A stretch of 64,000 bases of DNA from Flavobacterium psychrolimnae (GTDB lineage: Bacteria > Bacteroidota > Bacteroidia > Flavobacteriales > Flavobacteriaceae). The stretch lies in contig NZ_QNUX01000006.1 of the NCBI RefSeq assembly GCF_003312425.1, positions 62,001 through 126,000 of the forward strand. The letters run 5' to 3'. The notes beneath the pieces were generated by a model. The model was not told the DNA's origin, did no database searches, and saw only the letters and a program-made list of their open reading frames with translations. The number at the start of each line of letters is the position of its first letter. The first letter of the stretch is position 1. The translations under genes were made by a program, and so were the position numbers. Shown here piece by piece: positions 1 through 64,000 of the stretch.

Positions 1-430
1 GCGGATAAACTATCGGCATGTCGTTTGTGGTTTGCATCGTAAGTCCGCAAATGTTGCTTCCTGCGCTTGTTCCTAAATACGGGGTTCCATTTTTCACAAC
101 TTCTGAAAGGATTTCCATAACATTATTCTTATATAATTGGGATACGAGAACAAAAGTATTTCCGCCTCCTGTGAAAATTCCTTCTGCATTTTTTACAGCT
201 AATGCAGCATCTTCGAACTGATGAATTCCAATCACTTTCTTATTTATTTTGGCGAAAGCCAAGCTAACCATTGCAGTGTATTCCTGATGCGAAATCCCAC
301 CAGGTCTGGCGTAAGGAACAAAAAGAATCGTATTGCAGTTTTGAAAATGCAATTGCAATTCCGGTAATAAATACTCCAGATAATTCTCGTTTGCAAGTGT
401 TGAAGTGCTTGCGATTAGTATGTTTTTCAT
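1..430 (-). CDS. pepE: Dipeptidase E (peptidase S51), 3' end cut by window edge
   Basis: The minus-strand frame opens at an ATG at 430 and runs off the left edge, giving 143 codons. The N-terminus reads MKNILIASTSTLANENYLEY. Further on come VPYARPGG and the nucleophile motif GTSAGSN, which matches the Ser of the S51 family (GWSAGSN in Salmonella PepE). The family hydrolyses Asp-X dipeptides in the cytoplasm with a Ser-His-Glu triad; the His and Glu would lie outside the window. A promoter-like pair sits just upstream at 451-482. Identification is firm; the C-terminus cannot be judged. Confidence 0.88.
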   Translation of the reverse strand, partial: MKNILIASTSTLANENYLEYLLPELQLHFQNCNTILFVPYARPGGISHQEYTAMVSLAFAKINKKVIGIHQFEDAALAVKNAEGIFTGGGNTFVLVSQLYKNNVMEILSEVVKNGTPYLGTSAGSNICGLTMQTTNDMPIVYP

Positions 431-450
431 TTTTGGTGCATAATTTGTGC

Positions 451-482
451 TAAAGATATTAAATCAGTCTTTTTTATTTCAA
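451..482 (-). promoter_or_regulatory. Bacteroidota-type promoter of pepE
   Basis: On the minus strand TTG (482-480) is followed after 21 nt by TATCTTTA (458-451), one base off the flavobacterial TAnnTTTG -7 box. Transcription would start about 20 nt before the pepE ATG. Confidence 0.5.
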
Positions 483-561
483 ATTTTTAATTAACATTTT
501 TTTACCAAGTCTTTAGTACTTAATTTGGAATGCATTAAGATACTTTTACGAGGTGTCAATA

Positions 562-1332
562 ATGGCTTTCAAAGAGATGATTAGAATTGTGTACTTATTT
601 TTGGCTTTTGCTGCAACAAATGTTTGGTCACAAGAAGCGTCCCGAATGCAGTTGAACGGAAAAGTGACTGCTGATGTTTCGGTTTTAGAAGGTATTTATG
701 TTATAAATAAAAAAACTGAAAAGTCTTCAATTACGGATCGTGACGGTAATTTTTCTATTCAAGCAGCTGTTGGAGACACATTACTATTTACAGCGACGCA
801 GTTCAAAGAGACAGCATTGTTTTTGACGCAAGATCATTTTGCTCAGGGAATTCTTTATGTGAAACTTGCGCCAATCGTGAATCAACTGCGGGAAGTGATT
901 GTTCGAAATGGGATTAACGCAACTTCTCTGGGGATTATTCCTAGAGGTCAGAAAATTTATACTCCGGCAGAACGCAAATTATATACAGCCAGTGATCTTA
1001 ATGCTTCAGCAAATGCGGGTAGCATGATGGGAGGATCAGTTTCGGCGGATCCATTGTTAAATTGGATTTCGGGAAGAACTAAGATGTTGAAAAAAGAAGT
1101 GGAGATTGAAAAGAAAGAATCTTATTTACGACAGTTAGAGAATATGTTTACCGCGGATTATTTTGTAAGTAAATTGAAAATTCCTGCTGAATATGTCAAA
1201 GGATTTGAATATTACAGTATCGAAAATGAACGATTTGTGACGGTTCTGAAATCTAAAAATGTAACAATGACTACTTTTTTGATAGGAGAATTAGCTACGA
1301 AATATAAAGAAATAATTGCCGGTGAAAATTAA
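562..1332 (+). CDS. Exported carboxypeptidase-regulatory-like domain protein, paralogue 1
   Basis: The signal peptide is MIRIVYLFLAFAATNVWSQ. A beta-sandwich of the CarboxypepD_reg-like type follows (LNGKVTADVS, then DGNFSIQAAVGDTLLFTA), then a C-terminal half found only in its neighbours: SLGIIPRGQKIYTPAERKLY, DPLLNWISGRTKMLKKE and YVKGFEYY. There is no TonB-dependent barrel, so this is the regulatory-type domain alone, probably periplasmic or surface-exposed. GTG at 553, ATG at 562 and ATG at 577 are all possible starts; 562 or 577 puts the signal peptide close to the N-terminus. It is the first of four tandem paralogues and overlaps the next by 11 nt. Function is unknown. Confidence 0.75.
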   Translation: MAFKEMIRIVYLFLAFAATNVWSQEASRMQLNGKVTADVSVLEGIYVINKKTEKSSITDRDGNFSIQAAVGDTLLFTATQFKETALFLTQDHFAQGILYVKLAPIVNQLREVIVRNGINATSLGIIPRGQKIYTPAERKLYTASDLNASANAGSMMGGSVSADPLLNWISGRTKMLKKEVEIEKKESYLRQLENMFTADYFVSKLKIPAEYVKGFEYYSIENERFVTVLKSKNVTMTTFLIGELATKYKEIIAGEN

Positions 1333-2050
1333 AAATACGCTACAGTTTATAATCCTTTTGTTGGTTCAAGTTGCCTTTGGGCAGACCAATAATACTAAGG
1401 AAATTCGAGGGAAAATAACCGCAGATTCTGTTGCAGTTGATCGCATTAATATTGTGAATATAACAACAGAAAAAGCAACGGTTTCTGATGCGAAAGGTTT
1501 TTTTACAATACCCGTAAAAGAAGGTGATGTTTTGGTATTTACAGCCGTTAATTTAGAAGGTCTTCGCCGGAAAATTACTAAAGAGGATTTGATAGAGGAA
1601 GTTCTAACGGTGATAATGCTCCCAAAAAGTATTATTTTGAATGAAGTTGTTGTAAATGAATCTTCTATTACTGCTGAGAGTTTACGAATTATTCCTTACG
1701 GTCAAAAGAATTACACACCTTCAGAAAGGAAATTATATACAGCAACTTCCGGTGGAGGAATTGACGGGCTTTTGAATACAATATCCGGTAGAAAAGCCAT
1801 GTTGAAAAAGGAGATTATTATAGAAAAGAAAGAACAGCTTTTGGCTAGAATTGATGTGCTTTTTGAAGATAAATATTACACGGAAACATTAAGGATTCCA
1901 TTGGACTATATCAAGGGATTTCAGTATTATTGTGTTGATGATGTTGCCTTTGCAAATGCGTTGCGAGCAAAGAATAAAACATTGATTATGTATTTAATCG
2001 TGAAACTTGCTGAGAATTATAATGAAATTATAGCCCTTGAAAATAAATAG
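1322..2050 (+). CDS. Exported carboxypeptidase-regulatory-like domain protein, paralogue 2
   Basis: Same architecture as the preceding gene: signal peptide MKIKNTLQFIILLLVQVAFG, sandwich domain (EIRGKITADSVAVDRINIVN), then SLRIIPYGQKNYTPSERKLY and YIKGFQYY. I place the start at GTG 1322, because it gives a clean MKIKN signal peptide; a TTG at 1316 would add two residues. The start lies inside the end of paralogue 1 and there is no separate leader, which suggests translational coupling. The Gly/Ser-rich spacer in the middle (about 20 residues in paralogue 1) is shorter here. Cell-envelope role unknown. Confidence 0.73.
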   Translation: MKIKNTLQFIILLLVQVAFGQTNNTKEIRGKITADSVAVDRINIVNITTEKATVSDAKGFFTIPVKEGDVLVFTAVNLEGLRRKITKEDLIEEVLTVIMLPKSIILNEVVVNESSITAESLRIIPYGQKNYTPSERKLYTATSGGGIDGLLNTISGRKAMLKKEIIIEKKEQLLARIDVLFEDKYYTETLRIPLDYIKGFQYYCVDDVAFANALRAKNKTLIMYLIVKLAENYNEIIALENK

Positions 2051-2798
2051 CATTTTATGGGGAATGTTCTTTATAATATGCCAAATCTCTTTTGGACAAA
2101 CTCTCGATGAAAAGCTGCTTCGTGGAAAAATCAAAGTCGATTCTGTTGGTATAAACGGAATAAATGTCTTAAATTTAAAAAACGGAACAAAAACACAAAC
2201 AAATAGTGCTGGAGAATTTTTTATTTTGGCGAAAGCCAATGATGTATTGGTCTTCACTGCAGTCCATCTAAAAACCTACAGGAAAACGGTAAGTTCAAGT
2301 GATTTAGAAAGTGAGTTGCTGCTGATTAATCTGGAGCCAAAAACTACAGAACTCAAGGAAGTAATTATTCATGAAAGTCAAATTAATGCGCTTTCATTGG
2401 GGATTGTTACTAAAAATCCTTTGAAATATAGTCCGGCGGAAAGACGCTTGAAAACAGCTGGAGATTTTAAACCGATACACTTATTGAACTTGATAGGTGG
2501 ATCAATGCCACTGGATCCGCTATTAAATAAGATTAATGGAAGTACAAAACGACTCAAGAAATTAGTCATTTTGGAGAAAAAAGAAAAATATGTCCAATTA
2601 ATTTCTGAATGGTATGATGATGATTTTTTTACCACCAAATTAGGAATAGCACCTGACTATGTAAATGGTTTTAAGTATTATTTAGTGGAAAATGAAAATT
2701 TTTTACAAGTTTTAGAATCTAAAAATAATCAAAAGACCATTTTATTTATGGTAGCTTTGTCACAAGAATACAAAAATGCACTAAATCATGGAAATTGA
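2037..2798 (+). CDS. Exported carboxypeptidase-regulatory-like domain protein, paralogue 3
   Basis: TTG at 2037 is the only upstream start that gives a complete signal peptide (MKINSILWGMFFIICQISFG). It overlaps the end of paralogue 2 by 14 nt, as paralogue 2 overlaps paralogue 1. The body repeats the shared blocks: LLRGKIKVDSVGINGINVLN, ALSLGIVTKNPLKYSPAERR, DPLLNKINGSTKRLKK and YVNGFKYY. Three consecutive genes with overlapping junctions, two of them with non-ATG starts, point to recent tandem duplication and co-expression at matched levels. Confidence 0.72.
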   Translation: MKINSILWGMFFIICQISFGQTLDEKLLRGKIKVDSVGINGINVLNLKNGTKTQTNSAGEFFILAKANDVLVFTAVHLKTYRKTVSSSDLESELLLINLEPKTTELKEVIIHESQINALSLGIVTKNPLKYSPAERRLKTAGDFKPIHLLNLIGGSMPLDPLLNKINGSTKRLKKLVILEKKEKYVQLISEWYDDDFFTTKLGIAPDYVNGFKYYLVENENFLQVLESKNNQKTILFMVALSQEYKNALNHGN

Positions 2799-2833
2799 GA
2801 GTAGTTTAAAAACAACAATGTTTAAAAAAAATA

Positions 2834-3592
2834 ATGATGAAAACTAAAATAAAAATATTGTGCTTTCTTTTCTTTTGCCAACTTTCTTTTGGGCAAAATG
2901 AAACCCGAAAGTCACTCCACGGGCAATTTGTAAATGAAACCGTTTTGGTGGACAATGGCTATGTTTTTAATTTGAATTCAAAAACGAGAACTTTTATTAG
3001 CAATCAAGGTTTTTTTGATATTTTGGCCAAAGCCAAAGATACGTTGCTGGTTTCAAGTCCCTCTTTCAAGTCCAAAAAAATCGTACTTCAGGAAAAGGAT
3101 TTTTTAAAAACGTTGTTTGTAATCAATTTAGAGGCGCAAACTACACTTTTGAAAGAAGTAATTGTAAAAGGTAAAATGGACATAAAGCCTGCTATCGGTA
3201 ATTCTCAGTCAATCGTAGACACGCAATTTACAGATGATGCAAAATCTTCGCCTATAAATAGAACGATGCCTTCGGACGGAACCATAGAAAACGGAATGGA
3301 TTTTGTTAGAATATTTAAAATGGTTTCCAAAGTATTTAAAAAAGATTCGGATGAAAAAGCAAGATTGAATGCGCAAGCAGATTTTTCTGATACCGTTTCT
3401 AAAGGGTTGGATCGCTATTTTTTCACCAATACCTTGAAATTGAAATCGGAAGAAATTAGTCTTTTTCTGGATTATTGCGAAAGTGATCCGAAATCAAAAA
3501 ATCTTTTGAAAGAAGAAGACGAATTTTTACTTATTGATTTTTTAATCACCAAGAATGAAGAGTTTAAAAGAATTACTACTTTTGAAAAATGA
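2834..3592 (+). CDS. Exported carboxypeptidase-regulatory-like domain protein, paralogue 4 (divergent)
   Basis: The signal peptide (MKTKIKILCFLFFCQLSFG) and N-terminal sandwich (SLHGQFVNETVLVDNGYVFN, then FFDILAKAKDTLLVSS) resemble the three genes before it. The central SLGI...SPAERRL block is gone, replaced by a polar stretch rich in Asp, Ser and Lys. It keeps an ordinary ATG (2834 or 2837) and a 35-nt spacer instead of an overlap. It is the oldest or fastest-evolving member of the array. Function unknown. Confidence 0.7.
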   Translation: MMKTKIKILCFLFFCQLSFGQNETRKSLHGQFVNETVLVDNGYVFNLNSKTRTFISNQGFFDILAKAKDTLLVSSPSFKSKKIVLQEKDFLKTLFVINLEAQTTLLKEVIVKGKMDIKPAIGNSQSIVDTQFTDDAKSSPINRTMPSDGTIENGMDFVRIFKMVSKVFKKDSDEKARLNAQADFSDTVSKGLDRYFFTNTLKLKSEEISLFLDYCESDPKSKNLLKEEDEFLLIDFLITKNEEFKRITTFEK

Positions 3593-3672
3593 AATCGCCA
3601 TGATTCCAGAATACAAATAAGATTGAAGAATGGCGATACCATTTTCCCGTAAAAAACAAATAGAATCTTCGA

Positions 3673-4176
3673 ATGAAAAAAACAATCTTAATTACTTTTT
3701 TTGGGTTACTATTTTTAACGCTAACATCTTTTAGTGTACATAAATTTTATGTGGCGTTGTATCAGGTGAATTACGCTCCCGAAAAGAAAATGCTTCAAAT
3801 CACAGCCCGGATATTCGTAGATGATTTGAATACTGCAGTTGGAAAAAAGTACAGTAAAAAAATCAATTTAGGTTCCGAAAATGAAACTATTGAAGATGTG
3901 AATCTTCTGAAAAAATACTTCAGTGAAAAATTTTACCTACGGGTAAATGGTCAAACTAAACCCCTACATTTTTTAAGTAAAGAGATGGAAGGCGACGTAC
4001 TTATCTGTTACTTCAATATGAGAGAAATCCCAAAAGTTAATTCTCTGGAAATCTTTAATTCAATTATAATTGAAGGCAATTCAGAACAACAAAATATCAT
4101 GCATTTTAATGTTTCTGGAGTCAAAAACACATTGCTTTTTACAGAATCCACATCCAAGGGAATGTTAAAATATTAA
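3673..4176 (+). CDS. Small exported protein, DUF6702-like
   Basis: 167 residues with an N-terminal signal segment (MKKTILITFFGLLFLTLTSF) followed by VHKFYVALYQVNYAPEKKML and a predicted all-beta body. I recognise the HKFYV..V.Y opening as typical of the uncharacterised DUF6702 family that sits before M1 peptidases in flavobacteria; this is from memory and unverified. It is 66 nt upstream of the M1 peptidase gene on the same strand, so a shared transcript is likely. Confidence 0.6.
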   Translation: MKKTILITFFGLLFLTLTSFSVHKFYVALYQVNYAPEKKMLQITARIFVDDLNTAVGKKYSKKINLGSENETIEDVNLLKKYFSEKFYLRVNGQTKPLHFLSKEMEGDVLICYFNMREIPKVNSLEIFNSIIIEGNSEQQNIMHFNVSGVKNTLLFTESTSKGMLKY

Positions 4177-4241
4177 TTAATTTAGATACATCTACTTAAA
4201 ATTATTATTTTCACGCATTGAAATAACCAGATTTCCACTCT

Positions 4242-6485
4242 ATGAAAAAATTATCTTTATTATTGTTTTTTCCAGCATTGTTATTTGCACAGGAAAAAAC
4301 AGCGCCGGTCACACCTAAACAAACCGGAAAGTACGACACGAATAAGTTTAGTCAAATGTATGATTTGTTAGCTACGCCTAACATGTTTCGTACGGCTTCA
4401 GGAGCTCCAGGCCCGGCTTACTACCAACAACAAGCGGATTACAAAATTAGTATTGAGCTTGACGACAAGAATTCCAGATTAAGTGGTTCAGAAACCATTA
4501 CCTATTATAATAATTCCCCTGATACTTTAGAGTATTTATGGGTGCAGTTAGACCAAAATCAAGCTGCTAAAAACTCACAAACTCCTTTGGCGGAAAGCCA
4601 AAGAATGGAACAGGTTTTTCCAGCGGGAGGTTTTGCTAATAAATTTTTGAAACAAGAATTAGAGCGCGGATTCAATATTGAGTTTGTTAAAGATGCCAAA
4701 GGAAATTCATTGTCTTATACCATCAATCAAACCATGATGCGTATCAATTTGGCAACTCCAATGAAACCGGGAGAAAAATTTTCTTTTGCAATCAAATGGG
4801 CTTATAATATTAACAACTATAGAGCAGAAGGCGGTCGTTCAGGATATGAATTATTTGAAAAAGACGGAAATAAATTATATGTAATTGCTCAATTCTATCC
4901 TAGAATGGCGGTTTATAATGATGTTGAAGGATGGCAAAATATGCAGTTTTGGGGAACAGGAGAATTTACATTGCCTTTTGGGAACTTTGATGTAAATATC
5001 ACCGTGCCTGCGGATCACGTTATGGAAGCAACAGGCGAGCTGATGAACAGAAGCGAAGTGTTTACTCCGGAGCAAGTGAAAAGATATGAATTAGCTTTGA
5101 AATCATACGACAATCCAGTTGTTATCGTGACGCAAGCGGAAGCAGAAGCAAATGAAAAAGGATTTTCTGATAAGAAGAAAACATGGAAATTCAGTGCTAA
5201 AAACGTTAGAGATTTTGGTATTGCTACTTCACGAAAATTCATTTATGATGCAATGGCAGTTAAATTAAGTGAGAAAACGGTAATGGCAATTTCGGTTTAT
5301 CCTAAAGAAAGTAATCCTTTATGGGGAGAAACTTCGACAAGAACTGTAGCGCATACTTTAAAAAGTTATTCTGCACATACGTTTGATTATCCTTATCCAA
5401 AAGCAGTTTCAGTATCTGCGGAAGATCAGGGTATGGAATATCCAATGATTTGTTGGAACTACGGTCGTCCTGACGAAAAAGGAGTGACTAGTGAGCGTAT
5501 TAAAAATGGTATGATTGGAGTAGTGGTGCATGAAGTAGGACACAATTTCTTTCCTATGATTGTAAACTCTGATGAGCGTCAGTGGTCGTGGATGGATGAA
5601 GGTTTGAATACTTTCATGCAATACATGGCTGAGCAGGAAATGGGAACAAACTTCCCTTCAAGTCGTGGTCCTGCAAGTAAAATTGTTCCTTACATGAGCG
5701 GTGATCAAAAATTCTTGGAACCTATTATGTCTAACTCTGAAACAATAGTTCAGTTTGGTGCAAACGCTTATGGTAAGCCGGCAACAGGTTTGAATATTCT
5801 TAGAGAAACGATCATGGGAAGAGAATTGTTTGACCATGCGTTTAAAGTATATGCGAACAGATGGAAATTCAAGCATCCTACTCCGGAAGACTTTTTTAGA
5901 ACGATGGAAGATGCTTCGGCAGTAGATTTAGACTGGTTTTTTAGAGGATGGTTTTACTCCACTGATTTTGTAGATATCGGTGTGAAAGAAGTAAAACAAT
6001 ATTACGTTTCTGAAACTGTTACTAAAGAGCTAAAAGATGCAACCGTAAGAAGAGGGCGTTTTGGACAGGAAAAAGGACCTTTCGTATATTTAGTTCCTGG
6101 AACTAGCGAAGAATTATCTGCAAAAGAAAAGAAAGCATTAGCAATTGCGGATGTAAATTTATTATCGGATTATGTTAATAAAAATTTTACAGCAGATGAA
6201 AAAACAAAATTAAAATCTCCAAAATATTTTTACGAAGTAGAGTTCAATAAACCTGGAGGAATGTTAATGCCACTTATCGTTGAGTTAACTTACGAAGATG
6301 ATTCGAAAGAGTCATTCAAATATCCAGCTCAAATTTGGAGAAAAAATAATGATACCGCTAAGAAAGTATATGGAACTGAAAAAGCAATCAAAAAAATCCA
6401 AGTGGATCCAAAATTAGAAACTGCCGATATTGATGTGACCAATAATACTTGGCCGAAAGAAGAAGTAAAATCTAAATTTGATTAA
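4242..6485 (+). CDS. M1 family zinc metallopeptidase (aminopeptidase)
   Basis: A 747-residue exported protein. After a signal peptide (MKKLSLLLFFPALLFA) comes the M1 fold: the substrate-binding GxMEN loop appears as EDQGMEYPM, and the zinc site is HEVGH at residues 430-434 with the third ligand Glu453 in WMDEGLN, the canonical HExxH-x18-E spacing. The C-terminal domain of about 250 residues is rich in Lys and Glu. The family removes N-terminal residues from peptides; this one should act in the periplasm or outside the cell on imported peptides. A strong terminator follows at 6503. Confidence 0.92.
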   Translation: MKKLSLLLFFPALLFAQEKTAPVTPKQTGKYDTNKFSQMYDLLATPNMFRTASGAPGPAYYQQQADYKISIELDDKNSRLSGSETITYYNNSPDTLEYLWVQLDQNQAAKNSQTPLAESQRMEQVFPAGGFANKFLKQELERGFNIEFVKDAKGNSLSYTINQTMMRINLATPMKPGEKFSFAIKWAYNINNYRAEGGRSGYELFEKDGNKLYVIAQFYPRMAVYNDVEGWQNMQFWGTGEFTLPFGNFDVNITVPADHVMEATGELMNRSEVFTPEQVKRYELALKSYDNPVVIVTQAEAEANEKGFSDKKKTWKFSAKNVRDFGIATSRKFIYDAMAVKLSEKTVMAISVYPKESNPLWGETSTRTVAHTLKSYSAHTFDYPYPKAVSVSAEDQGMEYPMICWNYGRPDEKGVTSERIKNGMIGVVVHEVGHNFFPMIVNSDERQWSWMDEGLNTFMQYMAEQEMGTNFPSSRGPASKIVPYMSGDQKFLEPIMSNSETIVQFGANAYGKPATGLNILRETIMGRELFDHAFKVYANRWKFKHPTPEDFFRTMEDASAVDLDWFFRGWFYSTDFVDIGVKEVKQYYVSETVTKELKDATVRRGRFGQEKGPFVYLVPGTSEELSAKEKKALAIADVNLLSDYVNKNFTADEKTKLKSPKYFYEVEFNKPGGMLMPLIVELTYEDDSKESFKYPAQIWRKNNDTAKKVYGTEKAIKKIQVDPKLETADIDVTNNTWPKEEVKSKFD

Positions 6486-6502
6486 ATAAAAATAAAATTT
6501 CT

Positions 6503-6532
6503 AAAAAAGACTCTGAAAAGAGTCTTTTTTTT
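6503..6532 (+). terminator. Rho-independent terminator after the M1 peptidase gene
   Basis: AAAAAAGACTC and GAGTCTTTTTT pair around a 6-nt loop and end in a run of T, 17 nt after the stop codon. Confidence 0.8.
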
Positions 6533-6567
6533 ATGAAAAAATTAAAAGTCAAAGATTCAAAATTTGA

Positions 6568-6575
6568 TATCTTTG
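6568..6575 (+). promoter_or_regulatory. -7 box (TATCTTTG) upstream of tatA
   Basis: An exact TAnnTTTG match 21 nt before the tatA ATG. No clear TTG lies at the usual distance upstream, so only the -7 element is supported. Confidence 0.45.
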
Positions 6576-6596
6576 TAACAATCAAAAACAAAAAAT

Positions 6597-6998
6597 ATGT
6601 TTGGTATAGGTGGAGGCGAATTAATTTTTATCATGTTTATAGTGCTTATGCTTTTTGGTTCCGATAAAGTTCCTGAAATAGCCCGTACCATGGGTAAAGC
6701 AATGGCACAATTGAAAAATGCAACGAATGACATTAAAAGTGAAATTCAAAAAGGAGCTGAGGCAAATGGATTCGATGCGAAAACATTGACCGATTTTAGG
6801 GGGAATATTACCTCTGAAATCAATAAAGCAAAGGATAATTTGTTAGGCGATACATCTCAATTTACTGATATAACCGGCAACATTACTTCTGAAATTAATA
6901 AAGCCAAAGACAGATTGTTGGCAGATACAACCGCTCCTATTGAAACTACTAAAGAAGTAATAGAAGACATTACAGGTCCAATAAAACGTCAGGTGTAA
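6597..6998 (+). CDS. tatA: Twin-arginine translocase subunit TatA/TatE family
   Basis: It opens with MFGIGGGELIFIMFIVLMLF, the short TatA transmembrane helix, then the hinge GSDKVPEIART and the amphipathic helix (GKAMAQLKNATNDIKSEIQK). TatA oligomers form the passage for folded Tat substrates in the inner membrane. The 133-residue length is above the usual 60-90: the C-terminal tail contains the block GNITSEINKAKD twice (residues 69-80 and 94-105), an internal duplication with a 25-residue period. The stop codon overlaps the next ATG (TAATG), so the PAP2 gene is translationally linked. Confidence 0.9.
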   Translation: MFGIGGGELIFIMFIVLMLFGSDKVPEIARTMGKAMAQLKNATNDIKSEIQKGAEANGFDAKTLTDFRGNITSEINKAKDNLLGDTSQFTDITGNITSEINKAKDRLLADTTAPIETTKEVIEDITGPIKRQV

Positions 6999-7573
6999 TG
7001 TTAGAAAAATTACTTTCTTTAGATACGGAATTGTTTGTGTTTTTAAATAGTTTGGGGTCAGAAAACTATGATGGTTTATGGTCATTCATTACTAAACAAA
7101 GCAACTGGATTCCTCTTTTTTTACTTTTGCTATATGTGATATTCAAAAAACTTGGAGCAAAACAAACGCTCTATTTACTGCTGTTTGTAGCGGTATTAGT
7201 GACGTTTACAGATCAAATGACCAATGTATTCAAAAACGGATTTCAACGCTTGCGACCGTGTAATAATCCTGAAATAAAATCCTTCATACGCATCGTTCAA
7301 TTCAGGGGTTCTTTTAGCTTTTTCTCTGGTCACGCGTCGAATTCAATGGCTGTTGCAACATTATTATATTTTACTTTAAGACAGTATTTCAAATATTTTT
7401 GGCTCTTGTTTTTATGGCCATTTATCTTTGCGTATAGTAGAATTTATCTCGGATTGCATTATCCATTAGACATTTTATCAGGTTATTTATTTGGATTTAC
7501 CTCGGGTTTTTTGATGTATAAAGTATACAAAATGGCCCAACAAAAGTATTTTCCGTTACGGATAAGGGACTAG
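6998..7573 (+). CDS. PAP2-family membrane phosphatase
   Basis: 191 residues with about five hydrophobic segments. The three phosphatase motifs are visible: KNGFQRLRP (KxxxxxxRP), FFSGHASN (PSGH variant with Phe for Pro) and SRIYLGLHYPLD (SRxxxxxHxxxD). Family members hydrolyse lipid phosphates, for example undecaprenyl pyrophosphate or phosphatidylglycerophosphate, with the catalytic His on the periplasmic side. Substrate cannot be assigned from sequence alone. Its start overlaps the tatA stop. Its stop codon lies at the edge of a palindromic repeat. Confidence 0.87.
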   Translation: MLEKLLSLDTELFVFLNSLGSENYDGLWSFITKQSNWIPLFLLLLYVIFKKLGAKQTLYLLLFVAVLVTFTDQMTNVFKNGFQRLRPCNNPEIKSFIRIVQFRGSFSFFSGHASNSMAVATLLYFTLRQYFKYFWLLFLWPFIFAYSRIYLGLHYPLDILSGYLFGFTSGFLMYKVYKMAQQKYFPLRIRD

Positions 7574-7668
7574 GAGCCATTTCCTGCTCTACGCTGTATC
7601 TTTTTCTTATGATTCTTCCTTGGGTCAGAATAACAAGAAAAAGGATGCCGCTCCCATCAGGGCTAGGC
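7573..7668. repeat. Palindromic intergenic element (copy 1 of a dispersed family)
   Basis: About 95 bp between two convergent genes. CTTTTTCTT (7600-7608) pairs with AAGAAAAAG (7635-7643). Outside that stem lie GAGCCATTTCCTGCT on the left and GATGCCGCTCCCATCAGGGC on the right. The same blocks occur, more diverged and in the other orientation, at 39403-39484. I recall similar units as common intergenic repeats in Flavobacterium, but could not check this. Confidence 0.55.
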
Positions 7669-7695
7669 AGTTGTCTTGAAAAGGAATAGTTGAAT

Positions 7696-8337
7696 TTACA
7701 AGACTCTACTCACCGTCAAACCATCGCGAATAGGTAATAAAACAGTTTCTACCCTAGGATCATTTGTCAGCAATTGATTATATTCCAATAATATTTTTGT
7801 ACTCAAATCTTTAGGATTCAGTGGTTCTAATACTTTACCGCTCCACAAAACATTGTCGGACAATATTATTCCGCCTTTACTCATCTTTGGAACAATCAAT
7901 TCAAAGTAGTTGAGGTAATTTTCTTTGTCGGCATCTATAAAAACCAAATCAAATTTTATGTCCAGTGTTGGAATAATGGCAACTGCTTCTCCTAAATGTT
8001 GGAAAATTTGTTTTCCCCAAGGGGATTTGTCAAAATGCTTGCGCTGAAAATTAACTAATTCTTCTTTGATGTCAATCGTGTGCAATTGTCCGTTCTCCTG
8101 AATGCCTTCGCACAAACACAGCGCAGAATAGCCGGTATACGTTCCGATTTCTAGAATATTCACAGGTCGAATCAATTTTGACAACATACTCAAAACCCGA
8201 CCTTGGAAATGTCCGCTCAACATTCGCGGCAACAAAATTTTCTGGTAGGTTTCCTTGTTTAAAGCCGCCAGTAATGCTGGTTCTTTTTCAGAATGTTGCT
8301 CGATATAATCTTCTAATTCTTGGGAAATGAAATGCAT
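7696..8337 (-). CDS. Class I SAM-dependent O-methyltransferase
   Basis: 213 residues from the ATG at 8337; a TTG at 8355 would add six residues, but MHFISQELEDYIEQ is the natural start. The SAM-binding motif I is LEIGTYTGYSALCL. An acidic end of strand 2 (HTIDIKEE) and the metal/substrate motif FDLVFIDADKENY, then ILSDNVLWSG, place it in the catechol/caffeoyl-CoA O-methyltransferase family. These soluble enzymes methylate a hydroxyl on small aromatics using a divalent cation. The real substrate is unknown. It is divergent from rlmN. Confidence 0.85.
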   Translation of the reverse strand: MHFISQELEDYIEQHSEKEPALLAALNKETYQKILLPRMLSGHFQGRVLSMLSKLIRPVNILEIGTYTGYSALCLCEGIQENGQLHTIDIKEELVNFQRKHFDKSPWGKQIFQHLGEAVAIIPTLDIKFDLVFIDADKENYLNYFELIVPKMSKGGIILSDNVLWSGKVLEPLNPKDLSTKILLEYNQLLTNDPRVETVLLPIRDGLTVSRVL

Positions 8338-8406
8338 TATTTGAATTTTTTTCAATTGAGAGCAAAGTTATCAAATTATCAAATCAACAAATCAACAAAT
8401 TGTCAT

Positions 8407-8414
8407 TAAATTTG
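8407..8414 (+). promoter_or_regulatory. -7 box (TAAATTTG) immediately upstream of rlmN
   Basis: An exact TAnnTTTG match ending 4 nt before the rlmN ATG at 8419. The predicted transcription start falls at or next to the start codon, so the mRNA may be leaderless. No clear -33 TTG is visible. Confidence 0.42.
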
Positions 8415-8418
8415 CACC

Positions 8419-9462
8419 ATGGAAATCGATAAAAAAGACATACGCGCCTTATCAAAAGAACAATTGCGTGATTTTTTCGTTGCTAATGACGATAAAGCCT
8501 TTCGTGGAAATCAAGTTTATGAATGGTTGTGGAGTAAAGGCGCACATAGTTTTGAGGATATGACCAATGTTTCTAAGGGAACACGAAATATGCTGGAAAC
8601 GCACTTTGTTATCAATCATATCAAAGTGGATACGATGCAGCGCAGTGAGGACGGAACTGTGAAAAATGCGGTTCGTTTGCATGATGGTTTGGTGGTCGAG
8701 TCGGTTTTGATTCCTACAAATACAAGAACAACAGCTTGTGTTTCGAGTCAAGTAGGCTGTAGTTTGGATTGCAACTTTTGCGCTACAGCGCGATTAAAAA
8801 GAATGCGTAATCTAGAACCGGCTGAAATCTATGATCAGGTAATTGCCATTGATAAAGAAAGCCGTTTGTATTACAATCATCCGTTATCGAATATTGTTTT
8901 CATGGGAATGGGCGAACCGCTTATGAACTATAATAATGTGTTGAAAGCAATCGAAATGATTACTTCTCCGGAAGGTTTAGGAATGTCGCCTAAACGTATT
9001 ATGGTTTCTACTTCGGGAGTTCCTAAAATGATTAAGAAATTAGCTGATGATGACGTGAAATTTAAACTTGCCGTTTCACTACACTCGGCAATTGATGAAA
9101 TTCGATCTCGAATTATGCCGTTTAGTGCTAATTTTCCTTTGTCAGATTTACGTGAATCATTAGAATATTGGTACCGAAAAACCAAAAGTAAAATCTCCTA
9201 CGAGTATGTCGTTTGGAAAGATATCAACGACAATAAAGCTTCCATAGATGCTTTGGTGAAGTTTTGCAAATACGTTCCCTGTAAAGTAAATCTTATCGAA
9301 TACAATCCAATTGATGACGGGGAATTTCAACAAGCTTCGGAAGAATCTATAGATGCATACATAAAAGCACTTGAAGCAAGTGGAATTGTGGTGAAAGTTC
9401 GTCGTAGCCGCGGAAAAGATATTGACGCCGCTTGTGGACAACTTGCCAATAAAGAAGCCTAG
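8419..9462 (+). CDS. rlmN: Dual-specificity RNA methyltransferase RlmN
   Basis: Radical-SAM enzyme that adds a C2 methyl group to A2503 of 23S rRNA, and in many bacteria to A37 of some tRNAs. 347 residues, the normal length. The cluster motif CSLDCNFC carries Cys114, Cys118 and Cys121. GEPLMNYNNV is the Gly/Glu SAM-binding region, and Cys339 in the C-terminal DAACGQL is the methyl-carrying Cys typical of RlmN. The N-terminal helical domain (residues 1-95) binds RNA. Confidence 0.96.
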   Translation: MEIDKKDIRALSKEQLRDFFVANDDKAFRGNQVYEWLWSKGAHSFEDMTNVSKGTRNMLETHFVINHIKVDTMQRSEDGTVKNAVRLHDGLVVESVLIPTNTRTTACVSSQVGCSLDCNFCATARLKRMRNLEPAEIYDQVIAIDKESRLYYNHPLSNIVFMGMGEPLMNYNNVLKAIEMITSPEGLGMSPKRIMVSTSGVPKMIKKLADDDVKFKLAVSLHSAIDEIRSRIMPFSANFPLSDLRESLEYWYRKTKSKISYEYVVWKDINDNKASIDALVKFCKYVPCKVNLIEYNPIDDGEFQQASEESIDAYIKALEASGIVVKVRRSRGKDIDAACGQLANKEA

Positions 9463-9502
9463 GAATTTTCTTTTCGAAAAATATTCAAAAGAATGACCGC
9501 AG

Positions 9503-9534
9503 TTGTAAGATTGCAGGCTAAAATTGTATCTTTG
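9503..9534 (+). promoter_or_regulatory. Promoter of the polyprenyl synthase gene
   Basis: TTG (9503-9505), 21-nt spacer, TATCTTTG (9527-9534): a full match to the Bacteroidota consensus. The -7 box ends 7 nt before the ATG at 9542, implying a leader of only a few bases. Confidence 0.62.
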
Positions 9535-9541
9535 AATTCTA

Positions 9542-10519
9542 ATGAATATTACTTCACAAATAAAACAGCCCATTTTTGATGAAATGGAACTTTTTGAAAA
9601 AAAGTTCTATGAATCGATGAATTCGCAAGTGGCTTTGTTGAACAGAATAACATATTATATTGTCAACAGAAAGGGCAAGCAAATGCGTCCAATGTTTGTT
9701 TTTCTGACTGCCAAAATGGTTTCAGCCGGAATAGTAAATGAACGAACGTATCGTGGTGCGTGTGTTATCGAATTGATTCATACTGCGACTTTGGTTCATG
9801 ATGATGTGGTAGATGATAGTAATCGCAGAAGAGGTTTTTTCTCGCTGAATGCACTTTGGAAAAATAAAATTGCGGTACTTGTGGGTGATTATTTATTGTC
9901 CAAAGGATTGTTACTTTCTATAGATAATGGAGATTTTGACTTACTCCGAATTATTTCTGTCGCGGTTCGCGAAATGAGTGAAGGCGAATTACTTCAAATA
10001 GAGAAAGCCCGTAGACTCGATATCACAGAAGATATTTACTATGAAATCATTCGAAAAAAGACAGCGACACTTATTGCTGCTTGTTGTGCTCTTGGCGCAA
10101 AATCCGTTATTGAAGATGAAGTTCAGGTAGAAAACATGCGGAAATTTGGAGAGCTCATTGGAATGGCTTTCCAAATAAAAGATGATTTATTCGATTATAC
10201 CGATGAAGCTATTGGGAAACCAACTGGAATTGACATAAAAGAACAGAAAATGACTTTGCCTCTTATTCACGTTTTGAATACCTGTACTTCAAAAGAGAAA
10301 ACATGGCTTATCAATTCCATAAAAAACCATAATAAAGATAAAAAACGTGTCAAAGAAGTTATTGCTTTTGTAAAAAACAATAACGGTTTGCTTTATGCAG
10401 AACAAAAAATGGTAGAATTTCAACAAGAAGCCCTTTTGCTTTTAGATAATTATTCGGATTCTGAGTTTAAAGATGCGCTAATTTTGATGGTAAATTACGT
10501 GATTGAAAGAAAAAAATAA
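9542..10519 (+). CDS. Polyprenyl (likely all-trans long-chain) diphosphate synthase
   Basis: 325 residues with both Asp-rich motifs of trans-prenyltransferases: the first at DDVVDD (Asp87, Asp88, Asp91) followed by RRRG, and the second at QIKDDLFDY (Asp214, Asp215, Asp218). KGKQMRP near residue 46 is the diphosphate-binding Lys/Arg region. It condenses isopentenyl diphosphate onto an allylic primer. In Flavobacteriia the single long-chain enzyme of this type usually makes the menaquinone side chain (IspB-like), but chain length cannot be read with confidence from sequence. Confidence 0.88.
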   Translation: MNITSQIKQPIFDEMELFEKKFYESMNSQVALLNRITYYIVNRKGKQMRPMFVFLTAKMVSAGIVNERTYRGACVIELIHTATLVHDDVVDDSNRRRGFFSLNALWKNKIAVLVGDYLLSKGLLLSIDNGDFDLLRIISVAVREMSEGELLQIEKARRLDITEDIYYEIIRKKTATLIAACCALGAKSVIEDEVQVENMRKFGELIGMAFQIKDDLFDYTDEAIGKPTGIDIKEQKMTLPLIHVLNTCTSKEKTWLINSIKNHNKDKKRVKEVIAFVKNNNGLLYAEQKMVEFQQEALLLLDNYSDSEFKDALILMVNYVIERKK

Positions 10520-10599
10520 TTTTTTTTAAAATATTTTTCTCTCGTTAACTATTGATTTTATTGACTTTTTTGGTTTTTAATTTGTAAAATCAAATTTTT

Positions 10600-10650
10600 T
10601 ATATTTAGGATGCAACCTTTTTGCATCGTCAATCGTCTATACTTATAGAA
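10600..10650 (+). promoter_or_regulatory. Leader of the sigma-factor operon: -7-like box, hairpin and palindrome
   Basis: TATATTTA (10600-10607) is a near match to TAnnTTTG, with a TTG 15 nt upstream. It is followed by a hairpin GATGCAA-ccttt-TTGCATC (10609-10627) and by the perfect palindrome TCTATA-ct-TATAGA (10636-10649). Two symmetric elements between the promoter and the sigma-factor start suggest regulation, but no known factor is implied. Confidence 0.4.
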
Positions 10651-10666
10651 ACACTTTATAAAAATT

Positions 10667-11227
10667 TTGAAAGTAATCAACTTACATCAGGAGGAAAATG
10701 AATTAATTCAGTTAGCTGTCGAAAATAATCGGCAAGCACAACAGCAGATTTATACTAATTTTTCTCCAAAAATGTTAAGCGTTTGCCGCCAATATATAAA
10801 AGACATTCATCAGGCCGAAGATATTATGATTACCGCTTTTATGAAAGTGTTTACTAATCTGAAAAATTTTCAACACAAAGGAAGTTTCGAAGGTTGGATA
10901 AGAAGGATCATGGTCAATGAATGTATTTCTTTTATCCGAGTTGAAAAAAAGCTAAAATATATTGAAGATGAAACCTGTTTTGAAGAAAGTTTCAATAATA
11001 CTGAAAGCCAATTCGCAATAGCCGACATTCAATTCTTGATAGACAGTTTGCCAGATGGGTACAAAATGGTTTTCAATTTATATGCTATCGAAGGATTCAA
11101 GCATCATGAAATTGCTGATATGTTAGGGATTAAGGAAGGAACATCAAAATCGCAATTGTCACATGCCAGGAAAATGCTGCAAGCACAGATTAATACCTTA
11201 AAAAATTACGAGTATGGAACCGAATAA
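10667..11227 (+). CDS. ECF-like sigma-70 family RNA polymerase sigma factor
   Basis: 186 residues starting at TTG 10667 (MKVINLHQEENELIQLAVEN); no in-frame ATG exists near the N-terminus. Region 2 is visible as CRQYIKDIHQAEDIMITAFM and FEGWIRRIMVN. Region 4 covers LPDGYKMVFNLYAIEGFKHH and EIADMLGIKEGTSKSQLSHA, ending in an Arg/Lys-rich helix. Such factors direct core polymerase to a small regulon and are usually held by a membrane anti-sigma. The next gene overlaps by 14 nt and encodes a one-span protein that may play that role. Confidence 0.88.
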   Translation: MKVINLHQEENELIQLAVENNRQAQQQIYTNFSPKMLSVCRQYIKDIHQAEDIMITAFMKVFTNLKNFQHKGSFEGWIRRIMVNECISFIRVEKKLKYIEDETCFEESFNNTESQFAIADIQFLIDSLPDGYKMVFNLYAIEGFKHHEIADMLGIKEGTSKSQLSHARKMLQAQINTLKNYEYGTE

Positions 11228-11939
11228 ATTAGATCTTGAAATAAAACAGAAGTTAGAGCATAGAATGATTCAGCCTTCTGCACAAGCTTGGGATCGATTG
11301 GAAGCTATGTTAGATTCAGCTGAAAAAACAAAAAGCAAACGCAATATTAATTGGATTTATATTGCTGCGAGTTTTGTAGGTTTTCTACTTGTATGCACTG
11401 TTTTTTTTAATGGATATGAAATTGTAAAAGTAGATCCGATAGCTCCAATTGTTTTAGAAGAGAAACCAGATGAGAATAATTTAGAAAAGCCAGAAATACT
11501 GCATAAAGACGTTGTACCTAGCCAGATTCAAAAAACAATAACTAGGGAATATAGAGTTATCGCTGAAAATAATAAAGTAAATAAGCAGTCAAAACAACAT
11601 AATAACAAAGAGGAGGAAGCTTTAATCATCAATCAATCAAAAGAGAATGAGACTGTATTTAATCCTTCTGAAAATAAGAATTACCAATCAACCAGTACTA
11701 ATAGATACGTTTCAGCAGAAAAATTATTAGCTGAAGTTAGTAACACTAAATTTGAACCTAAAACTACTGATATATCAATTGAAAAAACTAGAAAAGCTAT
11801 TTCTGTAAATCCAAATAGTTTATTATCTAGTGCTGAAACAGAACTAAATCAATCATTTCGAGAATCGGCATTGGATAAATTCAACAAGAATTTTAATGCT
11901 ATAAAAACAGTTTTAGTCAATAGAAATTACGAAGAATAA
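11214..11939 (+). CDS. Single-span membrane protein, candidate anti-sigma factor
   Basis: 241 residues. A cytoplasmic N-terminus of about 45 residues (MEPNKLDLEIKQKLEHRMIQ, then AWDRLEAMLD) precedes one transmembrane helix (about 46-66). A long, low-complexity, Asn/Lys/Glu-rich periplasmic part follows. The layout (short cytoplasmic helix, one span, overlap with a sigma gene) is that of anti-sigma factors in Bacteroidota, but I see no zinc-binding anti-sigma motif, so the role is inferred from context only. Confidence 0.6.
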   Translation: MEPNKLDLEIKQKLEHRMIQPSAQAWDRLEAMLDSAEKTKSKRNINWIYIAASFVGFLLVCTVFFNGYEIVKVDPIAPIVLEEKPDENNLEKPEILHKDVVPSQIQKTITREYRVIAENNKVNKQSKQHNNKEEEALIINQSKENETVFNPSENKNYQSTSTNRYVSAEKLLAEVSNTKFEPKTTDISIEKTRKAISVNPNSLLSSAETELNQSFRESALDKFNKNFNAIKTVLVNRNYEE

Positions 11940-11973
11940 ATCAAAATCAATCATCAATCAAAAAACGAAAATC

Positions 11974-13566
11974 ATGCAAAAAATTATTTTATTTACAGTA
12001 ATTATGTTCCTTTCTGTACTGTGTAAGGTAAACGCTCAAGGAGTAGCTGCCATAAAAAACAGTTCTGAATGGCATTATAGAGGTTCAAAGCCAGGTAATT
12101 ATGAAATGGGATCAGTTGCAGGCGCTGAAAAAAACAATCAAACGGTTTACAAAATTAAATCAATTCAAAGCAAAACGAATGGTTTTGGTACTATGATGAA
12201 AACCATACAGCCGGATGAATTTTTAGGAAAAACAGTCAAAATGTCTGCTTATGTAAAAAGTGAAAATGTAAAATCATGGGCAGGGTTGTGGATGCGAGTA
12301 GATTATTATACTGCAGCTGTGTTAGCTTTTGATAATATGCAAAGAAGACCCATCAAAGGAACTAAGGATTGGACTAAATATGAGGTAGTTTTATATGTTC
12401 CAACTGAGGCAACAGATATTTCGTATGGCGTTTTATTAAATGAAACAGGACAAATTTGGTTTAAGGATTTAACAATAGAAATAGTTGACGAGTCTCTTGA
12501 AGAAACCGGACAAAATAAAGGTAGAGACCATAAAGTAATTTCCTTTGAAACCAAAGCCAAAGCTATTAGTAACGAAATTAAAGCAATTACAGATAATGAA
12601 AAAAATGCCCTAAAAGCAGCTGTAGAATTAATTGACAAGGACTTAGAAAAAGGTGTTGTCACTAAGGAGCAAGCAAATGAGCTTAAAATGCAAAAAGCAA
12701 AAGTTCATGCTGCAACCATTGAGGCAAAAGTGAGTGTTGAACAAGCAAAGTTAAATCAATTGGTACAAGATAAAGTTGATGGAAAAGTGGCTGATGAAAA
12801 GGAACATAGAAGCGGAGGCCGAACTATTATTCTAGGGAATAATCCAAATCCAATTGGTTCTCAAACCGAAATTAATATCACTTCCATGAAAGTTTATAAT
12901 GGTCAGGAAGATAAGGAAGAGCGCCAATCCAAAAGAACTACTTCACAATTGGTATTAGCTACTGGATTGAATAATGTAGTGACTGACGGCTCTGTACAAA
13001 AATCTGATTTTAGATATTTGGGTTCTCATTTTTATGAATGGGGAGTAACTTATAATACCAGAATTTTCAAAAATGATAATTTATTGCATGCTAAGTACGG
13101 ACTTTCAGTAATCTACAATAATTTGCGAGCTACAGATAATAGGTTTTTTGCAGTAAATGGAAATCAAACAAATCTAGAAGTGAATGCAGTGGCGCAAGAT
13201 GATTCCCGTTTCAAGAATGTAAATTTGGTATTTCCTATGCATTTAGAATTTGACTTCACAAAATCTAAAGAAAGAGATGGTAAAACCTATTTTAAAACAC
13301 ATGACAGTTTTCGTCTTGGATTAGGAGGGTACGTTGGTACAAATCTAAAATCGAAGCAATATATCAATTATGATATTGATGGGTACAAGTCTAGACAGAT
13401 TACTAAAGGGGATTTTAATGTTGATAGTTTTATATACGGATTGAGCACGTACATAGGATATAAATCTACTAGTTTGTACTTGAAGTATGATTTGAATCCT
13501 TTATTTAAAGATAATGCAGTGAAACAAAACAATGTTTCGTTAGGACTGCGTTTTGATTTCAATTAG
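11974..13566 (+). CDS. Exported protein: sugar-binding-like sandwich, coiled coil, C-terminal outer-membrane barrel
   Basis: 530 residues. The signal peptide (MQKIILFTVIMFLSVLCKVN) is followed by a galactose-binding-like sandwich at about 30-175 (SEWHYRGSKPGNYEMG, KMSAYVKSENVKSWAGLWMR). A Lys/Glu/Ala-rich helical segment spans about 185-275. From about 315 onward, amphipathic strands end in LGLRFDFN; a terminal Phe-x-Phe-type strand is typical of outer-membrane barrels. It is the third gene of the sigma operon, so it may be its main target or its sensor. Exact family not recognised. A terminator follows. Confidence 0.62.
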   Translation: MQKIILFTVIMFLSVLCKVNAQGVAAIKNSSEWHYRGSKPGNYEMGSVAGAEKNNQTVYKIKSIQSKTNGFGTMMKTIQPDEFLGKTVKMSAYVKSENVKSWAGLWMRVDYYTAAVLAFDNMQRRPIKGTKDWTKYEVVLYVPTEATDISYGVLLNETGQIWFKDLTIEIVDESLEETGQNKGRDHKVISFETKAKAISNEIKAITDNEKNALKAAVELIDKDLEKGVVTKEQANELKMQKAKVHAATIEAKVSVEQAKLNQLVQDKVDGKVADEKEHRSGGRTIILGNNPNPIGSQTEINITSMKVYNGQEDKEERQSKRTTSQLVLATGLNNVVTDGSVQKSDFRYLGSHFYEWGVTYNTRIFKNDNLLHAKYGLSVIYNNLRATDNRFFAVNGNQTNLEVNAVAQDDSRFKNVNLVFPMHLEFDFTKSKERDGKTYFKTHDSFRLGLGGYVGTNLKSKQYINYDIDGYKSRQITKGDFNVDSFIYGLSTYIGYKSTSLYLKYDLNPLFKDNAVKQNNVSLGLRFDFN

Positions 13567-13596
13567 AAATTGTTTTAGTTAGTTTTATACTTTGAG

Positions 13597-13624
13597 AAGC
13601 ACTTCGAAAGAAGTGCTTTTTTTG
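13597..13624 (+). terminator. Terminator of the sigma-factor operon
   Basis: AGCACTTC-gaaa-GAAGTGCT followed by seven T, 30 nt after the stop codon. Confidence 0.85.
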
Positions 13625-13634
13625 TTTTTAGATA

Positions 13635-13666
13635 TTGAATTATGAACTTTGATTTGCGTATTTTTG
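13635..13666 (+). promoter_or_regulatory. dnaG promoter
   Basis: TTG (13635-13637), 21-nt spacer, TATTTTTG (13659-13666): an exact consensus match. It lies downstream of the most upstream possible ORF start (13649), which supports TTG 13700 as the true dnaG start. Confidence 0.62.
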
Positions 13667-13699
13667 CACACTTTTCAACTATTAAATATTTTATCCAAC

Positions 13700-15676
13700 T
13701 TGATTTCAAAAGCCACTATTGATACTGTTTTCGAAACCGCCCGAGTAGAGGAGGTTATTGGTGATTTTGTCCAATTAAAACGTGCCGGAAGTAACTGGAA
13801 AGGATTAAGTCCTTTTTCTGAAGAGCGTTCTCCATCGTTTATGGTTTCGCCTGCTAAAGGGATTTGGAAAGATTTTAGTTCTGGAAAAGGTGGAAATTCT
13901 GTTGCTTTCTTAATGGAACATTCTCATTTTACGTATCCGGAAGCTATTCGATACTTAGCTAAGAAATACAATATCGAAATTGAAGAAACGGAGCAAACAG
14001 ATCAAGAAAAAGCCATAACCGATGTTCGGGAAAGTATGTATTTGGTTTCTGAATTTGCAAAAAGCTATTTCCACAATACACTTTTAAACTCTGAAGAAGG
14101 AAAAGCAATTGGGTATTCTTATTTTAAAGAAAGAGGATTTACGAATGAGACTATCAAGAAATTTAGTTTAGGATATTCGCCTGAAGCTTGGGATGCTTTT
14201 ACTAAAGAAGCCTTAGGAAAGGGATATAAATTAGAGTTTCTAGAAAGTACAGGACTCACAATTCCCCGTGATGACAGACCATTCGACAGGTTCAAAGGTC
14301 GTGTGATGTTTCCTATAGAAAGCATGTCTGGCCGAGTGCTGGGTTTTGGAGGGCGTATTCTTACCAATGATAAAAAAGCAGCTAAATACCTGAATTCACC
14401 TGAAAGTGAAATTTACCATAAAAGCAAAGTGTTATATGGTATTTTTCAGGCTAAACAATCAATCGCGAAATTAAATAATTGCTATTTAGTTGAAGGTTAT
14501 ACGGATGTAATTCAGTTTAGTCAATCCGGTATTGAAAATGTTGTTTCTTCCTCAGGAACTGCTTTGACACCAGATCAAATACGATTAGTTAATAGATTAA
14601 CAAAGAATATTACCGTTCTTTTTGATGGAGATGCGGCGGGACTGCGCGCTTCCATTAGAGGAATCGATTTGATTCTTGAAGAAGGAATGAATGTAAAAGT
14701 ATGCACTTTTCCTGATGGGGAAGACCCGGATAGTTTTGCTAAAAAAACATCGCATGATGATTTAGTCTCATATCTGGAAGATAACGCTAAAGATTTTATT
14801 CAGTTCAAAGCCTCGCTTCTGATGAATGAAGCAAAGAATGACCCAATCAAAAAAGCCGATTTGATTCGGGATATGGTGGTCAGTATTTCAAAAATTCCAG
14901 ACAGGATTCAGCGCGAAATTTACATTCAGGAATGTTCCCGAATTATGGATATTTCTGAGCAGGTTTTGCAAAGTACGTTAGCGCAATTAGTTCAGAAAGA
15001 TGTTTCTGAAGTTGGTAAAAAGCAAAAACAGGAACAACAGGCTTTCGAAGTTGTAAAAAATGAAAATCCACTAGACGCTCAAAAAGTAGATGTTTTATAT
15101 CGTTTGGAACGTAAGATCATTGAGATTCTTTTGCTGTACGGAAATAAAGAGGAAGAGTTCGAAGATACATTTTTGAGAACAAACGAGGAAGGGGAAATTG
15201 AAACGGTAACCGAGAAGAAAGAATATAAAGTATTCCAACGAATCTATCTGAGTTTACAAGAAGATGAAGTTGAATTAGCAAATCCTTTGTTTCGGGATAT
15301 ATTCAATGATTTAATTGACTATTTCCATCATAACGAAAATTTCAGTTTAGAGCAGTATTTAATGCATTTACAGGTTGACTTTGCGCAAGAGGTGACGGAT
15401 ATTTTGATGGAGGACGAACGCGTTGTTTTGCACGACTGGGTTGGACAGAATATTTTTCCCAAATCAAAAAATGATACAATAGTCCAAGAAGTATCGGAGA
15501 CTATTTTGACTTTGCGTTGGTACTTAGTGGGTAGAATAATTGAAGAATTAAAAAGCTCTCTATCATCTGAACCGAATTCAGACAATACAGAGCCTTTATC
15601 TTTGGTAATGGATTACAATATATTAATCCATTCTTTTTCTAAAAAATTAGGAAGAGTAATGTCTAGATATTACTAA
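13700..15676 (+). CDS. dnaG: DNA primase DnaG
   Basis: 658 residues from TTG 13700 (MISKATIDTVFETARVEEVI); the frame opens further upstream, but that part would overlap the promoter. The primase catalytic core has the TOPRIM motifs LVEGYTDVIQF and LFDGDAAG. The C-terminal region is the DnaB-binding type. The enzyme makes RNA primers at the fork. Oddity: the N-terminal zinc-ribbon segment aligns (GLSPFSEERSPSFMV, then WKDFSSGKGG) but the usual Cys/His ligands are Ser, Ser, Asp and Ser. The last 4 nt overlap a convergent response-regulator gene. Confidence 0.93.
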   Translation: MISKATIDTVFETARVEEVIGDFVQLKRAGSNWKGLSPFSEERSPSFMVSPAKGIWKDFSSGKGGNSVAFLMEHSHFTYPEAIRYLAKKYNIEIEETEQTDQEKAITDVRESMYLVSEFAKSYFHNTLLNSEEGKAIGYSYFKERGFTNETIKKFSLGYSPEAWDAFTKEALGKGYKLEFLESTGLTIPRDDRPFDRFKGRVMFPIESMSGRVLGFGGRILTNDKKAAKYLNSPESEIYHKSKVLYGIFQAKQSIAKLNNCYLVEGYTDVIQFSQSGIENVVSSSGTALTPDQIRLVNRLTKNITVLFDGDAAGLRASIRGIDLILEEGMNVKVCTFPDGEDPDSFAKKTSHDDLVSYLEDNAKDFIQFKASLLMNEAKNDPIKKADLIRDMVVSISKIPDRIQREIYIQECSRIMDISEQVLQSTLAQLVQKDVSEVGKKQKQEQQAFEVVKNENPLDAQKVDVLYRLERKIIEILLLYGNKEEEFEDTFLRTNEEGEIETVTEKKEYKVFQRIYLSLQEDEVELANPLFRDIFNDLIDYFHHNENFSLEQYLMHLQVDFAQEVTDILMEDERVVLHDWVGQNIFPKSKNDTIVQEVSETILTLRWYLVGRIIEELKSSLSSEPNSDNTEPLSLVMDYNILIHSFSKKLGRVMSRYY

Positions 15677-16302
15677 ACAATCTCAAGTTTTTTAGCTTTG
15701 TCTACTAAATCTACCAGATTCGTAACGTTCAGTTTGGTAAGTAATCGCAATTTGTAGGTACTAATCGTTTTTTCGTTGAGGTTTAAAATTTCTGCAATTT
15801 CATGATTCTTTTTTCCTCCACTTAAATAACGTAAAACTTCTACCTCACGGTTAGAAAGCTTGCGGTATAAACGTTCGCTTTTACTTTGTTTAGCAATCAA
15901 GGCTAAGTTTTTCTTCACGGTTTCATTCATGATTATCTTGCCTTGGGAGACTTTGATAATCGAAATACCTAAAGTTTCTAACTTTTCTGATTTATGCACA
16001 AAGCCAGATACACCGGCTTTTATGGCATTTGGCGCATAAATCTGTTCTGAAAGCCCACTAAATATAATAATTTTTGTTTTTGGAAAGTTTTTCAAGACCG
16101 CTTTGACCTCAAAAATACTGGAAAGACCTTCCAGCTCCAAATCTAATACTAATACATCAATGTCTTTAGTTTGAAGAATATCCCTTACCATCAAGAAATT
16201 GCCGACATTGGCAACTATTGAGATGTCTGCATTATCTTTAAAGTAAGATTTTACTCCAAAATGCACAACAGGATAATTATCGGCTATACATACTTTAATC
16301 AT
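15673..16302 (-). CDS. NarL/FixJ-type response regulator
   Basis: 209 residues: receiver domain 1-125 and LuxR-type helix-turn-helix 145-209 (LSNREVEVLRYLSGGKKNHE, then NLNEKTISTYKLRLLTKL). Phospho-acceptor Asp54 lies in VLVLDLEL and the conserved Lys104 in FVHKSEK. The acidic pocket is reduced to Asp8-Asn9 where Asp/Glu-Asp is usual. It should be a cytoplasmic DNA-binding protein; no histidine kinase gene is adjacent, so the partner is elsewhere. Convergent with dnaG, overlapping by 4 nt. Confidence 0.87.
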   Translation of the reverse strand: MIKVCIADNYPVVHFGVKSYFKDNADISIVANVGNFLMVRDILQTKDIDVLVLDLELEGLSSIFEVKAVLKNFPKTKIIIFSGLSEQIYAPNAIKAGVSGFVHKSEKLETLGISIIKVSQGKIIMNETVKKNLALIAKQSKSERLYRKLSNREVEVLRYLSGGKKNHEIAEILNLNEKTISTYKLRLLTKLNVTNLVDLVDKAKKLEIV

Positions 16303-16399
16303 AATTTTAAATTTTTAGAATTGTTTGTAATTGGAAATGTAAAATTAATAAATAAATTCTGTAATTAATTGTAAATCAATATAAAATATTACTTCTTTA

Positions 16400-17197
16400 T
16401 CATTTTGTGATAAAACATACTGGAATTGCTAGCATTTTATGTTGATTAATAGTGTTTAATCGCTTATAAATCTCGAAAACAATTTTTTCTCGTCCTAAAA
16501 AGTCTTCAGCTGACTTTCCCGCCTCATTTTCAAGCATCGCCCATTCTAATTCATCATAACTGGCTCCTAATTGATCTTCATCAGTTCTGTCGTCACCAAA
16601 TAATCCATCTGTTGGGGAAGCTTTTAAAATAGACTCCGGAATTTTCAAATAACTGCCTAATAGATAGACTTCTGATTTCATCAAATCAGCAATTGGACTT
16701 AAATCTACTCCGCCATCACCGTATTTTGTATAAAAACCTACTCCAAAATCTTCTACTTTATTACCTGTTCCCGCAACTAATAAACCATGGATTCCTGCAA
16801 AGTAATAGAGCGTGGTCATTCTTAATCGTGCTCTTGTATTTGCAAGCGCCAGGTGAACTTTTGCTGTATCTGAATCATCGGGAACTGCTTTTTTAAACGT
16901 TTCAAAAACGCCAGTCAAATCAGCTTCAGTGCTGGAAACATTAGGAAATCTTTGTTTTAATTGTTCAATATGTTCGCGTCCTCTGGTTACATGGCTTGGA
17001 GCTTGATGAATAGGCATTTCAACACATAAAACCTTTAATCCTGTTTGTGCACATAATGTTGAGGTAACTGCCGAATCTACTCCGCCGGAAATACCTATTA
17101 CAAATCCATTTACTTTTGCATTTTCAGCATATGTTTTTAACCAGTTTACAATTTGAGTATTTACTTTTTCAACTTGGATTGCACTTTTTTTAGTCAT
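16400..17197 (-). CDS. nadE: NAD+ synthase
   Basis: 265 residues. The PP-loop SGGVDS (37-42) binds ATP pyrophosphate, and GTGNKVEDFGVGFYTKYGDG is the conserved NadE signature that contacts nicotinic acid adenine dinucleotide. There is no N-terminal glutaminase domain, so this is the short, ammonia-using form. It performs the last step of NAD synthesis. It is divergent from gldB; the nadE-gldB-gldC neighbourhood is as I remember it from Flavobacterium johnsoniae. Confidence 0.94.
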   Translation of the reverse strand: MTKKSAIQVEKVNTQIVNWLKTYAENAKVNGFVIGISGGVDSAVTSTLCAQTGLKVLCVEMPIHQAPSHVTRGREHIEQLKQRFPNVSSTEADLTGVFETFKKAVPDDSDTAKVHLALANTRARLRMTTLYYFAGIHGLLVAGTGNKVEDFGVGFYTKYGDGGVDLSPIADLMKSEVYLLGSYLKIPESILKASPTDGLFGDDRTDEDQLGASYDELEWAMLENEAGKSAEDFLGREKIVFEIYKRLNTINQHKMLAIPVCFITK

Positions 17198-17226
17198 AAT
17201 AGTTTACGTTTTAAAAAGCAGGAATG

Positions 17227-17234
17227 TATATTTG
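17227..17234 (+). promoter_or_regulatory. -7 box (TATATTTG) for gldBC
   Basis: An exact TAnnTTTG in the nadE-gldB divergent spacer, 64 nt before the gldB ATG. The -33 region has TTTA rather than TTG. Confidence 0.45.
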
Positions 17235-17297
17235 CAAAATCATTTCATCATGCATTCGTTTCCCAGGATTCTTTGGAAACAAATTTAATTAATATAT

Positions 17298-18254
17298 ATG
17301 AAAAAATATCTGTTTCTTGTAGTCTTTTGTCTCGTTATTTTTTCTTGTGATAAGAAAACTAAAGTTGAAAGTGCCGTTACAGCGATTCCTTTGGAATTAA
17401 AAGTGGAGCGATTTGATAAAATATTTTTTGAAACGCCTCCAAAGGATTTGGAAAAAGTAAAAAAGGAATTCCCATTTTTTTTTCCTGCAGGAAACGATAA
17501 TAGCGTTTGGTTAAATAAAATGCAAGATCCGATGTGGAGAGAATTATACACGGAAGTTCAAAAAAAATATGCTGATTTTGAACCTGTCAAATTAGAATTG
17601 GAGACACTTTTTAAACATATTAAATATTATTTTCCGCAAACAAAAACGCCAAAAGTAATTACCATAATCTCTGAAATGGATTACAATAATAAAGCTATTT
17701 ATGCGGATAGTTTAGTAATTGTTTCGTTGGAACTTTATTTAGGAAAAGGGCACAAGTTTTATCAGTTTCCCAATTATTTAAAGCAAAATTTTGAACAAAG
17801 ACAAATTGCTCCCGATGTGGTTTCGAGTTTTTCCGCTCGTAAAATCCCTCCTGTTTTAAAGAAAGATTTACTGAGTCAAATGATTTATTACGGAAAGCAA
17901 TTGTACTTAAAGGACCTACTTTTGCCTGAATATACTGACGCCGAAAAAATGGGATATACACCGGAACAAATAGTATGGTGTCAGGAAAATGAAAGTTATA
18001 TGTGGCGTTATTTTATTGAAAAAGAAATGCTCTACAGTAATGACCAAAAGTTAATTCCGCGATTTATAAATCCGGCTCCATTTTCTAAATTTTATTTGGA
18101 AATTGATAATGAATCCCCGGGGCAAGTTGGAGCCTGGATTGGATGGCAAATGGTTCGCTCCTACATGAAAAATAATGAAGTACCTATAGCTGATTTGCTG
18201 AAAACAAGTGCAAAAGAAATATTTGTGAAATCAAAATACAAACCCAAAAAGTAA
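17298..18254 (+). CDS. gldB: Gliding motility lipoprotein GldB
   Basis: 318 residues with a lipoprotein signal ending VIFSC (Cys17). The body begins ELKVERFDKIFFETPP and contains the GldB-typical PQTKTPKVITIISEMDYNNK and SPGQVGAWIGWQM. GldB is needed for gliding and type IX secretion in F. johnsoniae and sits in the cell envelope; its biochemical role is unknown. The segment YADSLVIVSLELYLGKGHKF resembles a zinc-peptidase-like fold (DUF2268-like) without an HExxH. Its stop overlaps the gldC ATG by one base. Confidence 0.93.
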   Translation: MKKYLFLVVFCLVIFSCDKKTKVESAVTAIPLELKVERFDKIFFETPPKDLEKVKKEFPFFFPAGNDNSVWLNKMQDPMWRELYTEVQKKYADFEPVKLELETLFKHIKYYFPQTKTPKVITIISEMDYNNKAIYADSLVIVSLELYLGKGHKFYQFPNYLKQNFEQRQIAPDVVSSFSARKIPPVLKKDLLSQMIYYGKQLYLKDLLLPEYTDAEKMGYTPEQIVWCQENESYMWRYFIEKEMLYSNDQKLIPRFINPAPFSKFYLEIDNESPGQVGAWIGWQMVRSYMKNNEVPIADLLKTSAKEIFVKSKYKPKK

Positions 18255-18589
18255 TGTCAAATAAAAATACATCAGAAATTAAATTTCTAATTGAGTTAGA
18301 TGAAAACCGTGTTCCGGAAAAATTAATGTGGTCTGCTAAAGACGGTGGAGTAGAACAGGAAGAGGCAAAAGCAATTATGTTGTCTATCTGGGACAGCAAA
18401 GCCAAAGAAAGTATGCGAATTGATTTATGGACGAAAGATATGCCGGTGGATGAAATGAAAATTTTCTTTCACCAAACTTTGGTGGCTATGTCAGAAACAT
18501 TCAAACGTGCTACTGATGACGAAAAAATGGCTGATACCATGAAAGATTTCTGTGATTATTTTGCGGAGAAATTAGAATTAACAAAATAA
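18254..18589 (+). CDS. gldC: Gliding motility protein GldC
   Basis: 111 residues, soluble, no signal peptide. It begins MSNKNTSEIKFLIELDENRV and contains the family block MWSAKDGGVEQEEAKAIMLS. Family knowledge: GldC makes gliding more efficient but is not essential. It is probably cytoplasmic. Directly downstream of gldB in a two-gene operon closed by a hairpin. Confidence 0.92.
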   Translation: MSNKNTSEIKFLIELDENRVPEKLMWSAKDGGVEQEEAKAIMLSIWDSKAKESMRIDLWTKDMPVDEMKIFFHQTLVAMSETFKRATDDEKMADTMKDFCDYFAEKLELTK

Positions 18590-18605
18590 ATTAGATTTTG
18601 TTCTA

Positions 18606-18656
18606 AAAAAAATCCCAAAAACTTAAATTTTTAAGTTTTGGGATTTTTATATTTTA
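18606..18656. terminator. Bidirectional terminator between gldC and engB
   Basis: AATCCCAAAAACTTAAA pairs with TTTAAGTTTTGGGATT with flanking A and T runs on both sides, so it can serve both convergent genes. Confidence 0.8.
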
Positions 18657-18667
18657 ATAATGAAGTT

Positions 18668-19288
18668 TTAAAACTGGCTGTTATTCTTAAAAACTTCTTG
18701 ATTTACTTCATCTATATAAGAAAGTAATTCTTCTTTCCCGGTTGATTCTGTTGCTGAGGTTACAAAATAATGAGGCATTTCGGCCCAATTGTTAGCAAAC
18801 ATTTTCTTTTTGTACGCTGCAATATGCGAATCGATTTTTACTTTACTTATCTTATCTGCTTTAGTGAAAACGATACAAAAAGGAATTTCACTTTCGCCCA
18901 TGTAGGACATGAATTCGATATCTATGGTTTGTGCTTCATGACGAATGTCAATCAAAACAAATGCACAAACTAATTGTTCTCTGGTTTCGAAATAATCAGT
19001 AATAAATTCCTGAAAAATAGATTTTGTTTTTTTGGAAACTTTGGCATATCCATATCCAGGTAAATCCACTAAGAACCAATTGTTATTAATCAGAAAATGA
19101 TTTATCAATTGTGTTTTTCCTGGTCTTCCGGAAGTTTTAGCTAACTTTTTATGATTGGTCAGCATGTTTATCAAGGAAGATTTCCCAACATTTGATCTGC
19201 CTATAAAAGCATATTCCGGCAAAAAGTCTTTTGGACATTTGCTTACATCAGAGTTGCTTATAACAAATTCGGCGGTGTTAATTTTCAT
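18668..19288 (-). CDS. engB: Ribosome biogenesis GTP-binding protein EngB/YsxC
   Basis: 206 residues with all GTPase motifs: G1 GRSNVGKSS (30-38), G3 DLPGYG (75-80), G4 TKAD (142-145) and a G5 SATE segment. The FVISNSDVSKCPKDFLPEYA start is typical. The protein assists late assembly of the 50S subunit. Its stop faces the gldC terminator; the alpha/beta hydrolase gene lies 31 nt upstream on the same strand. Confidence 0.95.
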   Translation of the reverse strand: MKINTAEFVISNSDVSKCPKDFLPEYAFIGRSNVGKSSLINMLTNHKKLAKTSGRPGKTQLINHFLINNNWFLVDLPGYGYAKVSKKTKSIFQEFITDYFETREQLVCAFVLIDIRHEAQTIDIEFMSYMGESEIPFCIVFTKADKISKVKIDSHIAAYKKKMFANNWAEMPHYFVTSATESTGKEELLSYIDEVNQEVFKNNSQF

Positions 19289-19319
19289 TTTCTCGAGGTA
19301 TAAAATTCTACTTTTAGGA

Positions 19320-20093
19320 TTAATGTACTGCTAAATGAGTTTGTGTTAACCACTCTTCTAACAAACGGTTAAACTCATCTGGATGTTCCATCATCGCGGC
19401 ATGGCCACATTTGTCAATCCAGTATAATGTAGAATTAGGTAATAATTTATGGAATTCTTCTGCTACATCTGGAGGAGTAACTTTGTCATTTTTTCCCCAA
19501 ATGATGCACGTTTGAACATGCATTTTTGGCAAATCTTTTGCCATGTTATGACGAATCGCACTTTTCGCAATTGTCAGTGTTTTTATCAATTTTATTCGGT
19601 CATTTACGGATTCGTATACTTCATCAATAAGTTCTTTAGTGGCGACTTTCGGGTCATAAAATACATCTTCGGCTTTTTTCTTGATGTACTCATAATCACC
19701 TCTTTTAGGGTAACTGTCACCCATGGCACTTTCATAAAGTCCTGAGCTTCCTGTGATAACTAGGCCTGCAACTTTTTCAGGATACATTTTAGTGTGGTAT
19801 AAAGCAATGTGTCCGCCTAATGAATTTCCTAAAAGTATAACGCGTTCTAAACCTTTGAATGTGATAAAATCCTTAACATATTTTGCAAAACTTTTTACAT
19901 TCGTTTTCAAAATATTCTGAGTATATATAGGTAAGTCTGGAATGATTATTTTATATCCTCTTGTAGAAAAGTAACTAGCAACAGCGTCAAAGTTGCTAAG
20001 TCCTCCCATAAGTCCGTGCAAGATGACAATTGGAGTTCCTTCGCCAGCCTCATAATAGCTGTATCTACCTTCTTTTTTATAGTGTTTTTCCAT
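19320..20093 (-). CDS. Alpha/beta hydrolase
   Basis: 257 residues. Catalytic triad visible: Ser91 in GNSLGG, Asp203 in WGKNDKVTP, His231 in CGHAAMMEHP. The oxyanion loop is HGLMGG (26-31). There is no signal peptide, so it is cytoplasmic. The family covers esterases, C-C hydrolases and similar enzymes; substrate cannot be inferred. It probably shares a transcript with engB. Confidence 0.85.
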   Translation of the reverse strand: MEKHYKKEGRYSYYEAGEGTPIVILHGLMGGLSNFDAVASYFSTRGYKIIIPDLPIYTQNILKTNVKSFAKYVKDFITFKGLERVILLGNSLGGHIALYHTKMYPEKVAGLVITGSSGLYESAMGDSYPKRGDYEYIKKKAEDVFYDPKVATKELIDEVYESVNDRIKLIKTLTIAKSAIRHNMAKDLPKMHVQTCIIWGKNDKVTPPDVAEEFHKLLPNSTLYWIDKCGHAAMMEHPDEFNRLLEEWLTQTHLAVH

Positions 20094-20382
20094 TTTTTTT
20101 GAATCCGGATTTCAATTTTGACAAATATAGGATTTAATATATAAAAATGAATTTTTACAACAATTTTTAATTGTAAAATTATCCGCATTGCTTAAAGAAT
20201 AGCGTAGTTTTTTTTAAAAATAAAGGCACTTTTTCTGGTTTTTTCACTTTTATTCTTACTATTTAATATTCACTTTTCCTTGTGTTTCAAACCCTTTTTT
20301 TTATAACATTATGTTTCTTACAAATAAAACAAAATACCGCTAATGTTCTGACTGTGCATAAATTAAGGGTTTTTGTCTAAAA
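20094..20382. other. Non-coding spacer between the hydrolase gene and the mraZ operator
   Basis: I find no convincing gene here. On the minus strand TATATTTG (20129-20122) is a likely -7 box for the hydrolase-engB transcript. TTTTACAA and TTGTAAAA (about 20154-20179) can form a weak hairpin. The rest is AT-rich. Confidence 0.5.
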
Positions 20383-20428
20383 GTGGTTAAACTTATTAAC
20401 AAAGTGGTATATAGTGGTAAATTGTGGT
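20383..20428 (+). promoter_or_regulatory. MraZ operator: GTGGT boxes
   Basis: GTGGT occurs at 20383, 20404, 20414 and 20424. The last three are spaced exactly 10 bp, one helical turn, and the first lies 21 bp before them, two turns. MraZ proteins of other phyla bind short direct repeats of the GTG/TGGG type upstream of their own gene. The boxes end just before the -7 box at 20440, so binding should block the promoter. Confidence 0.7.
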
Positions 20429-20439
20429 AATATTTTTTA

Positions 20440-20447
20440 TATTTTTG
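20440..20447 (+). promoter_or_regulatory. -7 box (TATTTTTG) of the dcw cluster
   Basis: An exact TAnnTTTG 26 nt before the mraZ start. A TTG at 20422-20424 lies 15 nt upstream and overlaps the last GTGGT box. Confidence 0.55.
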
Positions 20448-20472
20448 CTCTACATCATTTAATATTTTTTTC

Positions 20473-20946
20473 TTGGATACAATTGTCGGAACATATGAGT
20501 GTAAAGTCGATGCTAAAGGAAGGCTGCTTATGCCAGCGCCCTTAAAAAAGCAGTTGGCAGCTTCACTTCAAGACGGATTCGTTTTGAAGCGTTCCGTTTT
20601 TCAGCCTTGTCTGGAATTATATCCGATGAAAGAATGGGACTTGATGATGCAAAAAATCAATAAACTAAATCGATTTGTAAAGAAAAACAATGACTTTATC
20701 CGCCGCTTTACTGCTGGTGTCAAAGTAGTTGAAATTGATGCTTTAGGACGATTATTAGTTCCGAAAGATTTAGTGGTTTTCGCTAGTATTTCAAAAGAAG
20801 TGGTGTTCTCCTCAGCGGTGAATATTGTTGAGATTTGGGACAAAGATTTATACGAAAAATCAATAAGCGGCGAAGACATGGATTTTGCAGATTTAGCCGA
20901 AGAAGTAATGGGGAATTTAAATGACGACGACAATGGAATATCATAA
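20473..20946 (+). CDS. mraZ: Transcriptional regulator MraZ
   Basis: 157 residues from TTG 20473 (MDTIVGTYECKVDAKGRLLM); no ATG is available at this conserved N-terminus. It has two SpoVT-AbrB-like halves, each with a DxKGR/DALGR signature (VDAKGRLLMP, EIDALGRLLVP). MraZ forms a ring and represses the dcw cluster by binding direct repeats in its own promoter; matching repeats lie upstream. The end overlaps rsmH by up to 26 nt, which couples their translation. Confidence 0.95.
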   Translation: MDTIVGTYECKVDAKGRLLMPAPLKKQLAASLQDGFVLKRSVFQPCLELYPMKEWDLMMQKINKLNRFVKKNNDFIRRFTAGVKVVEIDALGRLLVPKDLVVFASISKEVVFSSAVNIVEIWDKDLYEKSISGEDMDFADLAEEVMGNLNDDDNGIS

Positions 20947-21829
20947 TCCGGTTTTGCTTCACGCATCAGTAGATGGTTTAAATATTAAGCCTGACGGCAT
21001 TTATGTAGATGTAACTTTTGGTGGAGGCGGTCATTCAAAAGAAATTTTGAAAAGACTTGGTCCTGATGGAAAGTTGTTTGCTTTTGATCAAGATGAAGAT
21101 GCTTTAGCGAATGCTTTGCCAGACGAAAGATTTACGCTGATAAACGAGAATTTCAGATTCATAAAACGTTTTTTACGTTTTTACGGAGTGAAAAGTGTGG
21201 ATGGAATTTTAGCTGATTTAGGTGTGTCTTCGCATCAATTTGATGTTCCGGAAAGAGGTTTTTCTACTCGTTTTGATGCTGGTTTGGACATGCGAATGAG
21301 TCAAAAAAATGATTTGAATGCGTACCGAGTTGTTAATGAATACGACGAGGCGAATTTGAAAAGAGTGTTTTTGGATTATGGAGAATTGAAAAATGCACCA
21401 GTTTTAGCAAGAACAATTATCGAAGCAAGAGAGCTAAAGCCAATCAAAACGACAGATGAACTAAAAGAAGTTTTGGCAAGATTCCTACCGGAAAGGGTCA
21501 GAAATAAAATACTGGCACAAATCTATCAGGCCATTCGAATTGAAGTAAATCAAGAAATGGATGTTTTGAAAGAGTTCTTGGAGCAATCCTTAGAAATTTT
21601 GAATACTGGAGGAAGATTAAGTGTGATATCCTACCATTCACTAGAAGATAGATTAGTAAAAAGGTTTGTGAAAAATGGTATGTTCGAAGGCGAACCAGAA
21701 CGTGATTTTTTTGGGAATTTTTCGGTTCCATTCAAAACCGTTGGAAAATTGATTGTTCCGGACGCTGCCGAAATAAAGGAAAATAATAGAGCCAGAAGTG
21801 CCAAATTAAGGATAGCTGAGAAAAGATAA
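20921..21829 (+). CDS. rsmH: 16S rRNA (cytosine1402-N4)-methyltransferase RsmH
   Basis: 302 residues from ATG 20921 (MTTTMEYHNPVLL); the ATG at 20933 is an equally plausible start. The SAM-binding motif is VDVTFGGGGHSKEIL, and the family signature GILADLGVSSHQFD and the SYHSLEDRLVKRF block near the C-terminus are intact. It methylates C1402 in the 30S P site. Position two of the dcw cluster is its usual place. Confidence 0.95.
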   Translation: MTTTMEYHNPVLLHASVDGLNIKPDGIYVDVTFGGGGHSKEILKRLGPDGKLFAFDQDEDALANALPDERFTLINENFRFIKRFLRFYGVKSVDGILADLGVSSHQFDVPERGFSTRFDAGLDMRMSQKNDLNAYRVVNEYDEANLKRVFLDYGELKNAPVLARTIIEARELKPIKTTDELKEVLARFLPERVRNKILAQIYQAIRIEVNQEMDVLKEFLEQSLEILNTGGRLSVISYHSLEDRLVKRFVKNGMFEGEPERDFFGNFSVPFKTVGKLIVPDAAEIKENNRARSAKLRIAEKR

Positions 21830-21841
21830 GTAGTCATAAAA

Positions 21842-22189
21842 ATGAAAAACGGAGTTTACAGCCTATTAAAAGCAAGATTTCTTATTAATGATGATGCTGT
21901 GAAAAACTGGCGTTTCATCGTTTTTATAATTCTTTTGGCTATTATCATGATTGCAAATACACAGCGATTTGAACAGAAAGTATTCATGATAGCTGAACTA
22001 ACAAATAAAGTGAAGGAGTTGCGTTCTGAGTTTGTAGACAGACGTTCTGAGTTGATGAAATTGAAAATGGAGTCTACGGTTTCTGAAAAAATGATTGAGA
22101 AAGAAATTTTTCCGTCAACAGTTCCTCCAATTAAAATTAAAGTTAAAAAAGAAAAAGAGAAAAACTTTTTAGAAAAAATATGGCAGTAG
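21842..22189 (+). CDS. ftsL: FtsL-like division protein
   Basis: 115 residues: a short cytoplasmic N-terminus, one transmembrane helix (RFIVFIILLAIIMIANTQ, about 24-41) and a periplasmic coiled coil (KVKELRSEFVDRRSELMKLK). This topology and the position between rsmH and the transpeptidase identify the FtsL-like subunit, although primary sequence conservation is low in this family. It overlaps ftsI by 10 nt. Confidence 0.82.
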   Translation: MKNGVYSLLKARFLINDDAVKNWRFIVFIILLAIIMIANTQRFEQKVFMIAELTNKVKELRSEFVDRRSELMKLKMESTVSEKMIEKEIFPSTVPPIKIKVKKEKEKNFLEKIWQ

Positions 22190-24183
22190 AAGATAAATAC
22201 ATATCCTACAGAATTTATCTGGTAGCTTTTGTCATTTTTTTGATGGCCATTGCAATTGCTGTAAAATTGACAAATATTCAGTGGGTTGAAGGTGATTATT
22301 ATAGGAAGTTAGCTAAAGAGAGAACAGTTAGAAATTTTGTAATTCCTGCTAATAAAGGGAATATTTATTCTGCTGACGGAAGTCTTTTGGCTACATCAAT
22401 TCCGAACTATGAAATACGTTTTGATGCTTTAGCGCCAAAAGTTGAATCTTTCGAAAAAAACGTGAAGTCATTGTCAGATTCATTAGCGACAGTTTTAGGC
22501 AAGCCTGCAAGCTTTTTCGAAAATGAACTTCGGAAAGCCAGAGCAAACAAAAACAGATATTATTTGATAGCCCGAAATTTGAGTTACACACAATATTTTA
22601 AAATAAAAGGATTTCCATTATTTAATCTGGGTGCTTATAAAGGGGGAATTATAATTGAACAAGAAACCGTAAGAGAACATCCGATAGGGAAAATTGCGGA
22701 ACGTACCGTTGGTTACGAGCGAACTTCTAATGGAGAATCATTGGATGGAAAAGGAATCGAGTGGGCTTTCAGGAAATATCTAAATGGGAAAGACGGTAAA
22801 ATTTTAAAACAAAAAATTGCAAAAGGACAGTGGAAACCGATAAGGGATATTAATGAAGTAGATCCTCAGGATGGGTATGATGTAATATCCACAATTGATG
22901 TTTATGTTCAGGATATAGCGCATCACGCATTGCTAAAACAGTTGGAATTGTATCAGGCGGATCATGGTTGTGTGGTGGTTATGGAAACAAAAACGGGTCA
23001 TGTAAAAGCAATTTCAAATCTAGGAAGAGCGAATGACGGAACCTATTATGAGACCACAAATTATGCAGTAGCTGAATCGCACGAGCCAGGTTCGACTTAT
23101 AAATTAGCTGATTTGATGGCGCTTTTTGAAGATAAAAAAGCGGATACCAGTACTGTTTATGACAGTAAAGGTGGAGTAGTAGTATATTCAGGAAAAAAAG
23201 TACGCGATTCTCATGAAGGTGGCTATGGGAAAATTTCATTAGGAAGGGGTTTTGAACTTTCGTCTAATACAGTTCTGGTGCAGGCAGTTTATAATGCGTA
23301 TAAAGATGAGCCTTCAAGATTTGTGAATCATCTTAATAATTTTGGATTAAATAAAACTTTGGGACTTTCCATCAAAGGGGAAGGAATACCATATATTCCG
23401 CAACCAAGTGATAAAAACTGGTCGAATATTTCATTGCCTTGGATGGCTTTTGGATATGGAGTTCATATTACACCATTGCAAACATTAGCTTTTTATAATG
23501 CGGTTGCAAATGATGGTGAAATGGTAAAGCCTCAGTTTGTTTCTGAAATTAAAGAATGGAACAGGACCATCAAAAAATATGAAAAAGAAGTTTTGAATCC
23601 AAGAATTTGCTCACCACAAACTATTTCGAAATTAAGAGCAGTTCTGGCAAATGTTGTAAAAAAAGGAACGGCCTCTAAATTATATTCTAAGGATTTTTCG
23701 ATGGCAGGAAAAACAGGAACAGCGGCGGTGAATTACGGAAAAGCTGGAGGAGTTGGGAAATATTATGCTTCGTCTTTTGTGGGTTACTTCCCAGCGGATG
23801 AACCTAAATATTCATGTATAGTTGTTGTACACAAACCAAGTACAGCACTGAATAATTATTATGGTGCGGATGTGGCAGGTCCAGTTTTTAAAAGAATTGC
23901 ACAAAAGATTTTTACCGATGCGCCCTCAACAAATGAGATTAAAAATTTGGACAGGAAAATTCCGAAACAAGAAAATAATTATGATTCCTATTTTGTTAAA
24001 TCACAAAAGAAACAGCAAATAATTCCAAATTTAAAGGGGATGTCAGGGATGGATGCCGTTGCTTTATTAGGGAATTTGGGTATGAAAGTGAAGGTAATAG
24101 GAGTTGGAAAAGTTAAAAAACAATCTCTAGAAGCAGGGCAGAATTTAGTAAAAAACACAACTATACTATTGGAATTATCATGA
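22180..24183 (+). CDS. ftsI: Septal peptidoglycan transpeptidase FtsI (class B PBP)
   Basis: 667 residues. One N-terminal membrane helix (about 12-30), a dimerisation domain, then the transpeptidase: nucleophile Ser305 in STYK (305-308), SSN at 361-363 and KTGTA at 511-515. A C-terminal PASTA domain (IPNLKGMSGMDAVALLGNLG) is typical of the Bacteroidota enzyme. It crosslinks septal peptidoglycan together with FtsW. It overlaps ftsL at the front and murE by 4 nt (ATGA) at the end. Confidence 0.94.
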   Translation: MAVEDKYISYRIYLVAFVIFLMAIAIAVKLTNIQWVEGDYYRKLAKERTVRNFVIPANKGNIYSADGSLLATSIPNYEIRFDALAPKVESFEKNVKSLSDSLATVLGKPASFFENELRKARANKNRYYLIARNLSYTQYFKIKGFPLFNLGAYKGGIIIEQETVREHPIGKIAERTVGYERTSNGESLDGKGIEWAFRKYLNGKDGKILKQKIAKGQWKPIRDINEVDPQDGYDVISTIDVYVQDIAHHALLKQLELYQADHGCVVVMETKTGHVKAISNLGRANDGTYYETTNYAVAESHEPGSTYKLADLMALFEDKKADTSTVYDSKGGVVVYSGKKVRDSHEGGYGKISLGRGFELSSNTVLVQAVYNAYKDEPSRFVNHLNNFGLNKTLGLSIKGEGIPYIPQPSDKNWSNISLPWMAFGYGVHITPLQTLAFYNAVANDGEMVKPQFVSEIKEWNRTIKKYEKEVLNPRICSPQTISKLRAVLANVVKKGTASKLYSKDFSMAGKTGTAAVNYGKAGGVGKYYASSFVGYFPADEPKYSCIVVVHKPSTALNNYYGADVAGPVFKRIAQKIFTDAPSTNEIKNLDRKIPKQENNYDSYFVKSQKKQQIIPNLKGMSGMDAVALLGNLGMKVKVIGVGKVKKQSLEAGQNLVKNTTILLELS

Positions 24184-25643
24184 GTATACTAAAAGACATA
24201 TTGTACAAAGTAGCTATCGAAGCGGTAAAAGGTTCGACGGATATTACTATCAGCAAAATTGATTTCGATTCTAGAAAAATCGAGGCCAATGATGTTTTTG
24301 TAGCGATTCGTGGTTCCATTTCTGATGGTCATGATTTTATAGAAAAAGCAATTCTGCAAGGTGCGGTGGCAGTTATATGCGATACATTTCCAGAAAATAT
24401 CGGTAAAGGAATTACCTATGTTCAGGTAAAAGATACTAATTCGGCCCTAGCATTTATGGCTGCGAATTATTTTGGTGATCCTTCTCAGAGCTTGAAATTA
24501 GTTGGGATTACAGGTACAAATGGTAAAACTACCATAGCTTCTTTATTGTATCAATTATTTAAAAAAGCAGGTTTTAAAGTTGGATTGCTTTCTACCGTTA
24601 AAATAATGGTTGACGAAGTAGAATATAAAGCGACTCACACAACTCCGGATTCAATTACGATAAATCATTTTCTAAAAGAGATGGTCGAAAATGAGGTCGA
24701 ATACTGTTTTATGGAGGTGAGTTCGCATGGAATTCATCAAAAAAGAACGGAAGCCTTGCATTTTGTAGGTGGAATTTTTACCAATTTGTCTCATGACCAT
24801 CTGGATTATCATCCAACTTTTGCAGAATACAGAGATGTAAAAAAATCGTTTTTCGATAATTTGCCAAAAACGGCATTTGCATTATCCAATATTGATGATA
24901 AAAATGGGCAAGTGATGTTGCAGAATACTGTGGCAAAAAAATTGACTTATGCCTTAAAATCGTATGCCGATTATAAAGCACAAATCCTGGAAAATCAATT
25001 GTCAGGTTTGTTGTTGAAAATAAACGGAAATGAAGTTTGGGTAAAATTAATTGGAACATTTAATGCCTATAATTTATTGGCTATATATGGAACTGCTATT
25101 GAACTTGGAATGGAAAGTTTGGAAGTACTTCGTTTACTGTCAGATTTAGTAAGTGTTTCTGGGCGCTTCCAATTTATTGTTTCTGCTTCAAATATTACGG
25201 CAATTGTGGATTATGCGCATACACCGGATGCATTAGAAAATGTACTGAAAACTATTAATGATATTCGTACCAAAAACGAACAACTAATTACGGTTGTAGG
25301 TTGTGGCGGTAATAGAGATAAAACCAAGAGACCAATCATGGCTGGTATTGCATCTGATTTAAGTGATAAAGCAATTTTTACTTCGGATAATCCAAGAAAC
25401 GAAGATCCAGAAGTTATTATTGCTGAAATGGAAGTAGGTGTTGCCCCTCAGAATTATAAAAAAACATTGACCATAACCGATAGAAAACAAGCGATTAAAA
25501 CCGCATGTCAATTGGCTCAGCCGAATGATATTATTTTAATTGCTGGAAAAGGGCATGAAACATATCAGGAAATAAATGGCGTCCGTCATGATTTTGACGA
25601 CATGAAAATAGTTAAGGAGATATTAGCTCAATTAGGAAAATAA
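24180..25643 (+). CDS. murE: UDP-MurNAc-L-Ala-D-Glu:meso-diaminopimelate ligase MurE
   Basis: 487 residues. The ATP loop is GTNGKT (112-117). The specificity motif DNPR (403-406, TSDNPRNEDP) marks the meso-diaminopimelate-adding enzymes rather than the Lys type, so the wall should be A1-gamma. The C-terminal domain ends with IAGKGHETYQ. It adds the third residue of the stem peptide in the cytoplasm. Confidence 0.95.
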   Translation: MSILKDILYKVAIEAVKGSTDITISKIDFDSRKIEANDVFVAIRGSISDGHDFIEKAILQGAVAVICDTFPENIGKGITYVQVKDTNSALAFMAANYFGDPSQSLKLVGITGTNGKTTIASLLYQLFKKAGFKVGLLSTVKIMVDEVEYKATHTTPDSITINHFLKEMVENEVEYCFMEVSSHGIHQKRTEALHFVGGIFTNLSHDHLDYHPTFAEYRDVKKSFFDNLPKTAFALSNIDDKNGQVMLQNTVAKKLTYALKSYADYKAQILENQLSGLLLKINGNEVWVKLIGTFNAYNLLAIYGTAIELGMESLEVLRLLSDLVSVSGRFQFIVSASNITAIVDYAHTPDALENVLKTINDIRTKNEQLITVVGCGGNRDKTKRPIMAGIASDLSDKAIFTSDNPRNEDPEVIIAEMEVGVAPQNYKKTLTITDRKQAIKTACQLAQPNDIILIAGKGHETYQEINGVRHDFDDMKIVKEILAQLGK

Positions 25644-25742
25644 GAGTTAGTCGGGAGTTTGAATTATTTGTTTGCGCAAATAAAGATGTGATTAGGAATT
25701 AACGAATAAGGAATCAACGATTAACCAAATAAACAAAAATAT

Positions 25743-26972
25743 ATGCTGTATTATTTATTTGAATATTTAGACAAAACACTAGATGTCCCGGGAACAGGGG
25801 TTTTCCAGTACATTACTTTTAGATCTGCATTAGCTTTAATGCTATCGTTGCTTTTGTCAACAATTTACGGAAAAATGATAATTCGTTTTTTGCAAAGACA
25901 GCAAGTAGGAGAAACTGTTCGAGAGCTTGGACTGGCAGGTCAAAACGAAAAAGCGGGTACACCAACGATGGGTGGATTAATTATCATTTTTGCTACGCTG
26001 GTTCCAGTAATTCTTTTTGCAAAACTCCATAATATTTACATTGTTTTGTTGATTGTAACCACACTTTGGATGGGTACAATTGGTTTTATTGATGACTATA
26101 TTAAAATCTTCAAAAAAGATAAAGAAGGTTTAAAAGGAATATTCAAAGTTGTAGGGCAAGTAGGTTTGGGTTTAATTGTAGGGATTGTTCTTTATTTTCA
26201 TGCTGGTGTAACAGTTCGTACTGATACTTCTAGCTCAGATATTTTTAAAGCACCAACAGAAACCGTGATTCTGCCTGCGCCAGTTGAGGAGAAATCTACA
26301 GCGACAACAATTCCTTTTTTTAAAAATAATGAATTTGATTACGCTGAATTACTGGCTTGGACGGGTGAGGGATATGAAAAATGGGCTTGGTTGATTTTTA
26401 TTCCAGTGGTGATTTTTATTATTACTGCCGTTTCTAACGGAGCTAATTTAACGGATGGAATTGACGGACTGGCAGCAGGGACTTCGGCAATTTCAGTGCT
26501 TGCGCTAGGAATATTCACGTTTGTTTCGGGAAATATTATTTTCTCTAATTATCTGAATATTATGTATATCCCGAATTCAGGGGAAATGACGGTATTTATA
26601 GCGGCATTTGTGGGGTCATTGATTGGATTTCTTTGGTATAACTCGTATCCGGCTTCGGTTTTTATGGGAGATACAGGAAGTTTGACGATAGGTGGAATTA
26701 TAGCGGTTTTGGCAATAGCCGTCCGCAAAGAAATGCTGATTCCGTTATTATGTGGAATTTTCTTAGTCGAAAATTTCTCTGTAGTACTTCAGGTAAGTTA
26801 TTTTAAATATACCAAGAAACGCTTTGGCGAAGGCCGAAGAATATTTCTGATGTCGCCTTTGCATCATCATTATCAGAAAAAAGGATATCACGAAAGTAAA
26901 ATTGTTACCCGTTTTTGGATTGTTGCTATAATGCTGGCCATATTATCAATTGTTACCTTAAAATTAAGATAA
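25743..26972 (+). CDS. mraY: Phospho-MurNAc-pentapeptide translocase MraY
   Basis: 409 residues, polytopic. Active-site motifs: [32 protein letters not shown] and FMGDTGSL, with the HHH motif [11 protein letters not shown] near the C-terminus. It moves phospho-MurNAc-pentapeptide onto undecaprenyl phosphate, making lipid I. It is longer than the usual 320-360: a hydrophilic insert of roughly 50 residues ([20 protein letters not shown] and on) lies between membrane segments. A 100-nt spacer with a weak hairpin separates it from murE. Confidence 0.95.
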
Positions 26973-26977
26973 GTTTC

Positions 26978-27016
26978 AATTAAAAATCAGAAATTAAAAA
27001 TTAAAAATTAAAAATT
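26978..27016 (+). repeat. Left inverted-repeat arm flanking the four-helix-bundle gene
   Basis: AATTAAAAAT, a 4-nt break, then 18 nt made of AATTAAAAATTAAAAATT, with one further unit. Its reverse complement is present at 27460-27491, with 28 of 32 positions identical. Confidence 0.65.
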
Positions 27017-27021
27017 CTCGA

Positions 27022-27375
27022 ATGAAAGAAAATATTATTCAACAAAAATCATTTCTTTTTGCCGTTAGGATAATTAATTTATATAAATATTTAACCATTA
27101 AAAAAAAGGAATTTGTTTTGAGTAAACAAATTTTAAGAAGTGGGACATCAATTGGAGCAAATATAGAAGAATCAATAGGTGGGCGATCTGATAAAGAGTT
27201 TTTATTTAAACTGGAGATTTCATATAAGGAAGCTAGAGAAACGATTTATTGGTTAAAATTACTAAAAGAAACAGATTATATTTCAATTAGTGAATTTGAA
27301 GGTATTTACGCTGAAGCTGAAGAAATTTGTAAAATATTAGCAAAAATTATAATAACCTTAAAAGGGAAAATGTAG
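27022..27375 (+). CDS. Four-helix-bundle protein (S23/intervening-sequence-protein family)
   Basis: 117 residues, all helical. The family signature is SKQILRSGTSIGANIEESIG followed by KEFLFKLEISYKEARETIYW and a final helix EAEEICKILAKIIITLKGKM. Related proteins are encoded in 23S rRNA intervening sequences and as stand-alone genes scattered in Bacteroidota; the best-studied relative is the accessory protein of diversity-generating retroelements. Stand-alone copies have no assigned function. It sits alone inside the dcw cluster between mraY and murD and is bracketed by 32-bp inverted repeats, so it looks like an inserted cassette. Confidence 0.88.
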   Translation: MKENIIQQKSFLFAVRIINLYKYLTIKKKEFVLSKQILRSGTSIGANIEESIGGRSDKEFLFKLEISYKEARETIYWLKLLKETDYISISEFEGIYAEAEEICKILAKIIITLKGKM

Positions 27376-27459
27376 AAAAAATATAAAATTAAAAATTGCG
27401 AAACAAAAAATTGAAAATGAGTAATTAGAACTACTCAAATTCAGTTAATCATCATGCAA

Positions 27460-27491
27460 AATTTTTAATTTTTAATTCTCAATTTTTAATT
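27460..27491 (+). repeat. Right inverted-repeat arm flanking the four-helix-bundle gene
   Basis: Reverse complement of the left arm: 18 nt identical, 4-nt break, 10 nt identical. It ends 8 nt before the murD ATG. Confidence 0.65.
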
Positions 27492-27499
27492 AAAATAGT

Positions 27500-28831
27500 A
27501 TGAGGCTAGTAATCTTAGGTGGAGGCGAAAGTGGAGTTGGAACCGCTATTCTGGGTAAGCAAAAAGGATATGAAGTTTTTGTATCTGATTTTGGAAAGAT
27601 AAAAGGCAATTACAAAGAGATTCTTATCATCAATGGAATAGCTTGGGAAGAGGAAAAACATACCGAAGATTTAATCTTGAATGCAGATGTGGTGATGAAA
27701 AGCCCTGGAATCCCTGATAAATCTCCAATAGTAAAAAAGCTTTTGGAAAAAGGAATTCATGTTATTTCAGAAATTGAGTTTGCGGCACCTTTTACAGATG
27801 CTACGATTATTGGGATTACCGGAAGTAATGGAAAGACGACTACAACAATGTTAACCCATCATTTGCTGAAGTCAGCAGGGTTAAATGTAGGATTGGGAGG
27901 AAATATCGGGAAAAGTTTTGCGTGGCAAATTGCTGATAATAAATACGATTCCTATGTGCTGGAATTGAGTAGTTTTCAACTCGATGGGATTGTAGGTTTT
28001 AAACCGCATATTGCCATTATTACGAATATCAGTCCAGATCATTTAGATCGCTACGATTACAAGTATGAAAATTATATTGATGCAAAGTTCAGAATAACGA
28101 TGAATCAAACGGAGGAAGATTACCTCATATACGATGCAGATGATGAAGCTATTAATGAATGGTTCAAAACGCACACAACAAAAGCAAAATTAATTCCTTT
28201 TTCATTGACTAAAATTTTCAGCGAAGGGGCTTATATAAAAAATAACAAAATGGAAATAAAGATCAATCAAGAAGAATTTACAATGGACACAGAACACATT
28301 GCTTTAGAAGGAAAACATAATATGAAAAACGCAATGGCAGCAACCTCTGTGGCAAAATTAATGCAAATAAGAAAGGCGACAATTCGTGAGAGTCTTTCTA
28401 ATTTTCAGGGAGTAGAACACCGTCTTGAGAAAGTTTTGAAAATCCAGAACGTTCAATATATTAATGATTCAAAAGCAACGAATGTTAACGCTACTTTTTT
28501 TGCTTTAGACAGCATGAATACACCTACTGTTTGGATTGTTGGTGGTGTTGATAAGGGAAATGATTACAACGAATTGATGTCATTAGTTCGTGAAAAAGTA
28601 AAAGCCATTATTTGCTTAGGATTAGATAACAAGAAAATCATTGATGTTTTTGGTAATGTTGTTGATATGATGATTGAAGTTTCTAACATGGATGATGCAG
28701 TAAGAATGGCACAACGATTATCAGAAAAAGGGGATACGGTTTTATTATCGCCTGCTTGTGCTAGTTTTGATTTATTTGAAAATTATGAAGACAGAGGAAA
28801 TCAGTTCAAACAAGCTGTTAAAAATTTATAA
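27500..28831 (+). CDS. murD: UDP-MurNAc-L-alanine:D-glutamate ligase MurD
   Basis: 443 residues. N-terminal nucleotide-binding motif LGGGESGVGTA, ATP loop GSNGKTTTT, ligase signature NDSKATNVNAT and the C-terminal VLLSPACASFDLFENYEDRG, which is characteristic of MurD. It adds D-Glu to UDP-MurNAc-L-Ala in the cytoplasm. Normal length; the coding sequence is intact despite the cassette just upstream. Confidence 0.96.
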   Translation: MRLVILGGGESGVGTAILGKQKGYEVFVSDFGKIKGNYKEILIINGIAWEEEKHTEDLILNADVVMKSPGIPDKSPIVKKLLEKGIHVISEIEFAAPFTDATIIGITGSNGKTTTTMLTHHLLKSAGLNVGLGGNIGKSFAWQIADNKYDSYVLELSSFQLDGIVGFKPHIAIITNISPDHLDRYDYKYENYIDAKFRITMNQTEEDYLIYDADDEAINEWFKTHTTKAKLIPFSLTKIFSEGAYIKNNKMEIKINQEEFTMDTEHIALEGKHNMKNAMAATSVAKLMQIRKATIRESLSNFQGVEHRLEKVLKIQNVQYINDSKATNVNATFFALDSMNTPTVWIVGGVDKGNDYNELMSLVREKVKAIICLGLDNKKIIDVFGNVVDMMIEVSNMDDAVRMAQRLSEKGDTVLLSPACASFDLFENYEDRGNQFKQAVKNL

Positions 28832-28907
28832 AAAAGTTTAAGTTTTAAAGTATAAGGTTGAGCAACTTTAAACTTTAAACCAAATGAAACTTTAAACCAA
28901 ACTTAAA

Positions 28908-30194
28908 ATGAAACAACTAATAAACAATTTAAAGGGAGATAAAGGAATTTGGTCATTTGTGGCCTTATTGGCCTTGTTTTCGTTTATGCCTGTTTTTAGT
29001 GCGAGTAGTAATTTGGCTTACATTGGTCAGGGAAACGGAAATACTTTAGGTTACTTAGTGAAGCATATCATGCATATTGGTATTGGTTTTACCATTATTT
29101 TTATGGTGCATAAAGTGCCTTATCACTATTTTAAGGCTATTTCTAAAGGGTCGCTGTATATTGTTTGGGTTTTATTGGCCTACACTCTAATAAAAGGAAC
29201 AGTAATTGCAGGTGCCAATGCCAGTCGATGGATACAGGTGCCGTTCATAGGTGTTACGTTTCAAACATCAACATTAGCCTCAATGGTTTTGTTTATTTTT
29301 GTTGCTCGGTATTTATCTAAGGCAAGAGAAGTGCCTATTGATTTTAAGTCTTCAGTGCTGGAGCTTTGGATTCCTGTTTTTGTTACATTGTTATTTATTT
29401 TGCCAGCTAACTTCTCGACAACGGCATTAATTTTTTCGATGGTATTAATGTTGGTTTTTATTGGTAAATATCCAGTGCGCTACATCGGAATTGTTGTGGG
29501 TTCAGGAATCGTATTTCTGGCTTTTTTTATACTTATCGCTAAAGCATTTCCAGATGCATTCCCAAACAGGGTTGATACGTGGATCAATCGTGTTGACAAT
29601 TTTACAAGTGACAAACCAGGCGAGGATGATTATCAAATAGAAAAAGCTAAAATTGCAATTGCTTCCGGAAAAATATATGGTTTAGGTCCAGGGAAAAGTA
29701 TACAAAAGAACTTTTTGCCGCAATCCTCTTCCGATTTTATTTTTGCCATAATCGTTGAAGAATATGGACTAATAGGAGGTTTGGGTGTGCTGTCGTTGTA
29801 TTTATTATTGTTGTTTCGATTTGTTATTGCTTCGCATAAAGCCAATTCGCTATTTGGAAAATTAGTAGTGGTCGGTTTGGGTTTTCCCATGATATTTCAG
29901 GCGATGGTAAACATGGCCGTAGCAGTAGAATTATTGCCAGTTACGGGACAAACATTGCCGCTTATAAGTAGTGGGGGAAGCTCTATCTGGATGACTTGTT
30001 TTGCACTTGGAATTATTATAAGTGTAACCAAAAAGGAAGAAGAAATTGCACAGGAAATGAAAGATGCAGCCAAAAGAGAAGAAGCACTTCAAAAATTGAT
30101 TGATAGAGAATTAGAGGAAGATGGTGCTGTAGCAGAAGCATATTCAATTGAAGATAAAGCGAAGAACCCAATGCATGCAGTTTTAAATAAGTAA
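28908..30194 (+). CDS. ftsW: Septal peptidoglycan glycosyltransferase FtsW (SEDS family)
   Basis: 428 residues with about ten membrane segments. SEDS signatures: GANASRWIQVPFIGVTFQTS, GPGKSIQKNFLPQSSSDFIF and the C-terminal LPLISSGGSSIWM. It polymerises lipid II into glycan chains with FtsI. A charged C-terminal tail of about 50 residues (Glu/Lys-rich) extends into the cytoplasm. The 76-nt spacer before it holds an imperfect palindrome of ACTTTAAAC units. Confidence 0.94.
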   Translation: MKQLINNLKGDKGIWSFVALLALFSFMPVFSASSNLAYIGQGNGNTLGYLVKHIMHIGIGFTIIFMVHKVPYHYFKAISKGSLYIVWVLLAYTLIKGTVIAGANASRWIQVPFIGVTFQTSTLASMVLFIFVARYLSKAREVPIDFKSSVLELWIPVFVTLLFILPANFSTTALIFSMVLMLVFIGKYPVRYIGIVVGSGIVFLAFFILIAKAFPDAFPNRVDTWINRVDNFTSDKPGEDDYQIEKAKIAIASGKIYGLGPGKSIQKNFLPQSSSDFIFAIIVEEYGLIGGLGVLSLYLLLLFRFVIASHKANSLFGKLVVVGLGFPMIFQAMVNMAVAVELLPVTGQTLPLISSGGSSIWMTCFALGIIISVTKKEEEIAQEMKDAAKREEALQKLIDRELEEDGAVAEAYSIEDKAKNPMHAVLNK

Positions 30195-30224
30195 GTCGTT
30201 TTAGAAAATTAGAAATCAGGAACA

Positions 30225-31316
30225 ATGAAACAGTATAAATTCATATTAAGTGGTGGTGGAACAGGTGGACATATCTATCCTGCAATTGCTATTGCAAATG
30301 AATTAAAATCTCGTTTTCCAGATGCTGAATTTCTTTTTGTAGGTGCCAAAGATAAAATGGAAATGCAAAAAGTACCACAGGCGGGTTACAAAATCATTGG
30401 ACTTTGGATTGCAGGATTGCAACGAAGACTAACATTTGATAATGCACTTTTCCCTGTAAAACTTCTTTCAAGTTTATTGCAATCCAGAACAATAATTCGG
30501 AATTTTAAACCAGATGTGGTTATTGGAACCGGAGGATTTGCAAGTGGGCCCTTGTTACAAGTAGCCGAGTTTGCCGGTATTCCTACCGTTATTCAGGAAC
30601 AAAATTCATACCCTGGAATTACAAATAAATTGTTGAGCAAGAATGCAAATAAAATTTGTGTTGCTTACGAGAATCTAGAGCGCTTTTTTCCAAAGCATAA
30701 AATGATTTTGACTGGAAATCCAGTGCGTCAGGATTTGATAGATATTGACAGTAAGAGAGAAGAAGCATTACAGTATTTTAATTTAGATCCTACTAAAAAA
30801 ACTCTTTTGGTTTTAGGTGGCAGTCTGGGAGCAAGAAGAGTGAATCAGTTAATAGCTAAAGAAATCTTAACGTTCGCTGCTCATAATATACAAGTGATTT
30901 GGCAATGTGGGAAGTTATATTTTGATGAATATAAACGTGTTGAAGAGAATGAAAATATTCAGATTCATTCCTTTATTGACCGAATGGATTTAGTTTACGC
31001 CGCTGCGGATATTGTGATTTCGCGTGCAGGAGCTTCCTCAGTTTCGGAATTATGTATCGTAGGTAAGCCCGTGATTTTCATTCCATCTCCTAATGTAGCA
31101 GAGGATCATCAAACTAAAAATGCACAAGCGATAGTAGATAAAAAAGGAGCTTTGTTATTAAAAGAATCTGAACTCGATTCGCAATTCAGCGTGGTATTTG
31201 AATCCTTGGTGAAAGATCCAGAAAAGCAAAAGCAGCTGGGTAAAAACATTAAACAGTTGGCTCTGCCAGAAGCTACAAAACAAATTGTAGATGAAATTGT
31301 GAAGTTAATCAGATAG
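30225..31316 (+). CDS. murG: UDP-GlcNAc:undecaprenyl-PP-MurNAc-pentapeptide transferase MurG
   Basis: 363 residues. [15 protein letters not shown] at the N-terminus, GTGGFASGP and [15 protein letters not shown] in the acceptor domain, and [11 protein letters not shown] with [14 protein letters not shown] in the UDP-GlcNAc-binding domain. It makes lipid II at the inner face of the cytoplasmic membrane. Standard position between ftsW and murC. Confidence 0.96.
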
Positions 31317-31352
31317 AAAGAATTAAGATAATAGACAAAAAAGAAAACGAAA

Positions 31353-32702
31353 ATGAACCTGAATCAAATACATAACGTCTATTTTATAGGAATCGGAGGA
31401 ATCGGGATGAGTAATCTAGCCCGCTATTTCAAGAACTTGGGAAAGCAAGTTTCTGGTTATGATAAAACTCCTTCTACGCTGACGAATGAATTAGCAGAAA
31501 GTGGCATTTCAATTCATTTTGAAGATAATATTGATTTGATTCCAAAGGATTTTTATATCGAAAACACTTTGGTAATTATTACTCCGGCAGTTCCAGTTTC
31601 GCATTCAGAATGGAATTATTTTTTAGAAAGAGACTTTGAAATAAAAAAGAGAGCCGAAGTTTTAGGATTAATCACAAAAGATACCTTTTGCTTTGCTGTA
31701 GCCGGTACGCATGGAAAAACGACCACTTCAGGGATATTAGGACATATTTTGCACGAAAGTGGCGCAGATGTCACTGCCTTTATTGGTGGTATAGTAGAAA
31801 ATTATAATTCAAATTTAATAGGAAGTGGAAAAACGATTACCGTTGTTGAAGCCGATGAATTTGACCGTTCATTTCTGCACTTGCATCCCAATATTGCATG
31901 TATTACATCTATGGACGCAGATCACTTGGATATTTATGGAACTAGTGAGGCTATAGAAGAATCTTTTATAGAATTTGCTTCGAAAGTTGAAGACAAGAGC
32001 AAGCTTTTTATTACCAAAGAATTACCAATAGAAGGAGTTATTTGTGCGGTTAATGAAGATGCAACTTATAAAGCGTTCAATATTAGAATAGGAGATGGGA
32101 GTTACATTTTTGATGTGCAAACACCTACCGAGATAATCAGAGATTTGCATTTTGGATTACCGGGAAGACATAATTTAATGAATGCATTGATGGCTATTGC
32201 AATGGCAAATTTATTCGGCACCCCAACCGATGCCATTGCAAAAGCCGTAGCATCATTTAAAGGAATAAAAAGAAGATTTTCGTATCAAATAAAAACTGAA
32301 GCTAAAGTTTACATAGATGATTACGCACATCATCCTACCGAAATAAATGCAGTGCATCAAGCCGTTAGGGAATTGTATCCAAACCAAAAGGTTTTAGCTG
32401 CTTTTCAACCGCATTTGTTTAGCAGGACAAGAGATTTTGCTGATGATTTTGCCAAAAGTTTATCTGCATTTGATGAGATTATTTTATTAGATATTTATCC
32501 GGCTCGTGAACAACCCATTGACGGCGTAAATTCACAATGGCTGATGGATAAAATGACAAATAATAATAAGAAAATTGTGGCTAAAAATAATTTGGTTGTA
32601 ACAATTTTAGAGAGTACAGCAACTGTAATTGTCACAATTGGTGCAGGAGATATTGGAGAATTAGTGCCATCTATAAAAAAAGCGATAAATGAAACTCTTT
32701 AA
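31353..32702 (+). CDS. murC: UDP-MurNAc:L-alanine ligase MurC
   Basis: 449 residues. NAD-fold-like start YFIGIGGIGMSNLARYF, ATP loop GTHGKTTTSG, VVEADEFDRSFLHL and the C-terminal signature DDYAHHPTEINA. It adds the first residue of the stem peptide. The end overlaps ftsQ by 14 nt. Confidence 0.96.
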   Translation: MNLNQIHNVYFIGIGGIGMSNLARYFKNLGKQVSGYDKTPSTLTNELAESGISIHFEDNIDLIPKDFYIENTLVIITPAVPVSHSEWNYFLERDFEIKKRAEVLGLITKDTFCFAVAGTHGKTTTSGILGHILHESGADVTAFIGGIVENYNSNLIGSGKTITVVEADEFDRSFLHLHPNIACITSMDADHLDIYGTSEAIEESFIEFASKVEDKSKLFITKELPIEGVICAVNEDATYKAFNIRIGDGSYIFDVQTPTEIIRDLHFGLPGRHNLMNALMAIAMANLFGTPTDAIAKAVASFKGIKRRFSYQIKTEAKVYIDDYAHHPTEINAVHQAVRELYPNQKVLAAFQPHLFSRTRDFADDFAKSLSAFDEIILLDIYPAREQPIDGVNSQWLMDKMTNNNKKIVAKNNLVVTILESTATVIVTIGAGDIGELVPSIKKAINETL

Positions 32703-33411
32703 TTGGACAAATATTCGATTATTACTGATGTTTGGATTGGTTGTTTTTCTTTTTTCTTTCACGTCAAAACGAAATGAAAATAGAAAATTGACTAAATCTG
32801 TCGTTATTTTTGTAGGAGATGACGCTCCTTTTGTAAAGCAAGAAACGGTTAATAAATTGTTAATAGAAAATAATAGAGAGGCATCGAGCATTCAAAAAGT
32901 TAATTTAGATTTGAATAAGCTGGAAACAAATCTCGATTCACAAGAAATGATTGAAAAATCAGATGTTTTTGTGAGTATTGATGGTGTGTTAAAAGCAGTG
33001 GTAAAACAAAAAACCCCTATTGCTAGAGTTTTTGACGGAGGAGGTTCTTTTTATATTGATTACGAAGGGAATAGAATGCCTTTGTCAACAAATTTTACAG
33101 CCCGAGTTCCACTTGTTTCAGGGGGAATTAATAAAGATAATAACGAAAATTTAGCAGACTTATTTCGCATAATTTATAACGATGCATTTTTGAAAAAAAA
33201 CATCATTGGAATTGAAATTATGCCTAACGGAAGCTTAAAAATGCACAACAGAAATTTTGATTATCAAATAGATTTTGGTATTTTGATTAATGTGGAGCGT
33301 AAATTTAAAAATTATAAAGCTTTTTTTCAAAAAGCAGTTTTAGATAGTTCGTTGTATAAATATAAAAAAATTGACCTCCGATTTACGGATCAAGTAGTTT
33401 GCACTAAATAA
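32689..33411 (+). CDS. ftsQ: Cell division protein FtsQ
   Basis: 240 residues: a short cytoplasmic N-terminus, one membrane helix (about 8-24, IRLLLMFGLVVFLFSFT) and a periplasmic POTRA-like plus beta domain. IARVFDGGGSFYIDYEGNRM is the conserved FtsQ region. It links the early ring to FtsL and the synthases. Start ATG 32689 lies inside murC and ftsA follows after 6 nt, so the three are translated together. Confidence 0.88.
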   Translation: MKLFNWTNIRLLLMFGLVVFLFSFTSKRNENRKLTKSVVIFVGDDAPFVKQETVNKLLIENNREASSIQKVNLDLNKLETNLDSQEMIEKSDVFVSIDGVLKAVVKQKTPIARVFDGGGSFYIDYEGNRMPLSTNFTARVPLVSGGINKDNNENLADLFRIIYNDAFLKKNIIGIEIMPNGSLKMHNRNFDYQIDFGILINVERKFKNYKAFFQKAVLDSSLYKYKKIDLRFTDQVVCTK

Positions 33412-33417
33412 TAGATA

Positions 33418-34800
33418 ATGGAAAAAGAGAATATTGCAGTAGGTCTAGATATTGGGACAACTAAAATAGTTGCCATGATAGGCAAGAAGAATGAATATGG
33501 CAAACTAGAAATTTTAGGTGTTGGAAAGTCTAAAAGCTTAGGTGTGGCAAGAGGCGTTGTGAACAACATTACTCAAACCATACAATCAATACAACAAGCA
33601 ATACAAGAAGCCGAAATTAATTCAGGCTATAAAATAAAAGACGTAGTAGTTGGAATTGCAGGACAGCACATCCGTAGTATCCAACATACAGATTACATCA
33701 GCAGACATAATCCCGAAGAGGTTATCGGCGGGAATGATATTCAGCTTTTGATTGATCAAGTCAATAAATTAGCAATGTTACCAGGCGAAGAAATAATTCA
33801 TGTTTTGCCTCAAGAATTCAAAATTGACGGGCAATCTGAGATTAAAGAACCTATAGGAATGTACGGCGGAAGATTGGAATCTAGTTTTCACGTTGTAGTA
33901 GGACAGGCTTCTTCAATCCGTAATGTTGGAAGATGTATTCAAAGTTCTGGAATTGAATTGTCAGGTCTGACATTAGAACCGTTGGCTTCTGCTGATGCTG
34001 TTTTAAGTCAGGAAGAAAAGGAAGCTGGAGTTGCGCTTATCGATATCGGTGGTGGTACAACTGATTTGGCAATTTTCAAAGATGGAATTATTCGTCATAC
34101 GGCTGTAATTCCTTTTGGAGGAAACGTGATTACAGATGATATAAAAGAAGGATGCTCTATAATTGAAAAGCAAGCCGAGTTATTGAAAGTTAAATTTGGA
34201 TCTGCTTGGCCAGGGGAAAATAAAGACAATGAAATTGTTTCTATTCCGGGATTGAGAGGTAGAGAGCCTAAAGAGATTTCGTTAAAAAATCTTTCTAAAA
34301 TAATTCATGCTCGTGTTGTTGAGATCGTAGATCAGGTTTTTACAGAAGTAAAAGCGTACGGTCATGAAGATCCTAGAAAAAAACTAATTGCAGGAATTGT
34401 ACTTACTGGTGGTGGTGCTCAATTGAAACACATCAAACAGTTAGTGGAATATATTACGGGAATGGATACTAGAATTGGATATCCAAACGAACATTTAGCT
34501 GGAAATTCAGATGAGGAGATTTCAAGTCCCTTGTATGCAACTGCAGTTGGATTAGTAATGAAAAGCATTGAGAATAAAACACAAAGCGCTGTGCGAATTG
34601 ATGCTGTAGAACAACCTAAGGCGCCTGTTTACAGACCGACAGTGGTTCAAACACCAGTTTATGAGGCTCCTGAAAAGGTAGAAGAGGCGGAAGATCAAAA
34701 TGCGAATGAAAAGCAGAATTCTACGGTAAACAGAATACAAAGAAATTTCTTTGATCGTTATGTAGATAAGATTAAAGACTTTTTGGACAACGCAGAATAA
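33418..34800 (+). CDS. ftsA: Cell division protein FtsA
   Basis: 460 residues, actin fold: phosphate-1 loop GLDIGTTKIVAMIG, phosphate-2 loop ALIDIGGGTTDLAIF and adenosine loop GIVLTGGGAQLKHI. The C-terminal amphipathic helix (NFFDRYVDKIKDFLDNAE) would tether FtsZ filaments to the membrane. A charged linker rich in Pro/Glu/Val precedes it, longer than in E. coli. Confidence 0.95.
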   Translation: MEKENIAVGLDIGTTKIVAMIGKKNEYGKLEILGVGKSKSLGVARGVVNNITQTIQSIQQAIQEAEINSGYKIKDVVVGIAGQHIRSIQHTDYISRHNPEEVIGGNDIQLLIDQVNKLAMLPGEEIIHVLPQEFKIDGQSEIKEPIGMYGGRLESSFHVVVGQASSIRNVGRCIQSSGIELSGLTLEPLASADAVLSQEEKEAGVALIDIGGGTTDLAIFKDGIIRHTAVIPFGGNVITDDIKEGCSIIEKQAELLKVKFGSAWPGENKDNEIVSIPGLRGREPKEISLKNLSKIIHARVVEIVDQVFTEVKAYGHEDPRKKLIAGIVLTGGGAQLKHIKQLVEYITGMDTRIGYPNEHLAGNSDEEISSPLYATAVGLVMKSIENKTQSAVRIDAVEQPKAPVYRPTVVQTPVYEAPEKVEEAEDQNANEKQNSTVNRIQRNFFDRYVDKIKDFLDNAE

Positions 34801-34860
34801 GGGTAGAGCCCTATAAAAATATAAGAATTAATAATATAACAATTTCAAAAACCAAATAAA

Positions 34861-36798
34861 ATGATGAGCGACTCAGAATTTGGAAGTATTTCATTTGATT
34901 TACCAAAGAATCAATCAAATGTGATAAAAGTTATAGGTGTAGGTGGAGGCGGAAGTAACGCCATAAATCACATGTTTAAGCAAGGGATCAAAGGCGTAGA
35001 TTTTATCGTATGTAATACGGATTCTCAAGCTTTACAGAGTAGTTCTGTACCTAATAAAATCCAGTTGGGAGTGCATTTGACAGAAGGACTTGGTGCCGGA
35101 GCAAATCCTGATGTGGGACAACAATCCGCTATCGAGAGTATTTCTGAGATCGAAAAAATGTTGGATCGCAATACTAAAATGGTCTTCATCACTGCCGGAA
35201 TGGGTGGTGGTACAGGAACAGGTGCTGCGCCAGTTATCGCACAATTGGCCAAAGAAAGAGATATTCTTACGGTAGGAATTGTGACTTTACCTTTCTTGTT
35301 TGAAGGGAAAGTGCGTCAGGAACAAGCGTTAATCGGTATTGAAAAATTACGTAAACAGGTTGACTCATTAATTGTTATCAACAATAATAAATTAAGAGAA
35401 GTTTACGGTAATCTTGGTTTCAAAGCTGGGTTTTCAAAAGCGGATGAAGTTTTAGCAACTGCCTCAAGAGGAATTGCTGAAGTAATAACGCATCATTACA
35501 CTCAAAATATCGATTTAAGAGATGCTAAAACAGTTTTGTATAACAGCGGAACTGCTATTATGGGATCTTCTATTTCTTCTGGTGAAAACAGAGCTAAGGA
35601 AGCAATTATCGCTGCTTTAGATTCTCCTTTGTTGAATGATAACAAAATTACTGGTGCCAAAAACGTATTGTTGCTTATCGTTTCTGGAACTAATGAAATT
35701 ACAATTGATGAAATAGGAGAAATTAATGATCATATTCAAATCGAAGCGGGTCATAATGCTAATATTATCATGGGAGTTGGTGAAGACGAATCACTTGGAG
35801 ATTCAATCGCTGTAACCATAATCGCTACTGGTTTTGATATTGAACAACAAAATGGAATCGTAAACACGGAACCTAAAAAAATAATTCACACACTAGAGGA
35901 CGAACAAAGAAGTGTACACAATTTAAGTAATAAAACTGTTGCTGGATTTGATTTGAACACGGAGTCATCACCGGTTACAAACTCTAACGAAAGAATTGTT
36001 TTTGATTTAGTGGAAGATACAGTTGTTGTGCCTGAGCCAGTGGTTACCTCGCCAACAATCAATAAAGAAGAGTTGATGGTGATGTCTGAATTTATTAAAA
36101 ATTTAGATGTGACTTTCGAAATTGTTTCTCCAATTACAGATATTGATTTCACAATTTCCTCTCCTGTTGCTGAAGTAAAAGCGGTGCAGCCAAAAGCAAT
36201 CGAAAGACAAGAACAAACTACTTTCTCTTTTGATCTACCACTTTTTAAAGCGGAGCCAGTAGCTCAAGTTGAAGAAAGTAAAGTTATGTATGAGCTAACG
36301 AATGAAACACGTGACATTAAAGTAAATGAAGCAGTTCAGTTTGTACCAGTTACTGAATTAACGGATAATGGAATTATCAAATATTCTCTAGAAGAATATA
36401 TGGAAGCGGAGCCTGATTTCATGCCTAAGCCAGTTGCAAAAACTCCAGAAGTTGTTATTCCGGAGGAGTTAAATATCACTATGAAACAAGTGGAAAGAAC
36501 TGTGATTAATCCAGTTGATTTTGAAGATATTGCTGCTACCGAAATGACTATTGAAGAATCATTGCGAATGAGAGCAGATGAAAGAAGAAAAAAATTAAAG
36601 GAATTCAATTACAAGTTCCACAACAATGTTTCTAAAATTGATGAGTATGAAAAAGAACCAGCTTACAAAAGATTGGGAATAGACATATCAAACAATCAAG
36701 CGAATAATACAAATTCAAGAATATCTGTAGGAACAGACAGTAATAATGATTTACAGTTGCGTTCAAATAATTCTTATTTGCACGATAACGTAGATTAA
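34861..36798 (+). CDS. ftsZ: Cell division GTPase FtsZ, with long C-terminal extension
   Basis: 645 residues, well above the common 380-400. The GTPase core (about 1-330) is intact: IGVGGGGSNAINHM, tubulin signature GGGTGTGAAPVIA and NNNKLREVYG. The extra 300 residues are acidic, Val/Pro-rich and probably disordered, ending in a short conserved-looking EPAYKRLGIDI segment that may be the FtsA-binding peptide. Start is ATG 34861 or the adjacent ATG 34864. The gene ends the dcw cluster before a strong terminator. Confidence 0.95.
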   Translation: MMSDSEFGSISFDLPKNQSNVIKVIGVGGGGSNAINHMFKQGIKGVDFIVCNTDSQALQSSSVPNKIQLGVHLTEGLGAGANPDVGQQSAIESISEIEKMLDRNTKMVFITAGMGGGTGTGAAPVIAQLAKERDILTVGIVTLPFLFEGKVRQEQALIGIEKLRKQVDSLIVINNNKLREVYGNLGFKAGFSKADEVLATASRGIAEVITHHYTQNIDLRDAKTVLYNSGTAIMGSSISSGENRAKEAIIAALDSPLLNDNKITGAKNVLLLIVSGTNEITIDEIGEINDHIQIEAGHNANIIMGVGEDESLGDSIAVTIIATGFDIEQQNGIVNTEPKKIIHTLEDEQRSVHNLSNKTVAGFDLNTESSPVTNSNERIVFDLVEDTVVVPEPVVTSPTINKEELMVMSEFIKNLDVTFEIVSPITDIDFTISSPVAEVKAVQPKAIERQEQTTFSFDLPLFKAEPVAQVEESKVMYELTNETRDIKVNEAVQFVPVTELTDNGIIKYSLEEYMEAEPDFMPKPVAKTPEVVIPEELNITMKQVERTVINPVDFEDIAATEMTIEESLRMRADERRKKLKEFNYKFHNNVSKIDEYEKEPAYKRLGIDISNNQANNTNSRISVGTDSNNDLQLRSNNSYLHDNVD

Positions 36799-36818
36799 TA
36801 AAAGCAAAACAAAAATGA

Positions 36819-36858
36819 GTAGCCCGAAAATTATTTTTAATTTTCGGGCTACTTTTTT
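36819..36858 (+). terminator. Terminator of the dcw cluster
   Basis: GTAGCCCGAAAATTA and TAATTTTCGGGCTAC form a 15-bp stem around a short T loop, followed by six T. Confidence 0.9.
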
Positions 36859-36880
36859 CCACCATAAGAAGTTACAAGAC

Positions 36881-37036
36881 TTATCTCTTACAGGAGACAA
36901 TCTGTTGTTGTAAATCCGAGTAAAATTCTTTAAGTTTGTCAAGCCTTAAAAGAGCAGTCGTTTCAAGTCTTGCCTTAAATATGGACTGATTTTTACTGTC
37001 ATCAGGGCAAAAATCGTTTTTTTTTAAAGTAGCATT
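36881..37036 (-). pseudogene. Possible C-terminal remnant of a coding sequence
   Basis: On the minus strand 51 codons are open between a TGA (39-37 side, at 37037) and a TAA at 36881, with no start codon at the front. The translation (KKNDFCPDDSKNQSIFKARL, then LRLDKLKEFYSDLQQQIVSC) looks like the end of a helical protein and not like random AT-rich sequence. An A9 run lies near the 5' end, where a frameshift could sit. It may also be chance. Confidence 0.25.
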
Positions 37037-37088
37037 TCAATAAATCGGTTAATCAAATAATGGATTAACGTAATTAACAATATAGATT

Positions 37089-37538
37089 ATGAGTTTATCA
37101 GTACTAATCATGGACGAAATGAAAACCGCCATGAGAGCTAAAGATACAGTTGCATTAGAAGCTTTAAGAGCTATTAAATCCGAAATTCTTTTAGCTCAGA
37201 CAGCATCAGGATCAAAAGAAGAAATAACGCAAGATGACGAGGTTAAATTGCTACAAAGACTAGTGAAGACTCGTAAAGAAAGTGCTAGGATTTTTACGGA
37301 GCAAAATCGTTTGGATTTAGCTGAACCAGAATTAGCTCAAATTGCTGTAATCGAAAAATTCTTACCGGCACAATTAAGCGAAGCAGAAGTCGAAGTAGTG
37401 ATAGCAAAAATCATTGCAGAAACTGGAGCTTCAGGAATTGCATCAATGGGAAAAGTAATGGGATTAGCAGCTGCAAAATTAGGTGGAACAGCCGAAGGAA
37501 AAACTATTTCTACAATTGTGAAAAAACTATTGACATAA
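37089..37538 (+). CDS. GatB/YqeY-domain protein
   Basis: 149 residues, all helical, homologous to the tRNA-binding tail domain of GatB. It begins MSLSVLIMDEMKTAMRAKDT and ends with IASMGKVMGLAAAKLGGTAE followed by a helix. Stand-alone YqeY proteins are widespread and of unclear function, possibly linked to amidotransferase or tRNA metabolism. A tRNA gene follows at 37610. Confidence 0.88.
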   Translation: MSLSVLIMDEMKTAMRAKDTVALEALRAIKSEILLAQTASGSKEEITQDDEVKLLQRLVKTRKESARIFTEQNRLDLAEPELAQIAVIEKFLPAQLSEAEVEVVIAKIIAETGASGIASMGKVMGLAAAKLGGTAEGKTISTIVKKLLT

Positions 37539-37552
37539 CTTTTTGGATTCAA

Positions 37553-37591
37553 GATTAACGATTTTAGATCATAAATCTAAAATCGTTAATC
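37553..37591. other. Perfect 17-bp hairpin between the YqeY-like gene and tRNA-Arg
   Basis: Arms 37553-37569 and 37575-37591 are perfect reverse complements with a CATAA loop. The hairpin follows the stop codon by 14 nt, but there is no T run, so it may protect the 3' end or mark processing instead of acting as a classic terminator. Confidence 0.7.
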
Positions 37592-37609
37592 AGCAATCTT
37601 AAATCAAAT

Positions 37610-37683
37610 GGCTGCGTAGTTCAACTGGATAGAATATCAGATTTCGACTCTGAGGGTTGCAGGTTCGAACCCTGTCGCGGCCA
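37610..37683 (+). tRNA. tRNA-Arg (anticodon TCG)
   Basis: A 74-nt cloverleaf: acceptor GGCTGCG/CGCGGCC with one G-T pair, D stem GTTC/GAAT, anticodon stem TCAGA/TCTGA with loop TTTCGAC (anticodon TCG, reading CGA and other CGN codons), T arm GCAGG/CCTGT with TTCGAAC. CCA is not encoded after the discriminator A. Confidence 0.95.
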
Positions 37684-37694
37684 CAAACACATAT

Positions 37695-37748
37695 AAAAAT
37701 GCTTCGAAAAATCAAGTTGGCTTGAATTCTTTTGAAGCATTTTTTTTC
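37695..37748 (+). terminator. Terminator after tRNA-Arg
   Basis: AAAAATGCTTC and GAAGCATTTTT form the stem base, with a second inner stem TCAAG/CTTGA; a T run follows. Confidence 0.75.
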
Positions 37749-37768
37749 TTTTAAAGCAGTTATAATAC

Positions 37769-38569
37769 ATGTCACTACAGCTTTTTATTTCAATACTTTT
37801 TGGGACATTATTTCTCCTGCTTTTAATTTTTAGAGTTGTTGAGCCAACTTATGTATTGATATTTAATAAGCCACTATATATTCATTGGTATCCTTTTTCC
37901 AAGAAATTGAAATTAAGTCAACGACAAATTTTAATAAATGATTTTCCGTTTTATAACAGGCTTTCTGCTAAGAAGAAAATGTATTTTGAACATCGGATTA
38001 TTGAGTTTGTAGCTAAATATCAGTTCATTGGTAAAGACATTAATGTTACGGAGCAAATGCAAATATTGATTGCAGGAACCTATGTAATGTTAACCTTTGG
38101 GATGAGAAATTATCTTGTGAATTTGTTCGATAAAATAATTATTTATCCTTTCAATTATTTTTCTATCGTAAATCAAGCGCATCACAAAGGAGAATTTAAT
38201 CCCAGAATGAAAGCTGTGGTGTTTTCATGGGAAGATTTTATCATCGGACATTCAACTTCAAACGATAATATAAATTTGGGTTTACATGAGTTCTCTCATG
38301 TGTTGCATTTTCATTGTTTAAAAAGTAATGATCCAAGCGCCACTGTATTTTTTGATGCGTTTAATGAAGTTATAAAATATTATAGCGATCCAGTTTTGAA
38401 TAAGGAGTTAACTCGAACAGATTATTTTAGATTGTATGCGTATGAAAATCAATTCGAATTTTTATCGCTAATTCTGGAGCATTTCTTTGAGACGCCTCAT
38501 GTTTTTAAAAGTTTGCATCCTGAATTGTATGCCCACGTAGCGGCCATGATTAATTTCAAAGACGAATAA
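37769..38569 (+). CDS. Zinc-dependent peptidase, MtfA-like (M90)
   Basis: 266 residues. An N-terminal membrane helix (about 4-22) anchors a domain with the zinc motif HEFSH (173-177). The context LGLHEFSHVLHFHCLK matches the MtfA/M90 family. The E. coli homologue is cytosolic and cleaves peptides when released from the repressor Mlc; the membrane anchor here is a difference. A possible third ligand is the Glu in DAFNEVIKYY. Function in flavobacteria is unknown. Confidence 0.8.
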   Translation: MSLQLFISILFGTLFLLLLIFRVVEPTYVLIFNKPLYIHWYPFSKKLKLSQRQILINDFPFYNRLSAKKKMYFEHRIIEFVAKYQFIGKDINVTEQMQILIAGTYVMLTFGMRNYLVNLFDKIIIYPFNYFSIVNQAHHKGEFNPRMKAVVFSWEDFIIGHSTSNDNINLGLHEFSHVLHFHCLKSNDPSATVFFDAFNEVIKYYSDPVLNKELTRTDYFRLYAYENQFEFLSLILEHFFETPHVFKSLHPELYAHVAAMINFKDE

Positions 38570-38575
38570 TTGAAT

Positions 38576-38605
38576 AAAAAATGGCGCTTAAAGCGCCATT
38601 TTTTA
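38576..38605. terminator. Bidirectional terminator between the peptidase gene and rpe
   Basis: AAAAATGGCGCTT and AAGCGCCATTTTT pair around a single base, with A and T tracts on either side, serving both convergent genes. Confidence 0.82.
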
Positions 38606-39268
38606 TTAGAAGTTTGTGAGTTTCTTTAAATCTTGTATCGTTTGCGTTGGATTTTCTGCTTTGAAAACAAAGCTTCCGGCCACCAGAACATCGGCTCCGG
38701 CTTCCACTAATTGTTTTGCATTTTTATTGGTTACTCCGCCATCAACTTCAATAAGTGTTGTCGCCCCTTTTCTATTGATTAAATCTTTTAACTTTTTAAC
38801 TTTTGCATAAGTGTTTTCAATAAAAGATTGTCCTCCAAAACCTGGATTCACACTCATGATACAAACTAAATCAATATCGTTAATTACGTCCTCTAACAAA
38901 TCAATATTAGTATGTGGATTAATGGCAACTCCAGCTTTCATTCCTTCTGCTTTGATGGCTTGTAGCGTTCTGTGAAGGTGTGTACAAGCTTCATAGTGTA
39001 CGCTTAGAATATTTGCTCCTAATTCAGCAAAAGTTTTAATGTAACGGTCTGGATCGATAATCATCAAGTGAACGTCAATTGTTTTTTTGGCATGGCGGTT
39101 AATGGCTTCCAAAACTGGCATTCCATAAGAAATGTTTGGAACAAAAACGCCATCCATGATGTCGATATGAAACCAATCGGCTTCGCTGTTGTTAATCATT
39201 TCGATGTCGCGTTGCAGATTACCAAAATCGGCAGCAAGCACAGATGGTGCAATAAGTGTATTCTTCAT
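38606..39268 (-). CDS. rpe: Ribulose-phosphate 3-epimerase
   Basis: 220 residues from ATG 39268 (MKNTLIAPSVLAADFGNLQR); the frame is open for 12 further codons upstream, but that part has no family match. TIM-barrel metal and catalytic motifs are present: HIDIMDGVFVPN, VHLMI, VNPGFGGQSF and EVDGGV. It interconverts ribulose 5-phosphate and xylulose 5-phosphate in the pentose phosphate pathway. Confidence 0.95.
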   Translation of the reverse strand: MKNTLIAPSVLAADFGNLQRDIEMINNSEADWFHIDIMDGVFVPNISYGMPVLEAINRHAKKTIDVHLMIIDPDRYIKTFAELGANILSVHYEACTHLHRTLQAIKAEGMKAGVAINPHTNIDLLEDVINDIDLVCIMSVNPGFGGQSFIENTYAKVKKLKDLINRKGATTLIEVDGGVTNKNAKQLVEAGADVLVAGSFVFKAENPTQTIQDLKKLTNF

Positions 39269-39402
39269 TGTGTAGTTGTTACGTAGAGACGCACTGAAGT
39301 GCATCTTTACAGATTGTGTTGTTTGTGCAAAAGTAGTTTTTTTGCAGCAATTGGAGAAAGTTTTTTATAGATTCAATTCGTGAATTGTTTAGCAATTTGC
39401 GT

Positions 39403-39484
39403 AAAGGATAGAGGCGGTATCCTCGAAGTGTAACGGAGAGATAAAGCCGAAAGCCTGACCCGAAGTTTTTACGGAGGGTTACGT
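39403..39484. repeat. Palindromic intergenic element (copy 2 of a dispersed family)
   Basis: Left block GGATAGAGGCGGTATCC (39406-39422) and right block GATAAAGCCGAAAGCCTGAC (39450-39469) correspond, in opposite orientation, to the two outer blocks of the element at 7573-7668. The tail GTTTTTACGGAGGGTTACGTC looks like a further conserved part. Confidence 0.5.
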
Positions 39485-39545
39485 CCAAATCATTATAAAC
39501 GGGAAAGGTTTAAGGGAATCTGAAATGAATTCAGATTAAAAAATA

Positions 39546-39570
39546 AAACTCCGGTAATCAGCCGGAGTTT
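39546..39570. terminator. GC-rich hairpin in the rpe-rpoD spacer
   Basis: AAACTCCGG-taatcag-CCGGAGTTT, perfect 9-bp stem with A on one side and T on the other. No plus-strand gene precedes it, so what it terminates is unclear. Confidence 0.5.
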
Positions 39571-39631
39571 CAATCATCAATCAAAAAACGAACAGTTAAT
39601 CAGACCGTCGTTACTTATTAGTCGAAAGCCG

Positions 39632-39677
39632 AAAGTCAAAAATCATACTGTTGTTGGACGATATGATTTTTGACTTT
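39632..39677 (-). terminator. 16-bp hairpin downstream of rpoD
   Basis: Arms 39632-39647 and 39662-39677 are perfect complements (TATGATTTTTGACTTT), 17 nt beyond the rpoD stop. There is no long T run after the stem, so it could be a transcript-end stabiliser. Confidence 0.5.
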
Positions 39678-39693
39678 ATAGCATTTGACTGTA

Positions 39694-40557
39694 TTATCCT
39701 AAATAGGTTTTTAATATTTTACTTCTTGAAGTGTGTTTTAATCTGCGGATTGCTTTTTCCTTGATTTGACGCACACGCTCACGAGTTAGGTCGAAAGTTT
39801 CTCCGATTTCCTCTAATGTCATTGGGTGTTGATCGCCAAGACCAAAGTACAAACGAACTACATCAGCTTCTCTTGGAGTCAATGTTTCTAAGGAACGCTC
39901 GATTTCGGTACGCAATGATTCGTGGATTAATTCTCTGTCTGGATTTGGTGACTCACCAGAACGCAATACATCGTAAAGGTTAGAATCTTCTCCTTCTACA
40001 AGAGGTGCATCCATTGATAAGTGTCGACCAGAGTTTTTCATACTCTCTTTTACGTCATTTACGGTCATATCAAGTTCTTTTGCAATTTCCTCAGCAGATG
40101 GTGGACGCTCGTTAGATTGCTCTAATAAAGCGTACATTTTGTTGATTTTATTGATAGAACCAATTTTGTTCAAAGGCAAACGAACGATACGAGATTGTTC
40201 TGCCAATGCTTGTAATATAGATTGACGAATCCACCAAACTGCATACGAGATGAATTTGAAACCACGTGTTTCATCAAAACGTTGTGCTGCTTTTATCAAT
40301 CCTAAATTTCCTTCGTTAATCAAATCGGGAAGCGTTAACCCTTGATTTTGGTATTGTTTTGCCACCGAAACCACGAAACGTAAATTGGCTTTTGTCAATT
40401 TCTCTAATGCTTTCTGGTCACCAGCTTTAATCTTTTGTGCTAATTCTACTTCTTCGTCAGCGGTAATAAGGTCAACTTTTCCAATTTCTTGTAAATACTT
40501 GTCTAATGATGCAGTTTCACGATTTGTTACCTGCTTGGTGATTTTAAGTTGTCTCAT
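39694..40557 (-). CDS. rpoD: Primary sigma factor RpoD/SigA (Bacteroidota type)
   Basis: 287 residues without region 1.1, which is typical of the phylum. Region 1.2 [20 protein letters not shown], region 2 [20 protein letters not shown] and [18 protein letters not shown], region 3 and region 4.2 ([20 protein letters not shown]) are all intact. It directs housekeeping transcription from TTG/TAnnTTTG promoters such as those in this window. Unusually for this phylum the start is preceded by a strong Shine-Dalgarno-like GAGGAG. Confidence 0.95.
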
Positions 40558-40565
40558 GTTTTTGT

Positions 40566-40571
40566 CTCCTC
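40566..40571 (-). promoter_or_regulatory. Shine-Dalgarno-like GAGGAG before rpoD
   Basis: GAGGAG lies 8 nt before the rpoD ATG. Nearly all other starts in the window have only AT-rich leaders. Confidence 0.6.
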
Positions 40572-40653
40572 AATTTTTAAGTGTACAAATGATTATACGT
40601 ATGGAGTTTCAGAAAAGTTACAATAGTTTTTAAAATAAATTAAATAAAAACAA

Positions 40654-40685
40654 AAATCCCGTTTCAAATTCATGAAACGGGATTT
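40654..40685 (-). terminator. Terminator of rpsO-pnp
   Basis: AAATCCCGTTTCA and TGAAACGGGATTT form a perfect 13-bp stem, and a T-rich tail follows on the minus strand. It lies 36 nt after the pnp stop. Confidence 0.85.
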
Positions 40686-40720
40686 CCTATAAATAAACCT
40701 TTAGTAAACTTAAGATCTGA

Positions 40721-42862
40721 TTACTCTTTTCTTTCCTCACGTGGAGGTCTTGGCATAAGTGCTTTTCTTGACACTTTTTCTTTTCTGGTTTTTGGATCTA
40801 ATCCTAAGTATTTTACTTCGAATACATCACCCATTTTTACTAGATCAGAAACATTTTCTGTGCGTTCCCAAGCCAATTCAGATACGTGTAATAAAACTTC
40901 GTTTCCTGGAGCTGCTGTATATTCTACAACTGCACCAAAATCTAGCATTTTGATTACTTTTACTTCATAAGACTCATTCATTTGAGGCTTGAAAGTGATT
41001 GATTTAATTTTAGCTAATACCGCTTCTATTCCAGCAGGATCTGTTCCTAAAATTTCAATAACTCCTTCTTCAGTAGTTGGATCTTCATTGATAACAATTG
41101 TAGTTCCTGTAGTTTTTTGTAATTCTTGAATTACTTTTCCACCAGGTCCTATCAATGCTCCGATAAACGCATTAGGAATTCTTCTTGTAATGATTTTTGG
41201 AGCGTAAGCTTTAACATCTGCTTTTGGCTCAGCTAAAGTTTCGATTAATTTTCCAAGAATATGCAAACGACCGTCACGAGCTTGCGCCAATGCTGCTTCC
41301 ATAATCTCGTATTTCAATCCGTCAATCTTGATGTCCATTTGACAAGCTGTAATTCCTACAGAAGTTCCAGTTACTTTAAAGTCCATATCTCCTAAGTGAT
41401 CTTCATCACCAAGAATGTCAGATAATACAGCAAAACGTTCTCCATCAGTAATTAATCCCATCGCAATTCCAGAAACTGGACGAATCATTTGAATACCAGC
41501 ATCCATAAGTGCTAAAGTTCCAGCACAAACTGTTGCCATAGAAGATGAACCGTTAGATTCTAAAACTTCAGATACTACACGAATTGTATAAGGACAATCA
41601 GCAGGAATCATGTTTTTTAATGCTCTTTGAGCTAAGTTTCCGTGACCTACTTCTCTTCTTGAAGTTCCTCTTAAAGGACGAGCTTCACCAGTTGAGAAAG
41701 GGGGGAAGTTATAATGTAAGTAGAATTTTTCTTCACCTTGTTCTGATGGAGAGTCAATTTGGTTTGCTTCTCTAGAGGTTCCTAAAGTTGCTGTTGCCAA
41801 TGCTTGTGTTTCTCCACGGGTAAATAAAGCTGATCCGTGAACAGATGGTAAGTAATCTACTTCACTCCAGATTGATCTGATTTCGGTAGTTTTTCTTCCG
41901 TCTAAACGTGTTCCTAAATCTAGGGTTACGTTACGAACTGCTTCTTTGTTTGTTTTGTAAAAATATTTAGAAACTAAATCGCCATTTGCGGCTAATTCTT
42001 CTTCTGTAAATAATGCTTTTACTTCTTCTTTTACTTCTGCAAATGAAGCTGTACGTTCTTGTTTTGAAGAACCTTTGCTTGCAATAGCATAAATTTTATC
42101 GTAAGATGCGTCTTTTACTTTTGCATAAATAGTCTCATCTTCTCTTTCTCCTTCATAGGTACGAACTTCTTTTTTCCCAAAAGCAGCTTGCAAACGTAGT
42201 TGAGCAGCAATTTGATTTTTGATGTGTTCGTGTGCAAATTTAATTGCTTCTAACATTTCTGCTTCTGAAATTTCTTTCATTTCACCTTCTACCATTGCGA
42301 TAGAATCCATTGAAGCTCCAATCATCATATCAATGTCAGATAATGCTAATTGAGCGCGACTTGGATTGATGATGAATTTACCATCAATTCTTCCAACTCT
42401 AGCTTCAGAAATTAAAGTTTCGAAAGGAATGTCAGATAAAGCTAATGCTGCTGAAGCGGCTAAACCAGCTAATGCATCTGGCATTACATCTTCGTCATAA
42501 GACATTAATTGAATCATCACTTGTACTTCTGCGTGGTAATCATCTGGGAAAAGTGGACGCAAAACACGGTCTACTAAACGCATTGTTAACACTTCGTTAT
42601 CACTTGGACGCGCTTCTCTTTTGAAGAAACCACCAGGAAAACGTCCTGCTGCAGCAAATTTTTCACGATAATCTACCGTAAGTGGTAAAAAGTCGATACC
42701 TGGACTTGCTTTTCTTGAAGATACTACTGTTCCTAAAATAACAGTTTTTCCTATTCTTACTACTACAGATCCATCAGCTTGTTTGGCTAAACGACCTGTC
42801 TCGATTGTGATGTTTCTGCCATCACCTAAATCGATACTTTCTACAAATAATTGTGGAATCAT
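40721..42862 (-). CDS. pnp: Polynucleotide phosphorylase
   Basis: 713 residues. Two RNase PH domains flank a helical domain; the second holds the catalytic region ([12 protein letters not shown] and [13 protein letters not shown]). A KH domain ([20 protein letters not shown]) and an S1 domain ([18 protein letters not shown]) complete the C-terminus. It degrades RNA 3' to 5' by phosphorolysis. It lies downstream of rpsO, the classic rpsO-pnp arrangement, with 237 nt between them. Confidence 0.96.
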
Positions 42863-43062
42863 AAATTTAATTTATTAGTTAAACATGGGTTCTAGTTGTG
42901 TTGTAGTTGTTGTTTTGCGTAGTTAATGCCTAAAACCCAATGAAAAACCAAACTTTTTTTATTCATCCGTACTAATTTAGTACAGACTTTATGGTGTAGT
43001 CTTGATTCTAATCCCTTTTGTGTCAGGACCAAAATAGAACCTTTAGACTTTAAATTGTAAAA

Positions 43063-43092
43063 TAAAAAAAGAGGCACTTTCGCACCTCTTTT
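43063..43092 (-). terminator. Terminator behind rpsO
   Basis: On the minus strand GAGGTGC-GAAA-GTGCCTC followed by seven T, directly after rpsO; two of the seven pairs are G-U. Some read-through into pnp is expected. Confidence 0.7.
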
Positions 43093-43099
43093 ATATTGA

Positions 43100-43366
43100 T
43101 TATTTTCTGATATTCAATACTTTGATAATTTCACGGTATCTGTTGATTTCTGTTTTCTTCAAGTAATCCAACAAAGATCTTCTTTTACCTACAAGCAATA
43201 CTAATGAACGCTCTGTATTATAATCATGACGATTTTTTTTCAAGTGCTCAGTCAAGTGGCTAATTCTGAAAGTGAATAAAGCAATCTGCGCTTCAGCTTT
43301 TCCTGTGTTTGTTTTTTCTCCGTGTTGAGCGAAGATTTCTTCTTTAATCTCTTTAGTTAAATACAT
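43100..43366 (-). CDS. rpsO: 30S ribosomal protein S15
   Basis: 88 residues, normal length. Signature: NTGKAEAQIALFTFRISHLT, then LKKNRHDYNTERSLVLLVGK and RRSLLDYLKK. It binds 16S rRNA early in 30S assembly. In several phyla S15 represses its own mRNA; here a small hairpin stands at the very 5' end of the predicted transcript. Confidence 0.97.
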   Translation of the reverse strand: MYLTKEIKEEIFAQHGEKTNTGKAEAQIALFTFRISHLTEHLKKNRHDYNTERSLVLLVGKRRSLLDYLKKTEINRYREIIKVLNIRK

Positions 43367-43396
43367 TCCAATATTTGTTTAATGATTTTTATGTAT

Positions 43397-43417
43397 GTCA
43401 TATATCTATTATATGAC
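43397..43417 (-). promoter_or_regulatory. Hairpin at the 5' end of the rpsO leader
   Basis: GTCATATA and TATATGAC are perfect 8-bp arms around a 5-nt loop. The predicted transcription start (about 43418) puts the hairpin at the 5' end of the mRNA. Confidence 0.45.
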
Positions 43418-43422
43418 GGGTG

Positions 43423-43452
43423 CAAAAGTAAAAATAATTATGACAAGAACAA
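43423..43452 (-). promoter_or_regulatory. rpsO promoter
   Basis: Minus strand: TTG (43452-43450), 19-nt spacer, TACTTTTG (43430-43423), an exact consensus match. Predicted leader about 50 nt. Confidence 0.62.
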
Positions 43453-43521
43453 AATAAACCTTTCTTTATTTGTGAATTGGCGAAGCATTTATGAATTGCC
43501 AGTGATGCATTGTTTTAAATC

Positions 43522-43977
43522 TTAATATAACTTCGCAATTTCTTGATTAACAAACTCTAAGAATTTTTCATCCTCTTCAGTAAAAGGATCTATTACATGG
43601 CTGTCAATATCAATTTGACCTATGTTTTCTCCGTTTACAAAAAGCGGCACCACGATTTCTGATTTTACGGTAAAACTACAAGCGATGTAATTGTCTTGCG
43701 CCGAAACGTCTGGAACTACAAAGTTTTCGTTAGAAACTGCTACTTGTCCGCAAATTCCTTTTCCGAAAGGGATTACAGTATGGTCTGTCTCTGCTCCTAC
43801 ATAAGGTCCTAAGTGCAATGTTTTAGATTCATGATTTGCAAAATAAAATCCAACCCAATTGTAATAGGAAATGGAGTCGCTAAGCAATTGACAAATAGAT
43901 AAAAGTTTTTCGTCTCTTGAAAGCGTTGTATTTAATGTGATTTCGGTTACTTTTGGTTGTAATTCTTGAAATGTCAT
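43522..43977 (-). CDS. GAF-domain protein, fRMsr-like (free methionine-R-sulfoxide reductase)
   Basis: 151 residues, one GAF domain. Family motifs: YYNWVGFYF, PFGKGICGQVA with Cys76, NYIACSFTVKSEIVVPL with Cys100, and GQIDIDSH. fRMsr enzymes reduce free Met-R-sulfoxide with three Cys residues; the first (in the GxxACxxIPFG region) is replaced here, where the sequence reads ETDHTVIPFG. Two of the three Cys may suffice, or the protein may have another role. Divergent from xrtF. Confidence 0.82.
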   Translation of the reverse strand: MTFQELQPKVTEITLNTTLSRDEKLLSICQLLSDSISYYNWVGFYFANHESKTLHLGPYVGAETDHTVIPFGKGICGQVAVSNENFVVPDVSAQDNYIACSFTVKSEIVVPLFVNGENIGQIDIDSHVIDPFTEEDEKFLEFVNQEIAKLY

Positions 43978-43997
43978 GTTTTTAATTTTTATTTATG

Positions 43998-44005
43998 CAA
44001 AAGTA
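43998..44005 (-). promoter_or_regulatory. -7 box (TACTTTTG) of the GAF-domain gene
   Basis: Exact TAnnTTTG on the minus strand 21 nt before the ATG at 43977. On the plus strand TAAATTTG at 44031-44038 may serve xrtF. Confidence 0.4.
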
Positions 44006-44052
44006 TTTAAAGCCTGTTTCAAAAATTACATAAATTTGTTAAAAAATTGATT

Positions 44053-44601
44053 TTGAAAAAATATTTTATTCTCTACAAACCATTTTTGCTTTTTCTGGGC
44101 ACTTTTTTTTTGACATATATAGTACTAACTTTTTTGTATCAGCAATATCTTAATGGTTTTCAAGAAAATGAAATGGATTCTATTACCAGAATGGTGAGTG
44201 ATAATACACAATGGGTTATGCAATTATTTAATAACCAATCCTACATTGAAGAAAGTGCAACACATCCTTATATGAAGTTGTTTTATGATGGTAAATATGT
44301 TGCCCGAATTGTGGAAGGCTGCAATGCAATCAGCGTAATTATTTTGTTTGTTTCATTTGTGGTCGCTTTTTCAGGGAAACTAAAAACCACATTGTTATTT
44401 ATCTTTGGCGGAAGCCTACTTATTTATGTGTTGAATGTTTTGAGAATTGCAGCATTAAGTTCGCTGATTTTTTATTTTCCAAAACAAGAACCATTTCTAC
44501 ACGGAGTCCTTTTTCCTTTGTATATTTATGGTGTAGTTTTTATGTTGTGGTTAATTTGGGTACGTAATTTTTCTAGATATGCTTCAAAAGATACTAAATA
44601 A
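44053..44601 (+). CDS. xrtF: Exosortase family protein XrtF
   Basis: 182 residues from TTG 44053 (another TTG lies 6 nt upstream). Five to six membrane helices. Exosortase catalytic residues are present: Cys90 in VEGCNAISV, Arg131 in LNVLRIAAL and His150 in FLHGVLFP. By analogy with other exosortases it would cleave a C-terminal sorting tail at the periplasmic face of the inner membrane. XrtF is the compact variant of Flavobacteriia; its targets are not known. It overlaps the next gene by 23 nt. Confidence 0.88.
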   Translation: MKKYFILYKPFLLFLGTFFLTYIVLTFLYQQYLNGFQENEMDSITRMVSDNTQWVMQLFNNQSYIEESATHPYMKLFYDGKYVARIVEGCNAISVIILFVSFVVAFSGKLKTTLLFIFGGSLLIYVLNVLRIAALSSLIFYFPKQEPFLHGVLFPLYIYGVVFMLWLIWVRNFSRYASKDTK

Positions 44602-45022
44602 CAAAATTCGAGTTCTGCAATTCCTTTTTTTGGTGGCATTGTTAGTGCTGGTTCGTGCTTTTGAAAATGAGTTATTCTATGATCCTTTTTTGGATTTTTT
44701 TAAAAAAGATTTTGCCAAGCTACGATTGCCAAGTTTTAATTCGACCCAATTGTTTTTAGGATTATTTTTTCGTTATACATTAAATACAGCTATTTCATTG
44801 GGTATTATCTATGTCCTCTTCAAAGATGTGACAATGGTGAAATTTGCTTTTGCACTGTATTATTTTTCCTTCATGATTTTAATGGCTGCTTTTTTCTACA
44901 TTGTTTACTACGCAAATGAAAATAGTAATTGGATTCTATTTTATGTCCGCAGGTTTTTAATCCAACCTATTTTTGTGTTGTTATTTGTTCCGGGATTTTA
45001 TTATCAAAAACAAAATAAGTAG
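44579..45022 (+). CDS. Exosortase F system-associated membrane protein
   Basis: 147 residues with four hydrophobic segments. It begins MLQKILNNKIRVLQFLFLVA and has the characteristic FENELFYDPFLDFFKKDF, a conserved luminal-type stretch after the first helix. It is found paired with xrtF; the role is unknown, presumably a partner of the exosortase. Its start lies inside xrtF, so translation is coupled. Confidence 0.85.
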   Translation: MLQKILNNKIRVLQFLFLVALLVLVRAFENELFYDPFLDFFKKDFAKLRLPSFNSTQLFLGLFFRYTLNTAISLGIIYVLFKDVTMVKFAFALYYFSFMILMAAFFYIVYYANENSNWILFYVRRFLIQPIFVLLFVPGFYYQKQNK

Positions 45023-45080
45023 TCTTTTTTCCGTATCTTTAGTGGTGATTTAAGGGTTTGTTTATCAAAACATTACGAAT

Positions 45081-45911
45081 ATGAAAATCATCAAACATTC
45101 TGGAGATATTGTCGAATTTAACTCAGATAAACTCAAAAAATCTCTTTTAAAATCGGGTGCAAGTACTGTTGTGGTTGATACCATACTGAATGCTATAAAA
45201 AAGCAGATGTATGAAGGTATTTCTACGAAAGAAATCTATAAAATGGCTTTTTCGCTGTTGAAAAAAAGTGCTAATTCTCATGCAGCACGTTATAATTTAA
45301 GAGAAGCAATCCGGCTTTTAGGTCCTGCAGGTTTCTTTTTCGAGAAATATATAGCCCGTCTTTTTGTTGCGGAAAACTACAAAACGATTACCAATTTGAC
45401 TTTGCAAGGAAAATGTGTTTCGCATGAAATAGATGTTTTGGTCAAAAAAAATGAAACTATAGCTATGGTTGAATGTAAGTATCATGCGGGCAGAGATGTT
45501 GCTTCTGATGTGAAAGTCCCAATGTATATTTTGTCACGTTTTAATGATTTAAAAGAAAGGAAGCATCCTATTTTTGACCAAAAAGACATGGTTTCTAAAT
45601 GTTGGATTGTTACTAATAACCGTTTCACTGCAGATGCAATTACATTTTCTAAATGTTCCGAATTGAGTTTGCTGAGCTGGAACTATCCAGCGGACAATAA
45701 TTTGAAAACCAAAAATGATAATAATTATCTTTATCCAGTTACCTGTTTGACAACTTTGTCTCTCGCTGAAAAAGATAAGTTGCTAATTCTAGATGTCATT
45801 TTAGTAAAGGAAATAATTAACAATTCGGATTGTCTCAATAGGATTGGATTAAGTGAAAATCGAATGAAAAATGTGCTGAAAGAGGCATCAGAATTATGTA
45901 GGTATTTTTAA
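45081..45911 (+). CDS. ATP-cone domain fused to a PD-(D/E)XK nuclease domain
   Basis: 276 residues. The N-terminus (about 1-85) is an ATP cone: IIKHSGDIVEFNSDKLKKSL, as in ribonucleotide reductases and NrdR. It is followed by GPAGFFFEKYIARLF and a restriction-endonuclease-like core with Asp118 in HEIDVLV and Glu131/Lys133 in MVECKYH, the PD...ExK pattern. The C-terminal 45 residues are helical and resemble a helix-hairpin-helix. A nucleotide-sensing nuclease is a reasonable reading, but the substrate is unknown. The beta-CASP protein gene is 44 nt downstream. Confidence 0.78.
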   Translation: MKIIKHSGDIVEFNSDKLKKSLLKSGASTVVVDTILNAIKKQMYEGISTKEIYKMAFSLLKKSANSHAARYNLREAIRLLGPAGFFFEKYIARLFVAENYKTITNLTLQGKCVSHEIDVLVKKNETIAMVECKYHAGRDVASDVKVPMYILSRFNDLKERKHPIFDQKDMVSKCWIVTNNRFTADAITFSKCSELSLLSWNYPADNNLKTKNDNNYLYPVTCLTTLSLAEKDKLLILDVILVKEIINNSDCLNRIGLSENRMKNVLKEASELCRYF

Positions 45912-45955
45912 GTAGTAAGTTTGAACTGTCAGTTTAATTTTAAAAATCAAATCCC

Positions 45956-47311
45956 ATGAAAGTAAGATTTATAGGTGGTGCGGGAACTGTAACCGGTTCT
46001 AAAACGCTAATTGAAAGTAACGGAATTCGGATTTTGATTGATTGTGGATTGTTTCAAGGATTAAAGCCGTTGCGCGAACTTAACTGGGAGCCTCTGCCTG
46101 TTTTGGCATCCACAATAGACTTTGTTTTGCTGACTCATGGACATTTAGATCATTGTGGCTGGTTGCCAAGATTAGTCAATCAAGGTTTTTCAGGGAAAAT
46201 ATATTGTACAAGGCCTACAAAAGATATTACCAAACTAATTCTTTTAGATAGTGCTAAAATTCAGGAAGAAGAGGCTAAAAATGCGAATGAAGGGAAATAT
46301 TCCAAACATGAAATTGCTGAACCTCTTTACACTGTAGAACAAGCCGAGAAAGTTTTTCCGCTATTTAGAGTAATCGAAACTAATGAGGCTGTTGCCTTAG
46401 ATGCTCAAATCGAAGCTGTTTATACCAATGCAGGACATATTCTGGGCGCTTGCAGTATTGCTTTAACCCTTGAAAATAAGACCTTAGTTTTCTCGGGAGA
46501 TATTGGTCGGGATGACGATGTGTTGATGTATCCGCCAACTAAACCTAAAAAAGCCGATTATGTTTTTCTGGAAAGTACCTACGGAAATCGTATTCATCCT
46601 AAAACGGATACCAAATTAGAACTAGAAATGTACATCAATAATACCGTCAATAAAGGAGGAACGATAATTATTCCGAGTTTTGCCGTAGAGCGTGCCCAAA
46701 CCATCATGTATTTATTGTGGCAACTCAGAAAAGAAGATAAAATTCCTAATATCCCTTATATCATTGATACTCCAATGGGAATTAATGCGCTAAATATTTT
46801 TTCTAATAACCAAAAATGGCATAAGTTGTCCTTAGAAGAATGTGCCGAAATGAGTGAAATGTTTTCATTAGTTTCAGATTATCAGGAAACCATGGAGGCG
46901 ATTTTTGATGAACAACCTAAAGTGGTGATAGCAGCCAGCGGAATGGTAACTGGAGGAAGGGTGTTGAGTTATCTCGAACATTATATTGGTCTTCCGGAAA
47001 CTACTTTGATTATTGTAGGATATCAGGCAGAAGGAACGCGTGGAAGAAAATTGCTGGAAGGGGCCAAAGAAATTAAAATTCATGGGCAGTATTATCCGGT
47101 AAAAGCAAATATTTTAGAAATACAAGGTTTATCAGCGCATGGAGATCAAAACGATTTACTCAATTGGTTGTCAGAATTAGAAAATAAACCAACCAGAGTT
47201 TTTTTAGTTCATGGTGAAAATGAGCCGCTCGATGAACTCCGTATAAAAGTACATGAAAAATATGGTTTTGATTGTAAAGTTCCTTTGATGGGTCAAGAAT
47301 TTGAGTTGTAG
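45956..47311 (+). CDS. Metallo-beta-lactamase / beta-CASP protein (RNase-like)
   Basis: 451 residues. Zinc motif HGHLDH (61-66), further metal ligands in GHILGACS and FSGDIGR, beta-CASP motif A in FLESTYGNR, and the C-terminal RMMBL domain GLSAHGDQNDLLNWL plus VFLVHGENEP. This is the CPSF/YsxC-independent RNase J-like superfamily, the group often named MBL-fold RNA-specificity metallohydrolase. It likely cleaves RNA endonucleolytically in the cytoplasm; target unknown. Confidence 0.88.
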   Translation: MKVRFIGGAGTVTGSKTLIESNGIRILIDCGLFQGLKPLRELNWEPLPVLASTIDFVLLTHGHLDHCGWLPRLVNQGFSGKIYCTRPTKDITKLILLDSAKIQEEEAKNANEGKYSKHEIAEPLYTVEQAEKVFPLFRVIETNEAVALDAQIEAVYTNAGHILGACSIALTLENKTLVFSGDIGRDDDVLMYPPTKPKKADYVFLESTYGNRIHPKTDTKLELEMYINNTVNKGGTIIIPSFAVERAQTIMYLLWQLRKEDKIPNIPYIIDTPMGINALNIFSNNQKWHKLSLEECAEMSEMFSLVSDYQETMEAIFDEQPKVVIAASGMVTGGRVLSYLEHYIGLPETTLIIVGYQAEGTRGRKLLEGAKEIKIHGQYYPVKANILEIQGLSAHGDQNDLLNWLSELENKPTRVFLVHGENEPLDELRIKVHEKYGFDCKVPLMGQEFEL

Positions 47312-47472
47312 GCCTTTTTTTATTGAAATTCCACATTAGTACTGCGATTAAGTCGGTGAGAAAATGAGGTAATTCTTGTGTCATTTTTTAGAAACTTTGG
47401 TATCTAATTTATATTCAAAATGAAGTGAGATAATGAACCGTTAATAAAACTTTAAAATAAAGCAATAAATTG

Positions 47473-47500
47473 TTGTTAAGATATATTATCCGTACTTTCA
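47473..47500 (+). promoter_or_regulatory. Probable promoter of the DedA gene
   Basis: TTG (47473-47475), 17-nt spacer, TACTTTCA (47493-47500), two bases off TAnnTTTG in the last four... the -33 element and spacing fit well. ATG is 33 nt downstream. Confidence 0.45.
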
Positions 47501-47533
47501 CGCACGAATAATTTTAGCATAAAAAACCTAAGA

Positions 47534-48214
47534 ATGAACGATTTTGATTGGAAGAATTTAATTGACCCACTTTTTTATATTCATTTTGATGTTAATGGAA
47601 TTAAATTGGGTATTTACATAGTTTTATTTATTGTATTTGCTGAAACAGGCCTTTTTGCTGGTTTCTTTTTACCAGGAGATAGTTTGTTGTTTTTGGCGGG
47701 AATTTATAGCCGGGAATTAATAGAGAATATTTTATTTATTGATAACGATTTTATAAATGTTGTTCTTTTGTCAACTCTTGTAGCATTATCAGGAATTTTA
47801 GGAAATGTGGTAGGATACTGGTTTGGGTCAAAAAGTGGATACTATTTGTACAACAAGGAAGATAGTTTTTGGTTTAAGAAAAAATACTTGGTTCAATCCA
47901 AAGATTTTTTTGAAAAATATGGTGGAAAAGCAATCATCTTTGCCCGTTTTCTTCCAATATTTAGAACCTTTGCGCCTATTGTAGCTGGAATTGTGTCTAT
48001 GGATAAACAAAAATTTATGTTCTATAATGTATTGAGTTCATTTATCTGGTCGTTTACATTAATTTTTGCCGGACATTATTTATATGGTTTCTTGCTTGAA
48101 AATTATCAAATAGATTTAAAGGAACACATTGAATTAATTGTTTTGATTTTAGTTGGAATAACGGTCTTACCCGTAATTTACAAGTTCAGTAAAAAATCAA
48201 AAGTTCAAGAATAA
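47534..48214 (+). CDS. DedA-family (VTT-domain) membrane protein
   Basis: 226 residues, about five membrane segments. The VTT core is seen in FAETGLFAGFFLPGDSLLFL, GNVVGYWFGSKSGYYLY and the conserved FARFLPIFRTFAPIVAG. DedA proteins act in phospholipid homeostasis, several as undecaprenyl-phosphate or phospholipid flippases in the inner membrane. Which lipid is used here cannot be told. Confidence 0.9.
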   Translation: MNDFDWKNLIDPLFYIHFDVNGIKLGIYIVLFIVFAETGLFAGFFLPGDSLLFLAGIYSRELIENILFIDNDFINVVLLSTLVALSGILGNVVGYWFGSKSGYYLYNKEDSFWFKKKYLVQSKDFFEKYGGKAIIFARFLPIFRTFAPIVAGIVSMDKQKFMFYNVLSSFIWSFTLIFAGHYLYGFLLENYQIDLKEHIELIVLILVGITVLPVIYKFSKKSKVQE

Positions 48215-48232
48215 ACAAAAATTATAACTCAT

Positions 48233-48271
48233 AAAAAAACCGTCTCGATTAATATCGAGACGGTTTTTTAG
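48233..48271. terminator. Bidirectional terminator between the DedA gene and groL
   Basis: ACCGTCTCGAT and ATCGAGACGGT form an 11-bp stem with A and T tracts on both sides. Confidence 0.88.
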
Positions 48272-48287
48272 TTTAAGGGAGATGCTA

Positions 48288-49964
<1,677 letters not shown>

Positions 49965-50022
49965 TTAATTTGTTTAAAGTTTCAAGTTGTCTTGATACTT
50001 AATTCTTAGGACTTAATACTAT

Positions 50023-50298
50023 TTAGATAATTGCTAAAATATCGTCTTCACGCATGATCAAATAATCTTTTCCTTCTAGTTTTAATTCAGTTCCAGCGTA
50101 TTTTCCGTAAAGAACAGAATCGCCAATTTTCACAGTCATTGTATGTTCTTTTGTTCCGTTACCAACAGCAACAACAGTTCCTTTTTGTGGTTTTTCTTTT
50201 GCTGTATCTGGAATAAAAATCCCTGAAGCAGTTTTTGTTTCAGCTGCAACGGGTTCGATAAGAACTCTGTCTGAAAGTGGTTTAATGTTTAAAGCCAT
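50023..50298 (-). CDS. groS: Co-chaperonin GroES
   Basis: 91 residues. [20 protein letters not shown] contains the mobile loop, and the C-terminal half has [20 protein letters not shown] and [13 protein letters not shown]. It caps the GroEL ring. Gene order groS-groL is standard; the 106-nt spacer between them carries a repeat element. Confidence 0.97.
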
Positions 50299-50344
50299 GA
50301 TTTTATATTTTTAGATTATTTATTTTAACGTCTATAAAGATTTC

Positions 50345-50382
50345 AGAAATTATGCCATCCTAATCAAACTGACATAATTTCT
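50345..50382 (-). promoter_or_regulatory. groSL control region: inverted repeat and TGGCAT element
   Basis: AGAAATTATG (50345-50354) and CATAATTTCT (50373-50382) are perfect 10-bp arms around 18 nt. On the minus strand the inner part reads TGTCA...GATGGCATAATTTCTG, where TGGCAT-N5-CTG resembles a -24/-12 promoter. No CIRCE element (TTAGCACTC) is present. Confidence 0.4.
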
Positions 50383-50385
50383 TAT

Positions 50386-50416
50386 AAAAAATGCCAGCTT
50401 TGACAGGCTGGCATTT
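50386..50416 (-). terminator. Terminator after secG
   Basis: AAATGCCAGC and GCTGGCATTT form a 10-bp stem, followed by a T run on the minus strand, 19 nt after the secG stop. Confidence 0.8.
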
Positions 50417-50434
50417 AGAATATGTTGTAATAAT

Positions 50435-50779
50435 TTATTGTGCTGGATTTGTTGCAGCAGGTGTGTTTTGAGCAGGAGCAACTGGAGTGTTTGCTGCTGG
50501 CGCTGTACTTCCTGTGTTTTCAATAATTTTTGAATCGGTATCACTTAATGTTCCTGTAAAGCTTAAGCTAGAAAGTAAAATAAGTGCAATTAGTATAGTT
50601 GCTAATGTCCAAGTGCTTTTGTCTAAAAAATCAGTTGTTTTTTGTACGCCACCCAGCATTTGAGAACCACCTATTGTAGATGATAATCCACCACCTTTAG
50701 GGTTTTGAACCATGATTACTACGATTAATAGAAAACAAACTATAGTTATTAAAACTAAAAAAATTGAAAATGTGCTCAT
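50435..50779 (-). CDS. secG: Preprotein translocase subunit SecG
   Basis: 114 residues. Two membrane helices flank the conserved NPKGGGLSSTIGG loop and GVQKTTDFLDKSTW. It assists SecYE-driven export. The C-terminal tail of about 30 residues is low-complexity Ala/Pro/Thr/Asn. Its start is 3 nt after the preceding gene's stop, so it is coupled to the TPR gene. Confidence 0.93.
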   Translation of the reverse strand: MSTFSIFLVLITIVCFLLIVVIMVQNPKGGGLSSTIGGSQMLGGVQKTTDFLDKSTWTLATILIALILLSSLSFTGTLSDTDSKIIENTGSTAPAANTPVAPAQNTPAATNPAQ

Positions 50780-50782
50780 TGT

Positions 50783-51634
50783 TTAATTATTATTATGTTG
50801 TAAAATCTTAATATCCGATATGCGGTCTGCAAAGAAACTACTTTTTTCTGGATATTTCAAAATTAATATTTCATAAGCTTGAATCGCTTTTTGATATTTT
50901 TTTTGTTCCAAATAAACGCGGGCTAAAGTCTCTGTCATCAACGAAGAATTGTCCGCTGCATTTAGGTCGAAACTAACGGTAGAAGGTACGCCATGTTTTA
51001 CTGGAGAAATCTTCGGACTCGTTTCAATAAATTTATCAATAAGTTCTATTTTTTTTCTTTTGTCGGCATCTATAATCGGAGTAGGCTCATTTCTAGGTTG
51101 CTCATTTTCTCTTTTGATAGGTTCGGTACGCGAAAGCTGTAGCCATTCTCGGAAGGAATGTTGTTCTTTTTTAGAGAAATCCAACGGTGTTCCAATAGCT
51201 AGTTTTTCTTCAACGGTAATTGAAGTACCTTCTTTTTCAATTGGAGAGGCTTCTTTTATAGAAGTCAGAATCGATTGTTCTAATGTGGTTATTTTAAGTT
51301 CAGACTTTTGTTCAGCAATAATAATCTCACTATCGATTACTTGTATGTCTAAAATTTCGAGTGCTTTTCTATCGTACAGACTTTTATGAATAGAAGTAAA
51401 CGTGTCTGATGTAATGAAATCAAATAAAACCGATCTGTCCGTTGAATAGGCTGCCGTTATCTTTAAAGCAGCATTGTATTTAAAACTATTTTGATTGTAA
51501 AGTCCTTTTAATTGAATCGCTCTGGCACTTTGAAAATATTGAAATTCTTCCAATACTTTTTCCAAAGCTTCCGTTTGCTTTTCATGGATAGCATCGGGTT
51601 TGTTAATCAAGTAAGTATAATCGGTTACGTTCAT
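50783..51634 (-). CDS. TPR-like protein of unknown function
   Basis: 283 residues, no signal peptide or membrane segment. The C-terminus contains one clear tetratricopeptide unit (LARVYLEQKKYQKAIQAYEI). The middle is charged and Glu/Lys/Pro-rich and contains LDFSKKEQHSFREWLQLSRT. It lies between lptE and secG, two envelope-export genes; I can only infer a link. Exact family not recognised. Confidence 0.7.
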   Translation of the reverse strand: MNVTDYTYLINKPDAIHEKQTEALEKVLEEFQYFQSARAIQLKGLYNQNSFKYNAALKITAAYSTDRSVLFDFITSDTFTSIHKSLYDRKALEILDIQVIDSEIIIAEQKSELKITTLEQSILTSIKEASPIEKEGTSITVEEKLAIGTPLDFSKKEQHSFREWLQLSRTEPIKRENEQPRNEPTPIIDADKRKKIELIDKFIETSPKISPVKHGVPSTVSFDLNAADNSSLMTETLARVYLEQKKYQKAIQAYEILILKYPEKSSFFADRISDIKILQHNNN

Positions 51635-51715
51635 AAAGGTTATTCATTTATTTGGTAATTCGTTTATTTGTTCTCCGATTAACCGAATCATCAAATTTCC
51701 GAATCAACACTTCAT

Positions 51716-52219
51716 TTACCATTTAGCTAATGACTCGTTGAAAATATCTTGTGTTATTCTTTCAAAAATATCTTTCAAAGCACTATTCAAGGTTGCACCT
51801 GTCAATTGTTGTTCTGCAGGATAATCATAGAAAAAGGTGAATGGTTTTTCAAAATCATCCACTTCTTTTTTCTTATTGGTAAAACGAACATTCACCCGAA
51901 TCGTCAGACGGTTTTGAGCTGCTCGCTGATCTGCGGTAGCTGTCATTGGGCTTATTCTGTAATCTACAATTTCTCCTTCGTATGACAAATCAGCACCGTT
52001 TTTAACCAAGTTCAAATTGGTTTGGTTCTGAATCAAATCTTGAAGTTCTAATGTAAATGTACGATCAATTCCGGGTTCGATTAACTCCGCATTATTCTGA
52101 AAAAAGCCCACTTGAAATGTTTCGGCGTCAATTTTACCGGTTCCTGTAAAGTTATAAACCGAGCAACTATTGATGCTCAATATAAGTATTGAAAAAAGAA
52201 TAAGTTTAATGTGTTTCAT
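51716..52219 (-). CDS. lptE: LPS-assembly lipoprotein LptE
   Basis: 167 residues. Lipoprotein signal ending SINSC (Cys19), then SVYNFTGTGKIDAETFQVGF and TFTLELQDLIQNQTNLNLVK, the LptE-like alpha/beta fold. It plugs the LptD barrel that places LPS in the outer leaflet. Sequence similarity to E. coli LptE is low; the assignment follows the Bacteroidota family and its typical place beside the sigma-54 activator. Confidence 0.85.
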   Translation of the reverse strand: MKHIKLILFSILILSINSCSVYNFTGTGKIDAETFQVGFFQNNAELIEPGIDRTFTLELQDLIQNQTNLNLVKNGADLSYEGEIVDYRISPMTATADQRAAQNRLTIRVNVRFTNKKKEVDDFEKPFTFFYDYPAEQQLTGATLNSALKDIFERITQDIFNESLAKW

Positions 52220-52311
52220 TTTTTATTTTAAAAATTGCCTCGCTAATTTGCTAAAGTCTGGTTCAAATATATTCATTTTCAATCAAAGACATCTAGGTCT
52301 CGAAAGAAAAA

Positions 52312-53568
52312 CTACAAATCAAATTGCTTGATTTTTCTATATAAAGTCCGTTCAGAAATTCCTAATTCGTCTGCGGCTGCTTTTCGTTTTCCTTTATTTT
52401 TTTCTAATGATTTTTTAATCATTTCAATTTCTTTTTGTTCTAAACGTAAAGTTTCTTCTTCCTCAACGGTTTCTGCAAAAAGATAATTATCATCATGTTC
52501 CTGGTATAAATCCTCATTGTTTTGAGCCGCTATTAATGATGCTCTAGGTTCTTCTTCAAAATCTATTTCACTGTCATTTTCTTTTGAACCGTATATTTTT
52601 TTTATCAAATTCTGATTCGTCTCCTGCACTTTTGAACTTCCGCTTTGAATCAGTTCCAGTGTTAATTTTTTCAAATCATTCAAATCACTTTTCATGTCAA
52701 AAAGTACTTTGTATAAAATTTCCCTTTCAGTACTGAAATCACTTTCGCTTTTTTTGTCTTTTATAACAGAAGGTAAATTGCTTCCCTGAACTGGTAAATA
52801 AGATTGTAATGTCACAGCAGATATATCCCGATTAGTTTCTAAAACTGAGATTTGTTCCGCAACATTTCGCAATTGTCTAATGTTTCCGCTCCAACGAAAT
52901 TTCTGTAATAATTGTACAGCATTATCATCTAGTTTCAAAGGAGGCATTTTATATTTATGCGCAAAATCAGCAACGAATTTCCGGAACAATAAATGAATGT
53001 CGTCTTTTCGATCGCGCAAAGGCGGCAAAGTAATATCCACGGTACTTAAACGATAATACAAATCCTCACGAAATTTCCCTTTTTCGATCGCATCAAATAA
53101 ATTCACATTGGTAGCAGCCACAATTCGGACGTCAGTTTTTTGAACCTGTGAAGAACCTACTTTTATAAATTCGCCATTTTCAAGAACACGTAATAAGCGA
53201 ACTTGAGTGGTAAGAGGTAATTCACCAACTTCATCCAGAAAAATTGTTCCGCCGTCAGCCACTTCAAAATAACCTTCACGAGTTCCTGTTGCTCCAGTAA
53301 AAGCGCCTTTTTCATGTCCAAAAAGTTCACTGTCAATCGTTCCTTCTGGAATGGCTCCACAGTTTACGGCAATATATTTCCCGTGTTTTCTGTGCGAAAG
53401 CGAATGAATAATTCTAGGAATATTCTCTTTTCCAACTCCGCTTTCTCCCGCTACTAATACCGTGATATCAGTAGGAGCAACCTGAATGGCTTTTTCTATC
53501 GCACGATTAAGCTTCGGGTCATTCCCGATAATCTCAAATCGTTGTTTTATAGCTTGAACTGATTCCAT
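52312..53568 (-). CDS. Sigma-54 interaction-domain transcriptional activator (Fis-type HTH)
   Basis: 418 residues from ATG 53568 (MESVQAIKQRFEIIGNDPKL); 13 upstream in-frame codons come from a hairpin sequence and have no family match. It begins directly with the AAA+ domain: Walker A GESGVGKE, GAFTGA loop, Walker B GGTIFLDEVGEL, arginine fingers. The C-terminal Fis helix-turn-helix is KRKAAADELGISERTLYRKI. It lacks a receiver or sensory domain, so activity must be set by level or a partner. A 100-residue acidic linker precedes the HTH. Confidence 0.9.
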   Translation of the reverse strand: MESVQAIKQRFEIIGNDPKLNRAIEKAIQVAPTDITVLVAGESGVGKENIPRIIHSLSHRKHGKYIAVNCGAIPEGTIDSELFGHEKGAFTGATGTREGYFEVADGGTIFLDEVGELPLTTQVRLLRVLENGEFIKVGSSQVQKTDVRIVAATNVNLFDAIEKGKFREDLYYRLSTVDITLPPLRDRKDDIHLLFRKFVADFAHKYKMPPLKLDDNAVQLLQKFRWSGNIRQLRNVAEQISVLETNRDISAVTLQSYLPVQGSNLPSVIKDKKSESDFSTEREILYKVLFDMKSDLNDLKKLTLELIQSGSSKVQETNQNLIKKIYGSKENDSEIDFEEEPRASLIAAQNNEDLYQEHDDNYLFAETVEEEETLRLEQKEIEMIKKSLEKNKGKRKAAADELGISERTLYRKIKQFDL

Positions 53569-53593
53569 TTTATTTTTGTTTAAAGTTTTCTTT

Positions 53594-53635
53594 GTTTCAG
53601 GTTTCAAGTTATCGTGATAACTTTAAACCTGAAAC
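53594..53635. other. Long intergenic hairpin between miaB and the sigma-54 activator gene
   Basis: 20-bp arms (53594-53613 and 53616-53635) pair with one mismatch around a two-base turn (GTTATC-gt-GATAAC). There is no T run. It lies 17 nt after the miaB stop. Confidence 0.6.
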
Positions 53636-53651
53636 ATGAAACAAACTTTTT

Positions 53652-55097
53652 TTAATTCATTTCACTCAAACCAACTGCTTCTCCTTTCAGTGTTCCGCTG
53701 GTGCAAGAAGTAATTCTCACATTTACAAAATCACCAATTTTGTAATTCTCTTTCGGAAAAACTACTGTGATACTTTGTGAATTTCTTCCAGAAAATTCTT
53801 CTGTCGATTTTTTGGAAACTTTCTCTACTAAAACTTCTACCGTTTGTCCAATGAATTCTTCACTGCGGAACCAAGCGTGTTTTTGTTGCAAATCGACAAT
53901 TTCTTGTAATCTTCTTGCTTTTGTTTCTTCTGGAACGTCGTCTTCCATTTTTCTTCCTGCCAATGTTCCTGGACGTTCCGAATATGAATACATATAACCA
54001 AAATTATATTTCACATATTCCATTAAACTTAAGGTATCTTTATGATCTTCTTCAGTTTCTGTTGGGAAACCAGCAATCATATCCTGCGAAATGGAGCTAT
54101 TTGGAATAATAGTTCTGATTTTATCAATCAAAGTCATATATTCTTCACGCGTATGCAAACGATTCATCTCTTTTAGGATTCTATCGCTTCCGGACTGTAC
54201 CGGCAAGTGAATGTGTTTGCAAATATTAGGATGTTTTGCAATCACATGTAAAATACTTTCGTGCATGTCCTGCGGATTTGATGTCGAAAATCGAATGCGC
54301 ATTTTTGGAAAACCAACCGCTACCATTTCCAGTAATTGATCAAAGTCAACCGCAGTAGCTTTTTGCATTTCGGTAGCATTCTCAAAATCTTTTTTCAATC
54401 CGCCGCCGTACCAAAGGAAACTATCCACGTTTTGTCCCAAAAGCGTAATTTCTTTAAATCCTTTGTCCCACAAATCTTGGATTTCTTTCATGATACTTTG
54501 TGGTTCACGGCTGCGTTCACGTCCGCGGGTAAAAGGTACCACGCAAAACGTACACATATTATCACAACCACGCGTGATAGAAACCAAAGCCGTAATTCCG
54601 TTGCTCATCAATCGCACAGGTGAAATATCACCATAGGTTTCGTCTTTCGACAAAATCACGTTAATCGCATCGCGTCCTTCTTCCACTTCTTGCAAAAGGT
54701 TTGGCAAATCTTTATAAGCATCAGGTCCTACAACAAGGTCAACGATTTTTTCTTCTTCAAGGAATTGACTTTTCAAACGTTCGGCCATACAGCCCAAAAC
54801 GCCTACTTTCATTTTTGGATTAATGCGTTTCACCGCATTGTATTTCTCCAAACGTTTGCGAATGGTTTGTTCTGCCTTGTCCCGAATAGAACAGGTATTG
54901 ACCAAAACCAAATCGGCTTCTTCCAGCACTTGCGTGGTATTATATCCGTTTCCAGATAATATGGAAGCTACAATTTCGCTGTCCGAAAAATTCATCGCGC
55001 AACCGTAACTTTCTATAAATAGCTTTTTTGTATTCTCAGGTTTATTCTCTAAAACAAGACTTTCACCTTGTTTACTTTCTTCAATAATCTTTTCCAT
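53652..55097 (-). CDS. miaB: tRNA-2-methylthio-N6-dimethylallyladenosine synthase MiaB
   Basis: 481 residues. Three domains: UPF0004 (IESYGCAMNFSDSEI, NTCSIRDKAEQ and GCMAERL supply three Cys for an auxiliary cluster), radical SAM (CDNMCTFC) and a TRAM domain at the end. It adds the methylthio group to i6A37 of tRNAs reading UNN codons. First gene of the miaB, activator, lptE, TPR, secG transcript. Confidence 0.95.
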   Translation of the reverse strand: MEKIIEESKQGESLVLENKPENTKKLFIESYGCAMNFSDSEIVASILSGNGYNTTQVLEEADLVLVNTCSIRDKAEQTIRKRLEKYNAVKRINPKMKVGVLGCMAERLKSQFLEEEKIVDLVVGPDAYKDLPNLLQEVEEGRDAINVILSKDETYGDISPVRLMSNGITALVSITRGCDNMCTFCVVPFTRGRERSREPQSIMKEIQDLWDKGFKEITLLGQNVDSFLWYGGGLKKDFENATEMQKATAVDFDQLLEMVAVGFPKMRIRFSTSNPQDMHESILHVIAKHPNICKHIHLPVQSGSDRILKEMNRLHTREEYMTLIDKIRTIIPNSSISQDMIAGFPTETEEDHKDTLSLMEYVKYNFGYMYSYSERPGTLAGRKMEDDVPEETKARRLQEIVDLQQKHAWFRSEEFIGQTVEVLVEKVSKKSTEEFSGRNSQSITVVFPKENYKIGDFVNVRITSCTSGTLKGEAVGLSEMN

Positions 55098-55114
55098 CTT
55101 GTATTTTCAAAGTG

Positions 55115-55153
55115 CAAAGATAACGCAATTCAAATAAATATGACAAGATGTCA
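55115..55153 (-). promoter_or_regulatory. miaB promoter with overlapping palindrome
   Basis: Minus strand: TTG (55146-55144), 21-nt spacer, TATCTTTG (55122-55115), an exact consensus match 18 nt before the ATG. The perfect palindrome TGACA-aga-TGTCA (55141-55153) covers the -33 element. Confidence 0.6.
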
Positions 55154-55299
55154 GATTAAGAATTAACACTATTTTAAGGTGTTTGTAGCAACAGATAAAT
55201 TGATCCAAAATTTATTGAATTTAAATATGTTAAAACCCGCTATTCAACGATTAAATTGACTTTTAAAATTTAAAAAACTTAAAATTTAAAAAAATCATA

Positions 55300-55307
55300 T
55301 ACTTTTG
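55300..55307 (+). promoter_or_regulatory. -7 box (TACTTTTG) of topA
   Basis: An exact TAnnTTTG 21 nt before the topA ATG. The upstream region is nearly pure A/T without a clear TTG at the right distance. Confidence 0.45.
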
Positions 55308-55327
55308 CCGACATAAACAATCGGAAT

Positions 55328-57856
55328 ATGGCAAAGAATTTAGTTATAGTGGAATCACCTGCAAAGGCAAAAACAATCGAAAAATTTTTAGGGAGTGATT
55401 TTCAGGTAGAGTCCAGTTACGGACATATTGCCGACTTACCATCCAAAGAAATTGGAGTAGATGTGGAAAATGGTTTCAAACCTAAATACGAAGTTTCTGC
55501 TGATAAAAAAGCGTTGGTTACTAAATTAAAAGGACTAGCTAAAAAAGCTGAAATGGTTTGGTTAGCAAGTGATGAGGATCGCGAGGGTGAGGCTATTTCT
55601 TGGCATTTAGCCGAAGAATTAAAATTAGATAAAACCAAAACAAAACGTATTGTTTTTCACGAAATTACTAAAACTGCTATTCTAAAAGCAATTGATAATC
55701 CACGAGAAATTGATTATAATTTGGTTAATGCACAACAAGCGCGTCGTGTTTTGGATCGATTAGTTGGTTATGAATTGTCGCCTGTACTTTGGAGAAAAAT
55801 AAAAGGAGGACTTTCTGCCGGTCGTGTACAATCGGTATCTGTTCGTTTGATTGTGGAGCGTGAAAGAGAAATCCAAAATTTCAAAGCTGTTGCAACATAT
55901 TCTGTTGTTGCTGAATTTACCAATGAGTCTGGAAAAACATTCAAGGCAAAACTTCCAAAAAATTTCAATACTAAAAAAGAAGCCGAAGATTTTTTAAATA
56001 AAAATATAGGTTCAACATATAACGTAGCCGATTTAGAAACGAAGCCTACCAAAAAATCACCGACGGGTCCGTTTACCACTTCGACTTTGCAACAAGAAGC
56101 GGCGAGAAAACTGTATTTGCCTGTTGGAATTACGATGCAACTTGCGCAGCGTTTGTACGAAGCCGGACTTATTACATATATGAGAACGGATAGTGTAAAT
56201 TTATCCAAAGATGCGATGGAAGCTGCTCAGGCTGAAATTATTAAATCCTACGGAAAAGAGTTCTCTAAACCTCGAACTTTTGTCAATAAAAGCAAAGGGG
56301 CACAAGAAGCACACGAGGCGATTCGACCTACGGATATGTCGCGTCACACGGTAGATATCGACAGAGACCAAGCGCGTTTATATGATTTGATTTGGAAAAG
56401 AACGTTGGCTTCGCAAATGAGTGATGCGCAATTAGAACGTACAAACGTGAAAATTGAGGCAAACAACCACGGTGAAATATTCACAGCATCTGGAGAGGTT
56501 TTACTTTTTGAAGGTTTCTTGAAAGTGTACTTAGAAGGTCATGATGACGATGAAGAAGAGCAAGAAGGAATGTTGCCTGCAATGAAAGTCAACGAAAAAT
56601 TACAAAATAATTACATTACTGCGACCGAGAGATATTCTCGTGCTGCTGCAAGGTATACTGAAGCTTCTTTGGTAAAAAAATTAGAGGAATTGGGCATTGG
56701 TCGTCCTTCTACTTATGCACCAACGATTTCTACAATCATCAATAGAAATTATGTAGAGAAAGGAAATCTTGACGGGCAAGAACGTAATTATACGCAATTG
56801 ACGTTACAATCCGGAAAAGTAGGAGAGAAGCTATTGAAAGAAAACACAGGTTCTGATAAAGGAAAATTAGTTCCTACGGACATCGGAACGATTGTTACGG
56901 ATTTCTTGGTTAAGAATTTCGGAAATATTTTAGATTATAATTTCACTGCAAAAGTCGAACAGGATTTCGATGAAATTGCAGAAGGCAATATCGTTTGGAC
57001 AAAAATGATGCAGGAGTTCTATGATAAATTTCATCCAACGGTGAAAGATGTAGAAGCCAATGCAGAAAGAGAAAGCGGTGAAAGAATTTTGGGAACAGAT
57101 CCTAAAACAGGAAAACCAGTTTCGGTTCGTTTAGGGAAATTTGGACCAATGGCTCAAATTGGAGCTGCTGATGATGAAGAGAAAAAGTTTGCGAGTTTGA
57201 TGAACGATCAAAACATTGGAAACATCACTCTAGAAGAGACACTGAATTTATTTTTGTTACCAAAAAACTTGGGTGAATATAAAGGAGAAGAAGTTGAGGT
57301 AAGTAACGGCCGTTATGGTCCTTATATTCGTCACGGCGCTGCTTTCGTTTCTTTGCCAAAAGGTGAAAATCCATTAGATGTAGATTTTGAAAGAGCACAG
57401 GAATTAATCGATGAAAAAGCAATAGCCGATGCTCCAATTGCAGTTTATAAAGGCGAAGGCGTGCAAAAAGGAACGGGTCGTTTTGGTCCTTTTATCAAAT
57501 GGGACGGCTTGTTTATCAATGTAAGTAAGAAATATAATTTTGATAATTTGTCTCAAGCAGACATTGAAGCGTTGATTGAAGATAAATTAAAAAAGAATAT
57601 TGATAAGGTTTTACATAATTGGGAGGACGAAGGGATTCTAGTCGAAAAAGCCCGTTGGGGACGCTCGGTTATTACCAAAGGGAAAATCAAAATTGAATTA
57701 AGTAAAGATGTTGATGCTACAAAATTGACATTGGAAGAAGTTCAGGAAATGATTGCCAAGAAAACACCAGCCAAAAAAGTAGCTGCTAAAAAAGCACCTG
57801 CAAAGAAAGCAGTGGCAAAGAAACCAGCAGTTAAGAAACCAGTAGCAAAAAAGTAA
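55328..57856 (+). CDS. topA: DNA topoisomerase I
   Basis: 842 residues. TOPRIM start LVIVESPAKAKTIEKFLG and SDEDREGEAISWH; catalytic Tyr in GLITYMRTDS. The C-terminus has no zinc-finger Cys sets. It has repeated topoisomerase C-terminal units instead (LGKFGPMAQIG, SNGRYGPYIRHG, GTGRFGPFIKWDG, RWGRSVITKG) and a Lys/Ala-rich tail that would bind DNA. It relaxes negative supercoils. The next gene starts 3 nt after the stop. Confidence 0.96.
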   Translation: MAKNLVIVESPAKAKTIEKFLGSDFQVESSYGHIADLPSKEIGVDVENGFKPKYEVSADKKALVTKLKGLAKKAEMVWLASDEDREGEAISWHLAEELKLDKTKTKRIVFHEITKTAILKAIDNPREIDYNLVNAQQARRVLDRLVGYELSPVLWRKIKGGLSAGRVQSVSVRLIVEREREIQNFKAVATYSVVAEFTNESGKTFKAKLPKNFNTKKEAEDFLNKNIGSTYNVADLETKPTKKSPTGPFTTSTLQQEAARKLYLPVGITMQLAQRLYEAGLITYMRTDSVNLSKDAMEAAQAEIIKSYGKEFSKPRTFVNKSKGAQEAHEAIRPTDMSRHTVDIDRDQARLYDLIWKRTLASQMSDAQLERTNVKIEANNHGEIFTASGEVLLFEGFLKVYLEGHDDDEEEQEGMLPAMKVNEKLQNNYITATERYSRAAARYTEASLVKKLEELGIGRPSTYAPTISTIINRNYVEKGNLDGQERNYTQLTLQSGKVGEKLLKENTGSDKGKLVPTDIGTIVTDFLVKNFGNILDYNFTAKVEQDFDEIAEGNIVWTKMMQEFYDKFHPTVKDVEANAERESGERILGTDPKTGKPVSVRLGKFGPMAQIGAADDEEKKFASLMNDQNIGNITLEETLNLFLLPKNLGEYKGEEVEVSNGRYGPYIRHGAAFVSLPKGENPLDVDFERAQELIDEKAIADAPIAVYKGEGVQKGTGRFGPFIKWDGLFINVSKKYNFDNLSQADIEALIEDKLKKNIDKVLHNWEDEGILVEKARWGRSVITKGKIKIELSKDVDATKLTLEEVQEMIAKKTPAKKVAAKKAPAKKAVAKKPAVKKPVAKK

Positions 57857-57859
57857 AAA

Positions 57860-59011
57860 ATGGAATTTGATTTTCTGAAACCCGTCGATGATGAAATCCA
57901 GGAGTTTATAAACGGATTGACTTCGCAGCAACTAGGAAGTAAAATAGTTTTACATACGAAGGAACAATTTCCAGATCTAAATAAGATTAAAATTGCTGTA
58001 ATAGGCGTTTTAGAAAATCGAGGAGATAAAAAAGCGGTTTCAGATGTAGATTTGATACCTCTTAGGAAAGAATTATACGGTTTGTTTCCTGGAAACTGGG
58101 ATGCTTCAATTGCTGATTTGGGAGATATTGTTGCAGGGAATTCTGTTGCGGACACCTATTTTGCAGTAAAAAAGGTGGTAGCAAGTTTGATTAAGAAAAA
58201 GATCACGCCAATAGTAATAGGAGGTTCTCAAGATGTAACGTACGCACTTTATAGAGCGTATGATGATTTAGAGCAAATGGTCAACTTGGTTTCCATTGAT
58301 GATAAATTTGATTTCGGAAAAGAAAATGAATCCGTTTCGGCATCTTCTTATTTGACAAAAATAATTATCGATGAACCCAATAATCTTTTTAACTATTGCA
58401 ATATTGGATATCAGACTTATTTTAATTCACAGGAGGAAATAGATTTGATTGAAAAACTATTTTTTGATGCCTATAGATTAGGAGAAGTTTCTAATAACAT
58501 TGCTATTTCAGAACCAGTTTTTAGAGATGCTGATTTGGTAAGTATTGATTTGAATTCGATAAAATCATCTGATTCCGGAAATTTTATTTCATTTCAACCG
58601 AATGGTTTTAATGGAAAAGAAATTTGTTCTTTGTCGCGATATGCTGGGATAAGTGATAAAGTATCTTCGTTTGGGATATTCAACCATACTAATTCGGCAC
58701 AAGAATCAGTATTGATTGCACAGATAATTTGGTATTTTATCGAAGGGTTTCATTATCGTTCGAATGAGTATCCTTTTGGGAGCAAAGAGAATTATTTAAA
58801 ATACATTGTTCCATTGGAAGAAGAGGAATTAATTTTTTATAAAAGCGATAAAACGGATCGCTGGTGGATAGAAATTCCATTTATTTCAAATGTTAATAAT
58901 AAATTAAAAAGAAACACGTTATTACCATGTTCTTATGATGAATATTTGATGGCTTGCAATCAGGAATTACCTGAAAGATGGTGGAAAGCTCAAAGAAAAA
59001 ACATCGTTTAG
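57860..59011 (+). CDS. Ureohydrolase-fold protein (formimidoylglutamase/arginase-like), probably not catalytic
   Basis: 383 residues. The arginase-fold segments can be aligned, but the binuclear metal site is degraded: GGDHS is GGSQD (121-125, His to Gln124), DAHxD is DDKFD (147-151, His to Lys149), and SxDxD is SIDLN (His-free; Asp to Asn232). Three of six metal ligands are lost. It is likely to be called formimidoylglutamase by homology, but hydrolysis is doubtful. It sits 3 nt after topA and 128 nt before gldK, suggesting a role tied to gliding/type IX secretion. The role is inferred from context. Confidence 0.75.
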   Translation: MEFDFLKPVDDEIQEFINGLTSQQLGSKIVLHTKEQFPDLNKIKIAVIGVLENRGDKKAVSDVDLIPLRKELYGLFPGNWDASIADLGDIVAGNSVADTYFAVKKVVASLIKKKITPIVIGGSQDVTYALYRAYDDLEQMVNLVSIDDKFDFGKENESVSASSYLTKIIIDEPNNLFNYCNIGYQTYFNSQEEIDLIEKLFFDAYRLGEVSNNIAISEPVFRDADLVSIDLNSIKSSDSGNFISFQPNGFNGKEICSLSRYAGISDKVSSFGIFNHTNSAQESVLIAQIIWYFIEGFHYRSNEYPFGSKENYLKYIVPLEEEELIFYKSDKTDRWWIEIPFISNVNNKLKRNTLLPCSYDEYLMACNQELPERWWKAQRKNIV

Positions 59012-59071
59012 AACCATTTTTTACTTATTTATGATTTTTTTATAAAAAACAGTTTGTTTACTGTAAAAAAA

Positions 59072-59102
59072 TTGTTTTTCTAAAAAATAATAAATAGGTT
59101 TA
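59072..59102 (+). promoter_or_regulatory. Promoter of gldKLMN
   Basis: TTG (59072-59074), 20-nt spacer, TAGGTTTA (59095-59102), one base off the consensus, 36 nt before the gldK ATG. A small inverted repeat ACAGT...ACTGT (59049-59064) lies just upstream. Confidence 0.5.
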
Positions 59103-59138
59103 CACACTTAAAAATAATGATTAGATAACTAAATTTAT

Positions 59139-60542
59139 ATGAAGAAGTTCATAGCTTTTACGGCAATTTTGACCCTTTTAATTGGCTGTGGAAAATCAAG
59201 CGATAAAGGAGAACTGGTTGGTGTTAATGGAGGAAAATGGCATCCTGAGAAGCCTTATGGAATGGCATTAATTCCAGGAGGCGCCTTTATTATGGGTAAA
59301 TCAGATGCTGATTTAGCTAATGTTGAAGATGCTCCCACAAAAACAGTTACTGTTCGTTCATTCTATATGGATGAGACGGAAATTACCAATAGTGAGTACC
59401 GTCAGTTTGTTGAATGGGTAAAAGATTCTACAATGAGAGTTCGTTTAGCTATTCTTGCAGATGAAAGTGGTCAAACAGCCAGCACAACTGGAGGTAAAGG
59501 TAAAAATGCAGGAAGCATTGCTGATTATGCATTTAATGATGCAGATCCAGAGAAAATGACAGCATATGATAAGTACATGTACGACAACTATTATAGCGTA
59601 GGTACTGCTGATGATCCTTATGCAGGAAGAAAATTGAATAAAAAGGTGAAATTAATCAAAGATACTAAGTTGTATCCTGATGAATATTACGCTGAAGTGA
59701 TGGATTCGATGTATTTACCTATTGAAGAATCATACAACGGCTTAAGAACTATCGATGTCAATAAGTTGAAATTCCGTTACTCATGGATGGATATTCAGGC
59801 TGCTGCAAAAGCAAAAGTTGGAAGAAGAAAAGATTTCATAAAAACAGAAGAAGTTAATGTTTATCCGGATACTACAGTTTGGATTAAGGATTTTGCTTAT
59901 TCTTATAATGAGCCAATGCATAATGACTATTTTTGGCACAAAGCCTATGGAGATTATCCTGTGGTGGGAGTGAAATGGACGCAAGCTAAAGCTTTTTGTG
60001 CATGGAGGACCTTAAATAAAAATAGCTATGTAAAATCAAAAAAGAAAGGACAAGATTTGATAAACTCTTTCCGATTACCAACAGAAGCCGAATGGGAATA
60101 TTCTGCTAGAGGTGGTCTTGAGTCTGCAACATATCCTTGGGGTGGACCATATACTAAAAATGACAGAGGTTGTTTCTTAGCTAATTTCAAGCCAAACAGG
60201 GGAGATTATGCAGCAGATGAAGCGTTGTATACTGTAGAGGCAAAATCATATGAGCCTAATGGTTATAACCTTTACAATATGGCTGGGAATGTTTCTGAGT
60301 GGACGGATTCTTCGTATGATCCAAATGCTTATGAATATGTTTCCTCAATGAATCCAAATGTTCTTGATGCCTCAAATAAACGTAAAGTACTTCGTGGTGG
60401 TTCATGGAAAGATGTTGCTTATTTCCTACAAGTAAGTACAAGAGACTATGAATATGCTGATTCAGCCAGAAGTTACATAGGTTTTAGAACTGTTCAGGAT
60501 TATATGGGAGTTCAAACCACCGGGAACGGTAAAAAGAAATAA
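59139..60542 (+). CDS. gldK: Gliding motility/type IX secretion lipoprotein GldK
   Basis: 467 residues. Lipoprotein signal ending LLIGC (Cys17). A formylglycine-generating-enzyme-like (sulfatase-modifying factor) fold follows: ALIPGGAFIMGKSDADLANV, DETEITNSEYRQFVEWV, FRLPTEAEWEYSARGG and KVLRGGSWKDVAY. The fold is structural here. GldK and GldN form the periplasmic ring of the type IX secretion system under the outer membrane. First gene of gldKLMN. Confidence 0.96.
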   Translation: MKKFIAFTAILTLLIGCGKSSDKGELVGVNGGKWHPEKPYGMALIPGGAFIMGKSDADLANVEDAPTKTVTVRSFYMDETEITNSEYRQFVEWVKDSTMRVRLAILADESGQTASTTGGKGKNAGSIADYAFNDADPEKMTAYDKYMYDNYYSVGTADDPYAGRKLNKKVKLIKDTKLYPDEYYAEVMDSMYLPIEESYNGLRTIDVNKLKFRYSWMDIQAAAKAKVGRRKDFIKTEEVNVYPDTTVWIKDFAYSYNEPMHNDYFWHKAYGDYPVVGVKWTQAKAFCAWRTLNKNSYVKSKKKGQDLINSFRLPTEAEWEYSARGGLESATYPWGGPYTKNDRGCFLANFKPNRGDYAADEALYTVEAKSYEPNGYNLYNMAGNVSEWTDSSYDPNAYEYVSSMNPNVLDASNKRKVLRGGSWKDVAYFLQVSTRDYEYADSARSYIGFRTVQDYMGVQTTGNGKKK

Positions 60543-60582
60543 AAAAGAAACCAAATCTATTTAAATTTTAAAAATCACTATT

Positions 60583-61230
60583 ATGGCATTATTAAGCAAA
60601 AAAGCAATGAATTTCGCATACGGTATGGGAGCGGCGGTTGTAATCATTGGAGCATTATTCAAAATCACTCATATTGAATTTGGATTCTTAACAGGGAATT
60701 TAATGCTAACAATTGGTCTTGTTGTTGAAGCAGCCATTTTTGCTCTTTCAGCATTCGAACCGGTTGATAATGACTTGGATTGGACTTTGGTTTATCCAGA
60801 ATTAGCTAACGGTCAAGCTAAACCAGCTACTAAAAAAGTGGAAACTCCTTCTGATGCACAAGGATTGTTGTCTCAAAAACTAGATGTAATGTTAAAAGAT
60901 GCTAAAATTGATGGTGAATTGATGGCAAGTTTAGGAAACAGCATCAAAAATTTTGAATCTGCGGCTAAAGGAATTGCTCCTACTGTTGATTCTATTGCAT
61001 CAACAAAAAAATACAGTGAAGAACTAAGTTTAGCTGCTGCACAAATGGAATCGTTGAACAGTTTGTATAAAATACAATTACAAAGTGCTTCCAGAAATGC
61101 TCAAATAAATGAGGAAGTTGCTGAAAATAACTTAAAATTAAAAGACCAAATGCAATCATTGACTTCTAATCTATCGTCTTTAAACAACGTATATGGTGGA
61201 ATGCTTTCTGCAATGAACAATAAAGGATAA
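60583..61230 (+). CDS. gldL: Gliding motor/type IX secretion inner-membrane protein GldL
   Basis: 215 residues. Two membrane helices (about 12-28 and 36-57) and a long cytoplasmic coiled-coil tail. Residues reported as important for proton flow in F. johnsoniae GldL are at the same positions here: Lys27, Glu49 and Glu59. With GldM it forms the proton-driven rotary motor (GldL5-GldM2) that powers secretion and gliding. Confidence 0.96.
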   Translation: MALLSKKAMNFAYGMGAAVVIIGALFKITHIEFGFLTGNLMLTIGLVVEAAIFALSAFEPVDNDLDWTLVYPELANGQAKPATKKVETPSDAQGLLSQKLDVMLKDAKIDGELMASLGNSIKNFESAAKGIAPTVDSIASTKKYSEELSLAAAQMESLNSLYKIQLQSASRNAQINEEVAENNLKLKDQMQSLTSNLSSLNNVYGGMLSAMNNKG

Positions 61231-61275
61231 TTAGTTTCGAACTATAAAAAAACAATAAACTAATTATTAGAAAAT

Positions 61276-62820
61276 ATGGCAGGAGGAAAACTAACCCCTA
61301 GACAGAAGATGATAAACCTAATGTACTTGGTTTTTATCGCAATGTTAGCACTAAATATGTCCAAAGAAGTATTGTCAGCTTTTGGATTAATGAATGAAAA
61401 ATTTGAAGGTTCAAATACTTCAGCTGAGCAGTCAAACGCTCAAATGTTAGCTGGTTTAGATGCTAAAGCTGCAGAAGCAGGTGGTGAATTTGCGATAGCG
61501 GCAGTGACGGCTCACAAAGTAGAAGTTATTACAAAAAACTTTTACGATTATATTGCAACAATAAAATCTCAAGTTTTACTAGGTACAGAAGTAGATCCTG
61601 AAACTGGAAAATTACCTTACGAGGCAATGGACAAAGGAGATAATATCGATAATTTATGGTTTAGCCCTGCGGGTTATTCAGCTAAAGGGAAAGAAGTAGT
61701 AGCTACGATTGAAAAGTATAAAGCAGATATGAAATTAGCTTTAGGTGATAATAAAAAGTTAGCTCCGATTTTATCCGAGGTTCAAACTAAGTTTAGTTTA
61801 GCAGATGTTAAGAATAAAGACGGTATAGCGATTCCTTATTTAGATTATCATTTTAAAGGTTTTCCCGCTGTTGCCTCTTTAGCAAAATTATCTGCTTGGC
61901 AGAATGATGTTAAAAAAGCAGAATCAGATGTTTACAGTACTGCATTAGGTAAGGCGGCTGTTGCAGCTGCTTCATACAGTAACTATCAGGCTATTGTAGT
62001 ATTAGATAAAAATGCTTATTTTCAAGGAGAGCAAGTTACAGGAAAAGTTGTTTTGGGTCGTTATGACGAGAATACAAAGCCAACTAATGTTACAGGTGCA
62101 AGATTAGATCCAGCAACGGGACAAGCTAAGATTGCTATAACAGCTGGAGGTGTAGGAGAACAAAATATTGCAGGTCAATTTACTTTTGTTGAAGACGGAA
62201 AAACAATTCCTTTAAAGTTCGCTGGAAAATATGTTGTTGTACCAAGACCTAACTCTGCTACAATTTCTGCAGATAAAATGAATGTAGTTTATAGAGGTGT
62301 ATCTAATCCTATGACGATATCATTTGCTGGTATTCCTGATAATGCTGTTAATGCTTCAGCTCCAGGTTTATCAAAGGTAGGTAATGGTAAATACGTTATG
62401 AATCCTGGCGGAGGTAATGAAGTAGTTGTAAGCGTTTCAGGTAAGATGTCTGACGGAAAAGTTGCTAATGATAAAAAAGTATTTAGAATAAAAGGTATTC
62501 CTGGTCCAACCGGTACAATTAGAGGAGAAATGGGAGTTGTTAAAGGTCCTAAATCGAATTTAGAAATTGCTACAATTGGAGCTAAATTAGTAGATTTTGA
62601 TTTTGAAGTAGGTTTGAATGTTGTTGGTTTTAATTTAAAAGTTACTGGTCAGCCTACTGTGGTTGTTTCAGGAAATAGATTAAATGCACAATGTAAAGCG
62701 GTACTTTCAAAAGCAGGAAGAGGAGATCAGGTAACAATCTCTGAAATTAAAACAAAACTTGAAGGCGCAGGAAGCTATTTATTGCCTAGAACTGCTCCAG
62801 TAATTTTTGAAATACAATAA
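61276..62820 (+). CDS. gldM: Gliding motor/type IX secretion protein GldM
   Basis: 514 residues. One N-terminal membrane helix (MINLMYLVFIAMLALNMSKE, from residue 12) with Arg9 just before it, the residue that is reported to face Glu49 of GldL. Four periplasmic domains follow, ending in GAGSYLLPRTAPVIFEIQ. It spans the periplasm and passes torque from the inner membrane to the GldKN ring. Confidence 0.96.
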   Translation: MAGGKLTPRQKMINLMYLVFIAMLALNMSKEVLSAFGLMNEKFEGSNTSAEQSNAQMLAGLDAKAAEAGGEFAIAAVTAHKVEVITKNFYDYIATIKSQVLLGTEVDPETGKLPYEAMDKGDNIDNLWFSPAGYSAKGKEVVATIEKYKADMKLALGDNKKLAPILSEVQTKFSLADVKNKDGIAIPYLDYHFKGFPAVASLAKLSAWQNDVKKAESDVYSTALGKAAVAAASYSNYQAIVVLDKNAYFQGEQVTGKVVLGRYDENTKPTNVTGARLDPATGQAKIAITAGGVGEQNIAGQFTFVEDGKTIPLKFAGKYVVVPRPNSATISADKMNVVYRGVSNPMTISFAGIPDNAVNASAPGLSKVGNGKYVMNPGGGNEVVVSVSGKMSDGKVANDKKVFRIKGIPGPTGTIRGEMGVVKGPKSNLEIATIGAKLVDFDFEVGLNVVGFNLKVTGQPTVVVSGNRLNAQCKAVLSKAGRGDQVTISEIKTKLEGAGSYLLPRTAPVIFEIQ

Positions 62821-62864
62821 TAAGTAGCTTTTTAGTAATCTACTTCAATTCTTATTAGGATAAC

Positions 62865-63758
62865 ATGATGAATGTAAGAAATTTTTTAATCGCTATTATA
62901 TCTATTACGGGAAGTTTTGCGTCATTTGCGCAATCTAATTTGCTTAATGCAAAAACTCCGGACCAAATAGGACTTAAAACTGCCGCACAACTGGACTCGG
63001 ATAATGATAAACCATTAGCTTATGGTTATGTCCACGATAGAGATGTCTTGATGGGAAAGACTACTTGGGAGATTATCGATTTGAGCGAGAAAATTAATTT
63101 TGCTTTGTATTTTCCAATTGACACTGCAAATGTTGGTTCTGATAGAAGGTCATTATATGATGTTTTGACGAAAGCAATGAAAAAAGGTGAAATCACGGAA
63201 GTTTATACTGATAGTTATTTTAACACCAAAAAATCATTACAAGATATTCAAGGTTCATTAACTCGTATCGATACAACTGATGCCGGAAGAGAACAAATTA
63301 ATGCTGGAAATCAAATCTCCGATGAGTACATTTTAAGACAAGATTTATCTGCTCAAGATGTTTCTCAATATAAAATTAAAGGATATTGGTATTTTGATAA
63401 GCGTCAAAGCGAATTAAAATATCGTTTGTTGGGTATTTGTCCTGTAACTCCGGATGTGTACACAATGAACAGTGATGAAAAGGATTATATCGAGTTGTTT
63501 TGGATATTTTTCCCTGCGGCCAGAGAAGTGTTGCATGATGCTAAAGCATTTAACGATAAGAATTCAGCGATGCCTGTTTCATTTGATCAGATATTAAATT
63601 CAAGACGTTTTAACAGTGTTATTTACAAAGAAGAAAATGTGTATGGCGATAGAACTATTGACGAATACATGAAAGATAATGCTCAGAATCAATTGTTAGA
63701 ATCAGAAAGAGTGAAAGATAAAATTCGTAATTTCGAATCTGATATGTGGAATTATTAA
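62865..63758 (+). CDS. gldN: Type IX secretion/gliding protein GldN
   Basis: 297 residues; ATG 62865 or the adjacent 62868. A signal peptide ends SFASFAQS; the mature part contains DRDVLMGKTTWEIIDLSEKI and YWYFDKRQSELKYRLLGICP, typical of GldN. It makes the periplasmic ring with GldK. No gldO paralogue follows, unlike in F. johnsoniae. Confidence 0.95.
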   Translation: MMNVRNFLIAIISITGSFASFAQSNLLNAKTPDQIGLKTAAQLDSDNDKPLAYGYVHDRDVLMGKTTWEIIDLSEKINFALYFPIDTANVGSDRRSLYDVLTKAMKKGEITEVYTDSYFNTKKSLQDIQGSLTRIDTTDAGREQINAGNQISDEYILRQDLSAQDVSQYKIKGYWYFDKRQSELKYRLLGICPVTPDVYTMNSDEKDYIELFWIFFPAAREVLHDAKAFNDKNSAMPVSFDQILNSRRFNSVIYKEENVYGDRTIDEYMKDNAQNQLLESERVKDKIRNFESDMWNY

Positions 63759-63782
63759 TTTCAGTTTTATAAAATATTAATT

Positions 63783-63812
63783 AACTCTTACTGTAATGGT
63801 AAGAGTTTTTTG
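63783..63812 (+). terminator. Terminator of gldKLMN
   Basis: AACTCTTAC and GTAAGAGTT pair around a 7-nt loop, with a T run after the stem, 24 nt behind the gldN stop. Confidence 0.82.
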
Positions 63813-63844
63813 TTTTAATGTGCTTTCTTTGTATTCAGTTTTAA

Positions 63845-64000
63845 ATGAATTTTTGGATGATTGATTATTTAATTATTGGTTCTGGTTTGGCAGGTATTTC
63901 ATTTGCGGAGGTTGCTTTGCGGAATGATAAATCTATTTTGGTTTTGGATGATAATTCTCAAAATTCCTCAAAAATTGCTGGTGGATTGTACAATCCGGTG
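63845..64000 (+). CDS. FAD-dependent oxidoreductase, 3' end cut by window edge
   Basis: The frame starts at ATG 63845 or 63857 and runs off the right edge (52 codons). MIDYLIIGSGLAGISFAEVA is a Rossmann dinucleotide-binding GxGxxG motif, and SKIAGGLYNPV resembles the D-amino-acid oxidase/glycine oxidase (DAO) family. Nothing more can be said of the substrate. Confidence 0.75.
   Translation, partial: MNFWMIDYLIIGSGLAGISFAEVALRNDKSILVLDDNSQNSSKIAGGLYNPV

Follow-up and report, generated by a model that had tools for sequence, protein, structure and literature searches.

Arginase-type enzymes, or ureohydrolases, are binuclear metalloenzymes whose Mn site is held by six His/Asp ligands, and as the reference set we take the arginase residues H101, D124, H126, D128, D232, and D234. 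Pseudo-arginases as such are already known: in the accessible part of PMC11271267, MetCb of metformin hydrolase is the metal-free pseudoenzyme partner of MetCa, and the two are encoded in one cluster. In the open-licence literature on arginase or formimidoylglutamase together with gliding or type IX secretion system (T9SS) genes, including the accessible part of PMC12635249, no description of the family presented here was found, and the open-licence literature likewise yielded no mutant data on a need for it in secretion or gliding.

The window, which is the whole stretch of 64,000 nucleotides of Flavobacterium psychrolimnae DNA that was analysed, carries one such gene, here termed ureo.

57860..59011, + strand: ureo, a protein of the ureohydrolase fold with an incomplete metal site, 383 aa, ATG start
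57986..58759, + strand: ureohydrolase core of ureo, residues ~43-300 (from VIA-align ranges and Pfam PF00491)
58220..58234, + strand: metal motif 1, GGSQD, residues 121-125; Gln124 replaces a ligand His
58298..58312, + strand: metal motif 2, DDKFD, residues 147-151; Lys149 replaces a ligand His, both ligand Asp kept
58541..58555, + strand: metal motif 3, SIDLN, residues 228-232; Asn232 replaces the second ligand Asp

With a Pfam PF00491 score of 35.9 bits (cut-off 22), the protein belongs to the arginase superfamily by fold. Its six ligand columns read Q124, D147, K149, D151, D230, and N232, so that only three of the six His/Asp ligands of a binuclear metalloenzyme are present. The sequence-only reading had given the motifs as GGSQD, DDKFD, and SIDLN, with both ligand His and one Asp gone, and the residue check agreed, leaving three Asp in place. 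The ureohydrolase alpha/beta fold that it had also proposed was confirmed when an AlphaFold2 model of the whole chain, built from 52 close sequences and of moderate confidence (pLDDT 68.8, pTM 0.68), was compared with known structures. The top VIA-align chain was T. cruzi formiminoglutamase (4myn), with Z 23.9 and rmsd 3.5 Å over 259 residues, covering model residues 21-301, while B. subtilis 3m1r gave Z 21.3. The top Foldseek matches were metformin hydrolase chains (E 3.7e-12). Past residue ~313 the model was scarcely covered by any structural match. No membrane-spanning stretch was seen in the window protein, whose highest mean hydropathy over 19 residues was 1.03, and values above 1.6 occurred in 6/104 rows of the wider alignment described below. 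The fold, the ligand loss, and the lack of a membrane stretch together point to a cytosolic pseudo-ureohydrolase.

The ligand columns were then compared in two sets of relatives. For the closer set, the best 80 of 440 encoded relatives were taken from a scan of named genomes; by their titles, 68 were from Flavobacterium and 12 from elsewhere (Flavobacteriaceae/Bacteroidetes, one Chitinophaga, and one Rhizobium bin). In all 81 close sequences, counting the window and the best 80 of 440, motif 1 read GG[ST]QD, and neither the ligand-place His of motif 2 nor the second Asp of motif 3 was present in any (0/81 each). Hence, the His and Asp losses are no local mutation. The wider alignment comprised 104 rows, namely the window and 103 loci hand-chosen at 1 to 7 per family from 62 Bacteroidia families; two rows (L163 and L258) are one gene of genome G356, leaving 103 distinct genes. 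The 18 comparison proteins were weaker matches of the same profile searches together with two other arginase-family proteins of the window genome. Four ligands were found in 18 of the 104 rows, three in 58, two in 10, one in 14, and none in 4, and the comparison proteins carried six (14 proteins) or five (4 proteins). A pseudoenzyme would be contradicted by same-locus homologues that keep their ligands; these were sought in this alignment, and none of the 104 rows had five or six ligands. At the first ligand position, 58 rows have Q, 18 have H, 10 have N, and 18 have another residue or a gap; the second ligand His was kept in 4/104 and the last Asp, in motif 3, in 5/104. D147, D151, and D230 were retained in 86, 80, and 87 of the 104 rows, respectively. 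Nearly all ligands were gone in f2, from the window's own order, and in most of f5, which consists of diverged and partly shortened copies.

Judged from the aligned residues, loss of the binuclear Mn site is a trait of the whole family. The earlier pseudoenzyme claim is therefore strongly supported as far as this site is concerned, and loss of activity is what we infer from it. The three retained Asp may leave weak or single-metal binding possible. On this basis ureo could still be an enzyme: either one metal is held by Gln124, Asp147, Asp151, and Asp230 in a mononuclear or remodelled site, or the conserved E218, R222, R206, and C256/C357 form a new active site that needs no metal. The retention of the three Asp, and of the first His in 18/104 rows, is consistent with such a site, as are PDB titles that name an N114H variant and Mn2+2 forms of T. 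cruzi formiminoglutamase, an enzyme in which Asn114 presumably occupies the His ligand place while Mn is still bound. A surviving enzyme nevertheless appears improbable, since hardly any row keeps the second His or the last Asp, and the protein persists in f2 and most of f5 despite the loss of nearly all ligands there.

The family also has fixed residues of its own, which fall partly in the core and partly beyond it.

58511..58525, + strand: signature EPxxR of ureo, residues 218-222, defined by residue conservation
58772..59008, + strand: C-terminal domain of ureo, residues 305-383, predicted beta-beta-beta-beta-alpha-alpha, with F326, R334, W335, W336, C357, and Y362 conserved

E218 and R222 were each present in 0.99 of the 104 ureo rows, as against 0.17 and 0.06 of the 18 comparison proteins. 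Conservation of at least 0.99 in the ureo rows was reached by E218, R222, W291, F326, W335, and C357. Residues kept at ≥0.88 in ureo and ≤0.22 in the comparison proteins were R206, E218, P219, R222, C256, Y261, and W291 in addition to the six listed above for the C-terminal domain. If selection shifted from metal catalysis to another function, ligand loss combined with newly fixed residues is the pattern to be expected; it would be compatible with a new active site as well. The C-terminal extension (~305-383) lies outside the ureohydrolase core and had been overlooked in the sequence-only reading. Modelled alone, the last 81 residues (303-383) gave a beta-beta-beta-beta-alpha-alpha arrangement with pLDDT 82 and pTM 0.71. 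A Foldseek search of this domain against the PDB found nothing at E <= 0.001, its best hit reaching E 0.83, and the best VIA-align Z was only 3.4; given these weak scores, no fold relation is claimed. A sequence search with the domain returned three weak matches, the best at E 0.0014, to chains named Scone-E. Mean column conservation was equal in core and C-terminal domain, at 0.52 each. A profile of the domain found it inside ureo in 13/15 genomes, the remaining two being without ureo. Four extra matches of this profile, all weak (E 0.009 to 0.38) and either short or interrupted by stops, were set aside.

The best NCBIfam match of the window protein was the HutG model TIGR01227, whose cut-off of 229.15 bits lies far above the 52.1 bits obtained, so that the protein falls outside that family. 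The earlier expectation that automatic annotation would call the protein formimidoylglutamase accordingly failed for NCBIfam. Among 27 members of the broader profile A2, 26 matched TIGR01227 at E <= 0.001, which is an E-value threshold and not the model cut-off. The window genome encodes two other arginase-family proteins, L002 and L003, both with all six ligands; the other arginase-family genes lie on contigs C1 and C22, and ureo lies on C20. L003 shares its contig with hutH and scored 89.9 bits with the HutG model, itself below the cut-off. With two ligand-complete proteins, one of them on the hutH contig, the histidine pathway need not rely on ureo. It is hardly credible that ureo is itself an ordinary formimidoylglutamase (HutG) or an agmatinase: the best named match, the fold, and the presence of hutH in the genome would fit, but the score is far below the cut-off, three of six ligands are lost, and L003 is the better HutG candidate. 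Reading ureo as formimidoylglutamase would put a false enzyme into metabolic models. In the accessible part of PMC11278836, formiminoglutamase was the sole step of histidine degradation found in a Mariniflexile genome, and that gene may be a mis-call of the ureo family.

The ligand-complete L002 and L003 would also be available as partners if ureo, like MetCb/MfmB in metformin hydrolase, were a metal-free subunit paired with an active arginase-family protein in a hetero-oligomer. The top Foldseek matches to metformin hydrolase chains and the precedent of MetCb agree with such an assembly. However, the single metCa/metCb cluster (PMC11271267, accessible part) contrasts with the separate contigs in the window genome, where an active partner gene in the same cluster, as in a pair of the metformin hydrolase type, was not found. 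Nor do the added C-terminal domain and the almost universal occurrence look like those of a catabolic enzyme, and a role as half of such an oligomer is very unlikely.

In the window's family, represented by about one genome per genus, ureo was found in 196/199 genomes, including 165/165 of good quality, and the window genome has one member. F. johnsoniae also carries a member, L075. At class level, the broader profile A2 found it in 325/346 genomes of ≥95% completeness; the G787 match (E 2.3e-4) probably represents a different arginase-family protein, and G860 was scored negative by elimination. Beyond the class, matches in a draw across the phylum reached at most 76.3 bits, and the 13 that were fetched and aligned keep five or six ligands. 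In a quick maximum-likelihood tree, 75 ureo rows formed one clade against 18 others (SH-aLRT 100). The median dN/dS was 0.049 across 69 comparisons, all against the window sequence and with dS below 1.5, which indicates strong purifying selection on ureo in the vicinity of the window. The use of gldK as a dN/dS yardstick was dropped, as only six pairs were comparable and their median of 0.399 probably reflects wrong starts. Besides the main copy, second and weaker matches of the ureo profile were seen at G608:C128:6772-7725 (113.9 bits) and G634:C21:21373-21945 (67.9 bits), which are possibly paralogues or other arginase-family proteins.

The genes flanking ureo in the window are as follows.

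55328..57856, + strand: topA, DNA topoisomerase I, ending 3 nt before ureo; the conserved upstream partner
59072..59102, + strand: possible gldK promoter, TTG-N20-TAGGTTTA, an imperfect match to the consensus
59139..60542, + strand: gldK, T9SS ring lipoprotein, NCBIfam 599 bits (cut-off 350)
60583..61230, + strand: gldL, T9SS motor, above the NCBIfam cut-off
61276..62820, + strand: gldM, T9SS motor, above the NCBIfam cut-off
62865..63758, + strand: gldN, T9SS ring subunit, above the NCBIfam cut-off

The sequence-only reading had placed ureo beside the T9SS genes and had missed topA, 3 nt upstream. The gldK gene starts 127 nt past the ureo stop codon. The promoter candidate was derived from the Bacteroidetes consensus, TTG-N17-23-TAnnTTTG, and the loosened pattern occurs at 4 places within 1.5 kb. 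Same-strand topA upstream and gldK downstream of ureo were present in 80/80 of the closest loci (best 80 of 440 relatives). Across the wider alignment, gldK lay on the same strand within 3.5 kb downstream in 43/104 rows from 30/62 families, which establishes a conserved genetic linkage to core T9SS genes; the other 32 families were unlinked in these rows, and 61/104 rows had no linked gldK. A narrower view, in which the gldK link was local and restricted to f1, f6, and f7, was overturned by this wider draw. The gene porP immediately followed ureo in 42 of the 104 rows, although not in the window, and ureo and gldL were at most 4.1 kb apart in 56, from 17 families, of 71 class genomes (among the matches listed). 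Across the linked rows, the upstream neighbour of ureo belonged to a single homologous group in 28/30 families, identified as topA by the window's member, while the gene after gldN fell into 27 groups in 37 linked rows. The uniform upstream group and the varied genes past gldN therefore delimit a conserved block, topA - ureo - porP - gldK - gldL - gldM - gldN.

Several other arrangements were observed around these loci. A second gldN-like ORF follows the T9SS operon in L187, L192, L224, L237, L241, and L246, and in L253 both porP and gldM are present in a second copy. The window (50435-55097) and f7 (L159, 1226-5699) share five conserved genes that diverge from topA; by Pfam they include LptE and a MiaB-type radical SAM protein, and the others are unnamed or putatively a SecG-like protein and a sigma-54-type regulator. 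In three of the five f5 rows the diverged ureo is convergent with murF, which comes after a gldJ-like gene (in L155, 410 bits, below the GldJ cut-off of 458). The copies of L155, L157, and L175 in f5 are shortened to 277, 335, and 278 aa and highly diverged; an OmpA-domain gene flanks them on the opposite side, and porP precedes gldJ in L155 and L175, a second T9SS/gliding neighbourhood of the family. In the unlinked families the neighbours were an epimerase, an S13 peptidase, 3HCDH, a glycosyltransferase, a SIS domain, an oxidoreductase, and a PheS-type gene, with no cross-family pattern seen. In f3 (L148, L149), ureo and an NAD-dependent epimerase gene are divergently oriented, and such a gene also lies near ureo in the f4 loci L152, L153, and L182.

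Spacing within the block was uneven. Where topA adjoined ureo upstream on the same strand (45/104 rows), the median gap was 16 nt, with 26/45 gaps of at most 20 nt, including overlaps of 1 and 4 nt, as against a median ureo-to-porP gap of 140 nt (43 rows, at most 20 nt in 2/43); as every ORF was taken to begin at its first start codon, the true gaps may be larger. The tighter spacing to topA would be expected if ureo were translated with topA and served TopA or a housekeeping function such as DNA topology or nucleotide/amino acid sensing, the T9SS genes being merely an old neighbour. In the same direction, topA stands beside ureo without a linked gldK in 6 rows (f2, f65, f68, f75, f82, and f89), of which f82 still has porP after ureo and both f82 and f89 have a nearby contig end, and genome G545 retains ureo without GldL or GldM. 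Conversely, gldK stays with ureo without an adjacent topA in 4 rows (f6, f67, f91, and f100, the last with topA 1.8 kb away). As both partial linkages exist, neither topA nor gldK is clearly favoured as the partner. A tie to TopA is further weakened by the 55/104 rows in which neither gene is directly linked to ureo and by the contrast between topA, which is essential and general, and ureo, which was undetected in 21/346 genomes, of which 7 are also without GldL and 3 more belong to T9SS-poor f11. A TopA or housekeeping role, the main alternative to a T9SS one, seems unlikely to us.

Co-occurrence with T9SS was examined in the 346 class genomes. Both ureo and GldL were found in 323, ureo only in 2, GldL only in 14, and neither in 7; ureo was thus undetected in 14/337 GldL-bearing and present in 2/9 GldL-less genomes, and 335/337 GldL matches exceeded the GldL family cut-off. 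The association was significant by Fisher's test (p 3.5e-8) with genomes treated as independent and kinship left uncorrected, but five of the seven genomes with neither are one family, f11. An intact ureo with its C-terminal domain was found without a GldL or GldM match in G545 (99% complete). In G624 (95% complete) ureo was likewise found without GldL or GldM, where an assembly gap is possible, and G187 (95% complete) has ureo but no GldL match. In the window's own family, three of four GldL-negative genomes were also without ureo; as these three are 88% complete and ureo and gldL are neighbours, an assembly gap explains the joint absence equally well. The porP locus was read in 6 of the 14 GldL-only genomes, and no match to the ureo profile was found there even at E 10; the contig of one of the six, G795, ends at porP and so does not bear on the absence of ureo. 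In these 14 genomes ureo is lost or beyond detection. At loci lacking ureo, the gene before porP was dprA in L264 (G732) and hemD in L267 (G379) and L269 (G556). The accessible part of PMC6994654 reports for ppGpp-less P. gingivalis that PGN_1678, a hypothetical gene with the tag after porP, was up 3.44-fold along with porP-porN (2.12 to 2.83). PGN_1678 was not counted as a P. gingivalis ureo, the genome closest by PorM among 42 (G732, 45% identity) having no ureo match and dprA upstream of porP.

With exceptions in both directions, ureo does not appear to be a core part of T9SS. The type IX link proposed in the sequence-only reading is upheld by a gene order conserved in 30/62 families and is tempered by the nearer and tighter topA and by the genomes that have GldL without ureo or ureo without GldL. 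A T9SS role, as suggested by gene order and co-occurrence, is plausible. The reading that we somewhat favour is that ureo is a cytosolic pseudoenzyme or binding protein of a Bacteroidia-wide family, with T9SS/gliding biogenesis or control as its most likely client and as an accessory rather than a core component. According to this model, an ancestor of the arginase/HutG type would have lost its binuclear Mn site, and the family would have gained the beta-beta-beta-beta-alpha-alpha C-terminal domain. The protein would no longer hydrolyse guanidine or amidine bonds and would work by binding, as an adaptor or regulator, through the EPxxR, W291, and RWW...PC...DY residues, its putative client being the biogenesis or regulation of the type IX secretion/gliding apparatus. 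It probably does a new, non-arginase job. A bolder version, which we offer tentatively, is that ureo is a dedicated cytoplasmic factor for T9SS/gliding that stands at the head of the porP-gldKLMN operon class-wide, its dead site serving as a ligand- or partner-sensing pocket; it would then couple motor biogenesis to the cytosolic state, for example through guanidine/arginine-type ligands or, through topA, DNA supercoiling.

Compared with known systems, ureo shares the core fold of the HutG/ureohydrolase superfamily (PF00491; 4myn, 3m1r) over ~260-280 residues and finds its best named sequence match there. It differs from HutG in having 3/6 ligands replaced, an extra C-terminal domain, a different neighbourhood, and an NCBIfam score far below the cut-off. 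The T. brucei arginase-like protein, which has no metal site, is also a non-catalytic arginase homologue; it differs in being eukaryotic, and it is not known to be tied to a conserved operon. Relative to the T9SS core operon, porP-porK/gldK-L-M-N, ureo lies just upstream on the same strand in 43/104 rows and, to our knowledge, is not among the known T9SS components. Unlike the T9SS core, it has no membrane stretch, and in some lineages with T9SS no copy was detected. Should it act on T9SS, the rotary motor would have a cytosolic partner that has gone unrecognised. The metformin hydrolase subunit MetCb/MfmB is likewise an arginase-fold protein whose metal ligands are gone and which serves as a binding partner (PMC11271267, accessible part). 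Its gene clusters with that of the active partner, whereas ureo has no active partner gene nearby and has added the C-terminal domain. The family deserves attention for its presence in 325/346 class genomes, its strong selection near the window, and its frequent position between topA and the T9SS motor genes, combined with the lack of any family description in the literature searched. What is new relative to the known pseudo-arginases is a family of arginase-fold pseudoenzymes that has a C-terminal domain and a conserved position in the genome of its own.
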